Position numbers and translations under genes: made by a program
Part shown: piece by piece, positions 1 through 64,000 of the stretch
Numbering within the stretch: the stretch's first letter is position 1
Layout of the letters: every line of letters begins with the position of its first letter
Assembly: GCA_015345905.1 (NCBI GenBank)
Contig: JADDTR010000032.1
Location: 62,001-126,000 of the forward strand
Direction: 5' to 3'
DNA: 64,000 nucleotides
Source: Aotearoamyces nothofagi
Lineage: Eukaryota; Ascomycota; Leotiomycetes; Leotiales; Tympanidaceae
The notes under the pieces: generated by a model
What the model was told of the DNA's origin: nothing
Databases searched by the model: none
The model's input: only the letters and a program-made list of their open reading frames with translations

Positions 1-63
1 CAGACTTTCCGAACGCCAGACTCCAGCGCTTCAGGCCCCAGCGGCGCACGTACAGGACCCTAG
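1..63 (+). CDS. Possible 3' end of a gene cut by the window start
   Basis: Frame 1 is open from base 1 and ends at a TAG at 61-63. It gives a 20-residue Ser/Pro/Gly-rich tail ending SGPSGARTGP, which would suit a low-complexity C-terminus of a fungal protein. With only 20 codons the reading is weak, and a chance open frame is a real alternative. No family can be named. Confidence 0.3.
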   Translation, partial: QTFRTPDSSASGPSGARTGP

Positions 64-781
64 GGATGACTGTATATTGGTGCATCTGGTGTTGGACGTG
101 GAAACCCATTCTGGCACGGCAGTGGCTGTGCTGTGTTTTGTGGAATCGGCGGTGTTTTTGAAGGCCTCTGGAGGAGTTATGAGTAAATACGACTTAAGAA
201 TGAGGAATCGGGTCGAATGCTTACTTATATGTGGATTTGAGGTTTATGATTTATCGTTGAGGAAGAAGTTATGGTGAAGGCGGAGAATGTATCAAGTAGT
301 AAATCGCGAGGCTGTGCAACCAGTAAAGCAGGTTTGCATGGCGTACGCCAAGCCTTGGCACGTAGGCTTCACTTCATATATGAATTCGAAGTGACGATAA
401 GTCAGCCACTGAAGTTTTTCAGTCCTACATATTAATTATATTAACAAGATAAGTATTGCCTGTTGATTAATTAATCTTTCGATTGGCTTAATGATTGAAC
501 TTGGAAGAACCTCTGGGAAGTTCCTGTCTGCAAGATGTGCCAAAGGAGTTTTACAACATAAGCTTGACTGACGGCATAGATTGCGAAAAACTACAAGAAT
601 TCAAATAAAACTTGAATGCAATGGCAGAGCAACCAAAACAGCATAGACTAGAACTAAACAGAATTATGGAAAATGGACTCAACGCATATCCAATAAAAAG
701 ATGTTGGCTCTATTTTCCGTGCTTTCTATGGTAATATACAATACTTTACAGGGGCGCCTGCAATGCCTCTTCTTCTGTTGA
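64..781. other. Intergenic stretch, no gene seen
   Basis: AT-rich stretch between the putative tail at the left edge and the 3' end of the MRPL15 gene. Only short unsupported open frames are present, for example a 66-codon one at 77-277. It probably contains the 3' UTRs of the two flanking genes. Confidence 0.5.
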
Positions 782-1683
782 TTATGAAATTCCAAGTGGC
801 TTCAATATCCGTTCTCTTGCAACATTGTTTGCTACCTCCCCCCCCTTCTGTAACGCTAGAGCCCCGATAATTGCGTACAGTGACGCAGTATAAACGACAT
901 CACATCCAGATCCTGCAAAATTCGCAGGCTACATTGAATATTAGCCAATAATATAGCAGCTAAAACGTAGTGTAATACTTACATTTCTTGGTTTCCATCT
1001 TGTGACTTGTGCAATTCCATATGAAGATGCCAATTGTCCAAGCCGTTCTTTTGAGAGGACGTCCCCCAGGTTGATATTGGTGAGATTTGGGAGGCCCTCG
1101 AGGGCAGGATGCTCAAATGAAGTTCGGTCATATGGATCTTGAATGGCAGATTTGGTCGCGGTGGCTAGAGGAGAGTTGAGGAGGGCAAGTGAGCTTTGGA
1201 GGAGGAGAATCCGTTTGCCTATAGATTGCTTAGCATAATCCCTTTAAACAGCAAGACAATCCTACCGAAGAATGCCAATTTGTCATTGAAGCCTCGTCGA
1301 CCTTGATCAAAGCTCTTGTGTGTTATTGCCAGCCATTTCACCTCTTCTGTGAGAACCTTATCTCCTCCTCTTCCCAAGAATTTGACGTACATCGCATCCA
1401 ACTTTGCCGGATCCGAATTTGCTTCCCAAGCCTTATTTGGGTCCTTAATACGTGGGGAGAATGGCGCCTTCATCAACGGAGGGGTATATGACCATCTTGG
1501 CCTATCCTCAGACACTTCTGCTTGGCTCTCCTCTGATCTCGAAGCCGATGACGAAATACGACGGACAGCCTTCGAGGCGGTGGAGCTTGCGCATTGACAA
1601 CATTGCCGTGGTCGCCTTACAAAAGCTTGAATCGATCGAATTGGCACTTTTGATGCCATTGCCACAGCGCTATCTACGTACAA
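782..1683 (-). CDS. MRPL15: Mitochondrial large-subunit ribosomal protein MRPL15 (mL57), RNase III-like fold
   Basis: Structural protein of the mitochondrial 54S subunit carrying a catalytically dead RNase III-like domain. I read three exons on the minus strand: 1683-1266, 1218-983 and 928-782. Introns are 47 and 54 nt, and the frame is maintained to 266 aa with a TAA stop. The middle shows the RNase III-like helix (EEVKWLAITHKSFDQGRRG, then NDKLAFFGKRILLLQSSLAL across intron 1). The end contains VVYTASLYAIIGALALQKGG and VARERILKPLGIS, the conserved C-terminal part of this family. The N-terminus is basic and Ser-rich, as in a mitochondrial presequence. The start could be 1683 or, more like a presequence, the in-frame ATG at 1659. 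It diverges from RTT109, with about 200 bp between the starts. The splice joins are inferred from motifs and homology. Confidence 0.88.
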
Positions 1684-1886
1684 AGCTCAAGATGAGGTGT
1701 TCGTCCGGAGACTCAAGCCGAATCGAATCTCGGAATTGTTAAGTCAAATCTTGCGCTAGTCCTTATCGAGAATTCCTTCCAGCGCGTCATCCGTATATCG
1801 CCAGTCGCGCTCACATCCTCTCATAATTGATTAACCTCTCACTTCTAGGATAATTATGCCACCATTTTTTAATTATTTCTTCTGAT

Positions 1887-3545
1887 ATGGCTGCTCATGA
1901 GCAAGTGAGCTCACAGTTATCTTTTGCTCATCTTTCACTCGCAGAAAAACTTGCTAAAGTTCTTCCCAAAGGTATCGCATTCAAGCTTTACCACGTGTCT
2001 TCTCCACCAACTCGAACAACGGCAATATACTCAGCCCCCCCTGGCGAACAACCAGATAGGACCTATTGTGAGAGCCATTTCCTTGCGCTCTCGATAAAGC
2101 CGAAAGCGGGATCGGAGCAGGCGCAAGGGGTCACCGAAGTGCTCACATTTGCTATCGAAGTCCTCATTTATTCTACAGCATCCTCTACCACGATATTTGT
2201 TTCGAAAGCCGACTCTAGTGGCTATCTAAAGCTCCTCAATCTTCCGAAAGGCAGTTCCTCTACCCTAAAGGAAGTCAGCTCTACATTTCTAGCATACCTC
2301 GTGGAGAAGCGCCAGAGGCCCGGTATTCGAACAACCGTCTCGCTTTTCGCGCGCGCACAAGATCAATATCTCTTCCCTGGAAGTGTAAAGAATAAGGATA
2401 AGCATGTTCTTGACGACCGAGGACTGGTAAGATGGTGGTGCCAGGTTCTGAACCCCCTTGTGGAGACTTCGAAACCTACAGAAGACAATAGTACTACATG
2501 GGACTCGATACAGGGCTATCTAATCGTTCCTGGACTTGAGACGCTTGAAGCCAAAGCCCTTTTACCAAAGCCTAGTAGAGTTAGTGCCTGGACGATTGGA
2601 CATCCTTTGCGCTCAATTTCCACATATTCGGGAGACGTGCCTCCAAGATGTCTTGTTCCTCACTTTCCAGACGATCCTAAAGCTAGGTTCCTCGATGAAC
2701 TCGACAATGAGATATCCGATGCACAAGGAAAAGCTACAGGAAAATGGAATTCGGTGAAGAGTTTGGACGTGTTTTGGGAAATGATGGCATTTCGACAAGA
2801 GTGTAGCGCCGGACGTATGGTTGGATTTATCTGGATCGTATTCACACCACCCTCTGCCTCTCATGAAGAAGCAGAAGTCCAAATTGGTAGCCCAAACCGA
2901 CCTCCGAGCGTTATCAGCGATTATGGGGAAGACGACGACCTTCCAAATCTGCCAAAATTCAACAGGTCCTTTACCCCAGACATGTTATTCGCAGCAACAA
3001 GTGAATTCGGATCTCCTGTCAAATCTAAAGCTGGATCCCAGCGCTCTAGATCAGTACGCTCGTCGCCGAGTAAAAGAAAACTATCCGGGCCTATAATTCC
3101 ACGACAGCCGAAAATCAAGGCACCCAATCGTGCGTATTCGCAGTCACTGGAGAAGCCGCAGCAAACTGCATACTACGTGTGGCCTACGGATAGTAGAGGT
3201 CAAGTTGTACTTGATGAGAAAGACTACAAACGGATGAATGAGCTTCTTCTGAATCTAGATTTTGCAAATTTAGAGCTGGCACTCGAAGGCACTCAGCGCT
3301 GGATAAACGAGGTTCGATCGGTTACATCAAGTGATCCGATCAACTGGGGTGCTTCTGTATTAGGGACCAAATCATTCGAGGTCAAAGCTGATGTAGGGAA
3401 ATCCGACGTTACGACATTGAACGTGGGACTCGTACGAAAGAAGAGGAAGGCCAATGCAGAAATGGACGCCAGTGAGAAACTGGATCAAGCTCCGAAAGTT
3501 AATGTTCTTGACACAGGGATTATAAGGAAGAAGGCCAAGGTGTAA
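1887..3545 (+). CDS. RTT109: Histone acetyltransferase Rtt109
   Basis: Fungal-specific KAT11-family enzyme. With the chaperones Asf1 and Vps75 it acetylates histone H3 (K56, also K9/K27) on new nucleosomes during DNA replication and repair in the nucleus. Intronless, 552 aa, starting at the first in-frame ATG after the divergent promoter. The N-terminal half carries the family's recognisable core, including FARAQDQYLFPGSVKNKDKH followed by VLDDRGLVRWWCQVL at roughly residues 152-187, and the strand GYLKLLNLPKG before it. A WEMMAFRQECSAGRMVGFIW block near residue 290-315 matches the catalytic region. Residues about 330-430 are a low-complexity Ser/Arg/Pro insertion (RSRSVRSSPSKRK). The tail ends in basic KKRK and RKKAKV patches that could act as nuclear localisation signals. 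Confidence 0.93.
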   Translation: MAAHEQVSSQLSFAHLSLAEKLAKVLPKGIAFKLYHVSSPPTRTTAIYSAPPGEQPDRTYCESHFLALSIKPKAGSEQAQGVTEVLTFAIEVLIYSTASSTTIFVSKADSSGYLKLLNLPKGSSSTLKEVSSTFLAYLVEKRQRPGIRTTVSLFARAQDQYLFPGSVKNKDKHVLDDRGLVRWWCQVLNPLVETSKPTEDNSTTWDSIQGYLIVPGLETLEAKALLPKPSRVSAWTIGHPLRSISTYSGDVPPRCLVPHFPDDPKARFLDELDNEISDAQGKATGKWNSVKSLDVFWEMMAFRQECSAGRMVGFIWIVFTPPSASHEEAEVQIGSPNRPPSVISDYGEDDDLPNLPKFNRSFTPDMLFAATSEFGSPVKSKAGSQRSRSVRSSPSKRKLSGPIIPRQPKIKAPNRAYSQSLEKPQQTAYYVWPTDSRGQVVLDEKDYKRMNELLLNLDFANLELALEGTQRWINEVRSVTSSDPINWGASVLGTKSFEVKADVGKSDVTTLNVGLVRKKRKANAEMDASEKLDQAPKVNVLDTGIIRKKAKV

Positions 3546-3656
3546 GCACGGTAATAATCATAAATATGGAGTTCAAAAACAGGGGCAAGGAGTTGGCTGC
3601 ACGGCTGGATACCGGCGGCTGGATACCATCGGGTGATATATATACCATATGGAAAG

Positions 3657-3694
<38 letters not shown>

Positions 3695-4399
3695 CGTTTG
3701 ATTTATAGATCAGTCAATCAATAAAGGTCTATTCAGAATGCCACGCTTCATCAGATGCTGGAATTAGGTTGAGACTCAGGATAATGGGAGCCTAAGGCTG
3801 CGCTGCCCGCGGGCCATTGCCCAGTCTGGGGTCGCGACCGAAGGCCGGGGACTCGCGAGCGTTGAAGGATCAAGGCTATCGTCAAATTGAAGGCACACAA
3901 TGACGGATCTGTGAACACCAAAGACATGCATGTTGTGACAGGAAAGCCCTACCAGGAAATGACGGGAGGATTTCCTGGAGCCTTCACCCGAGATTCAGAA
4001 GAAGCAGTTCTATCTACGGACCAAATTAAGGTGCCTTCGAATTTGTACTTAGCCTCGGATGACCAAATGGGCATAGCCTCATTCTTATCCTCAGTAAGCC
4101 TAATTGGACCCCCTTAATTTTAAAGTAAGGTTCCGCTCACATGATTGGCCGTGTCCGAGGGCTAGCGCCTTGATCACGGTATGGCTGAGACGCATTCCTC
4201 ACGCTTAGATGCCTCCGTACATGTCTGATATCCCGCCCGCTCCCCCATTCAATCTCAACCTCATATTTCGCCTTCAGCCCCGTCATTCTGTGCATCTCCG
4301 CACATCACACTCCTTATAGTCAGCCGGATCTCCAGATGCGTGCATAGCAAGCACAGTGATAACGCAAAGTCACTCATTTTCACACTCGTTTTTGATACC
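3546..4399 (+). other. Intergenic spacer with a short TGGAAAA tandem repeat
   Basis: Holds the RTT109 3' UTR and the promoter of the CRH gene. At about 3655-3693 a 7-bp unit (TGGAAAA) repeats about five times. A 76-codon open frame at 3887-4117 has no recognisable features and is not called. A pyrimidine-rich stretch precedes the CRH start at 4400. Confidence 0.5.
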
Positions 4400-5780
4400 A
4401 TGTCTGCACGATCTATTCTTTTCTTTCTTGGCCTGCTTCTGGCCACTCTGTCGCCGGCGACAGCTCAAACTTGGACAGCATGTGATCCCACAAAAAATAC
4501 CACATGTCCTACGGATGAAGCGCTGGGCATGAGCTATACTTTCGACTTCACTCAGTCCTCTAACGCGTCAACGTGGAACACCACGGCTGGGACTATCGTG
4601 TACGGCTCAAATGGCAGCGAATTCACAATTAACAAGCGCTACGACTCACCGACTATCCAGTCCCAATTCTACATCTTTTTCGGTACCGTTGAGGTTCACA
4701 TGAAAGCCGCGACTGGACAGGGCGTTATCAGCAGTATTGTGCTCGAGTCCGATGATCTCGACGAAATTGATTGGGAGTTTTTGGGCGGCAACCATACCGT
4801 GGTCGAATCCAACTACTTTGGAAAAGCCAATAATACCGGCCTGGATGCTTTATACCATCCCGTCGATAACCCAATGGAGTCTTTCCACAATTACACCGTG
4901 CATTGGACAGCAGAGAAGATTGAATGGTGGATAGACTCCCAACTTGCGCGCACACTTCTCTATGCGGATGCTGAAAACGGCACCCATTACCCTCAGACAC
5001 CAATGACCGTCAGAATGGGAATTTGGGCCGGTGGTGATCCAGGTAATGCAAACGGCACTATCGAGTGGGCTGGCGGTGAGACCAACTACGACGATGTGCC
5101 CTATACCATGTATGTCCAGACCGTTAAGATCACCGATTCTGGATCAGGAAGCGCGTATGAGTATAGCGACACTTCTGGAACATGGGAGAGCATCAAGACC
5201 ATAGCGTATGTATTATCACCGTATCCCAAGGTATCATATACTAATATCTTCCAGGGGAAATTCTTCAGTTGCCGATACACTTAGATATGTACCCACAGCC
5301 ACTCCGTCAGTCGCTGACAAATGGGACTCGGTTTCTTCAACGGCGAAAATTGGCATATACTGCGCCGCATCGGCTGTTGGAGCTGCCTTCGTCGGCCTTC
5401 TATCTTTCTGCTGCATCAAGCATAGGCGCGCAGGCAGGAGGGAACATGCGGCATATGCTGCGAAGCTCGAGGCCGAGAGAGCGGAGAATGCGGCATACCA
5501 GATTGAGCTGAAGGGTCGGAGTCAGGATTCGTTAAGCAGTTACGCCCCAACGCCAAATGAGTATCGGACTGGAACTCCTGCTGTCCCAGCTATCCCGTCG
5601 GCGTACGCGAATGGAGCTCTCAGGAGTCCCGCTGAGACGTCAGCAGTCTACGGAAACGGGGGACTCCGTAGTCCAAGTGGCTTTAACCTAGAATATTCTT
5701 CCGGTAATGGAAATGCTGCTAACGGGTACTTTAATAACGGGGGATACTCAAAGCAAAATGAGAAGTATGAGAGGTTCTAA
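4400..5780 (+). CDS. CRH-like GH16 cell-wall chitin-glucan transglycosylase
   Basis: Member of the CRH/UTR2 group of GH16, which links chitin to beta-glucan in the fungal wall. Two exons, 4400-5205 and 5255-5780, flank a 49-nt intron with GTATGT donor, CTAAT branch and CAG acceptor, giving 443 aa. The ATG at 4400 is preferred over one 60 bp upstream because it starts directly with a signal peptide (SILFFLGLLLATLSPATAQ). The catalytic GH16 motif appears as DEIDWEFLG with both acidic residues. Several N-glycosylation sites (NHT, NNT, NGT) are present. The C-terminal part, after a Ser/Thr spacer, has a hydrophobic segment (IGIYCAASAVGAAFVGLLSF), then a basic KHRR stop and a cytoplasmic Tyr/Asn/Gly-rich tail. 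It is therefore probably a type I membrane protein rather than GPI-anchored, which is somewhat unusual for the family. Confidence 0.9.
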
Positions 5781-6008
5781 TTCTATTCAAGTCTCCCGAG
5801 CTCGTCACGAATGTACTTAATGTCAGGCGTATTGAGGCTAGAGTTGATGGTGATCAATATATAAGCAGCGTTTTTTCACACGTTCTACAACCCGAGTGGC
5901 ATAATTGTATTTGAAGTAATCCATCATGAGGTACGCTCAAAGAAGCGAAATTTAAGCAGCGTGTAAAGGAAAGTAAGACGAAAGCAAATCCACGCACTCC
6001 AAACCTTG

Positions 6009-7610
6009 CTACATCACCTCACCAACTCGTGGTGCGCCTCCTTTCCAGTCGTTGCTCTCATAATAACGAAAAACCAAGTCATAGCCATCAAATTCATGCA
6101 CAATCCGCTCCACACGCCGATATCCTTTGATACTATCCATCCTAATACCACGTCTCATGCCATGGGCCACCAGTTTGGCATCGATAAGAGGATGGTCCAA
6201 TACACTCAAGTCACTGATACCCGTATCGCTTGATTTAGCTTCAAATAGAGTGACACTAAAACGGCCAGGCTTGAAAATGTCGACCACGTGCTCAATGACC
6301 TCGGCAGTCTCTCGTCCAGTCTGGCGTCCTGGAACATTGGTCTCGAATGAAGCGTATGAACACTGCGGCTCAGGAGTGACATGAACCGTGAAATAGTGAG
6401 TGGCGCTACCAGCTTGATCTGGCGCAGGAATGACACCATTGGCAGAAAATCCGCAAGGATTGAACATGTAGGCATCAACTCGGGCATCGGGGTAACGAGA
6501 TGTCGGGTAGACTTCAGAAAGCCCACAGACTTCAGAGACAACTGTCCCAAGGGCGTGTCCTTCAGTAGCTAACTCCTCTGGGAAGCCAGGCTCATCGTCT
6601 GGCGTAAGTCTACCGTTATCGGAGGAGGTATTGCTGAAGACATCGGATGTATCATCCTGAGCCTCTATACTACCCCGCGTTGCTCCACACATACTGATAT
6701 CCGGCTCGTTGCTGTTATGTAGGCCTCCCTGGCTATCCGTTGCCTCCTGGCGTGCTTCATTGGTTCTCTGAGAATATTTTCCTTCTGCGACCGCACTCGC
6801 ATTTTCTAGATAGAATTGCTTTGCATTTTCCGGCTCTAGATCAGTCATGAGAATCTCCAACGTCTCGTCATCGTTACGAGTAACTTGCTGCAGGGCACAA
6901 GCTTCCACTGGAGACTGTAGAACCTTTGTCTCAGTAGCGTATTCGCGACCTGGTGTCGCCGGTGGAGTCAAACTGAAATTGGGGCTAGTCAGATACAAGT
7001 ACCAATGATCTCCATTCATCTTCCCAACCATGTATGCGCTGCCGCCTAAGAACATCTTGTCCAGATAGTTAACTTCATCCTTCCAGCTACGGTGTGGACC
7101 GTGCTGCTTGTCCGGAAAGAGAAAGTTCTTTCGGCTATAGAAGACTCTGTAAGGCGTAGCTGCAGCAGTCATATTCTTCACCATACCTGTAGGGTGGTGT
7201 GGAAATCCGGCTTGCGAGGCAGCAATCTCCAACATGCGAGGGAGACCCCATAGAAGTGTTGTAGTGCCACAGGTCTTCAGTATGAGTTTGTGACTAAAGA
7301 CAAACATACTAGACTCCGAAAGAAGATATGCATCCACGTGATCGGATTGAACTACTGACAGGACCTTGCAGTTGACCATGTCAAGCATCTCCTTCCATGT
7401 ATCGGCAGCAACTGCTTTAAGTCCATTTTTGACAGTAGTGGCCGGAAGCGCATTTTCAGCTGGGGCAAACCATACTTCTAGCAGCTTTTCTGGTCCTTCA
7501 AATGCATTGCTTGAATCGAGGTCTATCGTAGCCTCACGATTGATAGTCAAATGTGGTGTGCCTTCAAATGGCGAGAATGTATATTGAGGTGGGACTTCAG
7601 AATTGACCAT
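6009..7610 (-). CDS. SPE2: S-adenosylmethionine decarboxylase proenzyme
   Basis: Makes decarboxylated AdoMet, the aminopropyl donor for spermidine and spermine synthesis. 533 aa, intronless as read. The self-cleavage site is clear: LLSESSMFVFSHKLILKTCG, where chain cleavage before Ser100 of the ESS triplet would give the pyruvoyl cofactor. Cys114 in the KTCGTT motif matches the conserved catalytic cysteine. The usual AFEGPEKLLEVWFAP block lies at about residues 37-51. A central region of roughly 100 residues (about 255-355) is low-complexity and acidic, which lengthens the protein beyond typical 350-500 aa relatives. The 5' side has a long region without genes, and an upstream open frame (7597-7836, minus) overlaps the start codon region. 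If it is in the mRNA it could affect translation. Confidence 0.94.
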   Translation of the reverse strand: MVNSEVPPQYTFSPFEGTPHLTINREATIDLDSSNAFEGPEKLLEVWFAPAENALPATTVKNGLKAVAADTWKEMLDMVNCKVLSVVQSDHVDAYLLSESSMFVFSHKLILKTCGTTTLLWGLPRMLEIAASQAGFPHHPTGMVKNMTAAATPYRVFYSRKNFLFPDKQHGPHRSWKDEVNYLDKMFLGGSAYMVGKMNGDHWYLYLTSPNFSLTPPATPGREYATETKVLQSPVEACALQQVTRNDDETLEILMTDLEPENAKQFYLENASAVAEGKYSQRTNEARQEATDSQGGLHNSNEPDISMCGATRGSIEAQDDTSDVFSNTSSDNGRLTPDDEPGFPEELATEGHALGTVVSEVCGLSEVYPTSRYPDARVDAYMFNPCGFSANGVIPAPDQAGSATHYFTVHVTPEPQCSYASFETNVPGRQTGRETAEVIEHVVDIFKPGRFSVTLFEAKSSDTGISDLSVLDHPLIDAKLVAHGMRRGIRMDSIKGYRRVERIVHEFDGYDLVFRYYESNDWKGGAPRVGEVM

Positions 7611-9122
7611 CTCCGCGAAGAAAGGTGGGGTTTGTGCCTATTAGCTCGTTGAAAATAGTGATAGCTAACGTAGCAAGTACTGTGAAGCACTTTCTGCCAC
7701 TCAAACGAACCTTGCGGTGTTCGTATGAGAAGAGAAGGCCCACAGAACCGTGGGAAAGAATTATGTGCTGGCGGAGCCAGCTGCAGCGGGTTGTTGAATT
7801 AGACGTCACGTAAGAGACGTTATGGAGGTCTGGCACAAAGAGGAATGAAGTCCTTTGCTGGAAAAATGTTGACTATTCGAGAGCCTCGCTCTGTCAGAGA
7901 CCGATACCGTTCACAAGTATCGGATCTAGCAGACGAGGTTATCTGCGTTCGAAGGTCTGGTGAGGTCCGTGGGGCGTGGCTAGTGCTATCGAGGCCTGCA
8001 AAAGAACAGTCAGTTGACTTTCAATTAAAATCAATGGTGCCTGCGTTGTAAGTGGCCCCAGGAAGTTTTCGAAGCCAGTTGCCAACACATCCACCCATTC
8101 GCCGCCTAAATTGATAAATCGCTCAAGGGCAAGGTAGCACAGCGATACAGAAAGAAATGTGTCTATATCAACATGTACTTACTTTGCTGGCATGGATAGG
8201 AATCGTAGTAAGTCTTTAGTGCTCATAGAGTGGGTGTAGAGGATAGATGTAAAGGTTTTTGCAAATGTTGCCAAAAGCTACTTATGCAGCTGGGCTAAAA
8301 CGGCGTGTTTGCTTGGACGATTGCAAGAAAGAGCAGTGTTCATCAGGCTTTGAAACGTGGCGCCTGTTGATGCGGAAAGAATTCAGAAGTTGTTTGTTCG
8401 TCGTCGATGTAATGGATCGTGGTGTCAAAGTTTTTTTTGACCTAAACGTCATTGTTAGTAAAGAGGAGCAGGAACGCGGAAATTTGCGCAACACTGACAG
8501 GAGCTCGTTCGCCGACGTGACATCGACAGAAGCTCAGTATAGTGGAGCTTCTGAGGGGTTGAACTGTCAATTCGAAATGTCCCTTGACGTTTGAGGATTG
8601 ATGGAGGGACGAGGGAGGTAAATTCGAACCGGTATTGCTAGATTTTGTTCGTATAGGCAGGCAGTGCCAGGCACGGCACGGGGCTTTCTTCTCGCGCTTT
8701 TTGCCGGATGGAGAAGCTGCGACCCCACCATTCCAGCGGAGAGGGGATATTTAGCGAATGTTGATCAACGTTCATAGATTATTGCTGTAATTATTTAATT
8801 TTAATAGGTCAAGATCTCATCCTTCAGAAAGCCAATATCTTTCATTTAAACAAATACCGCCCTCCATGTTCCTTATTTCACATAATTAGTATTTTAATAT
8901 TCAACTGTCAGAAATATCATACTTCTATAATTTGAAGTCTGTAGAGGCTAATGTATTTTAAATGCGTGTCTAGAACGTGAGAGCGTGGAATATTCAGTAT
9001 GATATTTAATACTTTATACTACTCTTAGCTACTCTATTAATTCATGGATCATATATAATACAGCTCTAAATTTCCCTGAACACCTTCGCTATGCTCCTTA
9101 AATGATGGTCAAAATATCAAGA
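7611..9122. other. Intergenic region: SPE2 promoter/leader and CFD1 3' side
   Basis: About 1.5 kb with no supportable gene. The part next to SPE2 probably includes its promoter and 5' leader. A plus-strand 111-codon open frame at 8259-8594 has no recognisable domain and is not called. From about 8750 to 9100 the DNA becomes strongly AT-rich, as expected for a 3' flank. Confidence 0.5.
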
Positions 9123-10112
9123 TCAATTGCTGTTAGTGTCAACAACCCCTTCGCAAGCCCCAATAACATCTGCCGTAATGTCTCGAAAGATAGGGGATAG
9201 TGAGCAGCTTTTGTACTTCTCAACCAATTGTCCAGGCTCTTTGGAATATGTTGCAGATTCTTCGCCGTTTCCGTTTCCGTTTCCGTTCCCGATATCTTGA
9301 CCATTGACGGACGTACCAACAGGATATATTGGTCTTCGCCCAGTTTCGACAAGCATGACGAACTGAGGATCAATGGGTACACTTCCCAGAAATCTGACAT
9401 GGAATTCTTCAGCCATAATTCGTCCACCACCAGAACTGAAGACAGCTGTGCACTCTGAACAGTGCGGGCACACAAAGCCACTCATGTTCTCAACCACTCC
9501 AATAACATTGATACTTGTCTTCACGCAGAAGTTCAGTTCTTTCTTGACATCGGCCGTGGCTACAGCTTGTGGTGTTGTAACCACTACGGCGCCCTTGACT
9601 TGCCCTGGCAAAGCATTTTTTAGAAGCGTTTCTGCTAAGCTGATATGTTCATCCGAAGTGCCAGGTGGTGTATCGATGAGAAGGTAATCGAGGTCCCCCC
9701 ATAGCACATCCGTCAAGAATTGGCGTACCATCGCCGTCTTCTTCGGTCCCCGCCACACTACAGCATCGCCCCTCTCCCGAAGTAAAAATCCTAAGCTCAT
9801 GCATCGCAGTTCACCAATGCCAGCTTCCGGGTCGGCCGAATGTACTGGAACGGGTATCCAGCCGCCCGGCGCTTGCGTCACTTTCGAGGATTCGATGCCA
9901 AATAGGCGTGGTATGGATGGACCGGTAAGATCAATATCGAGAACGCCTACTGAATGCCCGGCTAGTGAAAGAGAAAGTGCCAGTTGAGTTGTAATCGAGG
10001 ATTTGCCAACCCCGCCTTTGCCTGAGAGCACCTGGCGTTGTCAGTGATTGCCAGTCGAGCAATTGTTGGGTTTACTTACAAGAACGATGTTCTTGACCTT
10101 GTCAAGAGACAT
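9123..10112 (-). CDS. CFD1: Cytosolic Fe-S cluster assembly factor CFD1 (NUBP2-type P-loop ATPase)
   Basis: Partner of Nbp35 in the cytosolic Fe-S scaffold complex (CIA pathway). It has a tiny first exon, 10112-10080 ([11 protein letters not shown]), then a 48-nt intron with GTAAGT donor, then 10031-9123, giving 313 aa. Without that exon the protein would lack its first beta strand. The deviant Walker A GKGGVGKS is at residues 15-22, the Mrp-family signature [13 protein letters not shown] follows near residue 130, and the bridging cluster ligands are in VCPHCSEC (Cys199 and Cys202). Near residue 260 is a Gly-Asn run ([11 protein letters not shown]) encoded by a short hexanucleotide repeat at about 9266-9295, outside the conserved core. 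It is divergent from the next gene with about 330 bp between them. Confidence 0.93.
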
Positions 10113-10439
10113 TTTGATTGTTTTGTAGATTCACGATCCCAGCGCGTTCCAAAGACAATATTGCGAGCCCAAAATATCGTCTTCCAATCCTTATCGATTA
10201 TCAATCAATCAACAAGCGCTAAAATTTGATGACGGCGAAGACTTCGAGCGCCGTAGACTTCGAGCGCCGTAGTTTCTCCGCGCGCGGCTGCCCCGGCTAC
10301 ATGAAAGGTAGCGAGCGAACAGGGAACCCCGGTTATTCTGTTTCCATATTCATTTCAGCTACTACTGAAAGATTATGCTCGACAAGCCGTCGCTTTATGC
10401 TGAGGACAATATGACAACCGCCGCGTTAAGTAGATCGAT
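10113..10439. promoter_or_regulatory. Shared divergent promoter of CFD1 and the acidic adaptor-like gene
   Basis: Both flanking genes start at the edges of this 327-bp spacer. It contains an exact tandem duplication of a 17-bp unit (GACTTCGAGCGCCGTAG) at about 10233-10266. Whether this unit binds a factor is unknown. Confidence 0.5.
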
Positions 10440-13229
10440 ATGGATGATCCCTGGGGCTCTCCATGGGCAGAGGAGACAGTGCAGCCTCTCGCAAATATTA
10501 AAGATACAGCAACACGAGGACCGGTAACACCGGATAAGTCGCTACCATTGGCAAATCAGAGCAGGTCACCGTGGGACGACGACGATGGGTTTGGAGAATG
10601 GGCGGCATTGCCGGCTAATGGCGAGACGGAGGAAGATATACATGTACAGAATACACACGATGGAGATCATCGAGACGGAGAAGTACCAAAAGGCGAAGAG
10701 GTCGCTTTCAATGACAACAACACCGCGTGGTTTTCGAGGGAGACCAAATCTGTCGATGCTAAGGCACAGATCGTGAATGATTTTTTTCTTGGTGGCCCTC
10801 AAGTGCCGGAAGATCCTTGGGCTGGGGAGATATCGCCTATAGTTGAGCCGGAAAAGCAAGGACTAGGAGATTTAGATCACGGCGACTCATACCGAAATTT
10901 TGATGGAGATATGGCCATTGATACTCAGATTGTCATGGGGGCTCCCAAGGCTTCTAGGCCAAAAGATGGCACGGCTGAAGGAGAACCCCCCCCCCTAGAT
11001 AAGCCTACGGAAGTCCCATCGGAAGATATCCTCGAAGTCGGCGAAGGTCTAATCAAAGACTCGGGTATAGAAAGGATATCGCATTCTGTAGAGAAATCCG
11101 CAGAAGAAGATTCGCCTTCCCCAAGACCATCATCACCTTCGGATCGCAGCAATCATCTTGAGCCATTCACAGAGTCTCCTGGAACCTCGTTTGAGGAAGA
11201 CCCAAAACGTCCTCATGTAGAAAGGCACGGATCATCTAAAGTCAAGCAACTGGTTCAACTATTTGATGACCTAGGAGTTCCTATTCCACAGGTGGGTAAG
11301 GGGGTTGAAATTGAGAGCTCTGAGGACGCCACCAAGCTCACCAACGTGTCCAACGAAGCTCAGGAAGCAGAGGAGTCGGATGATGATTTTGGCGATTTCG
11401 AAGAAGGAGTGTCTTATGTGGCTATTGGAGATAGCCCTAAAACTGCCTCAGTGCCAGAGGACATCAAGCAAATGGAAGATGCAAAGGAAAGCGCATTGGA
11501 ACTCAATAGTACCCTCGCGACTGTTAGTTCTGATGCAAAGGCTGTTAAATCATCTACTGGCGCTGTTACGGATGGTCCTTTAACTTTTGAACCTGACTTG
11601 ACATTGTTGGATTCTATGTTCGCTCCGGACGATTTACATATTGATGCCCCTCCCTCAATGTCGAAGCAGGCATTAGACATTGATAGCATAGTTCGAGACT
11701 CATTTTCTTCTGTGGAGCAGCGAAAAACCTGGTACAGAATATCAAGGTATGGTACGATTCGTAGTTACAACACTGGTAATGAAGACAGCTACGTTAGAGT
11801 CACCTGGGCTCACTCAAAGGTCCGAGAAGAGACACTCCGGATTGTAGCCAGGTGGATGGAAGAAGATCGTACAGGAGGAGGCATTGCTCTTGATGGAGGC
11901 AGCCGAATGGACTCTATGTTTGGTTGGGGTAAAGCACCTGAACCGTTCGTTGCCGGCAATTCTAATCACCTCGATGGCATCTGGAAGTCAAGTAAATTGA
12001 GGAAACATGTACATAGTGCATCCTTGGCAGGATCGGTCGGCGAATCTACTGGAACTTCAACCCAGAGTGGGCGAAGGCGAAGCTCTATTGATCACATATC
12101 CATCTTACCTAAGGTATTGGCTTCGGTAGCGGAGCCACATTTTGGCTGGAGCACTTCGCAGCCTGCCTCCATATCGCAGGAACTTCAGCTTCATCAATTT
12201 CCGACACAACCATTAACGTCATCTCCGCCCAAATCAGTCGGCTTTAAGTCCTATCTGGAGCAAAATCCCGGTCATCCAGAAGTTTATGGAGAACAAACCG
12301 TGACCAGAAGTGACGTTAAGAGACCTTCCACCGCACAATCTAGCCGTCTTACTATCTCTACCAAACCAGTTCCAACATTGAAGCTAGCTCCTCAAAGTCT
12401 GACTGTGCAAGCTCCAGTTGAGGGTGAAGCAAGCGGTGATGATGACTGGGGAGAGATGGTTTCATCGCCTGTCATTAAAAGTCCAGTTCAACCTGAAGCA
12501 TTCAAGCGCGGCCATAAGCCTGTAAACAGCATTATGGACGTATTGAAATTTGTCAAAGACACACCGGACCAACCCGAAGCCGTTCAATCTAGGCATAAGT
12601 CTTCCAACAGTCTTTCGGATGTACTGAAATTCGTCGAAGATACCCCACTTGAAGATGCTCCGTACGAAGATAATCCGGTCGAACCTGAAGCCACCCAGCC
12701 TGGCCTCAAGTCTCCAAACAGCCTAATAGATATCGGACCCGTTGAAGGTTTACTTTCTCCGAAGCCACATAATGAGTCATCGATAAATGGCCAGATTTAT
12801 AATCTGCCTGGAAAGATTTACTATGATCAGCCAATATCTAACACTATGCCAGTCAATGCTGGCAGCGCGTCGGTAATAAACTCTGGGCCTGATCCATGGG
12901 CCACAGCGGATTTTTCGTTCTTCGATGCCCCAGCTACACCAAACGTTTCAGTGCCCATACATACATCTAAGGCGATACCTGTGTCGACAAACCCCCAAAC
13001 TCAACGACTGAGTTTTCAACATCTTCCACCACCAACTCAACCTCTTCCTCCGCCAGCTCAACCTATTCCAACATCAGCTCAACCTGTTCCACCATCTGCT
13101 CAACCTCTTCCACCGCCAGCTCATAACCCGCAGGGGCAATGGAAGTCAAAAGAAGAGGTCGAACAGGAAAGAATCGTCAGCAGCATTGTTCGGAATCTAC
13201 CAGATTTATCATATATGCTCCGGAGATGA
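10440..13229 (+). CDS. Large acidic protein with DPW and FGDF motifs, possible clathrin-adaptor accessory factor
   Basis: Intronless, 929 aa, predicted largely disordered. It opens with MDDPWGSPW, and contains DPWAGEI and DPWATADF further on, a WDDDDGFGEW segment, and a DDDFGDFEE stretch near residue 320. DPW peptides and acidic F-G-D-F peptides are known ligands of AP-2 alpha-ear and gamma-ear domains in endocytic accessory proteins such as epsins and aftiphilin, so a trafficking role is an inference. One folded-looking stretch lies around residues 425-500 (RKTWYRISRYGTIRSY through LRIVARWMEEDR). Residues about 680-765 hold three related units with the core NSxxDVLKFVxDTP. A Pro-Gln-rich run (QPLPPPAQPIP type) precedes the C-terminal helix (KSKEEVEQERIVSSIV). 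I do not recognise a named gene. Confidence 0.8.
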   Translation: MDDPWGSPWAEETVQPLANIKDTATRGPVTPDKSLPLANQSRSPWDDDDGFGEWAALPANGETEEDIHVQNTHDGDHRDGEVPKGEEVAFNDNNTAWFSRETKSVDAKAQIVNDFFLGGPQVPEDPWAGEISPIVEPEKQGLGDLDHGDSYRNFDGDMAIDTQIVMGAPKASRPKDGTAEGEPPPLDKPTEVPSEDILEVGEGLIKDSGIERISHSVEKSAEEDSPSPRPSSPSDRSNHLEPFTESPGTSFEEDPKRPHVERHGSSKVKQLVQLFDDLGVPIPQVGKGVEIESSEDATKLTNVSNEAQEAEESDDDFGDFEEGVSYVAIGDSPKTASVPEDIKQMEDAKESALELNSTLATVSSDAKAVKSSTGAVTDGPLTFEPDLTLLDSMFAPDDLHIDAPPSMSKQALDIDSIVRDSFSSVEQRKTWYRISRYGTIRSYNTGNEDSYVRVTWAHSKVREETLRIVARWMEEDRTGGGIALDGGSRMDSMFGWGKAPEPFVAGNSNHLDGIWKSSKLRKHVHSASLAGSVGESTGTSTQSGRRRSSIDHISILPKVLASVAEPHFGWSTSQPASISQELQLHQFPTQPLTSSPPKSVGFKSYLEQNPGHPEVYGEQTVTRSDVKRPSTAQSSRLTISTKPVPTLKLAPQSLTVQAPVEGEASGDDDWGEMVSSPVIKSPVQPEAFKRGHKPVNSIMDVLKFVKDTPDQPEAVQSRHKSSNSLSDVLKFVEDTPLEDAPYEDNPVEPEATQPGLKSPNSLIDIGPVEGLLSPKPHNESSINGQIYNLPGKIYYDQPISNTMPVNAGSASVINSGPDPWATADFSFFDAPATPNVSVPIHTSKAIPVSTNPQTQRLSFQHLPPPTQPLPPPAQPIPTSAQPVPPSAQPLPPPAHNPQGQWKSKEEVEQERIVSSIVRNLPDLSYMLRR

Positions 13230-14194
13230 GCAATGGGAAGTTTTGATTTTTCTCTTAAGACAGCGGGTTTAAATATTTGACGGTGAGCATGAGCGCTGGC
13301 CCATTGTACTTGTACATATAATTTTGCATAGTTTATTGTAATAATTGTGGTATAGCACAACATCAATTTTATTAAACGCCCGATAGTAAATACATGAAAT
13401 ACGCGCCGGCCCTAACACAAAATCGATTCCCGATATAATTGATGAAACTGTGTTTTATGCCTTTTTTCTGGTCAGGAAGTTGAGACGCAGTTTATGCCTA
13501 TAAATATAGTTTAAGGATTAAGATAAAGGCATTCGTCATGTCAGAGCGAAAGGTACTAACTAGTCTATTAGCATCGATTTACTATAAAGAACCCGAAACC
13601 CTCTGCTTATAAATATGCATGAGCAAAGATATTTGTAGATTTTCGCTAGGGATGCCATGCTTGCAGCACTGTATGTATATAATATTGGACAAAGAGTCCA
13701 GACATATACTTATGCAAATCCTGTTGTCGAAATGTTTCTCTGGGTTATCTGGATTCTTGCTGTAATTATGGGCGCTATCACTGAAGCAGTGCCCATAAGA
13801 ATGAAGCGACGACTGATGTATGCATTCGGTTAATTAACTTGCTGCCACTATAGATGGTGTCGTCCAAGCATAACTCCCGGTTATTAAATTCGCTGTTGTT
13901 ATGAATGCCGTCATGAAAGTCATTATATACCAAATTGGGCAGTCCTACTCCCCTGGATTAACATAATACACCGAGACACCTTAAGGTCAGAACCATTCGA
14001 TGTCAAGTTACTTCCTTGCAGTATTGCACTTCTATTATATACTTATCAGGTAGGCGCACAACAGGGAACTAGGTGCTCCTCAGGCATCCAGATATGCCCC
14101 ACATTACCGATAACGATAACGATAAAAACTTTATTTAGAGCCGACATGACAACTTCCTAACTGTTCCCCACCAGTCTTTTACAACCCCACAACA
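13230..14194. other. AT-rich intergenic region, no gene seen
   Basis: About 965 bp, AT-rich, with only short open frames. A small TAACGA repeat lies near 14108-14126. The last 40 bp before 14195 form the leader of the YAR1-like gene. Confidence 0.5.
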
Positions 14195-14899
14195 ATGCCT
14201 CCAAAACTCTCAGAAGACGAGATAGATAATCTCCTTTACTTTTCCCGCACCGGTGAATCTCAAGACTTTGCCGACTTTACAGGCGAACTGATCCAGCGTG
14301 AGAACGTATCGATCAGCGACCTCCTCTTCGTTGCAAAGGATGAACACAGTGGGAATGGCCCGCTGCACATGGCCGCTGCCAATGGGCATTTCGGTAAGAC
14401 GATCTCATCATTGTGCATGCAAGTTCGCGTTGCATTGTGCAAAGCGTTCTAACATCGGCTGCATATAGAAATCCTCAATACGATAATCAAAGCCCTCTCC
14501 GTCCCTTCTCCACAAAACCCAACCCAGCTCAGGCTCCTCAATGCACAGAACTCAGCAGGGAACACGCCATTGCATTGGGCAGCACTAAATGGACATTTGG
14601 AAGCTGTGATGATTCTGATTGATTCTGGCGCGGATCCGACTATTACCAATAACGCTGGACACGATGCAGTGTATGAGGCGGAACTTAATGACAAGAAGGA
14701 GGTGGTGGAATGGGTTCTGAAGGAGAGCGAGGGACTAGAGGAAGGAATTGGTGGAGAGGGTGATGGTGAGGATGCCGAGGAGGGGGACGTAGAAGAAGAA
14801 GGAGAGGGCGAAGATCAGAGCGAAGAGTCGAGAAAAGAAGAGGAGGCTATAAGAGCTGGCCTTGGTGATCTAGGACTGGGAGAAGTGAAGAAAGGCTGA
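14195..14899 (+). CDS. YAR1-like ankyrin-repeat protein
   Basis: Small ankyrin protein resembling yeast Yar1, a dedicated chaperone of ribosomal protein Rps3 during 40S assembly. I read exons 14195-14393 and 14469-14899. The 75-nt intron has GTAAGA donor, CTAAC branch and TAG acceptor, and the protein is 209 aa. The N-terminal helix (LSEDEIDNLLYFSRTGE) precedes repeat one (GNGPLHMAAANGHFEIL, crossing the intron) and repeat two (GNTPLHWAALNGHLEAVMIL), then a degenerate third (DPTITNNAGHDAVYEAEL). The tail is a highly acidic Glu/Gly/Asp stretch of about 50 residues, also seen in Yar1. Assignment to Yar1 rather than another small ankyrin protein rests on length, repeat number and acidic tail. 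Confidence 0.85.
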
Positions 14900-15961
14900 A
14901 GAATGGAAAGAGTCTCTGCATTGAAGCTGCGCCGTCAGAGAATCTGCAGCCTACACCGTCTTGTAGTGTGTTCTCTGGACAGCAAAATCATCCGGTATCA
15001 AAATGGGCAACGAGTTTCAAGACAATGCCATCCGGCCCAACATATGGAATATCGCACTACAGTCCGGCAAATACAGGACAAACGGACAGACTATAGCTTG
15101 ATTAGTAGTTATTAACTAAAACTGGCCGTGTCTGTCAGACATAGCGAATAAAAGTGATATATCGTCTATCAGTTAGAGCCTGTGATTGGGCAGAAACGTG
15201 CTGCCATTGTCTGAATATGATATTGCTAATTTTTTGACGAACATACCACTATGGGATATATTCTACCGTAAAAGCAGCCACCGCCAAGCAATCACAAAAT
15301 CATATCAGCCTCCCCCACATACCGAATACTTCTGCCTCTCGTCTACATGAATACCGCGACGCAGATAGTCTACCCCGCGCACCAGGTCAGCCACACGCCA
15401 ACAAAGAAGACGCAGAGAGAACCCCCTCCTCGCGACTCTTCCTAGATCAGAACTCCAAGCCGTCCTGTCATCTGTAAGAAGTGCGCAGACACGGCAGCAG
15501 AGGGAGTCATGATGGTGAGAAGGAGAGTGGCGAGCACATGCAGAACTGGTGCCGCAATCAGCAATGCCGGGACTAGGGTTTTGAGGACTGATTGATTGAT
15601 TGATTGATGGAGACTTGTTGTTGGCGGCCTGGATGATGCTTGAATAACAGAGGTTCTCTGAACAGAAAGCTGTCAGGGGGAAGTGGTGGGAGGGGTGTTG
15701 ATTCTCTGGTGGTGACAGCGGTATCGCTTCTTACTTGACAAGACTATGATGGCTGACTGATAGGGTATTTCATTTTCTCTTCCTTCTTTTCTTTCTCTCT
15801 CTCTTCTTCACTTCCTAACTAGCAATATCACGGTGTTTTACATCCTACCAACTACAAGCCCTATCACGCATTCCAAACCCGCGCTCTGACGCCATCATCA
15901 TCGTTATCATATCACATCATCGTCGACACACACAGCCCGACCCAGCCCCCCATCTCCGCTA
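14900..15961. other. Intergenic region with a TTGA repeat
   Basis: About 1.06 kb without a gene. A 4-bp tandem repeat (TTGA) is present at about 15587-15607. From about 15770 the plus strand is pyrimidine-rich, then the DNA becomes GC-rich toward the end of the next gene. Confidence 0.5.
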
Positions 15962-16849
15962 TCAGATATTAACAACCCTCTCATCAACCCTCTCCAGCAC
16001 CGGCCCGCCTCTCGACCCCTGACTCGCGCTCCGCCGCCTCATGCGCGCCTCGGCCTTCTCCCTCAGCCCGCTCTCCCGCACCTCCCTCAGGCCGCGCTCG
16101 CGCACCAGCGCCTGCCGCTCCGCCTCGGCCGTGTCGCCCAGGCCGCTCGCCAGCCCCGCGTTCAGCGTGCCGCGCAGCGCTTCGCCGGTGCCGTGGAGGC
16201 CCTTGAGGGCGTTGGCGAGGCCTTCGCGGCGTCCCTGGTGGGCGGTGCCGGGGCGGGAGAAGTTCAGCGGTGCGGGAGCGGGAGCCGGGTCTGGGTCCGC
16301 TGCTTGAGCGGCGGGCTGCGGCTCTGCCGTGTAGGGCCCGGGGGTTGCGGGTTGGCGGGGTCGCCTGGGCTGGTTCCGGAGCGAGGATCGAGGGGGGATG
16401 GCCTGGCTCTCGCTGGTGGTGGGCGAGGGGGGGTTCTTGTCGGTGTCGGTCTGAGTGCTGGGCGGCTGTGGGGTGGGGTTTTGATGAACTGTTTCGGTCG
16501 CTGGAGGGGGGTCGGTAGAGGCATTGTAGGGCTGGGTTTGGACCTGTGTCGAGCCATCTGAGCCGACTGTCGTGGTAGCTTTTCGATGTCAGTAATGCCC
16601 TTTCAATCATCAAGTCATTGCGAGAGTTTAGGTATACAGACTTGTGGTGGTCGTAGTCGTCGTCGTCACCGTCGTTCCAGGCGGCTGCTGATTTACTCTG
16701 GTATCTGCCGTCGAGATATCGCTCTGCAGAGAGCCATCACAGCTATCATTATTATTCGAGGCCGCATTCACGTCGCCGTCTAAGTCCGCGGGGTCTGGCC
16801 CGGGGCTTAGATCCGGACGCTTCCTGTCTTTGGATCTGAAGAACCCCAT
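15962..16849 (-). CDS. Conserved-looking fungal protein of unknown function, two exons
   Basis: The reading frame only emerges after splicing: exon 1 is 16849-16642, the 75-nt intron has a GTCTGT donor, a TACTGAC branch and a CAG acceptor, and exon 2 is 16566-15962. The total is exactly 271 codons. Exon 1 encodes MGFFRSKDRKRPDLSPGP and a Thr run. The middle is Pro/Gln-rich and disordered. The C-terminal 95 residues look structured: GLANALKGLHGTGEALRGTL, NAGLASGLGDTAEAERQALV, then charged helices rich in Arg and Glu. The GLxxALKGLHGxGExLRG pattern fits a small fungal protein family I cannot name. Competing open frames in the same GC-rich stretch give only Arg/Pro-rich low-complexity protein, so this frame is preferred. 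The donor is not the commonest type. Confidence 0.65.
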
Positions 16850-19800
16850 TTGTCTCGGGCTGTCTTTTCACCTCTTGGTATTTCTCAGCTATTTGAAAAT
16901 GGTCTCTCGGGATCGATTATCGGGTAGTCAGAGAGAGAGAGAGAGTCTGATCTTCCTGGCCGAGTCGCGAGTCTGAGGATGGGCTCTTTCAGCTTGCTTC
17001 TGATGTCATGGGACGGCTTGATGCGGCCGCGTCTGCCCCAGAACAGGGAACGGTGGTGATCTCTGTCGATCTTGCACTGGCATCTCGGCCATCTCTTAGG
17101 CTGATCTAGATCCAAGGCACGTATGAAAATCAGATATCAGTTAAGCTGATGGGATCAAGTAGTTGGTGAAGCCCATCCGGGCCTCGTTTCTTACGAGGTT
17201 GGGGGCTTTGATTCGGGTGGTAGGGAGGGAGGAAAGATACTTGTAGGAGCGGGTTATAACTGGATACAAACCTCTTGCTTATAACTGATAGTAATCTTGC
17301 ACTTAGTTCTTATATACCATCACTCAGAAGCTAGATTCAACTCAACCCCTATCACCGATAGCCGAGCTCCAACAGCCACAAAGGTCATTCGTGAACTTAC
17401 TGCTAGGTGTAGACCATCATACAACTATAAAGAGACAAGCCACGACCCGACATTGCGGGATAATAATCTAGGAAATATTGCTGTTGTATCAAGAGAATAT
17501 CCAGCTAGACTTCCAGTCTAGATATCAAGAAAGAACAATGAGGGGTAGAAATCCAGCTTTGAGAAAGACGGATATCAGGACAGAAGGACCGGTTAGGACA
17601 TCTTCTGATACGATTTGAAGAAAATCTCTTATCTGCTCGGACAGTAGGGTAGAGAGACCGGTCATCACATTCTCCAACACGGTTGGGAGATGGTTGGTCT
17701 TTCTTTCTTCCTTTCTTCCTTTCTTCTCCGAGGAAGATGCCCAGAAAGAAATCTCGAGAAGTGTATCATATAAAGAGGCTGGATAGCGTTGCAGCGATGG
17801 GGTTCTCAACCAACGCGGCGGCGGCAGCTTTGGGGCGGTAGTACTGTACTCCCTTCTGGGAGGGATGGATAAATGGATGGGCGGATAGATAGAGAGGTTT
17901 GGTTTCTGTAGCGTGCTTCCTGTGCAGTAGAACGTGCACAATATATACAGTGTAATACATAGCGTATACCCTACAATCTCTCCTACCGCAAGCTCAAACC
18001 AAGGTCACGAAACGTAGCACGGCAGCCCGTCCGCCCACCCCTTCGCTCTTCCGTCCGTTTCTCTGTTTCTTCACCCGTCTGCTTCTTCGTCCTGCTGTGC
18101 CGTTCTGTTTCGGTCCGCGAATGAATGAATGGGTGGGGATGCCTTGCTTCTGTCCCAGCTGGAATTACGACCTGGCGGCACAGTAGGGCTAAGAGGGATG
18201 GATAGACAGGCTGGGTAGATCTCCTGCTTGTGGATAAATGAATGTTTGGTAACAGGCGGAGGAGTAAGGAATCAAGGCGAGTGAGTAGTACAAGGAGTGT
18301 CATGTATATGTATATCGTAATATAGAGAGAGGACGATTGGGCGAGCAAGAAGGTGAGTGAGTGGACAAGTGAGCAAATGAACGAGCAAAAAGCTATAGGA
18401 TCCATCTAACCACCTAACCACACTATATAAAAAGCTCACTTGGTATCAGTCTTGGCAGCTTGACCTGAACAATCGACAAATAAAATGGCCGGCTCTTGGC
18501 AATCGAGCACGCTGGTTAGCTGCATCTGGCTACCTTGGCAGGATATCAAATGATAAGTAGGTAAGGCAAGGTAAGTAAGGTCAGGTAGATCGATGGCCAG
18601 CCTCGCTGAAGAGCAGGAGTCTGATACCTTATGCCATCCATGTCGGGCAATTGGATATACTGTTCGCGGCCTATTCAGCCGCGTGCTCTGTCGAGTCGTA
18701 TATAACCTAACCCGACCCAACGTCTGCCTACCTAGATGTATAATGTCGATTCGAGGTTCCAGATTCTATAAAAGGATAAGCACCTACCTACATACCTCCC
18801 CACCCACCTATCTACCTTCTTTGAGTTTCCAATCCCCAATCCCCAAATCAAATAGCGAGAAATCTATAAAATATGCTCTTCTCACTCTTCTCGCTCTCCT
18901 ACCTAGCCTCATGTTTCTGTCTTCCTCTCTTCTCCGAGTTCGTAAGACGGAGGCGAGTATATGCAGCATAGTAGATGAGACGAGACGAGATTGATGGATA
19001 TCACAAGTAGTAGTGTGCTGTACTGTGCTTTACTGTATTGAGAGTGTGGAGTGGCTTGTAGCAGAGTACAGCAGAGCAGAACAGAGAGCAGACAGCACCA
19101 AAGCAAAACAGCACCAAAGCAAAGCAGAGCAGCCCAAGCTCCCCCCCAATCCCGCACCACCACCGGCAGCAATTCAACACCAGCACCGTAAACCTCCAAG
19201 CCACAACAGGCACAGCCACCGGCACCCAGCCCGCCAGCGCCTCCACTCCATTACAGCGAGCAAATCACAGGACATCCACCCCCCCCCATCCACGGTCCAG
19301 GTCCAGGTCCATTCATCGTCATGGCTATCTACAATCGTCTCCACGCACGCCTCGGCGCGGCAGTCGGGGCGGCAGTGGTGGCGGTGATTGATTGATGTGA
19401 TCGGTCAATGAGAGAGAGGCTTGGGGCGAGTGCGTACATGTGCCAGCACGAACCTGCTAGTCAGAGTATAGTAAGGCAGAGAGCACAGTAAGGCAGAGCA
19501 CAGTAAGGCAGAGCATGAACCATAAAACAGAGCATAAGCAGAGTACAGCACAGCAAACCAGCCCCCCCCCCCCAGCGACAGGCAAATCTTACAAGTCGCA
19601 ACGGCGAGATCTGGAGTCGGGGACAAAGACAGGGCAGCGCAGGGGAACGTAACGTAACTTGAGAGTAGAGCAGTGTCGAGCAGAGTACATACATACATCC
19701 ACAGACAGACAGACACCTCAGGCAGCGCGAGACCGAACAAAAAGCCAAGCCAGAGCCCAAGCCGAGGCCACTGGCGTCCCGACCGCTTTCAAGGCCCCAC

Positions 19801-19900
19801 TCCCCTCCTCCCCCCTCCCCCCCGGCGACTCCCCGACTCCCGATCCCCCCCTGGCCCCTGGCTGACTCCCCTGGCTGACTCCCCCGTCCGTCCCATGTTT

Positions 19901-19920
19901 GGCTGGCTGGCTGGCTGGCA
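19901..19920 (+). repeat. GGCT tandem repeat
   Basis: Five units of a 4-bp repeat (GGCT, the last imperfect) inside the gene desert, followed at about 19980-20010 by a duplicated 14-bp unit (TGTACGGTTTACTG). Confidence 0.8.
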
Positions 19921-22035
19921 TTGTTGGCATTGTTTGCCGCCATCCCTCGCTGTTATTTCGTCGTCCCCCTGGGGGCCCTGTGTACGGTTTACTGTGTACG
20001 GTTTACTGTCTGCTATCTGCTATCCTCTCGCTGTACACTGCTAATACACTCCACTAATCCACCGCCTACGCACCAAATGGCCACAGCCAGCGTCCCCTAT
20101 CCACGCGCCCGGCAGCCTCGCCCTCGCCCTGCCCTCGCGCGTCCAGTGACGGGGGCCCCCGGGTGGCACCTCGATCCGCGCGCAAGTCACGAAACCCATC
20201 ACCCATCACCCATCCCCCCCCATCATCCTCCACCATCTCTCTTCTCGCGCTCGTTTATCGGACTCCGTCACCCGAGACACCTGATTTAGATGGAAAGAGC
20301 TTCCTTTCCTCCCCCCCCCCCCCAATTTTCTTGCTTATTCCCGAAAAATATGGCCCATTTGCTCTAATCAGGTGCCGGCCCCCCCCCCTTTTTTTTCCTT
20401 TCTTTTTTTCGTTTTTTTATAGCCGTGTACCGGTACAGTCAGACGTGGATTGGATTGTTGCTAGGTTATCAAGGTGTCAGGAACATAATCACCAATAATG
20501 CACATACATCTCTAGAGGCAGTTAGTTGCTTGCACGCTTGATACTGTATATGTACAGTCTTTTTTCCCCAATCGCTGTAGAAGAGACCGGGATGAAATAA
20601 TAAAGTAAAGTAAAATAAAAAATCCCGTCAATCTGGCTCTCCTCTTCCTCTTCTGCTTCTTTTCTTCTTTCCTTCTTCTTCTTTCCTTCTTCCCTTCTAA
20701 TCCTTCCGTCTTTGGAAACCGGCCGCCTACTGGGCCGACCAGCCAGAGGATTGGGAAATCTCGCCGCCTCGGGGTCTCCCTCCCTGGCAGAATACACTGC
20801 AGGACTTGGGAAGGGCCCTGAGGGGGGGCCAATCAACACCGGTTGGGCGGTATGCAAACCAAGATGGCTTGATTGCCGACCCGGAGATGCAGGACGGTAT
20901 GCAGTACTGTGCATGCACACTGTGCGGTACATGATATCGTGAAACCGGAAGTCGTATCATGTCCTATGCGTTTCCCAGATGAGGCGAGGGCGACTCGATA
21001 CGAAGTATGGTACTGTGCGTACAGTGTATATACGAGTGCGAAGCGGCCTGATGGAGTCGCGGCCGGAGCTGCTGTATGCTGTATGCTGTCTGGGATGCTG
21101 GCGCCGTGGAACTACCGCGGGCCAGGGCTGGCGGGTACTGTACCACAGCACTACCACAGCAGGGCAGGGCAAGGCCAGGTGCAGTCGAGACTGTATTGCA
21201 ACGCACAGTACCGCGCGCATTTCTCAGCGCCTTTCCTAGCCCGCCCTGCCCTGTCCTACCCACTGTGCCATGCCTCCTGTGCCGCCGTCACCATGTCCAT
21301 CTTGCCCATCTTGTCCATCTCGAGCCCGGACGAAGGAGGGAGATGCAGCGTAGTTCGGGCGGCACTGCAGCCGTAGCTGTGGTGCACAGTGAGCATGGAG
21401 CTTGCGGGAATGCTCTCTGGTCTGGTAGCCGAAGGAGTGACGGGATGGAGTGGAGGAACGAGAGAGACTGACAGTTGAGACAGTTGACTGCTTGGGGTGT
21501 TGTTGTTTGGGTTGCGGAGTCGAGCCAGCTTTGGCCCCGAGAGGCCCTACAGCGCCTGCCGCCCGGGCCCCAAACCCAACTGTGGCAGCCACAGGCAGCC
21601 ACCGCAGCCAACAAAACCAGCGCGACGGTGGCAGATTTCCCGCCTATCGGCAGGCCCTGCGGACCGCTGGATCAATCAATCAACCGTCTTATCGCCCTGC
21701 GCTGGCTCTGCCACGGATCCTCTCCAGCCTGATCGTCCCGGGGCCAGGAGGCCAGGAAGCCAGGAGGCCAGACAGAGCTCCCGATCTCCGTATACGAAGA
21801 CTCAGATGCCAGTCTGCCGGCCTGCCATGCGACGTCATCTATGGAAATCACGGAGGAATGGTCGGATTCATCAATCAACCTGTCCTGCCCCTCAGCCTTC
21901 AGGCCTTCCTGGTCCTTGTCACCGCCCCTGCACGGCTCTGTATTGCCGGTAGCGTGTGCGTACCTTGCATGCAGCTGTACGGCACAGTTGGGACGGCACG
22001 CTGCGCACGACGGGGGCCCGCGGGCCTGGGGGGTG

Positions 22036-22088
22036 CACTGTGCTGTGCTGTGCTGACCACTGTCCTGTCCTGTCCTGTCCTGTCCTGC
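22036..22088 (+). repeat. Adjacent GTGCT and TGTCC pentamer arrays
   Basis: Two neighbouring short arrays with 5-bp units: GTGCT about three times, then TGTCC five times at 22061-22085. The units share a CTGT core. Confidence 0.85.
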
Positions 22089-23904
22089 GCTGCACTGTCT
22101 CTATAGTACTGCCGTCGACTCATATCCCAATCGCCAAAGGAGACCGACGGCATTAGAGTTGGCGCGGTGCTAGGCTGGGTGGAAGACCGGGACGGCTGGA
22201 GGGAGAGGTGCTGGAACGGATTCCCGATCCTCCTCCCTCTCTGCCGGCCCAGACGTGCGCCCCCCGAAACGGGGACGCAGACAGGACAGGCCATTTCCCA
22301 ACATCCAGCTCCGGCCCTGTCCCATGTTTTTTTGAAAGAAGAAGAAGAAGAACAGGACAGAGTGCGGCGGAGGCGCGAGTGGCACAGTACGCCCGTCCGT
22401 ACGTACGTATGCAGACGCACGCTGTCGCATTCGGATCCAACTGCGATACCACTTGGCTGTCCGAGATAGGAAATAACAGGCTCGACACCTTCTTGTGAGA
22501 CGGGTCAGACGCCCCAGCCACGAGCCGGCGGACCAGCGAAAGCCCCGTCATCACTGCCAGCGAGTCCTGGCCATGGCGCTCTTGGCGACCAGCGGCCAGC
22601 GGCCAGCGGCCAGCAACCACTCTCTCTCTCTACCTCTGCCGTCTCGGGTGGCAGTTGACACAATGCCATGTCTGTCTGATATGGGACCCCGGCAGTCTTG
22701 GGGATCACTAATCGAGAAACGCGACGTTTGCTCGGCCGGGTCAAAGGCCAAGTACGGTCGGCGCCCTGGGGTGCGCCGCGGATGTCCAGACGAAACCGCA
22801 CAGCGCTGCAGAATTCTTGCTGTGCCATGCTGGGAGCAATGGGATGAAAAACTGGAGACTCGTGAGACCCGCGCCATCGGCCCTCGAATCCTCCGAGCAT
22901 CTTTACGCATCGCGCGGTACAGGACATGCTCCCGGGAGGTACGAGCAAAGCCGCATCCTCGCGGAGACAAAAAGGGCCAGTGCGACGTCCGCTGCTGCTC
23001 TACTGTACATATGGAAAGGGATCTGTGCGATGCGCGTTGCCATGTGCTTGTGGGGTCTACGGGGATGGGAGAGGGCCAGCATGTCGGCCTTGTCTCACGG
23101 ACAGCCTACTGGTGTTGACGACATTTCCATGGGTTTCGTAGATTGCATGTGTTCTCCGCCAGCGCGACGAGTGATGGGATGGGCAAACCCAATTCAGCGA
23201 GCGAGGAGTTGGCTGATGGCGCATGTCGCACGACCACAGAGCGCTCTTAAGGCTGTTTACTATCAACTACTGTCCGCTGCTATACCATACCATACCGTAC
23301 CGTTACTGCACAGCACAGCAAAGCACGGCGTGCGTGAGCCCTGCCCTGTACGAGTGCCGACCGCTGCAGAGCCTAGCAGATCGCCGTCGCTTAGCCTGAT
23401 TCCCAGCCTCAGACAGCGCCAGGTTCGCGTCTTCGGTGTCCGCCAATGCTGGCACGCTGGCTATAGCCGGGCGGGCGTAGGCGTAGGCGTCGCAGGCCCC
23501 CCCCCCCCTTCACGGTAGACGTGAGGCGCTTGTCTTTATTTTGGTGCGATGCTCCGGCAGAGCGACTTAGCTGCAGCGCCAAGGCCTGCAGCCACATGGA
23601 ACTCGGGACTCACGGACTCTCTGGTAGGGTGCGTGTGGTAGGGGAGCCAGCCGTACCCGTGCTTACAGTATCGCCAAGGTATAGAGAGATAGGGGAGCGG
23701 CGAGCGAGTCAGGCTACCGGGTCAGGGTGCGCGAGCCTGGACAGCAGATACAGTGCAGTGCCGTACCGTACCTCTACTGGGCACGCGTTCTGTATACTTG
23801 TCCACGGCCGGCTGCCGGCTATCGCAGGTCGTCGATTCCCTTTGCCCCGATGCCACCGACGCCCGCCCAAACACTACACTACTGGCATAATAGCTGTACC
23901 CGCG

Positions 23905-23975
23905 CAACGTAGAGCCGGTAGCCGGTAGCCGGGAGCTGGTAGCTGGTAGTTGGGAGCTGGTAGCTGGGAGCTGGT
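23905..23975 (+). repeat. GGTAGCC/GGTAGCT-type degenerate repeat
   Basis: About ten degenerate copies of a 6-7 bp unit (GGTAGCC, GGTAGCT, GGGAGCT) in tandem. Confidence 0.8.
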
Positions 23976-24395
23976 AGCCGGTCGCCACGAAAGAAAATAC
24001 ACACCTGACGTGCTGGGTCGTGTGCAGCTCGAAATAGCCAGCGTGTGCCGACGCATGCCGAAGCGTGCCGGCGCGCTGGAGGAGCACCAGAGGGCGTTAA
24101 GCGCAGGCCCCCCGAGGCCTGCCGGGGGCCCAGGCCGGGCAAGGGTGGGGCTGGCTGGCCGTCAGAAGCGCAGAGGCAGAGGCGGAGGCGGGCACGGCGA
24201 CAGAAAAGCCGCCGCCTGGTCCCTCCCAGATCGGCACTCGCATCGCATCGCGTCCCACTCCCACCTCTCCCACCCGTACCCACCACCTCCGTACCGAGGC
24301 AGGGCTGGGCCGGAGGAGGTACCCAGATCCAGCCTGGTGGGTTGGGCCGTCAGACGGCCTGCCCTGCCCGGCTCCAGACTGGCAGGCCGGCCGGG

Positions 24396-24426
<31 letters not shown>

Positions 24427-24427
24427 A
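24396..24427 (+). repeat. TGTCGC hexamer array
   Basis: Five units of TGTCGC. A second hexamer array (GTGCTT, four or more units) lies nearby at about 24585-24608. Confidence 0.85.
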
Positions 24428-24781
24428 GCGGCCATTCCTTCCTCCCTGCGGAGCGGAACTGGCGCTGCTGCTGCCCACGGCCCACTGCCCACTGCCGCGG
24501 TGTTACGACGGAATACTGACAGTCGCATCTAGATCCCGTGGCCTCTTCTACCGGACCTTGCTGCGCTGCGCTGTGCTTCGCTGTGCTTGTGCTTGTGCTT
24601 GTGCTTGTGCCGCCGTCTGACCTCGCGTCCAGCGGAGGGAGATGCTATGCGCGGTCGCTGATGCGCCCCCAGCTGGAGCAGCATGGCGGCGCAGCAGTGC
24701 GGAGTATCAGTATCAGACTACACCTCCCTCTACTCCTCTTCGCTTCAATTCGCCCTTCTGGGCATAGGGGGCTACAGTGCA

Positions 24782-24830
24782 GGACTGGACTGGACTGGAC
24801 TGGACTGGGCTGGGCTGGGCTGGGCTGGAC
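24782..24830 (+). repeat. GGACT array passing into a GGGCT array
   Basis: Five units of GGACT are directly followed by four of GGGCT and a partial GGAC. The single-base difference, spread through half of the array, shows local expansion of one variant unit. Confidence 0.9.
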
Positions 24831-26000
24831 ACTGTGCTGTGCTGTATATATCGATCCGTCCGTCTTACCTGCCTTACCCGGTGCCGTGTACGCTGCCGTG
24901 CCCTGGGACCCTCGCGCCATTGCCGTGACTTGGCGGCCAGTGCCTGCCTAGCTGCGCCGGTGCTGTCTGTGTACGGTGCGCCGGCCTGTGTCGTGCGTGT
25001 TGGGCGTGCTGTGCGTGTTGTGCTCTACCGGCTCGCTACTGCTCTGCGCGTGGCTTGATGGCTCCTGCCTCGCTACTGCCGTGCCGTGCCGTGCTGTGCG
25101 CGCGCGCGAGCGAGCGAGCACACGAGTCCGCGGTGCAGTGATCAGCCTTTGGCACGGAGTCTCCCACCCTGCACGTCTCGTCTGCCACGGAGCAAGCCAC
25201 CCTGACTGTTTTGCTTTCCGGACTCCGTTGCACCCTGTCCTGTCCCAGATCCTCATCGGCGGCAGGGGCTCGAGTGCAGGACTTGAGCGACGTGATCGCA
25301 GGCTGCGGTGGGGAAGGAGGGCGGCGGTTAGCTGAGCAGCCAGACGGGCAGAGGCAGCAGAGGGTACGGTACGGCCCAAGTGGCGGCTGACAGTGAGTGC
25401 TTCCTGTGCACCTCGCTCCAACTCGTCCGACGCGGCCAAATCTCCAACCTGTCTCTTGGCCAAGGCGGCATTCCAGGCGAAGGAGGCCGGCCTCGAGGAA
25501 ATACCACACAGCAGCGTCGGGGATCTTACAGCAATCCAGTCAGATGGAGTGGCTGACGCCCTAATGTACGGCGTACTATTTATTGCTTTGGCCCATGCCT
25601 GGCCCATGCTCGCTGGGCCATGGCCTCGAACCGGATGCGGCAGTGTACGAGCGGAGATAACACGGAGACCGGTGGACGAACAGGCGTCGGTCGCAGCATG
25701 CACACGCATGACTCGAGTCGAGCAGCGACTTCTTTCCTTCTTTCTTTCTTTCTTTCTTTCTTTATTTGCGGTACCCTATCTGGCGCCGCGACGATGCAGG
25801 CTAACTCGAGGGTATGCGGTAAACGAGGCCTCGTAAGGCGAGCGAGACGCTGCTTGTACCGGAAAAGCGGTCGAGGACCACGAGAGAGAGGGAGGGCGCG
25901 AGTGCCAGGGAGCATCTGAGGGGAGATGGGAATGGAGGCGGGCACTCTCTGCTGCGTACATACCGTACAGTAAGTACATGCATGCGAATATACCGTACGT

Positions 26001-26070
26001 ACTGTACTGTACTGTACTGTACTGTACTGTACTGTACTGTACTGTACTGTACTGTACTGTACTGTACTGT
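26001..26070 (+). repeat. Perfect ACTGT array, 14 units
   Basis: Fourteen uninterrupted copies of ACTGT (70 bp). On both sides lies the direct repeat CGAATATACCGTAC (25984-25997 and 26072-26085), so the array sits between two copies of a 14-bp sequence. Confidence 0.95.
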
Positions 26071-26365
26071 ACGAATATACCGTACAGTACGTACATACCG
26101 TACATACTGTGGCAGCAGGGCCAGAGCCAGAGCCAGAAGAGCCGGGCCAGCTCGTGCGCTGGGATCTGCTGGAAGGGGACCCGCGGATCCGCCGAGGACC
26201 CCAAGATTCCTAACAAGATCCTGCCTGATCATCATGTAATGGGTTCGGAAGCCGCGGCCTTTCCGCAACGAGGGTGGTGGGCCGGGCTGGCAGGGCGTGG
26301 GCAGGGCGCGGGCAGGGCGTGGGCAGGGCACGGCGGCGCCCTGAGCCACTGGAGCGCATATGCCA

Positions 26366-26472
26366 CCATGCCATGCCATGCCATGCCGGCTGTTGGAAGC
26401 GCCTCGCTACCAGGGCACGGCATGGCATGGCATGGCGTGGCGTGGCGTGTATGGCATGTATGGCATGTACAG
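26366..26472 (+). repeat. CATGC, GGCAT and GGCGT pentamer arrays
   Basis: Short arrays of CATGC (about four units from 26367), then GGCAT and GGCGT (three units each) at about 26415-26450, ending in a duplicated TATGGCATG. Confidence 0.85.
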
Positions 26473-26597
26473 ACGGCATGGGCCCCCGAGGAGCCATTAT
26501 GGTTTCTTTTCCAGCGCGCGCGCGCGAGCGAGCGAGCGAGCGACCTCCGGCGCTCCGCGAGCCGGCCGGCGGGGCTGGAGAGGGAAATAATGCGATA

Positions 26598-26735
26598 TCT
26601 ATCTATCTATCTATCTATCAGAAGAAGAAGATGGGCATTTTGATCCCGATTGTGCGTACTGGGACCGCTGCACGGCAGTGTGTGGGTACCGCACTGTAGA
26701 CTGTAGACTGGACTGGACTGGACTGGACTGGACTG
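26598..26735 (+). repeat. CTAT array and GACTG array
   Basis: A tetranucleotide CTAT array at about 26598-26618 and six perfect GACTG units at 26706-26735. The latter is the same pentamer family as at 24782. Confidence 0.9.
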
Positions 26736-27600
26736 GAAATTGGCCGGACACTGTTGTCCGCCCGGGCAAGAGTTCGCCTGCGCCGCGTAGGGCTCTGCGG
26801 CCCCTAGCGGCCAAGACTGATAGGGAGGGAGGGAGGTTCTGTAGGTTCGGGCTGCACCTACGGCTAAGGGAGGGCCCTGTGGATGGTCCCCCCCGAGGCA
26901 CCTGTGGTAGGGCTCCTGCTGTACCGTACGTACCTGCTGTACCGTACCTACCTCCTGTACGAGCACAACCCAAGGCATGGGATGGCACAGGTGCATGCAT
27001 GCCTACCCATCTCCATCCGCCTTGCTCTGCGACTCCGGACGGCAAAGAGTCCAGTACCTAGGCCCGATATACATGGCCCAGACTGCCATCTGTCTCTCTA
27101 TCTGTATCTGTACAGTGCTGTACCGCACGCTGTAGGCCATGCACGGTAAGCAGTCCAGTAGCACCGGATGATGCACCGCACCGATGGGTGCACTGTGCCG
27201 GGGCTACTACGACGGCGCTGTGCTGTGCTGTGCTGTCCTGTCCAGTGCCGCCTGTCTCGCACACTATACACTGCCGCGCAGTGCCTATCCCGTAGCCTAT
27301 CCTGTAGCCTATCCTATTCCCGCCTGCCTGCCTGCCTGCCCAGCCCGGGCCTGCTCAGCTGCTGCCCTCTTCTCTTCTACTTCCACTTCCAGTACCCCCA
27401 GCGCAGCCCAGCAGGCCCAGCAGTCCCCAGCAGCCGGCAAAACAGCACACCCTGCCCTGCCCTACGCCCTCTACCCTACGCCTCTACCCCACAACAACAC
27501 GCCCTGGGAGCCCGCGGAACTCGTCCGCCACCGGGGGCCCGCCGTCCGACACACCCTGCGCTCCCACGTTGCCATCCTGTTCTCTAGCAGTGCCTGCGCT

Positions 27601-27700
27601 GTGCTGTGCTGTGCTGTGGCTGCCCCGCCCTATCCCATGTTATGTTATGTTATGTTATGTTACTGTATGTTATGTTACTGTATGTTATGCTATGCCATGC
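27601..27700 (+). repeat. GTGCT and TTATG pentamer arrays
   Basis: Three GTGCT units at 27601-27615. Then TTATG-type units at about 27637-27690, interrupted twice by TACTG, again a 5-bp step. Confidence 0.85.
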
Positions 27701-28265
27701 CATTCTGCCATATTCTGACACGCCTGCCTGCCTGCCTGCTGGGCTGGGCTGCCCCCCCCCCCGCGCCAAGTGCCCAGCCCAGCGCCCGGCTAATCAGCCA
27801 TTAAGCACCCACCGACGCCGACACGCGGGCCCTCTCGCCCTCGCTCTCGCGCTCCTTTGCCCTTTTGCCCTCTGCGCGGAACACCCGCCATCACCTCACG
27901 TTTTGCACGTTTTGCACGCACGCGGCATTCAGATAAGGCCATGCCCATGCCATCGATCCTGTGCCTCCTCTCCATCTGGCTATCGGAGCCCTCTTTTTTT
28001 TTCTTTCTCTCCTCTTTTTTTTTCTTTCTTCCCTCCTGCCCATCTCGCTGCCAGGACGGGAGGGCGCTGGGTTAGATGGAGAGAGCAGAGGACTGGGCTG
28101 GGCGGCGTAGATGGACGGCGTAGATGGATGGGCCCGCGGGCCCCACGGCCAGGTCAAGTACCGAGCACAGCAGCCGGGTCGGGTCATGTGAGGAGCAGAA
28201 GAGAGGGAAACCAACCTGGGCCGCCTCGCTTCGCTTAGCTGCCCGGTCACGGGCGTACGAGTACG

Positions 28266-28327
28266 GTGCGGTGCGGTGCGGTGCGGTGCGGTGCGTGTGT
28301 TTTGTTGTGTTTTGTTGTGTTTTGTTC
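28266..28327 (+). repeat. GTGCG array followed by a 10-bp TTTTGTTGTG repeat
   Basis: Six perfect GTGCG units at 28266-28295, then two to three copies of a decamer, TTTTGTTGTG. Confidence 0.9.
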
Positions 28328-28767
28328 CCACGTATTCCCGCTGTCCAGCCCCGGCCTGGCGTCAGTCAGTATTACTGCTGTTATTATTATTGTTATTATT
28401 ACTACGGTGTTTACTATTATTATTGTTATTAGTACTGCTGTGTGATCATCATCATCATTATTAATCAATCCATCAATCCTGCCTTTGCAGTCATGCCATG
28501 CCCATGCCCATGCCGTGCCAATGCCCTGCCATCTGCCCTGCCCTGCCCTGCTCTGCTCTGCCGCCCTTTCGCCGCCGCCTTGGCCCTCCGCCCGTCCTCC
28601 GCCCCGTCTAGTCCCGTCCCGTGGCAGCTCCGCCGGCCGGCCGGCCTGCTCGCTCGCTCGCGATCGAACTTCTGCCATGCGCGCCATGGGCCCCGTCTTG
28701 CACCTTAAAATCCAGATGGGACAGGAAAAGCCGCTGATGGCTTTGGAGCTTGCCTCTGCCGCCGGGT

Positions 28768-28769
<2 letters not shown>

Positions 28770-28806
<37 letters not shown>
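28770..28806 (+). repeat. CT dinucleotide microsatellite
   Basis: About 17 CT units, continuing into an imperfect CCCTCT-rich stretch to about 28830. A CTA-type repeat follows at about 29003-29026. Confidence 0.85.
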
Positions 28807-28809
<3 letters not shown>

Positions 28810-29817
28810 TCCCGCTCCCTCTCCCTCCCCAACTCCGTGCCCTCTCTCTCTCTCTCTGCCTTTTAATTCCGTGCTCCCCCCCCCCTCCTCCTCCTCCTCC
28901 CTGCCCTCCTGCTGCCACCGCTCTTGCTCCCGTTCCTGGCTCTGCTACAGTACTGCTACATCGCCGCACACTGCCTGCTACTGCACCACTGCTGCTGCTA
29001 CTGCTACTACTACTACTACTACTACGCCTCCTGGACCCCTCCCTGCCTCCGCCCTCTTGCAGACGGCACGTCTTCCTTCGTCCACTGCTTGGACCTATAC
29101 CGCACACCCACACCCACAACCTCGCCAGCCCTTGGTTTCCCTTCGGCCTTCGCTGCATTACCGCTTGCATGCATTCTTCCTGCACGAGCAGGGCCCCGTA
29201 TCCCTGACGCTTGCCGCCGTGACGCCTGCTGCTGTCCTCCTGCAGTGCCACTCGCAGCGCCGCCCACGGTACGTACGTACAGTACAGTACAGTAGTATAC
29301 TCTCTACCCTGCCGCCTCTCGTTCGGGATTGCTTGGGTTGCTGCCTGCCGTGCACGAGAATCGTTCTACCAGAACGCTGGGTACGGACTTACAGTACAAG
29401 ACCATGTCCGCGGCTTGAGCCACATGCTGTAAACGCGAGTACCGAAAAAGACAACCACCGCCCTCCACTGACAAGTGCTGCGTTGGTAGCCGCGAGAGCA
29501 GAACGCAAGACGAGGAACGAGGCCCGAGAAGAAGGCCTACGGAGGAGGAGACGCTCTCATATCTGAGAGCTGGCCGTGCTACTGACTGCTACGATCGCCG
29601 GAATCCTGCAAGCTGTATTCGCATCTGCCGTGCGAGTCGGCATCACGGTACTCACCTGCGACTGCCGCTTCTGCAGACAACCTGTTTGGACTGTGCTCCC
29701 AGTCAGCTGAAAGGTCCAGCAGCGAAACAGATCGTCGAGCTTTCCTGAGGACCGCTCTTGGGAGGCCTGGCTGTGCCACAACTCTGCGTCTGACCGGTTG
29801 AATACCTCTCCTCGTTG

Positions 29818-29818
<1 letters not shown>

Positions 29819-29854
<36 letters not shown>
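29819..29854 (+). repeat. TA microsatellite next to the regulator start
   Basis: About 17-18 perfect TA units, ending 46 bp before the ATG at 29901. The position fits an extreme TATA-like promoter tract or a 5' leader microsatellite. Its length is likely variable between strains. Confidence 0.9.
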
Positions 29855-29856
<2 letters not shown>

Positions 29857-29900
29857 AGAGAACACACGACGTCGCCGGCTCCGCAAGAGAGACGACGAGT

Positions 29901-32900
29901 ATGTCAGAAGTCTACACCCGCCCTGCTATTACTGCCATTCATGAAAGGCCATTCTCCTACGACCACGTCAGGACCGATTCCTACCATGCTCGAGAGCCGA
30001 GCACCGGAAGCTCGTTCTCATCGTCGTATTCTGGCCGGCGGTACGAATGTGCTGACTGGAAGGCGCCCCAGCTGAGCCTACCAATGTCGGAACAGAAGAG
30101 GCTCGAGCCGTACAGCGCTCCCTCTGTCAGAGTAGGCGATGATTATCAAACGCGGCCAGAGATCAGTCAGAAGCCTCTACGGGAACAGCTGCCACCTCTG
30201 AGCAGCATCTTTGCTGGATCTAGTCCCCGCATGCCAGCTCGATCCACCTACGCCGACCGGAGTCCCGGGTTTCCAGCTGCTTCTCCTCGAGATGCCCGCC
30301 AGCCGAGCACCTCTGCTCAGCGTGAGCAACACAGCTGGGAATCGCCCTATCCTCGTCCGACCTCTCAGCACGATGCCTCACATTATTCTTATATTCCGAG
30401 ACCATCTCAGCCTCATGTATCAGATCTCCCACCGCCGCCTCCTCGGTCTCTGCAGGAGAGCCGAAGACCTGGCTCGCCTCGATTCTTTGAACCTCGATAT
30501 AGCCCGCAGGATACGAGCCGTGCGCCAGGACAGGCCTCGATGAGCCGGTGGTCACCTCGCGCGGACGCACCTCACAGAGAATACTTTCCGGCCGTCTCGA
30601 GAGACACGTCTTCGTCATTTAGATCGCTTGATCAGCACCCCCCTCTACACCAGAGCCATAGGCCAGAGTCCGAGTCAAGACTCTCATACCGAGATGGGCC
30701 TCATACTACACCTCCTACCCCGCAATACCCCCCTACACCTGCTAGCACAGTTGCTTCAGATCCGGTAACGACCAAAGATGGCCTCGGTCCAAAAATCTGG
30801 ACCGGTACGCAGTTCCTTCCACGGTTTGTTAGACAGGCAGATGTTCCAGGTGAAGGGCTGTGCTTCTTCTACGACGATGGGACTCATTGCAAAACACACA
30901 TCGACGGCGAAGCTGTCAACGCTCATTGGGGGGTCACCAAAGCAGGAAAGCCGCGAAAGAGACTAGCCATTGCCTGTATCACTTGTCGAGAGAAGAAGAT
31001 CAAGTGTGATCCGGATTATCCAAGATGCATACAGTGCGAGAAGTTCGGGAGAGTCTGCAAGTTCAAGAATGCGTACGTACTTGCTACATCATCTAGATCA
31101 TAGCTATCTGAAAATGGTAGTAGATGGGGTCTCAAGAAGCTAAGCTAACCCGAAAACAGTCCCCGAGGCGGTCAGGGTTCACCAGAGACACCGCCTGCTG
31201 ATGCAGATGATGTCCCGACGGACTCTCAGCGGCCAGATCATGAACAGTACAAGCTCGAGAGGAGAGAAGCCGCAAGCCTCTCTCCCAAGAGCAGCCCGAG
31301 CGCCGATGGACATCATCCGAAACGACAGAGGAACGATTACAACGCCTTTACCGCCGTAGCACCAGCAGGAGAGCAAGCCTATCTGAATGGGATTGGCAGT
31401 GAACACTTATCTCCAGTCACTAGTCGTCGGCAATTCGACTCAACAATGCAGCAATGGCAAATAAACCCATACGACCATGAGGAAGAGCTCGTTATCCAAC
31501 TTATGGGCGCATACTTCACTCATATCGAGTCCACGAGCTACTGCATGTTTCCGGAAAAGCTCTTCATGAGATGGTTACGCGATGGAGATATCCTCAAATC
31601 CCCTGATGATCTCATGCTCATCTATACCATGCTTGCAGCCGCTACCATATTTTCTCCAGATCCTGCAATCAAGACGCGAGGACAGGACTGGGCTGCTATC
31701 TCAAGATATGCTTGCGACCACCGTCGGTTTAGCCTGCAGCTGGTCCAGTCGCGTCTCATCCTTGCCATCTATTATTTCGCAAACGACAACCCAAACGACT
31801 CGTGGGATTTCTGTGGGGCTGGTCTTCGCGCTGCAACTGGTATGAAACTGAATCTCGAGATTGATAAAACCGACGACAATGAACTCGCAATCTTTCCGTT
31901 TAACCTGAACAGAGCTGGCTATGTGGAATGCCGGAGAAGGACCTTCTGGGCCTGCTACATCATGGATCGCTTCAACGGTTTTTGTACCGGTCATCTCAGC
32001 ATCATCCACCCGGAAGACATCTTCCTACGCCTGCCATGCGACATCAAATCCTTTGAGGCACAGGTCGATGTGTCGAATCCATATTTCGATTTTGCCACGC
32101 CACCGATCCAAAACAATCGCGGCACGATCGGTTCGATAGCATACATGCTCAACGTTTGTTCCATATGGGGTGATATCATGGCATACATCTACCGCACCTC
32201 GCAGACGCCAACGAATCCTGAAGTGGCAGCAAACTATTCCGAGGCGATCTCGGCTTTCCATGCCACAAATACAGCTCGTCTCGAGGCGTGGAGGGAATCG
32301 TTGCCGGATTGTCTAGCTTGTACCCAAGAGAACATGGATCAAACGATTGAGAGCGGCATCATCGGGACATTCCTCACCATGCATTCCGTCTATTACATTG
32401 CTCAAATGAAACTGAACCGTTACGTGCGCTTCGAATCTCTCTCAACATATCAACTTCAAAGCAACATCCGCACAGCAAACCAGAACGCCGCAGCCCTCTT
32501 ACGCATGATGGACAAAGTTGCATCGCGCAGACAGCGAATGCCAGGGAACCCGCGCGCCGAAAGTCCCGTCTCATGCCCATTCCTAGGATACGCAATTGCG
32601 TCGGCAATCGACGTGCTCACGGCCAAAGGTCGCGTAGCCTCACTCGGCGAAATCCCACGCCGGGTCGCGGGCGGGATATCCGTACTCGGCGAACTCGCAG
32701 CCTTCTGGCAGAGCTCGCGGATGCAACAGCTCATGGTAACGCAACGTCTGGAGACGCTGCAGACGCTCGCCCGGCCGAGCAACGGGCCTGGCGCATGGAA
32801 CGCGGCGAACGGGATCCAGATGGTGGAGACATCAGAGGCGAGATTCGATCGAGAGAAGAGCATGTACGAGGTCAAGATGGCGATGGAGAAGACTTTTTCG

Positions 32901-32966
32901 AGAGTGAACGACTGTATCTACGCCCCTGGGATGGATGTCTGGGACCAGGCCTTGCTGGAGGCTTAA
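29901..32966 (+). CDS. Zn(II)2Cys6 transcription factor with fungal-specific middle homology region
   Basis: Two exons, 29901-31072 and 31160-32966, flank an 87-nt intron (GTACGT donor, GCTAAC branch, CAG acceptor), giving 992 aa. The binuclear zinc cluster is unusually far inside the protein: Cys359, 362, 369, 376, 379 and 386, spaced C-x2-C-x6-C-x6-C-x2-C-x6-C, with the basic stretch RKRLAIACITCREKKIKC. The first 300 residues are Ser/Pro/Arg-rich and disordered, with an LPPLSSIF motif near residue 95. The second exon holds the fungal_trans region, including RRRTFWACYIMDRF in its usual central place. It is thus a DNA-binding regulator in the nucleus. The target pathway cannot be told. The roughly 13-kb upstream desert and TA tract suggest complex control, as seen for some developmental regulators. 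Confidence 0.88.
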
Positions 32967-33570
32967 GCCTTGTTGTTTTCTGTTTTCTGTTTTCTGCTTT
33001 CGGCGTTGATTCTCCCCTGGTCGTGTCATTTTAGCGTGGGGAAAGGGTAGGTTGTAGGTTTTCCGACACTGTATCGTAGTATTATCGTATTAGTTGGCAC
33101 AAGATGCGCGGGCGTTTTTCTTCGAGGCGGCTTTTTTCTTCCAGCCCGTACTCTTCTTTTTTATTCTTCTTTCTTTTGTCAAGAGATACCCTAGTCTCGG
33201 GATGCCGGATCCGAGAGCAGGAGGATTCTTTCCTGGTAGTTTTTAAAAAAAAAAAATTTATGAAGATTTTCTGGTTTTGCCATGGTGATGATGGGTTTGA
33301 TTTTGATGATGTGATTGTGGATGTGATTGTGAATGATTGAGCCGCCAATTCTGCCGCGAAAGGCTAGGCGGTGAGGATCTTATCTGCGATTTGTGGTGAA
33401 TTTACTGGCGACGCGGCGCGGCGCAACGTAATCTGAGACTCTGCGACTGCAACCTTCTTTCTGCGACTGCGACCTTCTGCGACAGCGACCTTCTGCTCAG
33501 CGCAGTCGGCAATGTCATGTAATCCACATCGTCTCGAAATATTGCATTTTTCTTCTTCATCGTTTGAGAG
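32967..33570 (+). other. Intergenic spacer with a TGCGACTGCGACC-type repeat
   Basis: Carries the regulator's 3' UTR (with TTTTCTG repeats near 32978-32999) and the promoter of the WD40 gene. At about 33436-33495 a 12-14 bp unit (CTGCGACTGCGACCTT and shortened forms) repeats about four times within 140 bp of the next start. Confidence 0.55.
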
Positions 33571-34554
33571 ATGTCTGTCCCGACGACTGCCCTGACTCAA
33601 CTCCACGGTTCCTCGGGCCCCGTGCACGCCCTGACCTACTCCTCGTCGCCCTCGACCTACATCCTGACCGGGAGTTCTGACCGCTCCATCCGCCTCTACA
33701 ACCCCTTCCCCAGCTCGTCGTCCTCGCACACAGTCCAGGCGTCGAAGCTGATCCAGACGTACTCGGCGCACGGCTACTCGGTGCTGGACATCTGCGTGGC
33801 GCGGTCCAACGCCCACTTCGCGTCGGCCGGCGGCGACCGCGCCGTCTTCCTCTGGGACGTGGCCACGGCCAAGACCACACGCCGCTTCGGCGGCAGCCAC
33901 GGGCACACGGCGCGCGTCAACTCGGTGTGCTTCGCGGGCGCCGACGACTCCGTCGTCGTGTCGGGCAGCTTCGACGCCAGCGTGCGCCTCTGGGACACGA
34001 AGAGCAGCAGCGGCAGGCCCATCCAGGTGCTGGACGAGGCGCGGGACAGCGTCAGCTGCGTGCTGATGAACGGCGCCTGGGAGGTGCTGGCGGGGAGCGT
34101 GGACGGGCGCGTGCGCTGCTACGACGTGCGCATGGGCAGGCTCGACACGGACGTGCTCGGCGTGCCGGTCACCAGCCTGGCGCGCACGGCGGACGGCAAG
34201 GGCGTGCTGGTGGGCACGCTGGACGGGCGCGTGCGGCTGATGGACCACGAGCGCGGCACGTGCCTGATGGCCTACGAGGGCCACCGCAACGCCGAGTTCC
34301 GCGTCAGGAGCTGCTTCGGCGCCTGCGAGCGCTGGGTCGTCAGCGGCAGCGAGGACGCCGAGGTGCTGGTCTGGGACACGCTGACGGGCACCGTCCTGGA
34401 GCGCGTCGGCGTCGGGAGCGCGACGAGCAGCGGCGCGGGCGCGACGGCCGGGAGGAACGTCGTCAGCTGCGTCGCGTGGAAGAACGATGGCCGCGGCGAC
34501 CAGTGGTGCTGTGCTGGCACCGACGGCGTCGTCACCGTCTTTGGCTCCGGCTGA
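33571..34554 (+). CDS. WD40-repeat protein of the MORG1/WDR83 type
   Basis: Single exon, 327 aa, the usual size of this seven-bladed propeller family. Blades are visible as GPVHALTYSSSPSTYILTGS/DRSIRLYN, SVLDICVARSNAHFASAGG/DRAVFLWD, ARVNSVCFAGADDSVVVSGS/DASVRLWD, then DGRVRCYD, DGRVRLMD and WVVSGSEDAEVLVWD. In animals the orthologue scaffolds ERK signalling and associates with the spliceosome. Its fungal role is less clear. The coding DNA is strikingly GC-rich at third positions compared with neighbours, which creates long mirror open frames of about 280-306 codons on both strands that are not genes. The propeller residues, not those frames, show real conservation. Confidence 0.88.
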   Translation: MSVPTTALTQLHGSSGPVHALTYSSSPSTYILTGSSDRSIRLYNPFPSSSSSHTVQASKLIQTYSAHGYSVLDICVARSNAHFASAGGDRAVFLWDVATAKTTRRFGGSHGHTARVNSVCFAGADDSVVVSGSFDASVRLWDTKSSSGRPIQVLDEARDSVSCVLMNGAWEVLAGSVDGRVRCYDVRMGRLDTDVLGVPVTSLARTADGKGVLVGTLDGRVRLMDHERGTCLMAYEGHRNAEFRVRSCFGACERWVVSGSEDAEVLVWDTLTGTVLERVGVGSATSSGAGATAGRNVVSCVAWKNDGRGDQWCCAGTDGVVTVFGSG

Positions 34555-36376
34555 GATGCGTGGCTACGCGGACGTACAGCTTTTACCAACCAAGCAAGGA
34601 AGCAAGCGAGCGAGCAACACCCCTCCCCCCCCCTTCTCTGCACGTCGAGGATCGGAGCACGAGCCAGGCAGGGATGCACAGGGGATCTCGGAAAGAAGGA
34701 AGTGGGAACCCGATCACGCGGCGAGAAGAGAAGAAGGGCGACGGGCAGGACGAAACGCGTTGAAGGGGGGGGGGCGGTTATTGGGGCTGCGTCCCTCTGG
34801 TCTCGGTCTGGGTATGGGTCTCTCTCTGTGTGTGTGGTTTGACTTTGACATTGGGTGCTTGGGATTGTTCTGCTGGGGTGGGAGATGGGAGATGTGGGAT
34901 GATTGATTAGAAATAGAAACGAGACGGGATCAACGAGTAGCAAGTTTAATTAAAAGCGATGATAGAGAGATGGAGAGATGGAGAGATGGAGAGATGGAGA
35001 TGTTATCAGGCTCGATATGTAAGCCATGTAATGTAATGTAATGTAATGCAATGTAATGTCTGACCTTTTTCGAAAAAATAAGAAAATTTATATATTAATG
35101 GAGTGGAGTGGAGTGGAGTGGAGTGCTGTGGAGTGCCGTGCCCAAGGAATGGATCAGATCGGATCGGCTCTTATGTTTTTGGAACAAGAGTTGAGAGGAG
35201 GGGGTTTTTTTGTGTGTGTGATTGATTGATTGATTGGGTATAGTATATATAGATATAGTCGTGATGGGCTGAGCTGCCATATCATATCATATCATATCTT
35301 CAAGACTTTCTTTTTAATTAATTTTTAATTTTTGGAAAATATAATTTTTTGAAAAATATATATATATATATGCCTGCGATCTGCTGCAGTGTATGTGTTT
35401 TGTAATTTGATGTTTGGCGTTTGGCGTTGGCGTTGATGTTGATGTTGATGTTGCTTAGGGGGGGGGGGGGGAAGGGGAAGGGAGAAGGGGGAAGGGGGAA
35501 CGGGGGCCTGCTGGGCGGCTGCTATATACTTACTTACTGGTTGTTGGCTGGAGGCTTTGGCTGGATGGATGGATTTTGGGTGGGGGTGGAGGGGGGGGGG
35601 ATGGGGGATGGATGGATTTGGGAGAGGGAGGAGGGAGGGGGAGAAGAGGGAGGGGGATAGAGGGGGAGGGGGAGAGGGAGAGGGAGAAGAGGGAGGGGAG
35701 AGGGAGAGGGAGAGATAGATAGGCTGCTTTGCAGAATTCTTATTGTTGGATGGATGGTTGGTTGGTTTTGGAGAGGATTGGAGGGGGGGGGGGGTAAGAA
35801 GAGAGGATGAGAAGATGAGAAGAGAGGATGAGAAGAGAGGATGAGAAGGAAGATTAGAAGAAGGATAAAGAGAGAGATAAGAAGAGAGGATGAGGATAAG
35901 AAGAGAGGGCATAAGAAGAAGAAGAAGAGAGAAGACGACCCAAGCCAAATCACAAACAACATCGAATCACAAAGCACAAAGCACAAATCACAAATCACAG
36001 TAAACCATAGCCATAGCCTTGACCAGCCGAAGCCACTACAGATACCCATCACTCATCCAAGCCGAGCCAGCCCGAGCTGACTTATAAGTTGCCCGAGTTG
36101 ATGCTTCGGCTCGGCTCGACTCGGCTCGACACGGCTCGACTTATGATATACAGTGGCCGAAGCAAGCATCCTGGGTTAGTTTTCTCGTATATTGGACAGA
36201 GAGAGATATATCTGTCTAGTTGCGTTGTTTGAGGCATCGAGGGGAGGAATTAGATGGGGTTGATTGATGTATGGGGTTAGGCTCGGATAGACTACTTAAT
36301 TCTCTTGATATATAAGATGCCCAGGTATTAAGCTCTGTTATACTACTTAGCTCTCATTGCTAAATCTTATCGCCAC
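34555..36376. other. Repeat-rich spacer without a gene
   Basis: About 1.8 kb of low-complexity DNA. It holds GGAGAGAT-type repeats (34964-35001), pentamers ATGTA (about 35026-35058), GGAGT (five units, 35100-35124) and ATATC (35279-35297), ATTG repeats (35220-35236), a long purine-rich GGGA/GAGA stretch (about 35455-35940), and a GGCTCGACTC-type repeat near 36104-36142. Open frames here are repeat translations. Confidence 0.6.
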
Positions 36377-36488
36377 CTTCTTATCCTCTAAGCTTCTTAT
36401 TCTCTAAGCTTCTTATTCTCTAAGCTTCTTATTCTCTAAGCTTCTTATCCTCTAAGCTTCTTATCCTCTAAGCTTCTCATCCTCTAAG
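36377..36488 (+). repeat. Seven 16-bp tandem units abutting the stop codon of the GH71-protease gene
   Basis: Seven consecutive 16-bp units of the form CTTCTTATYCTCTAAG, the last with one change, fill exactly 112 bp. The TAG stop of the minus-strand gene (36484-36486) lies inside the seventh unit, so the array begins at the very end of the reading frame. Confidence 0.92.
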
Positions 36489-39400
36489 CCAAGTTATAAA
36501 TACAGTCAACAGACGATCGTGCCCATGCTTTATCTATTATATAAGCCTTCAGAGCCTCCACACTCGTCAACTGGCTCTTGAGACTAGACAGGCCGATGAA
36601 ATAGGCAGCGAGACCCGCCGTCTTGGCGCATGCTAGATAATTAAAATATCACGTTAGCTCTCGGGTCGGTCGGTCTGTCCTGCGAGCAGAACAGTTAGGA
36701 AAAATATATAGATATAAATTACCTCCAGATGTACCGTCAGCCAGTTCGAATTCCTCAGTTATGCCATCGGCCTTCCAGTATGGAGTACTGTAGTCCACGG
36801 CGGGTGCATACACCTCCAGCCAGCTGGACCGGGAAGAGCCGGACCAGATCGTGCCGTCGTTGTTGACGCCGCCGACGGTCAGGAGGCCAGGCACATAGTT
36901 GACGTCATCCGGATTACCGAAGACCGCAGGCGCGATGTAGACTTCCTAAAAAAGCGGGATCTGGTCAGCAAAGCTTCGTCAGGGGCATTTTGAATGACAA
37001 ATATTCGCGCGGCTTACCGAACCGGCCGTGTTGCCTGCTGCCGCAACGGGAAAGACGCCGAGATCGACCAGTTTCTGCAGTGCGATGGCGAACTTCTTCT
37101 CCCACGTGCGCGTTCCCAGGTCGCTGTATCCGAAGGACATGCTGAGGACGGCGAGCGGAGCAAGGTCGTCCGACAGAGAGGTGGCGGCGCGGTCGACGAA
37201 GTCAGCGTAGATGCTGTCGATGGCGTCGATAGTCCAGTGCTTGTCGCCCAGCGAGTCGAAGTTATAGAGGATGGGCCAGATGTTCTTCGCGACTCCCTTG
37301 GTGGCGCCGGCGACCTGGGCGAGCATCGAGGTGCCGTGATTCTCTTCGGTGCTGATTGTGGTGGTGTATCCCGCGGGTCCGATTTGTACGGCGTCGCCTG
37401 CTTTGGCGGCTATAGAAAGTCCTGCAGAATCTGTGCCTTGGAATTCCTGAGGTATTTTTGTTAGCAAACCGTATGTCCTCGGGTGGGTGGTGGGCTCTGG
37501 AATAGAGAGGTGTGATATCTACTTACTGGTAGAGTGGTATCGAAGCCATGGGGATCTAGGACGTATACAAATACATCTTCTCCCGCGGTTGTATCATATC
37601 TATACTCTCCCCCTAGATCAGTACCTTCATCTTGTGATATAAATGCAAGATCTGCAACTGCGGCGTCCGATATGAAGCTTCCATCCCGTTTCTTGAACTG
37701 ACGAGAGGCAGTCTTCTCAAAACCGAACACATCATTCTTTCTAAAGAGAGTTGGATCTTCACAGTCGTCGGTACATTTGACGTATACTTGTTCAACCTGA
37801 TTCCGTTAGCTGAATTCGCAGTTATCCCTCCAGCGGCTATTCGGATCATCTTACTTGTTTATTGGTATCTACTTGGGTCTCTTGATCCGGTGTAAGGTCT
37901 GCCGCCCAGTACATTATCCCCCATCCGTTGAGCGATACGTGTTCTTCTACGTTTGCTGCGGTGAAGGTCGCTAATAGTGCAGAGATGGAATCTGTATCCA
38001 GGCTGTCCACTGGGTAGATGATATACACGCGGGATGCGTTTTCTTCTGTAGTGCAGTTTGATAAAGAGTTATCAGCATCCTCGGAAGAGAAGGCAGATAC
38101 CGAACCAAAATTAATCACTGTCGCCCCGATAGCCTCGACGTTACCTTCATACTTGAAGAAGTCGCAGTGGTCGAGATAGCCGTATATAGCGGTCTCTTCG
38201 GCACCTACGGCGTAGAGGTCTGATATCCTTTTTTTCGGGTTCGGAAGAGTGATGTCGACACCGAAATCCTTAAAGTTGGCTAGATCACCAGGTGTGAAGT
38301 ACATGCTAGCATCCAATCCACTAATCCCTCGGCCGTCGAGCACTTGGCCCGCTGCTGCAGAAGAGCGTTGTAGGGATCGATAGCCAATAGTCTTTCCGGT
38401 ATTTAAGAAGTGAAGTTCGTGATATGTGCCGTTATAAGTTCCATTTCCCACTGGGGTCCAATCATGTAGAGGAGCACCAGCTAGTAACATGCAGTGTGTT
38501 GTGCAGTTGTCAAGGGTCTGCCAATCCGGATACGTGTTGAAATGATAATCTGACGTAGAATCCCGAGTCTCAAGGGCGTATGTATCGTCCAGTATTGACA
38601 ATATTAAGAACTCTACAGCTTCAGCAATGCACCCAAGAGCATCGCCGTACTCTCCGGAAACAACGACATCGCAGGTGATATCTTCGAGTGCCGAGGTACC
38701 TCCAATTAAGATGACATCAAGACTGTAATCTGAATCGTCGGATGAGACGTACGTGAAGTAGTCTCCATCGCTATAGGTTGCATCTGACGAGGTGTAGGAT
38801 GAGAGCCCAGTTACAGAAGGGTCAGAGGCTGTTTGCGTTGGGTTTATTGTGATTTCTTCTTCGCAGCCACCGGAGGGACAGTATCCATGAGTGCAGGTGA
38901 AGTTGCAGAGGGGGTCGTAGGTAGTAGCGTCCAAGTCGAGGGCAGCGTAGCCAGTGATTGTAGTGTCGATAGTCGGTGCGGAGACTTGACTACCCTTGGT
39001 AAGGCACGTACATGGATCGGGACAGAATCCATAACTACAGCTGTAGCTACAGAGACCTGCGTAGTTGCCTTCGCCTGAGCCAGATGTGCAGACCGCTTCT
39101 CCCGGATCTACTGTTGAGCAAACATCTGGGCAGAAGTCACGGCTGCAAGCAAAAGTGCAGATATCGTCGTAGGCCATGCTTCCAAGTACGGGGAGGTAAT
39201 AAGCCTTGATATCTGAAGCCGCGACAGGCGAGTTCAGGGTTCCTTGAGTAAGGCATGTACACATGGCAATTGGACAGTATCCAACATTGCAACCGTACTC
39301 ACAGAGACCCTCGAAATTGCCATCTCCAGTACCAGAAGTGCAAACTAGTGGCTCGAATGGTGAGATAGTTGGTGTAGGGACAGCAACACTAACAGTTGTA

Positions 39401-41041
39401 CAGTATGTCGATGGGCAGTATCCCAAGTTGCAAGCAACGTTGCAGAGACCATCGTAATCATGGTTCATGTCAGCGGCAGGGTAGCCCGAAACTCCAGTTG
39501 AAGGTGGTTGAACTGGCGAAGGGCCCATAGCGGTACAGAGACATGCTCCAATAGGGCAATATCCCAGAGCACAGGTAAACTCGCAGAGATCAGCAAAGGA
39601 CGGGACGCTTGTGCCCTCTGTACAGGTGTACCCGTCTATTGATGCAACATTGTCTGAAGATACGGCGCCGATACTCTTGGCTTTAACGTAAGCGTTCCAG
39701 TTCTGGATGTCATCAGTACAGGTTTTGAAAATCCCTGCGAGTTCAACTGTAGCAAGCTGGATACTGTTCCTCTCAAGAATCACAATAACTTCGCCAGTAT
39801 AGCCCTCGAAAGAGACACTGCCATGGTAGATACCAACATTGCCACTTGGAGTATGACTCCAACCTCCATTTATGATGGTACCTCCAACGGAAATTGTTAT
39901 GGAGTCCGGAGGCGAGATGAGAAGTGCAGAATAGAAGATCTTGTCTTGAGCAACTACTCCTGGCTCAAACTCGATCTGCAGCTGGCTAGCTGTATTGCCG
40001 GTGGTGCCGTTTGTAGAGCACGAACCGTTGGCTGGGTTTGTACGAGACCAGACTGTCAGGACTTCCTCGGTAACGGTGGCAGAGCCAGTTTTATAGGTAT
40101 CGATAACAAATGGCAGAGTTTCACGCCAGCCATCGTGTGGAAAGCCCTCGACGTAGTTGTATGGCGCCGTACCATTGGCAGCGGCGAAGGCCCCGTACTC
40201 CTCGTCGTGCAAGGGGCCGATATAGTGGGACTCTCCATAGTCATTCCAAGAGATTATCTCAACGTATTCGGGTTGAACGAACAGAACCTCTTGCCAACGA
40301 TCATACCACAAGTCGTCTCCACGCCATAGCCAGTTCTTGTCGTAGCCAGGCATGTTGGTGAAGAACCAAGGAGAGACAGGCATCATATACGGCTTCCCAC
40401 CGAGCGTCACATTTCCAAGGACTTGCCGATACGATGCATCGACATAGGTGGTCGAATCTTCGTTGCCCCATGGCCATGCGTTCCAGTTAAACAGGCCATC
40501 AGCTTCCCCAAGCTCTATGGCTGGCTCTGCACCCAGAGAGGACCAGTCAGGTACAAAGAAGCAGTCAGTTTGAGCCTTGATCTCTGTCCAATCAGCAGCA
40601 CTTCCTGGACCCTCAAAAGTAGACACGAAAGGCTGTCCATCATCAGTGAGGAAGTATGCACTGTTTGGCGTGTACTCGAGTAGGTAGCTGAGCACGTCTG
40701 CCTGGGGCCAAGCGCCGCCACCAGCATAGTCGAAAGAGAAGAATAGCTTGAACGATTTTGCCTGGGCAGCCTGGAAAGCAATGCTCACAGAATTGGCTAC
40801 TGTAGAGTCGTTGTACGCGATGTTAAGCGCAAATGCATCGATATGGGCCGTTTGGGCTACTTCAATATCACTTTCCCAACTACTTGACGTCCAGGAGGCG
40901 ACATTCCCCACCTATGCTCACCATTAGTGAAGGCCTGACACGGAGGGAGGAGGGTGTACTCACCATGAAATGAGCAAACACGGCCTTTGCATGGGCATGG
41001 CATATGCACAGCGATATACTCAAGAGAGCGGCGAGCCTCAT
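36484..41041 (-). CDS. Secreted fusion: GH71 alpha-1,3-glucanase, six Cys-rich repeats, and an S8 subtilisin
   Basis: Six exons: 41041-40964, 40911-37855, 37796-37527, 37446-37018, 36945-36723 and 36632-36484. All introns (52-90 nt) have GT..AG ends and most have CTAAC branches. The frame holds for 1401 aa. Residues 1-18 form a signal peptide. KAVFAHFMVGNVASW begins the GH71 domain (about 19-440), which hydrolyses alpha-1,3-glucan of fungal walls. Six repeats with core LCxxxCxxGYCPxxxC lie at about 460-715. A VYIIYP...GWGIMYWAADLTP block near 985-1040 resembles an I9-type propeptide. A kexin-like KKR site at 1080-1082 is followed by the S8 domain with Asp1126, His1172 (NHGTS), Asn1274 (AAGN) and Ser1351 (DGTSG, across intron 5). 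The Asp motif is DPH rather than DTG. Two separate genes are unlikely because intron 2 is phase 0 and joins the parts without a stop. The catalytic state of the protease is unproven. Confidence 0.85.
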
Positions 41042-43338
41042 CTCGGAGAGGAAGCAGCTGCTGAGGGAAAGAGAAAAGAAGGGAGCGACGATGCTCTGAT
41101 TTCTGCTGCACTCGAGGCCGAGGAGGAGCAATTTATATCAATGATTCCTGCTATCAGGTGTGGGCACTCGCGGAATCTCTCTGAAAAGGGCAGGTGCTCG
41201 AGCATGGCACTCAAAGGACCTGATACCCTGTCCTTGAAGAGCATTTCCTTCAGAATTGTGCCTAACCTGCAGTATCGCACGGAAGAGGATCAAACTAGAT
41301 GAAGCTATCGCCATGTACAGCGGCAGTCCGTACACATGCCAGGGTAGGTGCAGATCTGAACGTTGAACATTGATCACAAGAGAATATCGATGGCACCAGC
41401 GTCTACGCGGAGATGGGAAAAGTAACTAGTAGAGGAGAGTCTGCGGAGATATCTGAGGCTTATTGGGTGAAGCAATGAAGCAGTGCTAGCGATTGCTAGC
41501 CTCCTTGATGGCCCAAAGAACACAACTCTTCCCATCTATAGCTAGAAGCCTTGCCATCGTCTCCACTCGCAGTAGGGGCCATGGCGGCTCGGTCCTTTTA
41601 GATATGATAGAGCAGGAGACCCTCTGGGCTCGTCTGAACCGTGACACCGCAAGAAAGGCGGCGCCTCGAGATCTGCACGCACGGGTTACTACTTGCCTGT
41701 GCATAATTCTTTAAGTAGATAAATGAAGCCGAAAGAATACAGCGACAATTGTGGAGGAGGATGGGAATGCCGATAGCTTCGTGCTTGAGAGTCGGCGCCT
41801 TGATAAACCAAGGCTGATAAGCCAAGGCTGATACACCAAGGTAATAGATACACCAAGGTAATAGAGGACGGCAGTGGTGATAGCGTGCGCACAGCTGGAA
41901 AGCGAGGCTGTGACGGCCCCGCACTCGTCCGAACTGCTTCACCGGACGGGCGCCTAGCCCTATTTCGCCCTATGTGGCGTGCTGAGTAATTCTGCTATAT
42001 CCAGCGCTACTGGTCCAGTATTGCGGGCACAGGATTAGCTCAGCAAGGACGAAGACGCTAGAGCAGGTACAGGACAGGACAGGACAGTGCCTGGCAGCGC
42101 TGCAAAGAAAGCTTAATCGCGCGCCCACAGATGGCGTGCGTTGTGGAGAACGGGGGCTAGGGATCGACGGCGGCGGCCCTGCGTTCACGCGACTGGCTAT
42201 CTGCTGTATCACCCGCATGGCCCCGTCCGCCACGACCTGCCCAAGACACATGCCTGCCCCTGCAAGCAGGGCCACAGACGGCAGATGACAGATGGCAGAT
42301 GACAGATGGCAGATGCATACCGCAACGAGAGGGCGTCCAGGCTTGGGGGCGTGCGCAGGCTTCTTGAAAGGCTGCTGCTGCTGAAGCGACGGGAGCCACA
42401 CGGCCCGGGTCTTCGCAGCGGAGCATAGTTCCGCCGGGCCGCCGTCGCACACGCGTGGCTTGCGTTCCTGCATTCGATGTGCATTCGATGTGCATTCGAT
42501 GTGCCTCACACTCACAGGGCGGACCTGCTTCTTGGAGAGCTGGCAACCCTAACCCTAGCCCACGCATGGCTCGCTGTCGGCCTGCTATCGACCTGCTTCT
42601 TGGAGCTGGAGCTGCGCGAGACGGACCCCGCCGAGCCCGGCAGGCCCGCCACCGCCTCGCACTCCGACGGCTCGCGCTCGGCCGGATCGTCTGCCTTGGG
42701 CAGGGGGAGGCAAGAGCGATGGAGTGCGCGATGGAGTGCGCAATGCCTCGATTCCTGGCTGCCTAAGGCAGAGGTGAAGCCAAGACGCACGACGGTGAAG
42801 TGATCGCCAGTGCCACAGGACCACGACACCTCAGACAGGTGCTGGATGTATGTGTGGATCCGGGCTTCGACTCTCTTTCCAGCTTGTTCCGGTGCTTCTC
42901 GACACGGCGGCTAGCGACCGAGATGAACAGGCGGTGCAGCCTCTGTTGCCCTTGCTCGGGTGGTTCGCCCTACGCATCGGGTTTCGAATCTCTTTTCGCT
43001 GCATGAGGAGGCATCTAAGCATTCTAAGCATTTAGAGCATTTGGAGCCATGCACTCTTAGTCCTGCTGTCGGCACGCCGTTTAACCATATACTGTAGTGC
43101 AGACTTAAGTTAAAGCACGGGTCACGCTTCCAAGAACCGCTGGAGTTAGCGTTAAGCGCTACTAACGGTGCCGCCGCGTGCCCAGACCCGGTATCACGGG
43201 GTTATACATACCTTTTACAGGAGTGCGAGTGCGAACGCGTCCCAGCTTTTTGGCGGCGCGAGCACCAGCTACAAATCTACCGAACAGCAGCCTCATCCCT
43301 CCTACAGCTCCTGCGGAAAGCTAGCTAGCAGCAAGACA
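41042..43338. other. Intergenic region with a GC-rich repeat island
   Basis: About 2.3 kb between two divergent large genes. It has tandem CCAAGG-type units (41800-41865), a GGACA pentamer array (42069-42087), GCAGATGACAGAT-type units (42280-42315), a 12-bp GCATTCGATGTG unit in three copies (about 42470-42505), and CCCTAACCCTAG at about 42547-42558. The 42.1-42.9 kb part is GC-rich with several mirror open frames and no recognisable protein. Confidence 0.55.
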
Positions 43339-46300
43339 ATGCCTCTCAATGGGGATGAAAAGGCCGCTGCTGGTTCTGCGCTCACATTCTTGGCTGGTAA
43401 AGATTCTGACCACGGTCGACGAGAGTTGTTCGACTATGAGAGGCTGCTTGCCGAGGATAGCTTCGCCGTTGGTCAAGATTCTCCCGGTTTCCGAGCAACA
43501 TACGTCGAAGCTTTGCGCCTAGCCCTCCAAACCAGGAATCACCATCTGTTCGAGATTCTCTTAGGAAAAGACGCCTCTGCAGACGTATTCAAGGATGAGT
43601 CGGATATCCTCCAAGTTGCTATATTTGCATATCGCGGCGACAGGGGCAGCCGGGAGCCCGAGCCCCAGTTATTGAAGACCCTCATCACCTCTGGGGCTTC
43701 AATCAATTCTTTCGACGATCAAGGCAAATCACCACTGTACTACGCTTGTGACCAAGGCCTCCCAGAAACGTTTAAATTCCTGGTCGAATCAGGCGCCGAT
43801 TGCTCGGCTTTGTTTGATCCATTCCCTAGCGGTGAGATTGAAGATCCTCCAAGCCCGAATGCTAAGCGCCGAGGGAAAGAAAATCTGCTGGAAGCTGCCT
43901 TGCATGCACGACAAGAGAACGAAAAACGTAGCTCAACTACTCATATTTGGAAAGAGAGGAGCGGATGGGAACCGATCGTCATGTACTTGCTTGATGCTGG
44001 ACTGTATTGCCCGCCCGACAACCCAAGTTTGGTCAAGTTTCTACACATTTCTTGCTCTCAAGGCAACCTTCCTTACGTCGAGAAACTTCTTGACTACGGC
44101 GTCGACCATAACGCCCGAGGGGGACGGGGCAATCCTGGAGATTATGTATTTGGAAGCGCCCTGCATGTGGCCGCAGTGATGGGCCAGAAAGACATAGCCT
44201 TCTGCATGCTGAAGCATGGAGCTGATCCTCGTGCCCGGTACCGATGTACACTACCACTGGAGCAGGAGAACATCATGATAACTCCGGTTGAATTAGCCGT
44301 TACACCAAGGCCGATATTCATCCGCAGCCCCGATACGCAGAAAATCTTGGAAGTTTGTGAAATGCTGATCGACTATGGTGCTGACGAGCAAGACGGCCCG
44401 ATCTTACTTGAAAGATGCATCAAGAGCGACAATGCCGAGATGTTGAAGAGGCTTCTTAACAAAGGTATCCGCATCCAAGAAACCCCGATTTGCTCTCAGG
44501 TCCAAGTTGTTCGGCTTTTGCTGGATTATGCGTATCACATTGACTTTGTGAAATTCCAAAGGCATGCCGTTGAGCATGGATTGGTAGATCTGCTACGTTT
44601 CCTCGTTAGCAGGGCTGGCCCGTTATTACCATCGGGCGGCGATTTTGGCACTATAGCAAATAAAATAATACGAGGAAATCATCTAGACATGCTCAGATAC
44701 TTGGTTTGCGAATATGGCTTTGATGTCAACAGCATTTTCCCTTCCCACCCTCGCGCAACTACGCATATCAATCTGCTTCAGCTAGCTTCCGGTCTTTTAT
44801 TTCGCCTCAGTTCAGTTGAATTGTTGTTGGAACTTGGTGCTGATGTTGACTGCCCTGGGCTTCCTGACACAATTCTGGTCCATTTTGGGAAACAACTCCG
44901 AGCGAAAAGATATAATTTTAGCTTTGTTGCTACACGAATGCCAATGGTCCGGCTCTTACTACGCTCTACTCGCGAAAAATCAGAAGCTCGGGTTGCTGTC
45001 GATCCTATAAATGCAACTGATCCAGAAATTAATTCAAAGGCTCAGCAAGTGAAGAGCATAGTTGGACCCTTCTTAAAATACCAAGACTTTCTGAATCTTA
45101 AAGACACCAAGAGCCTAAATGCTGCAGCTCGGTCACGACGGTCGGTCTACTTCATGGCAGATCAAATCGACAGTAGCTCTGCAAAGCAAGAAGAGCTAGA
45201 GTCTGCCGCTACAACATCTCTTAGAGAAGCATATACTGAAGTCCAACTATTACTTGAGACGGAAGAAAGACAATCGTTCCAATACCATCCTCTCAATGAA
45301 CTGCAAAGTATCCGGATTCTAGAGCTCGAGCCTTCCAAGTCGATCAACGATCCTATCCGAGGCCGGCTTGTCACGGTGAATCTTGCACAAAAGCCTCACT
45401 ACGATGCCCTGTCGTACGCCCGAGGGCATCGACCGAAGATGATACGCATTTTGCTTGAGGACAAATTTTTTGAAGTGGCTGAAACTCTGTGGTTGGCGTT
45501 AAGGAGGTTGAGATATGAAGATAAGCCAAGATACATTTGGATCGATGCCGTTTGCCTAGACCAAGAGAACACCCAGGAGCGAAATCAACAAGTCACTATC
45601 ATGAAAGATATCTACCAGATGGCGGATCAGGTCCTTGTTTGGCTTGGGGAGGAGGCAGATGATTCTCACCTTATTTTCAAGCATCTGAAAGAGTGGAAAG
45701 AGTACTGTGAGGACTACAGAGCCGGTCGGGTAAAATCAAGAGACCCAGGGGTCAATGAGTCTCACATAAATCCGCCACTTTACACCGGAAAGACGAGAGA
45801 TGCATTTCTTAAGCTGTGTCAACGGCCATGGTTCTTTCGCTGCTGGGTGATACAAGAAGTCGTAATGGCAAAGCACCCAACCATGATGTGCGGCGCGCAG
45901 ACAGAGACTTTTCAACTCTTGGCACGTCCGAGTGGTTTTCGTGCCGGCAACACGTACCATCCACTCCATGGAATCCATGGACCTTCTCGTTATCACAATC
46001 TAATAGAGATCAGAAGCCGTGCCAGAATGGGTGGAGTCAAGGACATAATCCGGTACAGCAGACTTTGTGAAGCGAGTGATCCAAGGGACAAAGTCTACAG
46101 CGTCCTTGGGATGTTGAAGCGACAGATGATCCCTATCGATTATTCCCTTAGCATTGCTAACATCTACCGCACCTTCACCCAGGCTATCATAGAGGAGACA
46201 CAGGAATTGAATGTTCTTCACTGGATAGGTAGTCAGAGATTGAGAGATGACCTTGGCTCGTGGGTACCAGACTTTAGCGTGTGTAACCCGGTAGGGGTAT

Positions 46301-47040
46301 TACCAAGGGTTTATGGATCATGGAGTCGTAGCACGAACTATCCCAGTCGTATCTTGCCCGGCTTCCGATTCGACGCAGCGGAGATTCTCGTCAAGGGGAA
46401 ATACATCGAAGCCATCGAAGACGTTGGACCCGAGCTCAAGGCAATCGTCACCAACACGCCGGGCAGCGGCAGTTTTTCGGAAACGCTCTACTACTGGGAG
46501 TCTCTCGCCGCCAAGCTGGTCTCCCGGAAACGGTTCCAGTATGCTGTCGCCGGCGCCTTTCTCGACACCCTCACTGCAGACGACAGCTGCCGGACGGTCG
46601 CCAACAGCAACGCACGCGAGTTCTCGGGCCAGGCTGCGCACTTCGCCACGTGGTATCGGCTCTATGGCACCGGCGTGCTGGCGGAGGCCGATCCCGATTA
46701 TTTCAAAGACGTCGCGTACATCCAAGATTGGTCGGGCGATCGGGATGCTCCTGCAATGGACAAGGAGAGACGTCTCTCCCTCCTCGCTCGGAGCTTGGAA
46801 TCGGCGTGCTATGGTAGGAGCTTCTTTATCACCGATCAGGGCTCGATGGGTCTCGGCCCGCCGAGGGCGCAGCCAGGAGACGAGCTTGTATACTTCCCGG
46901 GCGGGTCGTACCCGTTCGCAGTGCGAAGGCGTGAGGAAGGGACATGTGAGCTGGTTGGTGATTGCTTCTTGTATGATTTTGATGTTTATCGGTTGTTCGA
47001 CGATGACGCAAAGGAAGTCAAAGACTACGTATTACGATAG
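43339..47040 (+). CDS. Ankyrin-HET protein (heterokaryon-incompatibility family)
   Basis: Single exon of 1233 aa from the ATG at 43339 (MPLNGDEKAAAG). An in-frame ATG at 43168 would add 57 low-complexity residues. The first half has ankyrin repeats, for example KSPLYYACDQGLPETFKFLV, KFLHISCSQGNLPYVEKLLD and SALHVAAVMGQKDIAFCMLK. The second half has a HET domain at about residues 685-860: YDALSYARGHRP, then YIWIDAVCLDQENTQERNQQ, VLVWLGEEADD and WFFRCWVIQEVVMAK. The usual TWG after YDALSY is replaced by ARG. The C-terminus shows the common end of HET proteins (GPPRAQPGDELVYFPGG, CELVGDCFLYDFDVYRLF). HET proteins act in non-self recognition and regulated cell death in filamentous fungi. The ankyrin part is likely the sensing or regulatory half. 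The gene looks intact. Confidence 0.88.
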   Translation: MPLNGDEKAAAGSALTFLAGKDSDHGRRELFDYERLLAEDSFAVGQDSPGFRATYVEALRLALQTRNHHLFEILLGKDASADVFKDESDILQVAIFAYRGDRGSREPEPQLLKTLITSGASINSFDDQGKSPLYYACDQGLPETFKFLVESGADCSALFDPFPSGEIEDPPSPNAKRRGKENLLEAALHARQENEKRSSTTHIWKERSGWEPIVMYLLDAGLYCPPDNPSLVKFLHISCSQGNLPYVEKLLDYGVDHNARGGRGNPGDYVFGSALHVAAVMGQKDIAFCMLKHGADPRARYRCTLPLEQENIMITPVELAVTPRPIFIRSPDTQKILEVCEMLIDYGADEQDGPILLERCIKSDNAEMLKRLLNKGIRIQETPICSQVQVVRLLLDYAYHIDFVKFQRHAVEHGLVDLLRFLVSRAGPLLPSGGDFGTIANKIIRGNHLDMLRYLVCEYGFDVNSIFPSHPRATTHINLLQLASGLLFRLSSVELLLELGADVDCPGLPDTILVHFGKQLRAKRYNFSFVATRMPMVRLLLRSTREKSEARVAVDPINATDPEINSKAQQVKSIVGPFLKYQDFLNLKDTKSLNAAARSRRSVYFMADQIDSSSAKQEELESAATTSLREAYTEVQLLLETEERQSFQYHPLNELQSIRILELEPSKSINDPIRGRLVTVNLAQKPHYDALSYARGHRPKMIRILLEDKFFEVAETLWLALRRLRYEDKPRYIWIDAVCLDQENTQERNQQVTIMKDIYQMADQVLVWLGEEADDSHLIFKHLKEWKEYCEDYRAGRVKSRDPGVNESHINPPLYTGKTRDAFLKLCQRPWFFRCWVIQEVVMAKHPTMMCGAQTETFQLLARPSGFRAGNTYHPLHGIHGPSRYHNLIEIRSRARMGGVKDIIRYSRLCEASDPRDKVYSVLGMLKRQMIPIDYSLSIANIYRTFTQAIIEETQELNVLHWIGSQRLRDDLGSWVPDFSVCNPVGVLPRVYGSWSRSTNYPSRILPGFRFDAAEILVKGKYIEAIEDVGPELKAIVTNTPGSGSFSETLYYWESLAAKLVSRKRFQYAVAGAFLDTLTADDSCRTVANSNAREFSGQAAHFATWYRLYGTGVLAEADPDYFKDVAYIQDWSGDRDAPAMDKERRLSLLARSLESACYGRSFFITDQGSMGLGPPRAQPGDELVYFPGGSYPFAVRRREEGTCELVGDCFLYDFDVYRLFDDDAKEVKDYVLR

Positions 47041-47289
47041 CCTCTTCGTTGCAAAGAATTATATATCTTGCTCAACTGTTTATAGCAAGCAAACGTCAAG
47101 TGGCTGGCATCTGACGATTAATTCAGTATCTAAATACGTCTACGCCTCTAACTAACTATTTCTCTACGTTATATAACTATTCCTCTATCTGATGTATATA
47201 GATAGACACATTACTTATCCGCTACTAGAGCCTCGAGCAGCGCCGGCTTCCCAAGAAGTTTTCCCGGTTGTTTCATATCTATAATTATA

Positions 47290-49719
47290 CTACAGGCAAT
47301 GATCTGGATTACCGGAGGGGTTCCCCCACCAAGTTGGGAACGCATGTTCTGTTCCGCTCGCGCCGAAAACGGCAAAAGAAAGGATGAAAATCACGATCTG
47401 GGATCCCCCGTCCAGTGCTGCGCCGATGAGGTAGTTGTACTCGTTATAGATCCGCGGCATCCGACGCCTTAGCCAGAACTGCGAGAAGACCCCGACCGCG
47501 ATTGAGGACCAGATCCACGACGTGATTCCGTAGTAGGTCGTGCCGGAGTACGCGGCAATGATGGCCGTATTGAGCGGCCATTTCTTCAGAAGGGGGAACT
47601 TCTTGATCAGACACCAGTGCAGCGCTGGTAGGGCCAGTCCGATGATGATACCGAGAGGAACGATAAGATAGCTACCTTTGGAGCTGTACAGCTGCTTTGC
47701 CAGCGCCCATGTGATTGCTTGGGAATTGAGGCTCTGCATAGTAGAGCCACTCCAGACGTTGTTCCCTACAGAATCGAGAAGGATTTCCCGCTGGTTGGTC
47801 ACGATGGTGGTCATGACGGCGTAGTTCAAGCCTGCTCCTAGAAGGGTCCCGTAAATCTGGGTGAAAAACATGACACGATGAGGCACCTTGGTATATTGCC
47901 CGACTTTGAGCCAGTTGGCTAAGTTGACGGCGAGGAGGATGACCTGGTGGGACCAACTGGCGAAGTATAGATTGGCCAGGGGTCGACCAGGATGAAGGGC
48001 GCCTGCAACCATTTTGGAGATTTGGTTGGTCCCGACCCCGCTTCCGTACAGTCCGTAAAGAATACAGGAGAAGGGAGCGATGAAACCCCCCAGAAGAAGA
48101 GAGATGATATAACCCCAGACAGGAAGAGTCGTTTCTCCTTTGATAGTCACGATTAATCCGGCGAAAAAACACAAGACAAAAAGCACGAGGTACCACCATA
48201 TCGGGACTTCCTTGTACTTGAGCATCCCCTGATAGTGCAGGTCGGGTTGAGTTTTATTGCGCGCTTGCTTCCATGCAATGACCATGTCTTTGCTGTAGAA
48301 AATCAGGACGTGACTTATTAATGCTCCAATGGCCAGGTTCATAGTGAAATAGCCCCAAATAGTGCTGGACGTCATATGCGGTAAGCCGATTTCATCGAGC
48401 TTAACGTTATCGATGGTACCGGCGTCGTTCAGGATGGAAGTTGTCGTCAGTTTGGTGCCATTACTCATGAAAAGAGATGTCGACATGAAGGGGAAGTTTT
48501 TCGCATTCCAAGCGTTGCTATAGTACAAACCGAGCATCGCAGCATACCAGATCACGTAGCCGATCCAAGTGTTCAGCTGTTGCTTAAACGGTAGCGACAG
48601 GTATGTGCTCTGGATGTATTGCCAGTCTAAGGAGAAGTTCAAGAGGCCTAGGCCTTCATTGGACGAAGCCCCTCCAAAGATTGTCGAGAAGACAGTGCGG
48701 GTGCCTGTCGAGCCACCCATTGACGCAAGACAGAAGATCGAGATGCCTCCAAACCACGTCACCATGTAGGCGGGAAATATTTCCCAAACAGCAGCAAAGG
48801 CAAGAGCGCAGCCAAACTTGATGAGACGGCCCCGATTGGCGAGCTGATCAAAGTGCAGATTCTGGAAGAGGACGACTTGGGGTAATGTAGACCAATATAC
48901 CATTTCTGCAGGGTAGACGATCAGCGGTCGTAACACGCCTGCCAGAACGAATCCACAGAGCGAGATTGAGAAGGTCGCCAGCACCGCGGTGGTGGCAGAG
49001 ACAGCTCGATCATAAAATAGTCGTTCGACGGCATAAACCTCCACTCCGGACAGGCCGTTGTTACCAGACGAGGCGATGAGAGACGCGACGACATGTTCTT
49101 TGATGCCGAAGGGCTGTCCAAAATTAAGAAAACGGAGCGTCTTCTGCAGCCATTTCCATTTAAATCGGTCTGGGCTGGGAGTAAAAATGGCCCATGCTTC
49201 ACCAAAAACATAAATCAAAACTATAAAAAGCATGAGTAAAAGGTCTCGACAGGCTTGCCACGAAGAAGAGACATACGCTGCAGAAAGACGGCCGATACTT
49301 GCATCTCGGTCGGCTTGAACGTATAAAGCATCGTGATCACACTAGAAAGGGCAGTGAAAGCGGTGCCCAAGACGAAGCAACGAAAGGTAAACGCGGGGTC
49401 CCCATCGTCTCGGGGAGATACCAGGAATTTGGATACGTCGTCCCCTAGTCACAGACACGTTAGCAGCAGTAATAGGCAAGAGAGGATATGCGCAGCAGTT
49501 AATACCATTGCGAATGACGGGATACCCCTTGACATATACAGCATCGCCATCATGTTCGGGGCTAGTAGAGTCTCCAGCGTGTGTTTCGCCGGGCAGATCC
49601 TTCGCTTTCTTCTCACTGCCGCCTACGGATAGCTCCTCCGTCGCAATCGTTGGTTGATGCGCTTTGGAGACATCGAGGACGTCTTTCCCACCTAGTGGTT
49701 CCTCGACGTAGTCTGGCAT
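47290..49719 (-). CDS. OPT-family oligopeptide transporter
   Basis: Plasma-membrane proton-coupled importer of small peptides. Three exons: 49719-49506, 49444-49277 and 49220-47290, with introns of 61 and 56 nt, giving 770 aa. The spliced N-terminus reads KGYPVIRNGDDVSKFLVSPR, then DDGDPAFTFRCFVLGTAFTA, the usual entry to the first membrane helix of this family. An upstream in-frame ATG at 49800 is possible. About 14-16 hydrophobic segments follow, with family landmarks such as GEAWAIFTPSPDRFKWKW, VFGASGTEHAFPTWWGNP at the C-terminus, and a KEHVVASLIASSG loop. A neighbouring RNR fusion and SnoaL protein do not suggest a shared pathway. The promoter side has a perfect hairpin at 49912-49955. 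Confidence 0.9.
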
Positions 49720-49911
49720 ATTCTGGGTGACGTAAGAGGGACAAGATGGGAAAAGAAGTATGCCGAATTCGTCTCTAATATACACATGCAGAGATAGCAA
49801 AAGAGAGAGAAATGCGGGAATAGATCACCATCATATATCCCCAATCTAAGAGATTTTCCTTACCGGTATATAATGGCGTGGAATAAGGGAACAGCTGCAG
49901 ACAAGCCTAAA

Positions 49912-49955
49912 TTATCAGAGACTGACCACCGAAGTGGTCAGTCTCTGATAATTAG
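49912..49955. repeat. Perfect 20-bp inverted repeat with a 4-nt CGAA loop
   Basis: The left arm (49912-49931) and right arm (49936-49955) are exact reverse complements, separated by CGAA. The hairpin lies about 190 bp upstream of the OPT start. It could be a cruciform, a two-site operator, or a small transcribed hairpin. It is too short for a typical MITE and no target-site duplication is evident. Confidence 0.9.
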
Positions 49956-50208
49956 CCACTTCAAATTGATGATGCGATTTCCAACTTAAATGGTAAATTC
50001 GCCATACTACCCTTTCCGAGGTTGAAGTTGACGAAGGCGGTCGATATCTGGCGATTAATTCCAGGACGGTGTAATTATACTGGGGAATGCCGAAGTAAAG
50101 CCAAGCAGCTGATAAGGGCCCTATCCCCTGCAACGCCGCCGCGGCTCGCACCGCTTTCGCACTCTTGGCCTTGGTGAATCCCTGACTCCACGTGTACCTG
50201 CATTGCAT
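49915..50208 (-). pseudogene. Doubtful 97-codon open frame with a helix-hairpin-helix-like segment
   Basis: The translation contains KSAKAVRAAAALQGIGPLSA, where LQGIGPLSA recalls helix-hairpin-helix loops (LxGIGPxxA) seen in a group of uncharacterised fungal proteins. The rest has no support, and the end runs through the hairpin at 49912-49955. It may be a decayed fragment of such a gene or a chance open frame. No function is proposed. Confidence 0.2.
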
Positions 50209-50999
50209 AATCTATATTATATATTTATATTTATTATATTATAGCGCAGTATCTATATTATATTATTGTACGGTATCTATATTATATTATAGTACAGTAC
50301 CGCAGTGTCCATAAAACCCGGGCCCGTACATGAAGCTCGGTCGTTAGCTATCGATAGCGATCGGCCGTCTAGGTCAAGTCGCCGCGGAAGAAGATAAGAC
50401 TAGTCTCTGAACCTCATACGATTGTAGCGCCTAGACGACAAGCTCGCTTCTTTCATCATAAGCTTCTCCAAGCACATCATTTTCGTTCCCCGGCTCCCGT
50501 CCCTGGGCGAGCTGCTTCGGCGGAGCTACAGCGAGACGTGAAATTCTTTGTTTTACCGGGAAGTCTATTGGGCGGGAGTGTTCCGGGCATCGGACGTGCT
50601 GCGTGCAGGTGCACCTTGGTCAGATAATCGCGACGCTGCCCTCGAGATCATACGGCCGATGATAAACGAAGGTAGGGGGGTTCGTGGTTATTGCTCGTTG
50701 ATACGGTCACCGTCGGATCCCTAGGACGGCCATCTGCCAGAACCAGGGTGTAAGATAACTTGTCGCCATTGGCAACAAGAGGACCATTATATTATAACTT
50801 GTACTCCTTAGCCACTGTATACATATACTCACTCACCCGGTAGATCGTCATCTGGTCATTAAGATATTTCATTTCTAAACTAAAATTCTATTCTAATAAT
50901 ATTTCTTAAGCGGGGATGATATAGGTATTGCTTTATATAGTAGCGAGGAAATCAAAAAGTAGGCAGGGGTATTAACGATTAATTCTAGGTTCCGTAAAT

Positions 51000-53480
51000 C
51001 TAAAATACTTGTTCAAGTATAGCCTTGAACTCTTCATCTGTATGCTCTCTGCAATCCCTGAAGCGCTTGCGTAGGTTCGAGTCGCCGGATCTGAACCGCT
51101 GGACAGTGAGCTTGCCACCGGCAAGCTCCTTGCACTCCATCAAGTCCTCGACGTCGACGAGTAAGGGCACCACAGTCGTGCGGAATTCGTATGGCACACC
51201 GGAGTTTTTGATGAGCTCGATGCTGGTTTCCAACACCTGCACGTCGACATAGCGTCCTGCGACCTGCTTGTACTTGTTCAACGCACACTTGATGTCCATG
51301 GCTACAAAGTCCACCAGCTTCTCGTCGAAGATCTGGCGCAGGATCTCGGGTGACGTGCCGTTCGAGTCTAACTTCACGCTGACGCCTGACTTCCTGAGAA
51401 CGCGGAGGAAAGGAATGAGCCCTGCGTGTATGGTGGGCTCTCCACCAGAAATCACAAGGTTTTTGTGTTTCGTCGACATGATATGTTTGAAGACGTCCTG
51501 TGCTGTGAGGGTCTCACCGTCGCCCTGGATGATTGGGCCGTTGTGACACCACGGACACTGCAGGTTGCATCGCGAGGTAAACATGATCGATGCCTGAACC
51601 TTGCCAGGATAATCGCTCAGCGTAACCTTGGTTAGTCCAGCAACCTGGAAGTCCGCCGCTGATGGTAGTTCAAGCTTCTCCTCCTTCTCTTCAATAAGCG
51701 CCTCGGGAATGAGATACTCCTTGCGCATGGAAAACTCCTCCTTTTTCCCCTTGTTCCAGTCCTTGATTGGGCGGTAATAGCCTACAATGCGGGAGTACAC
51801 AAGGCACTCTCCTCCACATGTTGGACATTTTTGCTGCTCTCCATTGATGTATCCATGTGCCTTGCAGATACTGAATGTTGGTGTCAATGAAATATATGGA
51901 AGGTGATATTGGGTAGCAAGCGCCCGTAAAAGATCCCGTGCTTGTTTCCAACCGGTAAGACGCTCGCCTAAGAACGCGTGGAATACCGTGCCTCCTGTGT
52001 AAGAGGAGTGTAGGTCCTCTTGATGGCTCGACGCTTCAAATAAGTCCTCTGTTGCGTTAACCGGGAGCATCGTTGAGTTTGTGTAAAAGGATGGGATTTT
52101 GTAATCTGGGAAGAGCTCTCGATCTCGCTGCGCCAGTCTGTAGCTGGTACTCTCCGCTGGTGTTGCTTCAAGGTTGTACAGGTGTCCCGTTTCGATCTGG
52201 AACTCTTGAAGCTTCTCCTTGATAAAGTCTAGAATCTCCAATGCAAAGTTCTTCTCGTCCAAAATTCCTCTCCCGACTAATACGAGGAGTGCTTCGTTCA
52301 TACCGAGCAGCCCAATTGTGCTGAAATGGTTAGTCCAGTACGATCCCGTTCGTTCGTGTATGACTCTCAAGTAATGTGCTGCATAAGGATATAATTCAGC
52401 GTGTCCGTCCACAACCTTTCTCTTGATCTCGAGTGAGTCTTTTGCCACCCGAAGCGTATCGGCGAGCTCCTTGAAAAACGATTCCTTTGATCCAGAGCGT
52501 ATGGCAATGTTGGGAAGATTTAGCGTCACAACTCCGATGGAACCTGTCAACGGAATAGATCCAAACAGTCCGCCGGCGCGGCAATGTAGTTTACTTATAT
52601 CGAGTCGCAGTCTGCAGCACATGGATCGAAAGTCTTCGGGGTTCAGGTCGCTGTTGATGAAATTGGCAAAATATGGCACTCCGTACTTGGCAGTCATCGC
52701 CCAGATAGACTCGTACCGTGGTGACTCCCAATCAAATCCGTCATACAGATTGTAAGTCGGGATCGGGAATGAGAAAATGTTGCCGTTGCCGTCTCCTTGG
52801 ACCATTACAGCCGTAAATGCACGGTTAATCATATCCATTTCGTCCTGGAAATCGTCAAATACCCATTCTGAATGACGCTCTCCTCCGATAATGACTGCCT
52901 GTCCCTCGAGGGTCTTGGGGCAGATCAAATCCATCGAGATGTTTGTGAACGGCGCCTGGAAGCCACTTCTTGTAGGAACGTTGAGTGAATACACAAAACT
53001 CTGCACACACTTGAACACTGCATCTTCTGACAATTTGTCATGGCGAACAAAAGGTGCCAAGTATGTATCAAAGTTGGACAAGGCCTGCGCTCCAGCAAGC
53101 TCTCCCTGAAGTGTGAACAAGAAATTGACCATCTGGTTAAGAGCGGTGTTGAGGTGGCTCGGTGCCCTGCACTGAATCTTGTTTTCGACGCCGCCAAATC
53201 CTTCAAGCAAAATGTCTTCAATGCTCCATCCCGAGCAGTAGGCGCTCAAAAACCCGAGATCGTGGATATGGAATCGATTCTCCTGGCTGTAAAGCCGCAC
53301 TTCTTCCGAGTAGACATGATCGAGCCAATATTCAGACATGATATGTCCTGAAATGTACTGCATCAACCCCTGATGCGAGTAGGTTGAGTTTGCGTTCTCG
53401 GCACCCTTCCATGTCGCTTTGCTTAGATATTCGTCGACCAACTGGATATGATCCTGGGGCTTTTTAGTTGTCAAAGCCAT
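51000..53480 (-). CDS. Class III anaerobic ribonucleotide reductase fused to its radical-SAM activase (NrdD-NrdG)
   Basis: NrdD reduces ribonucleoside triphosphates to deoxy forms with a glycyl radical. NrdG makes that radical from AdoMet using a 4Fe-4S cluster. Both are oxygen-sensitive. One intronless frame of 826 aa. NrdD part (1-590): HDLGFLSAYCSGW with Cys82, LQGELAGAQALSNFDTYLAP, the RSMCCRLRLD motif (Cys288, Cys289), GLFGSIPLTGSIGVVTLNLP, a zinc-site region with Cys539, Cys552 and Cys555, and the radical-site motif SRIVGYYRP with Gly567. NrdG part (610-826): GLTKVTLSDYPGKV, the radical-SAM CNLQCPWC (Cys638, 642, 645), SGGEPT and FVAMDIK. A charged linker (590-610) joins them. There is no N-terminal ATP-cone. 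Bacterial homologues are normally two adjacent genes, so horizontal transfer plus fusion is inferred. Whether formate or a redoxin is the reductant cannot be told. Confidence 0.93.
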   Translation of the reverse strand: MALTTKKPQDHIQLVDEYLSKATWKGAENANSTYSHQGLMQYISGHIMSEYWLDHVYSEEVRLYSQENRFHIHDLGFLSAYCSGWSIEDILLEGFGGVENKIQCRAPSHLNTALNQMVNFLFTLQGELAGAQALSNFDTYLAPFVRHDKLSEDAVFKCVQSFVYSLNVPTRSGFQAPFTNISMDLICPKTLEGQAVIIGGERHSEWVFDDFQDEMDMINRAFTAVMVQGDGNGNIFSFPIPTYNLYDGFDWESPRYESIWAMTAKYGVPYFANFINSDLNPEDFRSMCCRLRLDISKLHCRAGGLFGSIPLTGSIGVVTLNLPNIAIRSGSKESFFKELADTLRVAKDSLEIKRKVVDGHAELYPYAAHYLRVIHERTGSYWTNHFSTIGLLGMNEALLVLVGRGILDEKNFALEILDFIKEKLQEFQIETGHLYNLEATPAESTSYRLAQRDRELFPDYKIPSFYTNSTMLPVNATEDLFEASSHQEDLHSSYTGGTVFHAFLGERLTGWKQARDLLRALATQYHLPYISLTPTFSICKAHGYINGEQQKCPTCGGECLVYSRIVGYYRPIKDWNKGKKEEFSMRKEYLIPEALIEEKEEKLELPSAADFQVAGLTKVTLSDYPGKVQASIMFTSRCNLQCPWCHNGPIIQGDGETLTAQDVFKHIMSTKHKNLVISGGEPTIHAGLIPFLRVLRKSGVSVKLDSNGTSPEILRQIFDEKLVDFVAMDIKCALNKYKQVAGRYVDVQVLETSIELIKNSGVPYEFRTTVVPLLVDVEDLMECKELAGGKLTVQRFRSGDSNLRKRFRDCREHTDEEFKAILEQVF

Positions 53481-53886
53481 TGTGTCGATGTTGTTGGTTC
53501 TTCTTTCTTATGTAGATGCAATGAAAGAAATAATATCGATTCAGACGTGGTCACCAACTTTCTTTTAACACTTCTGACCGAGTCCTTTGTGATGTCCTGT
53601 AAGCACTTAACGTAACGTAGTAAAGAAGAATGAAGTAAGGGAGGAGAATGTAAATTCCAGTTCTATAGTGGTGGCTAGTAGGCACCTCGGCCGTTTCTCA
53701 AGGTGTAAATAGATGGCGCGTGGTCGAATAAATCTCTTTTGGGATCACGCGCGTCGTGTCAACAGCTACTTAGTCGAGACTTTGTACGTTGCGGGAGTAG
53801 CTGGAATCCATAATGAATCATATTTATGGCTCAGAGCGTTGTAACTTGTCAATCTCGTTGAGTGAAAAACCAAGACGCGAAATTAC
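53481..53886 (-). promoter_or_regulatory. Proximal upstream region of the RNR fusion gene
   Basis: About 400 bp between the start codon and the ACGCGT cluster, with a CACGCGCG element near 53747. No other gene is visible. The assignment as promoter is by position only. Confidence 0.4.
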
Positions 53887-54097
53887 ACGCGTTTTTTACG
53901 CGTTATCACGTGGTTGTGGCAAGCGCACTATCACGCCGCATCACGCGTTATCACGCCGTATTTACACGTAAAAACGCGGTATTAGGTAGTTTTACGCGGT
54001 ATTGCACCGTAGCATGATATCATATAGTATCATACGGTGTCACCTAGTAGAACACGGTGTCACGGTATCACGCGTTATGGAACACGGTATCACGCGT
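53887..54097. promoter_or_regulatory. Cluster of five ACGCGT (MCB-type) hexamers
   Basis: Perfect ACGCGT palindromes lie at 53887, 53898, 53943, 54070 and 54092, with several near matches (ACGCGG, ACGCCG). ACGCGT is the MluI cell-cycle box bound by the Mbp1-Swi6 factor in yeasts, which drives DNA-synthesis genes including host RNR genes. The cluster is 407-612 bp upstream of the NrdD-NrdG start. The surrounding sequence is a degenerate repeat of ATCACGCGTT/ACACGGTGTC units, so the hexamers could be a by-product of that repeat. Confidence 0.45.
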
Positions 54098-55984
54098 TGC
54101 AGAACACGGTGTCATGCGGTCTCGCGCCGTCTTGTAATTAATTACATTACCGTTGCCACATGCTTATTGATGCTGATTAATAGAAAGCCGTGTGGAATTC
54201 TGTATGTTATGATAATTTATGCAAACCCTCTTCCCCCAGAGCTGGAGAATACGAGCAACCATATCCTACTACGATCCTGTGGTGTTTACAAAGTACTGGC
54301 CGTCACTCCGTAGATCGTACTTTGAAAGCTCCGCGGCGACATGGCTGAGCTCGAGACTCACTTCTATCCGAATTTTAACTGCATCCCGTCCTCCTCAAAA
54401 CTTGAACCACTGAACGCTAATATGTATTCGATCGCTATAGAACGGCATCTTATTCATCCTTGGATTGATTTAAAATAGGCTCCTAGAGATCATATATTAT
54501 CGAGTATTACAGAGGGCTGGCACCGACTCAGATACAACTGCATCCTCACTTTAATGCGTCGGGTTTAGACTCTTACAATTCTGGAAGGACTCGCGATTCA
54601 GACATAGGATAAGAGTGTTCTTTGTGTCCGAGGTGTTGATAAAGGAGAGGAAGGGTTATATAGCTGGAATGGCTTGAAACATGGTAAGTTACAATTGATT
54701 TTGTCGGGACCTTGTACTGCAATGGTTGGACTTGATCGATGGTTTGAGTTTTGTTATAGATAAGAGGAAAGAGATATGAAATAGAATTGAGAATAAGATG
54801 GAAGAAGTAGCAGAGGAGGGAATGATCTGCTTATATTCCTATAGAGGCTTCACAGCCCAACAGCTAGGGAAAACTCCGAGTGTGGTATTACCAAGAGCAG
54901 GCTTCGAATACACTTTGGAAAGTCTGCATTTTGATGATGGAGGGGTATGGAACCCTGTATAGCGATGTTATAGACGATAGGTAGTAAACTATTAGAACTC
55001 TGAGTATATTCTAATAAAGCCTTCATTTTTCAATGGTAGAGAAATAGAACAGCAAAATATTAAAGACAAATTTATAACTGTTTCAAAATTAGCTCGATGG
55101 AACAAAAAGATCGCATAGAGCTCCTCTCAAATAGTAACAAGGATCAAAATAAAAGCTGTTGGCCTCCATTTTGAATCAGATAAACTTGACATTTATTCTC
55201 TCTCTCGAATAAAAGACGGATTAATGAGGGAGGGCGCTGATAGGCAGTCCGTCGGATAAAAAAATAATACGGATCAGTGACCAAGCTTGTACTGCCGCGA
55301 AGCCATACTCAATTCGTACGAATTGAATTCAGTCAACCCCGCATTCTGCACACGTGAGCTTCCGCGAAGAAGAGTCTTGGACCTTTAATTCGATTACATA
55401 GTGAAGTTATTATATTTAGTAGACGGATCTTCGTAAACTTATTGAAAAGAAAAGTCAGATTCTAAATTAGAATATAAGTTTGATTTTTATTATTTCGTGA
55501 TAATTATAAAATGATAGAACAGGGGAGAGGTTTAATATAATAATGGTTTATTTATAGATAAAGGACTATATAGAAGATTTAGCTTCTCTCTCCTTTAAAG
55601 TATATTGACAGCTAAGCAATAGTTATTTATAACAGTAATTATATATTTCCACTTTGTGTGACAAGTACAACAAGGTAGTCAAAAGATTTCTATCTGCCGG
55701 CCTTGTATTAATTTAAGCGGCATAAATCAGCCTTAGGCCTCAGTTTAGATTTGGTCAGTAACTACTCAGGTCCAAGAGTAGAAATAAATTTAATACTAGA
55801 AACAGAGAATACTAGTACTTGACGTGTCGGTAGAGAGCCAAAACCCTCTTCTGAATTATTAACCAATGTTATTGAATCTAGAGCGGTTATATTCTTAAGG
55901 TTTCGGAGGTTCTAATTATAATGTGTTGCATACAAGATGATAGCAAATATCAGTCTCAACTGATAATATATAGTTTCCCGCTCT
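54098..55984. other. AT-rich stretch, no gene seen
   Basis: About 1.9 kb, strongly AT-rich from about 54,960 onward and especially at 55,380-55,680, with no open frame of note. It could be decayed transposon DNA altered by repeat-induced mutation, but I recognise no element. The rest may be 3' flank of the SnoaL-like gene. Confidence 0.5.
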
Positions 55985-56742
55985 CTATGGTTTCTTTGCT
56001 CCCCAGAACAGGTCTATCTCTTTCCCCTCTAGCCAGTCATGCATAGCGTCATACATTTTGTAGAATTCCGTGTTGTTCATCGTTGCTAGGTCCTTTACTA
56101 CAGGATGTCCAAGCATGTGCTGCGCAACCCCCAAGTACTGATAACCCTCTGGATATTCATCTAGCAATTTTTTGCTGAAAGTCGGCACGTTTTTGCCATC
56201 AACTGGAGTCACTTTATCTTTCTCATAGAAACTCTTGTAATATTTCGTCTTCCACTCATTGCCGATCTTGGTGCAGAAAAAGATAAAGCGCACATCACAA
56301 TCAACATCAAATTTCACCCCGTTAATGTTAAAGCGTTGCGTGATGGTAGCCTTCAATTTACCAACAGCGCGGGATTTGGCCAAATTGAGATCCACCAATG
56401 TGCCATTCTCACGGTGCATGATGAAATCACCGTTCTTGCGACCTTCTTTTGAGACTTTGATGAAGTCTTGGATTGTCAGGCCGCCGCTCCATGCTGTATT
56501 ATCGTATGCTGATTAGTTCGGATACGGGAGACTAGGAAGGAGGGCAACCACTGACTTGTCCAGACATAAGCATCGTCAGTGAAGAGACTACGGAAATTCT
56601 CCCATTCTGAAGCGTCACGATAGACAGGCCAGCCCTTGCAGATCTCAGAAACGCAAAATCGGGCAAGAATCTCTTCTGTTGATCCGTTGATGTGACTGTA
56701 CGTCACCGGCTGGACTTCCTTATCGGTGATGTTGTAAACCAT
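55985..56742 (-). CDS. SnoaL-like (NTF2-fold) protein
   Basis: Member of the SnoaL-like NTF2-fold family common in ascomycetes, some of which act as cyclases, dehydratases or isomerases in secondary metabolism. Exons 56742-56556 and 56493-55985 flank a 62-nt intron (GTCAGT donor, ACAG acceptor), giving 231 aa. The N-terminus has the first helix and the [20 protein letters not shown] block, with FTDDAYVW at the start of the cone. The following [33 protein letters not shown] and [11 protein letters not shown] match the conserved strands of the family. No biosynthetic core gene (PKS, NRPS, terpene synthase) is nearby, so the substrate cannot be guessed. Confidence 0.8.
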
Positions 56743-57985
56743 GATTGATGAATTGATGTCTAATGATGTTTGGTGTAGGCAGGGTTCTTACTGTGTAGCA
56801 ATTGTTACAGGCTTGACGTGATATATCACAGGATGACTGATAAATAAATGTGCGGAATGGCTGGCTTTTGAATGATGTGAAGGCAACTTTAAATGACGGA
56901 TCACGTGCTCGATGTTATGAATACCGTTTTTATGATCCGAGAGACTGTGCCAGTCAGTGGCGTGACGAATCTTGGATCAGAGGCGACGTTGGATCCTGGA
57001 GTATCTGCCACTATCCACTGCCGTACCAGCCGTAGACATCTCCTAATTCCCCCGTCAATCCACGAGAAGCAGCGCCATGCTCTATATTCTCTAGCAAACC
57101 AGTAACACCACCCCTATATAAGTCCCCGGACTCTCTAGTCGGGCTCGAGTGCTATGTAGCAAAGCTTCTTGCACGCATGACTAGTCCCCATTATGACCGC
57201 GTCATCATTGATTTCTAGCCTTCTGTTACAACTGGAGTACAGTATATTCTTATTCCGACTGTATCATGAATCCATGATGAGGGCGATATGTTGGAATGTG
57301 TCCAACAGGCGAGCTCCGCTGGGGAAGCCCAGCGGCGCAAGCATAGGCCGAGGGGCCGCCGGTCTAAACACAGTACAGTACGTACGTACAGTACGTACGC
57401 ACAGTATATCATCTTGCAAGTTGCCACCTCCGGAATATCCGCTCTACAGTCTTCAGAGGAGGAGCAGCCCACCCGGTATTGATATACTGTGCCAGTCCCG
57501 TGCATTCTTGGCCGCAGCCCCGCCTCGCTTAATGCGCATCTCGCGCATCTCCCGCATCTCCCGCACCTCCCTGTCTGTTGGCTGTAGGTGGAGGGCAGAA
57601 AAGTGAAAAGGATCGTCTAATAGTTGAGTTAATCACTTCAAAATACCGCATATGCAAAAATTGCACCCACAGACGATTAAATGTTATAATCTCATGTTGC
57701 TGTTGTGAATTAATTGTTGCAACGTCGACATAAGCAACATTACTCCCTGGAGAATGACATCAGCTCTCGGGTTCTCGGTTCCAGGGTTGCGACGACTTGA
57801 GCCTCAATCCCTACACCATTCTTCTTCATAATTCCGAATGACTGGAAATAATGAAGCTCTCCTTTGGAGCGTTGACTACATCACGATAAACAGGGTTGAC
57901 GCCACAGGAAAACCATTCAGTCTTTAAGTTTTACTGTTTAACCAGCTCCAGAGCTTTAGATCTGAGGTAATAAAAAATCTGAAGG
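56743..57985. other. Intergenic region with GTAC-type repeats
   Basis: About 1.24 kb. A TACAGTACGTACGTACAGTA-like stretch at about 57366-57402 resembles the GTAC/ACTGT repeats of the 25-29 kb desert. A CATCTCCCG/CATCTCGCG short repeat is at about 57536-57565. No supportable gene. Confidence 0.5.
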
Positions 57986-59430
57986 TCATAAATGCCCACC
58001 GTCCCTCCCTCGACTGCTCCCTCCTCTCGACCCAAAAACTCTCTCAAACATACGCGCTTTGAAGATCCCACATAGTTCAAGGCACCTTACATCTCGCTTG
58101 GGTACCAACTGGGTAGCCCATACACCACACAATCCGGCGTCCCTGTCCATCCACCAATTCACATTCGGCGTGCTGCTGCAAAACATATATCCCTCCCTCA
58201 TTTCTCCTTTCGAGTCTTTAGATACTTCTCTGATCAGCATACCACCAAGTCCCCAATCTAGTACCGCCACCTCAGCACTTTCGCTAAACATACTGTCAAG
58301 TTCCTGATATGCTAGAAGTTCAGTGAGATGCCCTTGGGTGGAACAAGGGAGATGAGATGTGAACATCAAATCGACAGCTTCCCTGCTCAAAATCTTCTCG
58401 TCATTTATGCATAGACTTTTAAGCAATTTTGCGAGATCGACAGCTGAGCAATATATTCCAGTCCCACCATCATATGTCTTATTCGCTGTGTTGGGATAAT
58501 CGAGTTGCTCGTTGTAACCATACTCATTATCGGCGGCCATGATAGGGCCATCAGTACTCAAACCCGTCTCATATATTGGATGGACAAGGCCTTGCCTCCA
58601 GCTCATATCCAACAGGCATCGACTTGGAATGCTAGCTGTGGAAATATCAAAAGTCGTGTGGTACATGTTTAAAGGATGCCATATGTTGGTTTGCATATAG
58701 TATTCGAGCGATGTGCCGGTAATCCGTGAGATAGCAAGCCCTACCCATGTGAAATTCGCACTTTGGTTAGACCAAAGTTGGCCGGGACTGAATTTCAGCG
58801 GACGGACAGGAGAGGAAGGGCCAGACATAATGCCAGAGGTGTGTGAAAGGAGATGGCTATTAGATATGTCAGACCATAATGAGTTCATTTTATGCTGTTG
58901 CTGGTCTTTGATATAGATGGAGAGCAGATATGGAGTGGATTATGTGAAAAGCATTGAACGAACCGTAGAGTAATGCTGTTATCTTTACTCACAGAACTCC
59001 GCTTATTCTTCTTACTTTTACCGGAGGATTTTAGGACCTCCATATTCTTTAACTCAGGTAAAATTCTGCTTATATCTTCGTCAAGACTGATTAATCCTTG
59101 TTCCACACACTGTAGTACTGCTACGGCAGTCATAAGCTGTGTACATTCAGCGATCCAAAAAATAGCATCGAGTTTCAGCTCCTCTCCTAGTCGGTCCTTA
59201 TTCAGAGAACTCTCGCCAAAAGCTTGAGCATAGTGAAAGTCATCTGGAGATATATTTTAGTAGCGACCATGCCTAGGAGTTCTCGGGCCTCCAATTAGAA
59301 ACATACTTGGCCCGTGAGCCACCAGTACTGCACCTGGTATCTGGCCCGTATGACATGCCTGCTGCATGATTTCCTCCAAAGAGCTTTCTGAATCCGCCGA
59401 CTGGCTGAGAAGAAAATGTTCATATAACAT
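57986..59430 (-). CDS. Beta-lactamase/transpeptidase-like protein lacking the SxxK catalytic pair
   Basis: Serine-hydrolase family related to class C beta-lactamases, which in fungi includes esterases and acyltransferases. Exons 59430-59307, 59243-58964 and 58856-57986 (introns 63 and 107 nt) give 424 aa. Family signposts are HTGQIPGAVLVAHGP, FHYAQAFGESSLNKDRLGEE, LDAIFWIAECTQLMTAVAVL, SLDEDISRILPELKN and, after splicing, ITLRHLLSHTSGIMSG. At the catalytic position the usual IASxTKLMTA reads IAECTQLMTA, so the nucleophilic Ser is Glu and the general-base Lys is Gln. The later Tyr of the WxY-type motif also appears changed (LWSNQSANF). The fold is kept and the gene has no stops, so it looks like a maintained pseudoenzyme rather than a decayed copy. 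The exact 5' end is less certain. Confidence 0.75.
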
Positions 59431-60307
59431 TATGAATTAAAATAAAAGCTACTCGACCTTCCAATTTCTACAGCAGGAGATGCTCAAAGAAGAGACGTCT
59501 TACATATAAGCTTGTGCTCCGAAGGGACAGATACACAAATAAGTGCCAAGACGATCAAACTCATCCTTATACGAGACAATTTATTTTGATGCGATAGGAC
59601 GTTGTGGCCAAGGACTTTCCATCGAGGTGACATGACTAGGCTATTCCGAGCTAACGTTGCGAATTTGACGAGAGCGGTAAGTATTGCGAGACAGTTGAGC
59701 GCTGTTGTTAGCGGTCGCTGACGTTTTCTTGACGAGTAATCGAGCGAAGATGGATTATCAGATGAAAACGTGGCACAACAGGGGCGCATCGTTCAATGAT
59801 GTTGCCTAGCCACATGAATTCGCATTTTGATGCGACTGGATGTTATAGAAGCTGGCCATGGCGCGCGTTCGTTTCCGGGGAAGATTTAGGCTAGATGCGA
59901 GGACAACTCTGAACGTAAGGGGCGGATAAGAAGCCATCTCGCAATGCGAAGCGTAAAACCCATCTAGCTGTCGGGATGGGATGGTATTCTGTCCAATATG
60001 TCTTGGTGGAATTGCAATCTCTCTGACAATTGAATTTTTATAGCTAGATATTGGCTAAACGCCATGAATTGGCTTCTGTCTTCTAGCAGGAACTTGTTGA
60101 ATTTGTCCCCTCTCGATGCAACATTGAGGAAGCACTCTAAGCTAATTATGAATATAAAGTGACTTCGAATGCACATATTGCGTTGCAGCTTTGATGACGG
60201 GTAAAGACCGTCCCGTTCGGGGGTTGTCTATAAAAAACTTTGGCCATGCACCATGTAAAAGAAGATCCTTAACGACATTGAGTTTGGCACTACTTATGCA
60301 TGTGCAG
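59431..60307. other. Intergenic region, no gene seen
   Basis: About 880 bp. Two short minus-strand open frames (59484-59789 and 59964-60176) lack recognisable features. The region probably holds the promoter of the beta-lactamase-like gene and the 3' flank of GCP5. Confidence 0.5.
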
Positions 60308-63067
60308 TCATAGTGTACTTCCGAGACCGCTTTCTAGCATTTCTGCAAGAATATCCCAATGCAGCTCACCACCAGCCCTTGCAACACCTCTCAGCCCATT
60401 AGCTACGAACTTGCACAGCTGGTCGAATTGGTCTTTAATCTTTCTCAAGCGGTCAATGTAAGATAGTCCGTTTTCTTCCATTATGATAGTACTAAAATCG
60501 GCGTTAGAGCCTTGATCATCATCGTCGCTGGAGTCGGAGCCTATCTCTCGGGATCCTCGGGATGGTTCTAAGCATGGTGCGGAAGGCGTAGAGGTATTAC
60601 CGAAACCTTCCGCAAATATGTGAGTTCTCCTTCCATCAGCCAGTTGAATTGACAAGTCAAGAATTGCAACGATAGACTTCTGGATCAATTCCAGTCTAGA
60701 GCTAAGCAGAGCTTGGTCTGCGAGTTGTTTGATGTACTTCTGGTGTACTTCGATCATTTGGTCAACATCTTCAGCTCTCTCTAGCTCTTCATGCATACGT
60801 TCTGTGTTACCGCGAATAACGAGATCTGTCAAGTAGTTATAGAGAGTCGAGGTAAACCAAAGTAATCTACTTCGTAGACAATAGTATAAGGCGCGTTCAT
60901 CGGCACTGCTGTCTTCGTTGACAGCATCTCGCAGGAGACGAGTCTTTTCAATCACATACGCAGCCCTTCGGATCTGTAGAAGAAATGTGAAGAGGCCTTG
61001 GTAGATCGGAATCGTGTTCGAGTTGAAAATTATCTGCACTGGCCAAGGTAGACTGTAAGTGAAGTTGATAGTGGCCAGAGACTTGACTGATTTTCTGGAA
61101 CGTTGTATATCGCTGTACTTGGCCCCAATCACTGTTGCTCTCAATCTCTCTGCTTGGACGTTTCTCATATCTCCAAATGTGCTCTGTGCTAGTTCGGTGA
61201 GAGTGTAACGATCATTCCAGCTGCTCTTCCCACTATCTAACTTATCGAAAAGCTCATTCGCAAGAACGCTGGTAGTGGCACCGTCTGACATGAAGTAGAT
61301 ATTCTCAATAGCGTCCAGTGATTCCCGTAGCCCACAATAATCAAATAAGCACTGCCGCAATGTTGACGATGCAGCATGGTGCTTACTCTGAATCCACAGC
61401 TCAAAAGCTGCGTCGAACAGTTCAGGAAAGGGTGCCAAGAAAAAGACTGCAGGGTTGCAGACCGTAGAAAAGTTGAGTTTAGGTTCCTCTCTGAGTTGGG
61501 AGGTGCTGTTACCATGATGCTTGCCAAGCTGTTTCAGAACATTCACACTCTTTCCAGTTGTGAATATCTTCCTTGATGCAGTATGTAGGAAACGCGGAGC
61601 ATGGAGGACTCCATCGGTGGTAGTTCGAAGTTTGTAACGATTCTGCCATGATAATGCCAGGTCGGTGACTTTCTGGATCTTGGTAATGAAGAAAACATCG
61701 TCATCATTGCGAAGATCCCCATTTTCCATCCACTGTCTTATTGGGTGCAGATATACACTGAAACAGTTAAAGAATATGTTTCCCATAAACTCGTACAAGG
61801 CATCGTTACCAGCCAATTGGGACGTACACGTCTCGTCAAAAAGTAATTCTAAACATCGAAAGGGAGCCGCATGTGGCTCTCCGGTCAGAACTTTGATGAT
61901 TCCTGCCAGCTTCAACAGAGGGCTGGTGTGTGGGATTAGCTCGGTTTCAACTTCAGCAAGGCTGACGACAACATCATCCTTGGGCGCTACAAAATTTCCC
62001 TGTAGATCGGAAAGCTTAGTGTCATAGTGTTGTAGTCGCTTTTTAACTTCCTGCTGTAAACTTTGCAATTGTGGAACTATCTGTTTGCTGTTACTCCATA
62101 TGCGAAGGCTCATAATGACACTACCTTGTTGGGCAAACTGTGCTAGTATTCCATAGAAGATTTCAGGTGAAGTGTGCGAAAGAGAGAAGTCCGGACTTGC
62201 AAGGACAATATTTTTGCGATTATTCTGAATATCGAAGAGGGAGGTCGGATAGCCTTCAAGCATAAAGAGGATCTCTCGGATAGTCTGCAGCTCCGTAACT
62301 GGCACCGCCTTTTTGGTGAGTGAATATTTTTCATCGTCTTCCAGTTTCCTTATCCAGAATTGAGATTTCATTAGATCATTCAACGCATGGAGATCTGTGT
62401 GAATGATATAATCGTCTGGTAACCGGATTTCCTTGTCATTTCCCGTTGACGGGGCAGTCTCGGCCGGGCTAGAGAGCTCAACATCACTATCATATGATCC
62501 TTTGTCTTCATCTGAGCTTTCAGCTGCATAATCAATATTCCTCCAGATATTCTTGTCCCATAGGGAAGGTTCTTCTGCAGCCAAGTCTTCCCATTTCAAG
62601 ATTGGCCCTACGTCCTCCACGGGCAGCTTCAGGAATTCCAAACTTTCCAATCTAGACTTAACTACAGGCTTGTCTGAGAGCTCAAGTAGCAAATGAAGGA
62701 CCTCCGGGGTCCATTTTGTTGATCGCTTCGATAGTTCATCGAGTCTCTCGCGGAGAGCATCAGCTAGAGCGTCTTCATTATAAACACGGAATTTCTCCTC
62801 TAAGCCTTCCAAGCTGTGTTGAACATCGAATTGATTTGTTCTTGCATAGTTTTGGTACCGCAGAGTTCGTAAAGTTGACTCTCGGTGTATGTTGAATTTG
62901 CTGGAGTCGCTCTATTAATCCGTAAGGCGTTGTCAATTATCCAACACGCCCAGAGATGGAAAGTGTTTAGAAGAGATAGTCAAGGAATTGCTTACCTTGG
63001 GGGATATTTCCGTTAATAAAGTAATCAGTTCATCGGTCAACGTGCCAATCCTTGCGATATGAGCCAT
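60308..63067 (-). CDS. Gamma-tubulin complex component GCP5 (Mod21-type)
   Basis: Spc97/Spc98-family subunit of the gamma-tubulin ring complex that nucleates microtubules at spindle pole bodies. Exon 1 is 63067-62996 (MAHIARIGTLTDELITLLTE), then an 84-nt intron, then exon 2, 62911-60308, giving 891 aa. The N-terminal part (FDVQHSLEGLEEKFRVYNED) matches the GCP5 N-terminal domain. After an acidic stretch (ESSDEDKGSYDSDVELSSP) comes the first GRIP region (LQTIREILFMLEGYPTSLF, then SHTSPEIFYGILAQFAQQGS). The second is near the C-terminus (SLPWPVQIIFNSNTIPIYQG, then LFTFLLQIRRAAYVIEKTRL). Length and N-terminal match favour GCP5 over GCP4 or GCP6. It is divergent from the next gene with 249 bp between starts. 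Confidence 0.86.
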
Positions 63068-63316
63068 ATTTTGGGCCTCTCATGCCGTCAAATCTTAGAT
63101 TTTACTACGGATGTCAACGCGCCTCATGAGCAACGCGACGAGGCTGAGGACTAGAGGTTTAGAGCCAGCGGCCGCGGCCGCGGCCGCGGCGCCTGGCATG
63201 TTGAAAGTTTCGGCAGTTGCCGCATTTAAGGAGCATGAGGCTTGGCCAAAATCGTAGACGAAGGCTGAAACAATCAACTTCTTCTTGCCCATAAGACAAC
63301 ACAATAACAGCACATC
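63068..63316. promoter_or_regulatory. Bidirectional promoter with a GCGGCC repeat
   Basis: Spacer between divergent GCP5 and mannosyltransferase genes. About four units of the palindromic hexamer GCGGCC occur at about 63168-63190, ending in GGCGCC. No gene is called inside it. Confidence 0.55.
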
Positions 63317-64000
63317 ATGGCGATAGCACGACCGATACGTGCACTCGCATTGGTATCATTGTTACTGTGCACGTTTCTGGTATATCAGATCTTTGGTGGG
63401 CCGAGAGCTCCACCTAAAGGTCCTGGAGACAAAGTTCTCAAGTATGAGGGTAGAGATCCCATGTTAGATCGTATGTATCCGGAAACCTTAGTCATATCAA
63501 GCACACGATACTAAATATTAAAAGCTATTGGGGAACCGGAATCGTCGATCCCACTACGACGAGCACCAGAAGGCTATGAGCCAGACAACCCAAATTCCTC
63601 TCGCATCAATGCTACTCTTCTGGCACTGGTACGCAATGAAGAAGTAGCAGGCATGGTTCAATCCATGCGAGACTTGGAGCGGACGTGGAACAGCAAGTTC
63701 AACTATCCATGGACGTTCTTCAACGATGAGCCATTCAACGATGAATTCAAGCGGCTGACGCAGCAAGAAACGAAGGCAGAATGTAGATATGGTGTGTAGC
63801 AACATTTCTATTGGTCCGGCTTCATTTAGACAGCAGCTAATATCACATTTGCAGAATTGATCCCAAAGGAACACTGGGAGGTACCGTCTTGGATCAACGA
63901 AGACCTCTTCCAAGAGTCTGCTAAGATTCTGGCCGAGAATAAAATCCAGTACGGCGAGAAGGTCTCATACCATCAAATGTGTCGTTGGAACTCTGGTCTT
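63317..64000 (+). CDS. KRE2/MNT1-type alpha-1,2-mannosyltransferase (GT15), 5' part
   Basis: Golgi type II membrane enzyme adding alpha-1,2-mannose to O- and N-linked glycans of wall and secreted proteins. Exons 63317-63470, 63525-63791 and 63855 to the window edge, with introns of 54 and 63 nt. The first 27 residues give a short cytoplasmic tail and one membrane anchor (RALALVSLLLCTFLVYQIF). The luminal domain begins with NATLLALVRNEEVAGMVQSM, RDLERTWNSKFNYPWTFFND, then KAECRYELIPKEHWEVPSWI and KVSYHQMCRWNSGL, all typical of the family. The catalytic glutamate region lies beyond the window. Which KTR/KRE2 paralogue it is cannot be told from this part. Confidence 0.9.

Follow-up and report, generated by a model that had tools for sequence, protein, structure and literature searches.

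The association of the anaerobic (class III) ribonucleotide reductase (RNR) NrdD with its activase NrdG in one eukaryotic polypeptide has been described before. Lundin et al. (2010) reported eight eukaryotic class III RNRs, from fungi and Phytophthora, in which NrdD and NrdG form a single ORF (PMC3019208). The hosts named in the passages of that paper seen here are Schizosaccharomyces japonicus, which has one additional, separate nrdD, Fusarium/Gibberella/Nectria and Phytophthora. The same passages present the NrdDG genes as acquired from bacteria, with fusion proposed to aid fixation, and in the places found there the ATP-cone is mentioned for other proteins only. A passage of a 2015 review describes a late origin of the fused enzymes in some unicellular eukaryotes (PMC4390871), an excerpt of a further paper credits anaerobic rumen fungi with an NRDD domain (PMC6712302), and part of a 2021 article ties anaerobic deoxynucleotide synthesis in Sch. 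japonicus to a transferred RNR that it calls class I (PMC8520639). Normally NrdG activates NrdD by encounter, NrdD then turning over alone, as an excerpt of another paper sets out (PMC11226230). Among the PMC papers listed by our searches, none was noticed that assays a fungal NrdDG enzyme, and no Fusarium paper was found there under the full name of the enzyme.

The gene described here, nrdDG, lies in a window of 64,000 nucleotides (the whole stretch of DNA that was analysed) from the genome of Aotearoamyces nothofagi; its features are collected in the table. This kind of gene is already known, and nrdDG is a further fungal case. The earlier note had presented the fusion as new for a fungus, a claim that falls to the 2010 publication of NrdDG fusions in fungi and oomycetes, where, in the passages seen, the same argument of transfer and fixation is made (PMC3019208). 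In our reading, nrdDG very probably belongs to the known eukaryotic NrdDG fusions as a fungal representative and goes back to prokaryotic nrdD and nrdG genes of the RNR subclass NrdDh4. Like the genes of Lundin et al. (2010), it combines NrdD and NrdG in a single ORF of a fungus or oomycete, with a proposed bacterial origin and a sporadic distribution, a likeness that is set by the published description and not by sequences and that may span different host lineages. The single ORF of a eukaryotic genome that characterises that set is seen here as an ORF with flanking fungal genes. Compared with the passages of the earlier literature seen, what is added is that the ATP-cone is missing, that the protein falls in NrdDh4 and that a sample of prokaryotes lacks the fusion, the first two points being established for this one fungal protein.

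Table. Features of the nrdDG gene and of its flanking transporter gene (positions within the window)
Feature	Position	Strand	Basis or remarks
nrdDG fusion gene	51000..53480	minus	single exon, 826 codons plus stop, ATG to TAG
Start context GACACAATGGCT	53475..53486	minus	sequence; in-frame stops upstream
NrdD half, residues ~10-590: class III RNR catalytic barrel and glycyl-radical tail	51711..53453	minus	profile matches, alignment, model
YCSGW, residues 81-85, conserved active-site cysteine C82	53226..53240	minus	aligns with T. maritima NrdD in its Cys region
C288-C289 of the MCCR motif	52614..52619	minus	counterpart SCCR C329/C330 in T. maritima
G567, glycyl-radical site	51780..51782	minus	counterpart G621 in T. 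maritima, G580 in T4
Linker, residues ~591-612	51645..51710	minus	low model confidence; 601-610 in <20% of separate relatives
NrdG half, residues 613-826: radical-SAM activase, C638-x3-C642-x2-C645, SGGEP	51003..51644	minus	profiles, alignment, model
OPT transporter gene, flanking	47290..49719	minus	Pfam; 61-nt intron at 49505-49445

Domain profiles matched both halves of the protein far beyond chance. In Pfam, NRDD covers residues 28-589 over its full model (1-562 of 562; 593 bits) and Radical_SAM residues 633-776 (63.9 bits). In NCBIfam, PRK08270 aligns residues 9-589 with profile positions 99-681 of 684 (849 bits, cut-off 548), the match starting without the first 98 profile positions, and NrdG2 (TIGR02495) aligns with residues 613-786 (156 bits, cut-off 131). 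With 826 open codons and both domains above the profile cut-offs, the presence of NrdD and NrdG in one gene of a fungal contig is borne out, and the motifs listed previously (the NrdD landmarks, the NrdG cluster motif and SGGEP) are found in the translation. The start context GACACAATGGCT is one that we take to be of fungal type. Rfam detected nothing at 46000-58000.

The gene was further described as intronless and as encoding an intact catalytic apparatus, and both statements hold. In a position-by-position check C82, C288, C289, G567, C638, C642 and C645 were all present, and G567 aligns with the glycyl-radical residue G621 of Thermotoga maritima, the site expected of a class III RNR. Alignment to 64 NrdD and 55 NrdG relatives leaves only short extra stretches: the residues present in <20% of these relatives are 206, 601-610 (the linker), 629 and 826 only. 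Since the columns of the relatives are matched throughout nrdDG and the frame is open, the gene lacks introns and shows no stop codons that would point to decay. Columns at least 95% conserved among the relatives are kept at 150 of 160 positions in NrdD and at 18 of 20 in NrdG. Of the ten NrdD columns that differ, two hold one and the same residue in 64 of 64 relatives; there Asn is replaced by V400 and Gln by H491. Altered function of the NrdD half is therefore possible. These ten changes, together with a long branch of 1.19-1.49 substitutions per site, are what might be expected of a relic, a gene that after its transfer has decayed or changed in function and no longer acts as an RNR. Against this stand the 826 open codons, the retention of every catalytic and cluster residue checked and the large majority of conserved columns kept in both halves, so that we consider a relic unlikely.

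An AF2 model of the protein, built from 24 aligned rows, has a mean pLDDT of 80.6 and a pTM of 0.69; its low-confidence parts are residues 281-311 and ~591-660, the latter including the linker and, within the cluster loop, residues 635-643. An earlier model made without an alignment (pLDDT 31.9) was not usable, and an alignment combining the separate NrdD and NrdG sequences was set aside, its NrdG rows being wrongly placed. Searched against the PDB with Foldseek, the model finds class III RNRs at the top, first that of Prevotella copri (E 1.1e-30) and then that of T. maritima, with ~20% identity in the structural match to the latter; the NrdG tail matches the PFL-activating enzyme (E 6.3e-7).

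The active site places the protein within the class III enzymes more closely. According to the part of the paper seen (PMC4493059), an MCCR variant with Phe in the finger loop marks subclass NrdDh4, while NrdD2 is defined by a Glu together with a third Cys (Wei et al., as told there). The fungal protein has M287-C288-C289-R290 and F306 in a GLFG finger loop, and the third Cys (C288/C289) is accompanied by E438, which aligns with residue 495 of T. maritima NrdD. Most of the 64 relatives fit the same signature, with MCCR in 61/64, GLFG in 61/64 and NLE[AS][TS]P in 62/64. From MCCR, GLFG and E438 together, an NrdDh4 enzyme of thioredoxin type is therefore predicted. In excerpts of the same paper the SCCR cysteines are essential in T. 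maritima NrdD (NrdDh1) and the NrdD of N. bacilliformis (NrdDh3) uses thioredoxin (PMC4493059). We found no reductant test of any NrdDh4 enzyme in print.

With the NrdDh4 proteins of RNRdb and the NrdD of PRK08270 the fungal protein has MCCR, the Phe finger loop (GLFG) and the glycyl tail in common; it differs from their sampled prokaryotic representatives, which usually carry an ATP-cone and whose NrdG is always separate where found. The enzymes of T. maritima and N. bacilliformis share the cysteine pair of the CCR motif, and that of T. maritima also has a Glu at the equivalent of E438 and a disordered loop resembling the low-confidence segment 281-311 of the fungal model; both, however, have a separate activase and SCCR, as against the fused activase and MCCR of the fungal protein. 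With the NrdD-NrdG systems of E. coli and T4 there is agreement in the overall reaction and the radical logic, but those enzymes have a formate-type active site, in the passages seen (PMC4493059), separate subunits and low sequence similarity to the fungal protein.

The prokaryotic relatives bear on where the fusion arose. We assembled 73 relative loci, comprising 46 on genome contigs (from a pattern scan), 2 on viral contigs, 5 on plasmids or phages and 20 stretches from genome searches; a few of them are duplicates, L006 and L071 having identical NrdD, as do L013 and L014. In none of the 73 were NrdD and NrdG found in one ORF. They occur as separate ORFs on one strand in 58 loci, and in 56 of these the NrdG match begins at the earliest 34 nt before and at the latest 555 nt after the NrdD stop; in the other two, NrdG lies 1251 nt after the NrdD stop in one and before NrdD in the other. 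Searches of 785 genomes from four phyla, at a threshold of 1e-100, gave 110 matching genomes (46/192, 46/198, 4/199 and 14/196 per phylum), none of them with an nrdDG fusion. The match extends past residue 630 in seven genomes, each with at least one internal stop. Of the matches free of stops, the two longest extend to residues 619 and 627; their frames, of 737 and 768 aa, are too short for an NrdD-NrdG fusion.

A fusion inherited ready-made from an unsampled prokaryote, and not formed in eukaryotes, is improbable in our judgement, though a little less so than a relic. Three genomes (G181, G357 and G638) stand one step away from it, having nrdD and nrdG in the same frame with a single stop between them, and the sampling consists of four phyla plus loci selected by pattern; on the other side is the uniform absence of the fusion from the 73 loci and the 110 matching genomes. 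Patescibacteria or archaea had been considered as sources of such a ready-made fusion on the strength of tblastn ranges that hinted at it, but ORF analysis found separate genes wherever both were found, and the candidate was dropped.

Some of these loci have peculiarities of their own. In nine (L024-L026, L028, L029, L031, L032, L042 and L049) the NrdD ORF stops near query residue 555-566, and the glycyl-radical tail is encoded by a short ORF of its own, which in L049 is annotated as a separate nrdD CDS of 174 bp. The glycyl motif is unmatched in 20/64 NrdD cores, for some of which a truncated match is the sole reason. Large in-frame inserts of intein-like length are present near NrdD query residue 175 in L039, L041, L042, L043 and L045. 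One 27 kb viral contig (L047) carries an NrdD of 49% identity without an ATP-cone, and no NrdG match was seen within the 7.8 kb examined.

The ancestry of the two halves was addressed in separate trees. Quick trees were made of the window sequence with 64 NrdD relatives (9/73 loci omitted) and with 55 NrdG relatives (18/73 omitted), the omissions being short or split matches, and a careful NrdD tree has 36 rows, namely the window and 35/64 hand-chosen relatives. The closest relative by identity is L061, at 58% over 541 columns. The fungal branch is long in each tree, with 1.37 substitutions per site in the careful NrdD tree, 1.49 in the NrdG tree and 1.19 in the quick NrdD tree, and in none of the three is the fungal row included in a starred group of at most half the rows. 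In the quick NrdD tree it groups with L069 (SH-aLRT 86), a grouping that the careful tree neither displays nor excludes and that is not rejected by the AU test (p 0.58). Grouping with the Desulfuromonas-type rows is likewise not rejected (AU p 0.39), and grouping with the archaeal row L036 is rejected (AU p 0.0009). L069 may be closely related to the fungal NrdD half. Its genome, G015, is small and bacterial and was drawn from the phylum to which a Parcubacteria genome belongs; L069 itself is a cone-less NrdD of NrdDh4 type; the NrdG match of the same genome (L074) is on a different contig, and the ORF beside the L069 NrdD is, we presume, IF-2-like. The collections searched, genome contigs and viral contigs included, yielded no NrdDG sequence from a eukaryote. 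As to the separate search and phylogeny of the two halves that had been proposed, prokaryotic ancestry of the fused gene is upheld, its relatives being prokaryotic with the genes separate there; the branches are long, the trees place no donor, and the two halves may or may not go back to a single one.

The earlier note had also described the fusion as lacking an ATP-cone, and this is confirmed: Pfam finds none in the nrdDG protein and nothing convincing lies upstream. The N-termini of 63 relatives, compared by tblastn with the 3.5 kb upstream of nrdDG, gave weak matches only (best E 0.14). The only good match in the window (E 4e-6, query L069) falls inside the nrdDG ORF itself, because the short N-terminus of L069 makes this query overlap the core. 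Among the relatives the cone is the rule, being present in 60/63 scanned N-termini; the scan left out 10/73 loci, three with short N-termini and seven with unmatched starts. No cone match was obtained for L069 and L050, which belong to the 63, nor for L036 and L047, which do not. Loss of the cone after transfer was considered, and it is weakened by the cone-less state of L069: if this is indeed close to the fungal NrdD, the loss may be older than the transfer to the fungus.

Judged from its residues and domains, the fungal NrdDG would probably synthesise dNTPs without oxygen after activation by its own tail. The NrdG tail would bind a [4Fe-4S] cluster, cleave SAM and make the radical at G567, either in its own chain or in that of a dimer partner. 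The NrdD half would then, by analogy with its family, reduce ribonucleoside triphosphates without oxygen, with electrons probably from thioredoxin and not from formate. Lacking an ATP-cone, the enzyme should be free of the dATP shut-off of overall activity, the specificity site remaining. Class I RNR requires oxygen, and the fungal NrdDG would provide dNTPs when class I RNR lacks it; a working class III enzyme would therefore account for DNA replication by some fungi under anoxia. A fuller reading, which we put forward tentatively and to which we give somewhat less than an even chance, is that nrdDG encodes a self-activating class III RNR made in eukaryotes and without a dATP brake. The activase would have been fused in or around the transfer to eukaryotes, with loss of the cone either preceding or following that transfer; descent from an NrdDh4 enzyme of thioredoxin type would have let the protein draw on the fungal electron supply, yielding dNTPs without oxygen in filamentous fungi. 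The comparison supplies testable points, namely the absence of the fusion from the sampled prokaryotes, the missing ATP-cone and the thioredoxin-type active site.

All of this presupposes that nrdDG belongs to the fungal genome. The OPT gene starts 1.3 kb from the 3' end of nrdDG, downstream and on the same strand, and its intron is of spliceosomal type, ending in AG and containing a GCTAAC that resembles a branch site. Other neighbours have Pfam matches to HAT_KAT11 acetyltransferase, Zn2Cys6 and fungal-specific transcription factor domains, to GH71 and GH16, to HET with ankyrins and to a gamma-tubulin complex protein. The codon usage of nrdDG correlates with that of its pooled neighbours at r=0.37 and is inside the local range, eleven neighbouring ORFs, each compared with the others, giving 0.10-0.62. 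An assembly chimera, or a bacterial contaminant joined into a fungal contig, would fit an intronless, prokaryote-like gene, and on the 5' side the surroundings are less telling: the nearest ORF (55985-56419) has no Pfam match, the second has a beta-lactamase-like fold, and the nearest clearly eukaryotic gene upstream, that of the gamma-tubulin complex protein, is ~6.8 kb off. Yet the intron-bearing OPT gene close by on the shared strand and the local codon usage speak against such an artefact, as does the documentation of NrdDG fusions in fungi, in the passages seen (PMC3019208). A bacterial contaminant in which the same fusion is common, the danger named at the outset, is not what the sampled prokaryotes show (0/73 loci, 0/110 matching genomes), and their lack of the fusion speaks against contamination. 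We therefore hold a chimera or contaminant to be very improbable, the least probable of the alternatives weighed here, and retain nrdDG as a gene of the fungus.

The absence of introns, offered earlier as support for transfer from bacteria on the ground that most long neighbours have them, carries less weight. The OPT gene does have an intron, but ten scanned neighbouring ORFs are also single open frames, of 300-1290 aa, so that missing introns are weak evidence of transfer.

The non-coding DNA around the gene has some features of its own. A perfect 20-nt inverted repeat with a 4-nt loop is present at 49910-49953, between the 3' end of nrdDG and the OPT start. Upstream of nrdDG, a gap of ~2.5 kb turns AT-rich; within it, at 53924-54126, a short CACGGTATCACGCG-like unit is repeated in tandem in degenerate form. 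Elsewhere in the window, tandem repeats occur at 25991-26072 (16.6 copies of TACTG) and at 36377-36489 (7.1 copies of a 16-mer), and GC is elevated across much of 16-35 kb.
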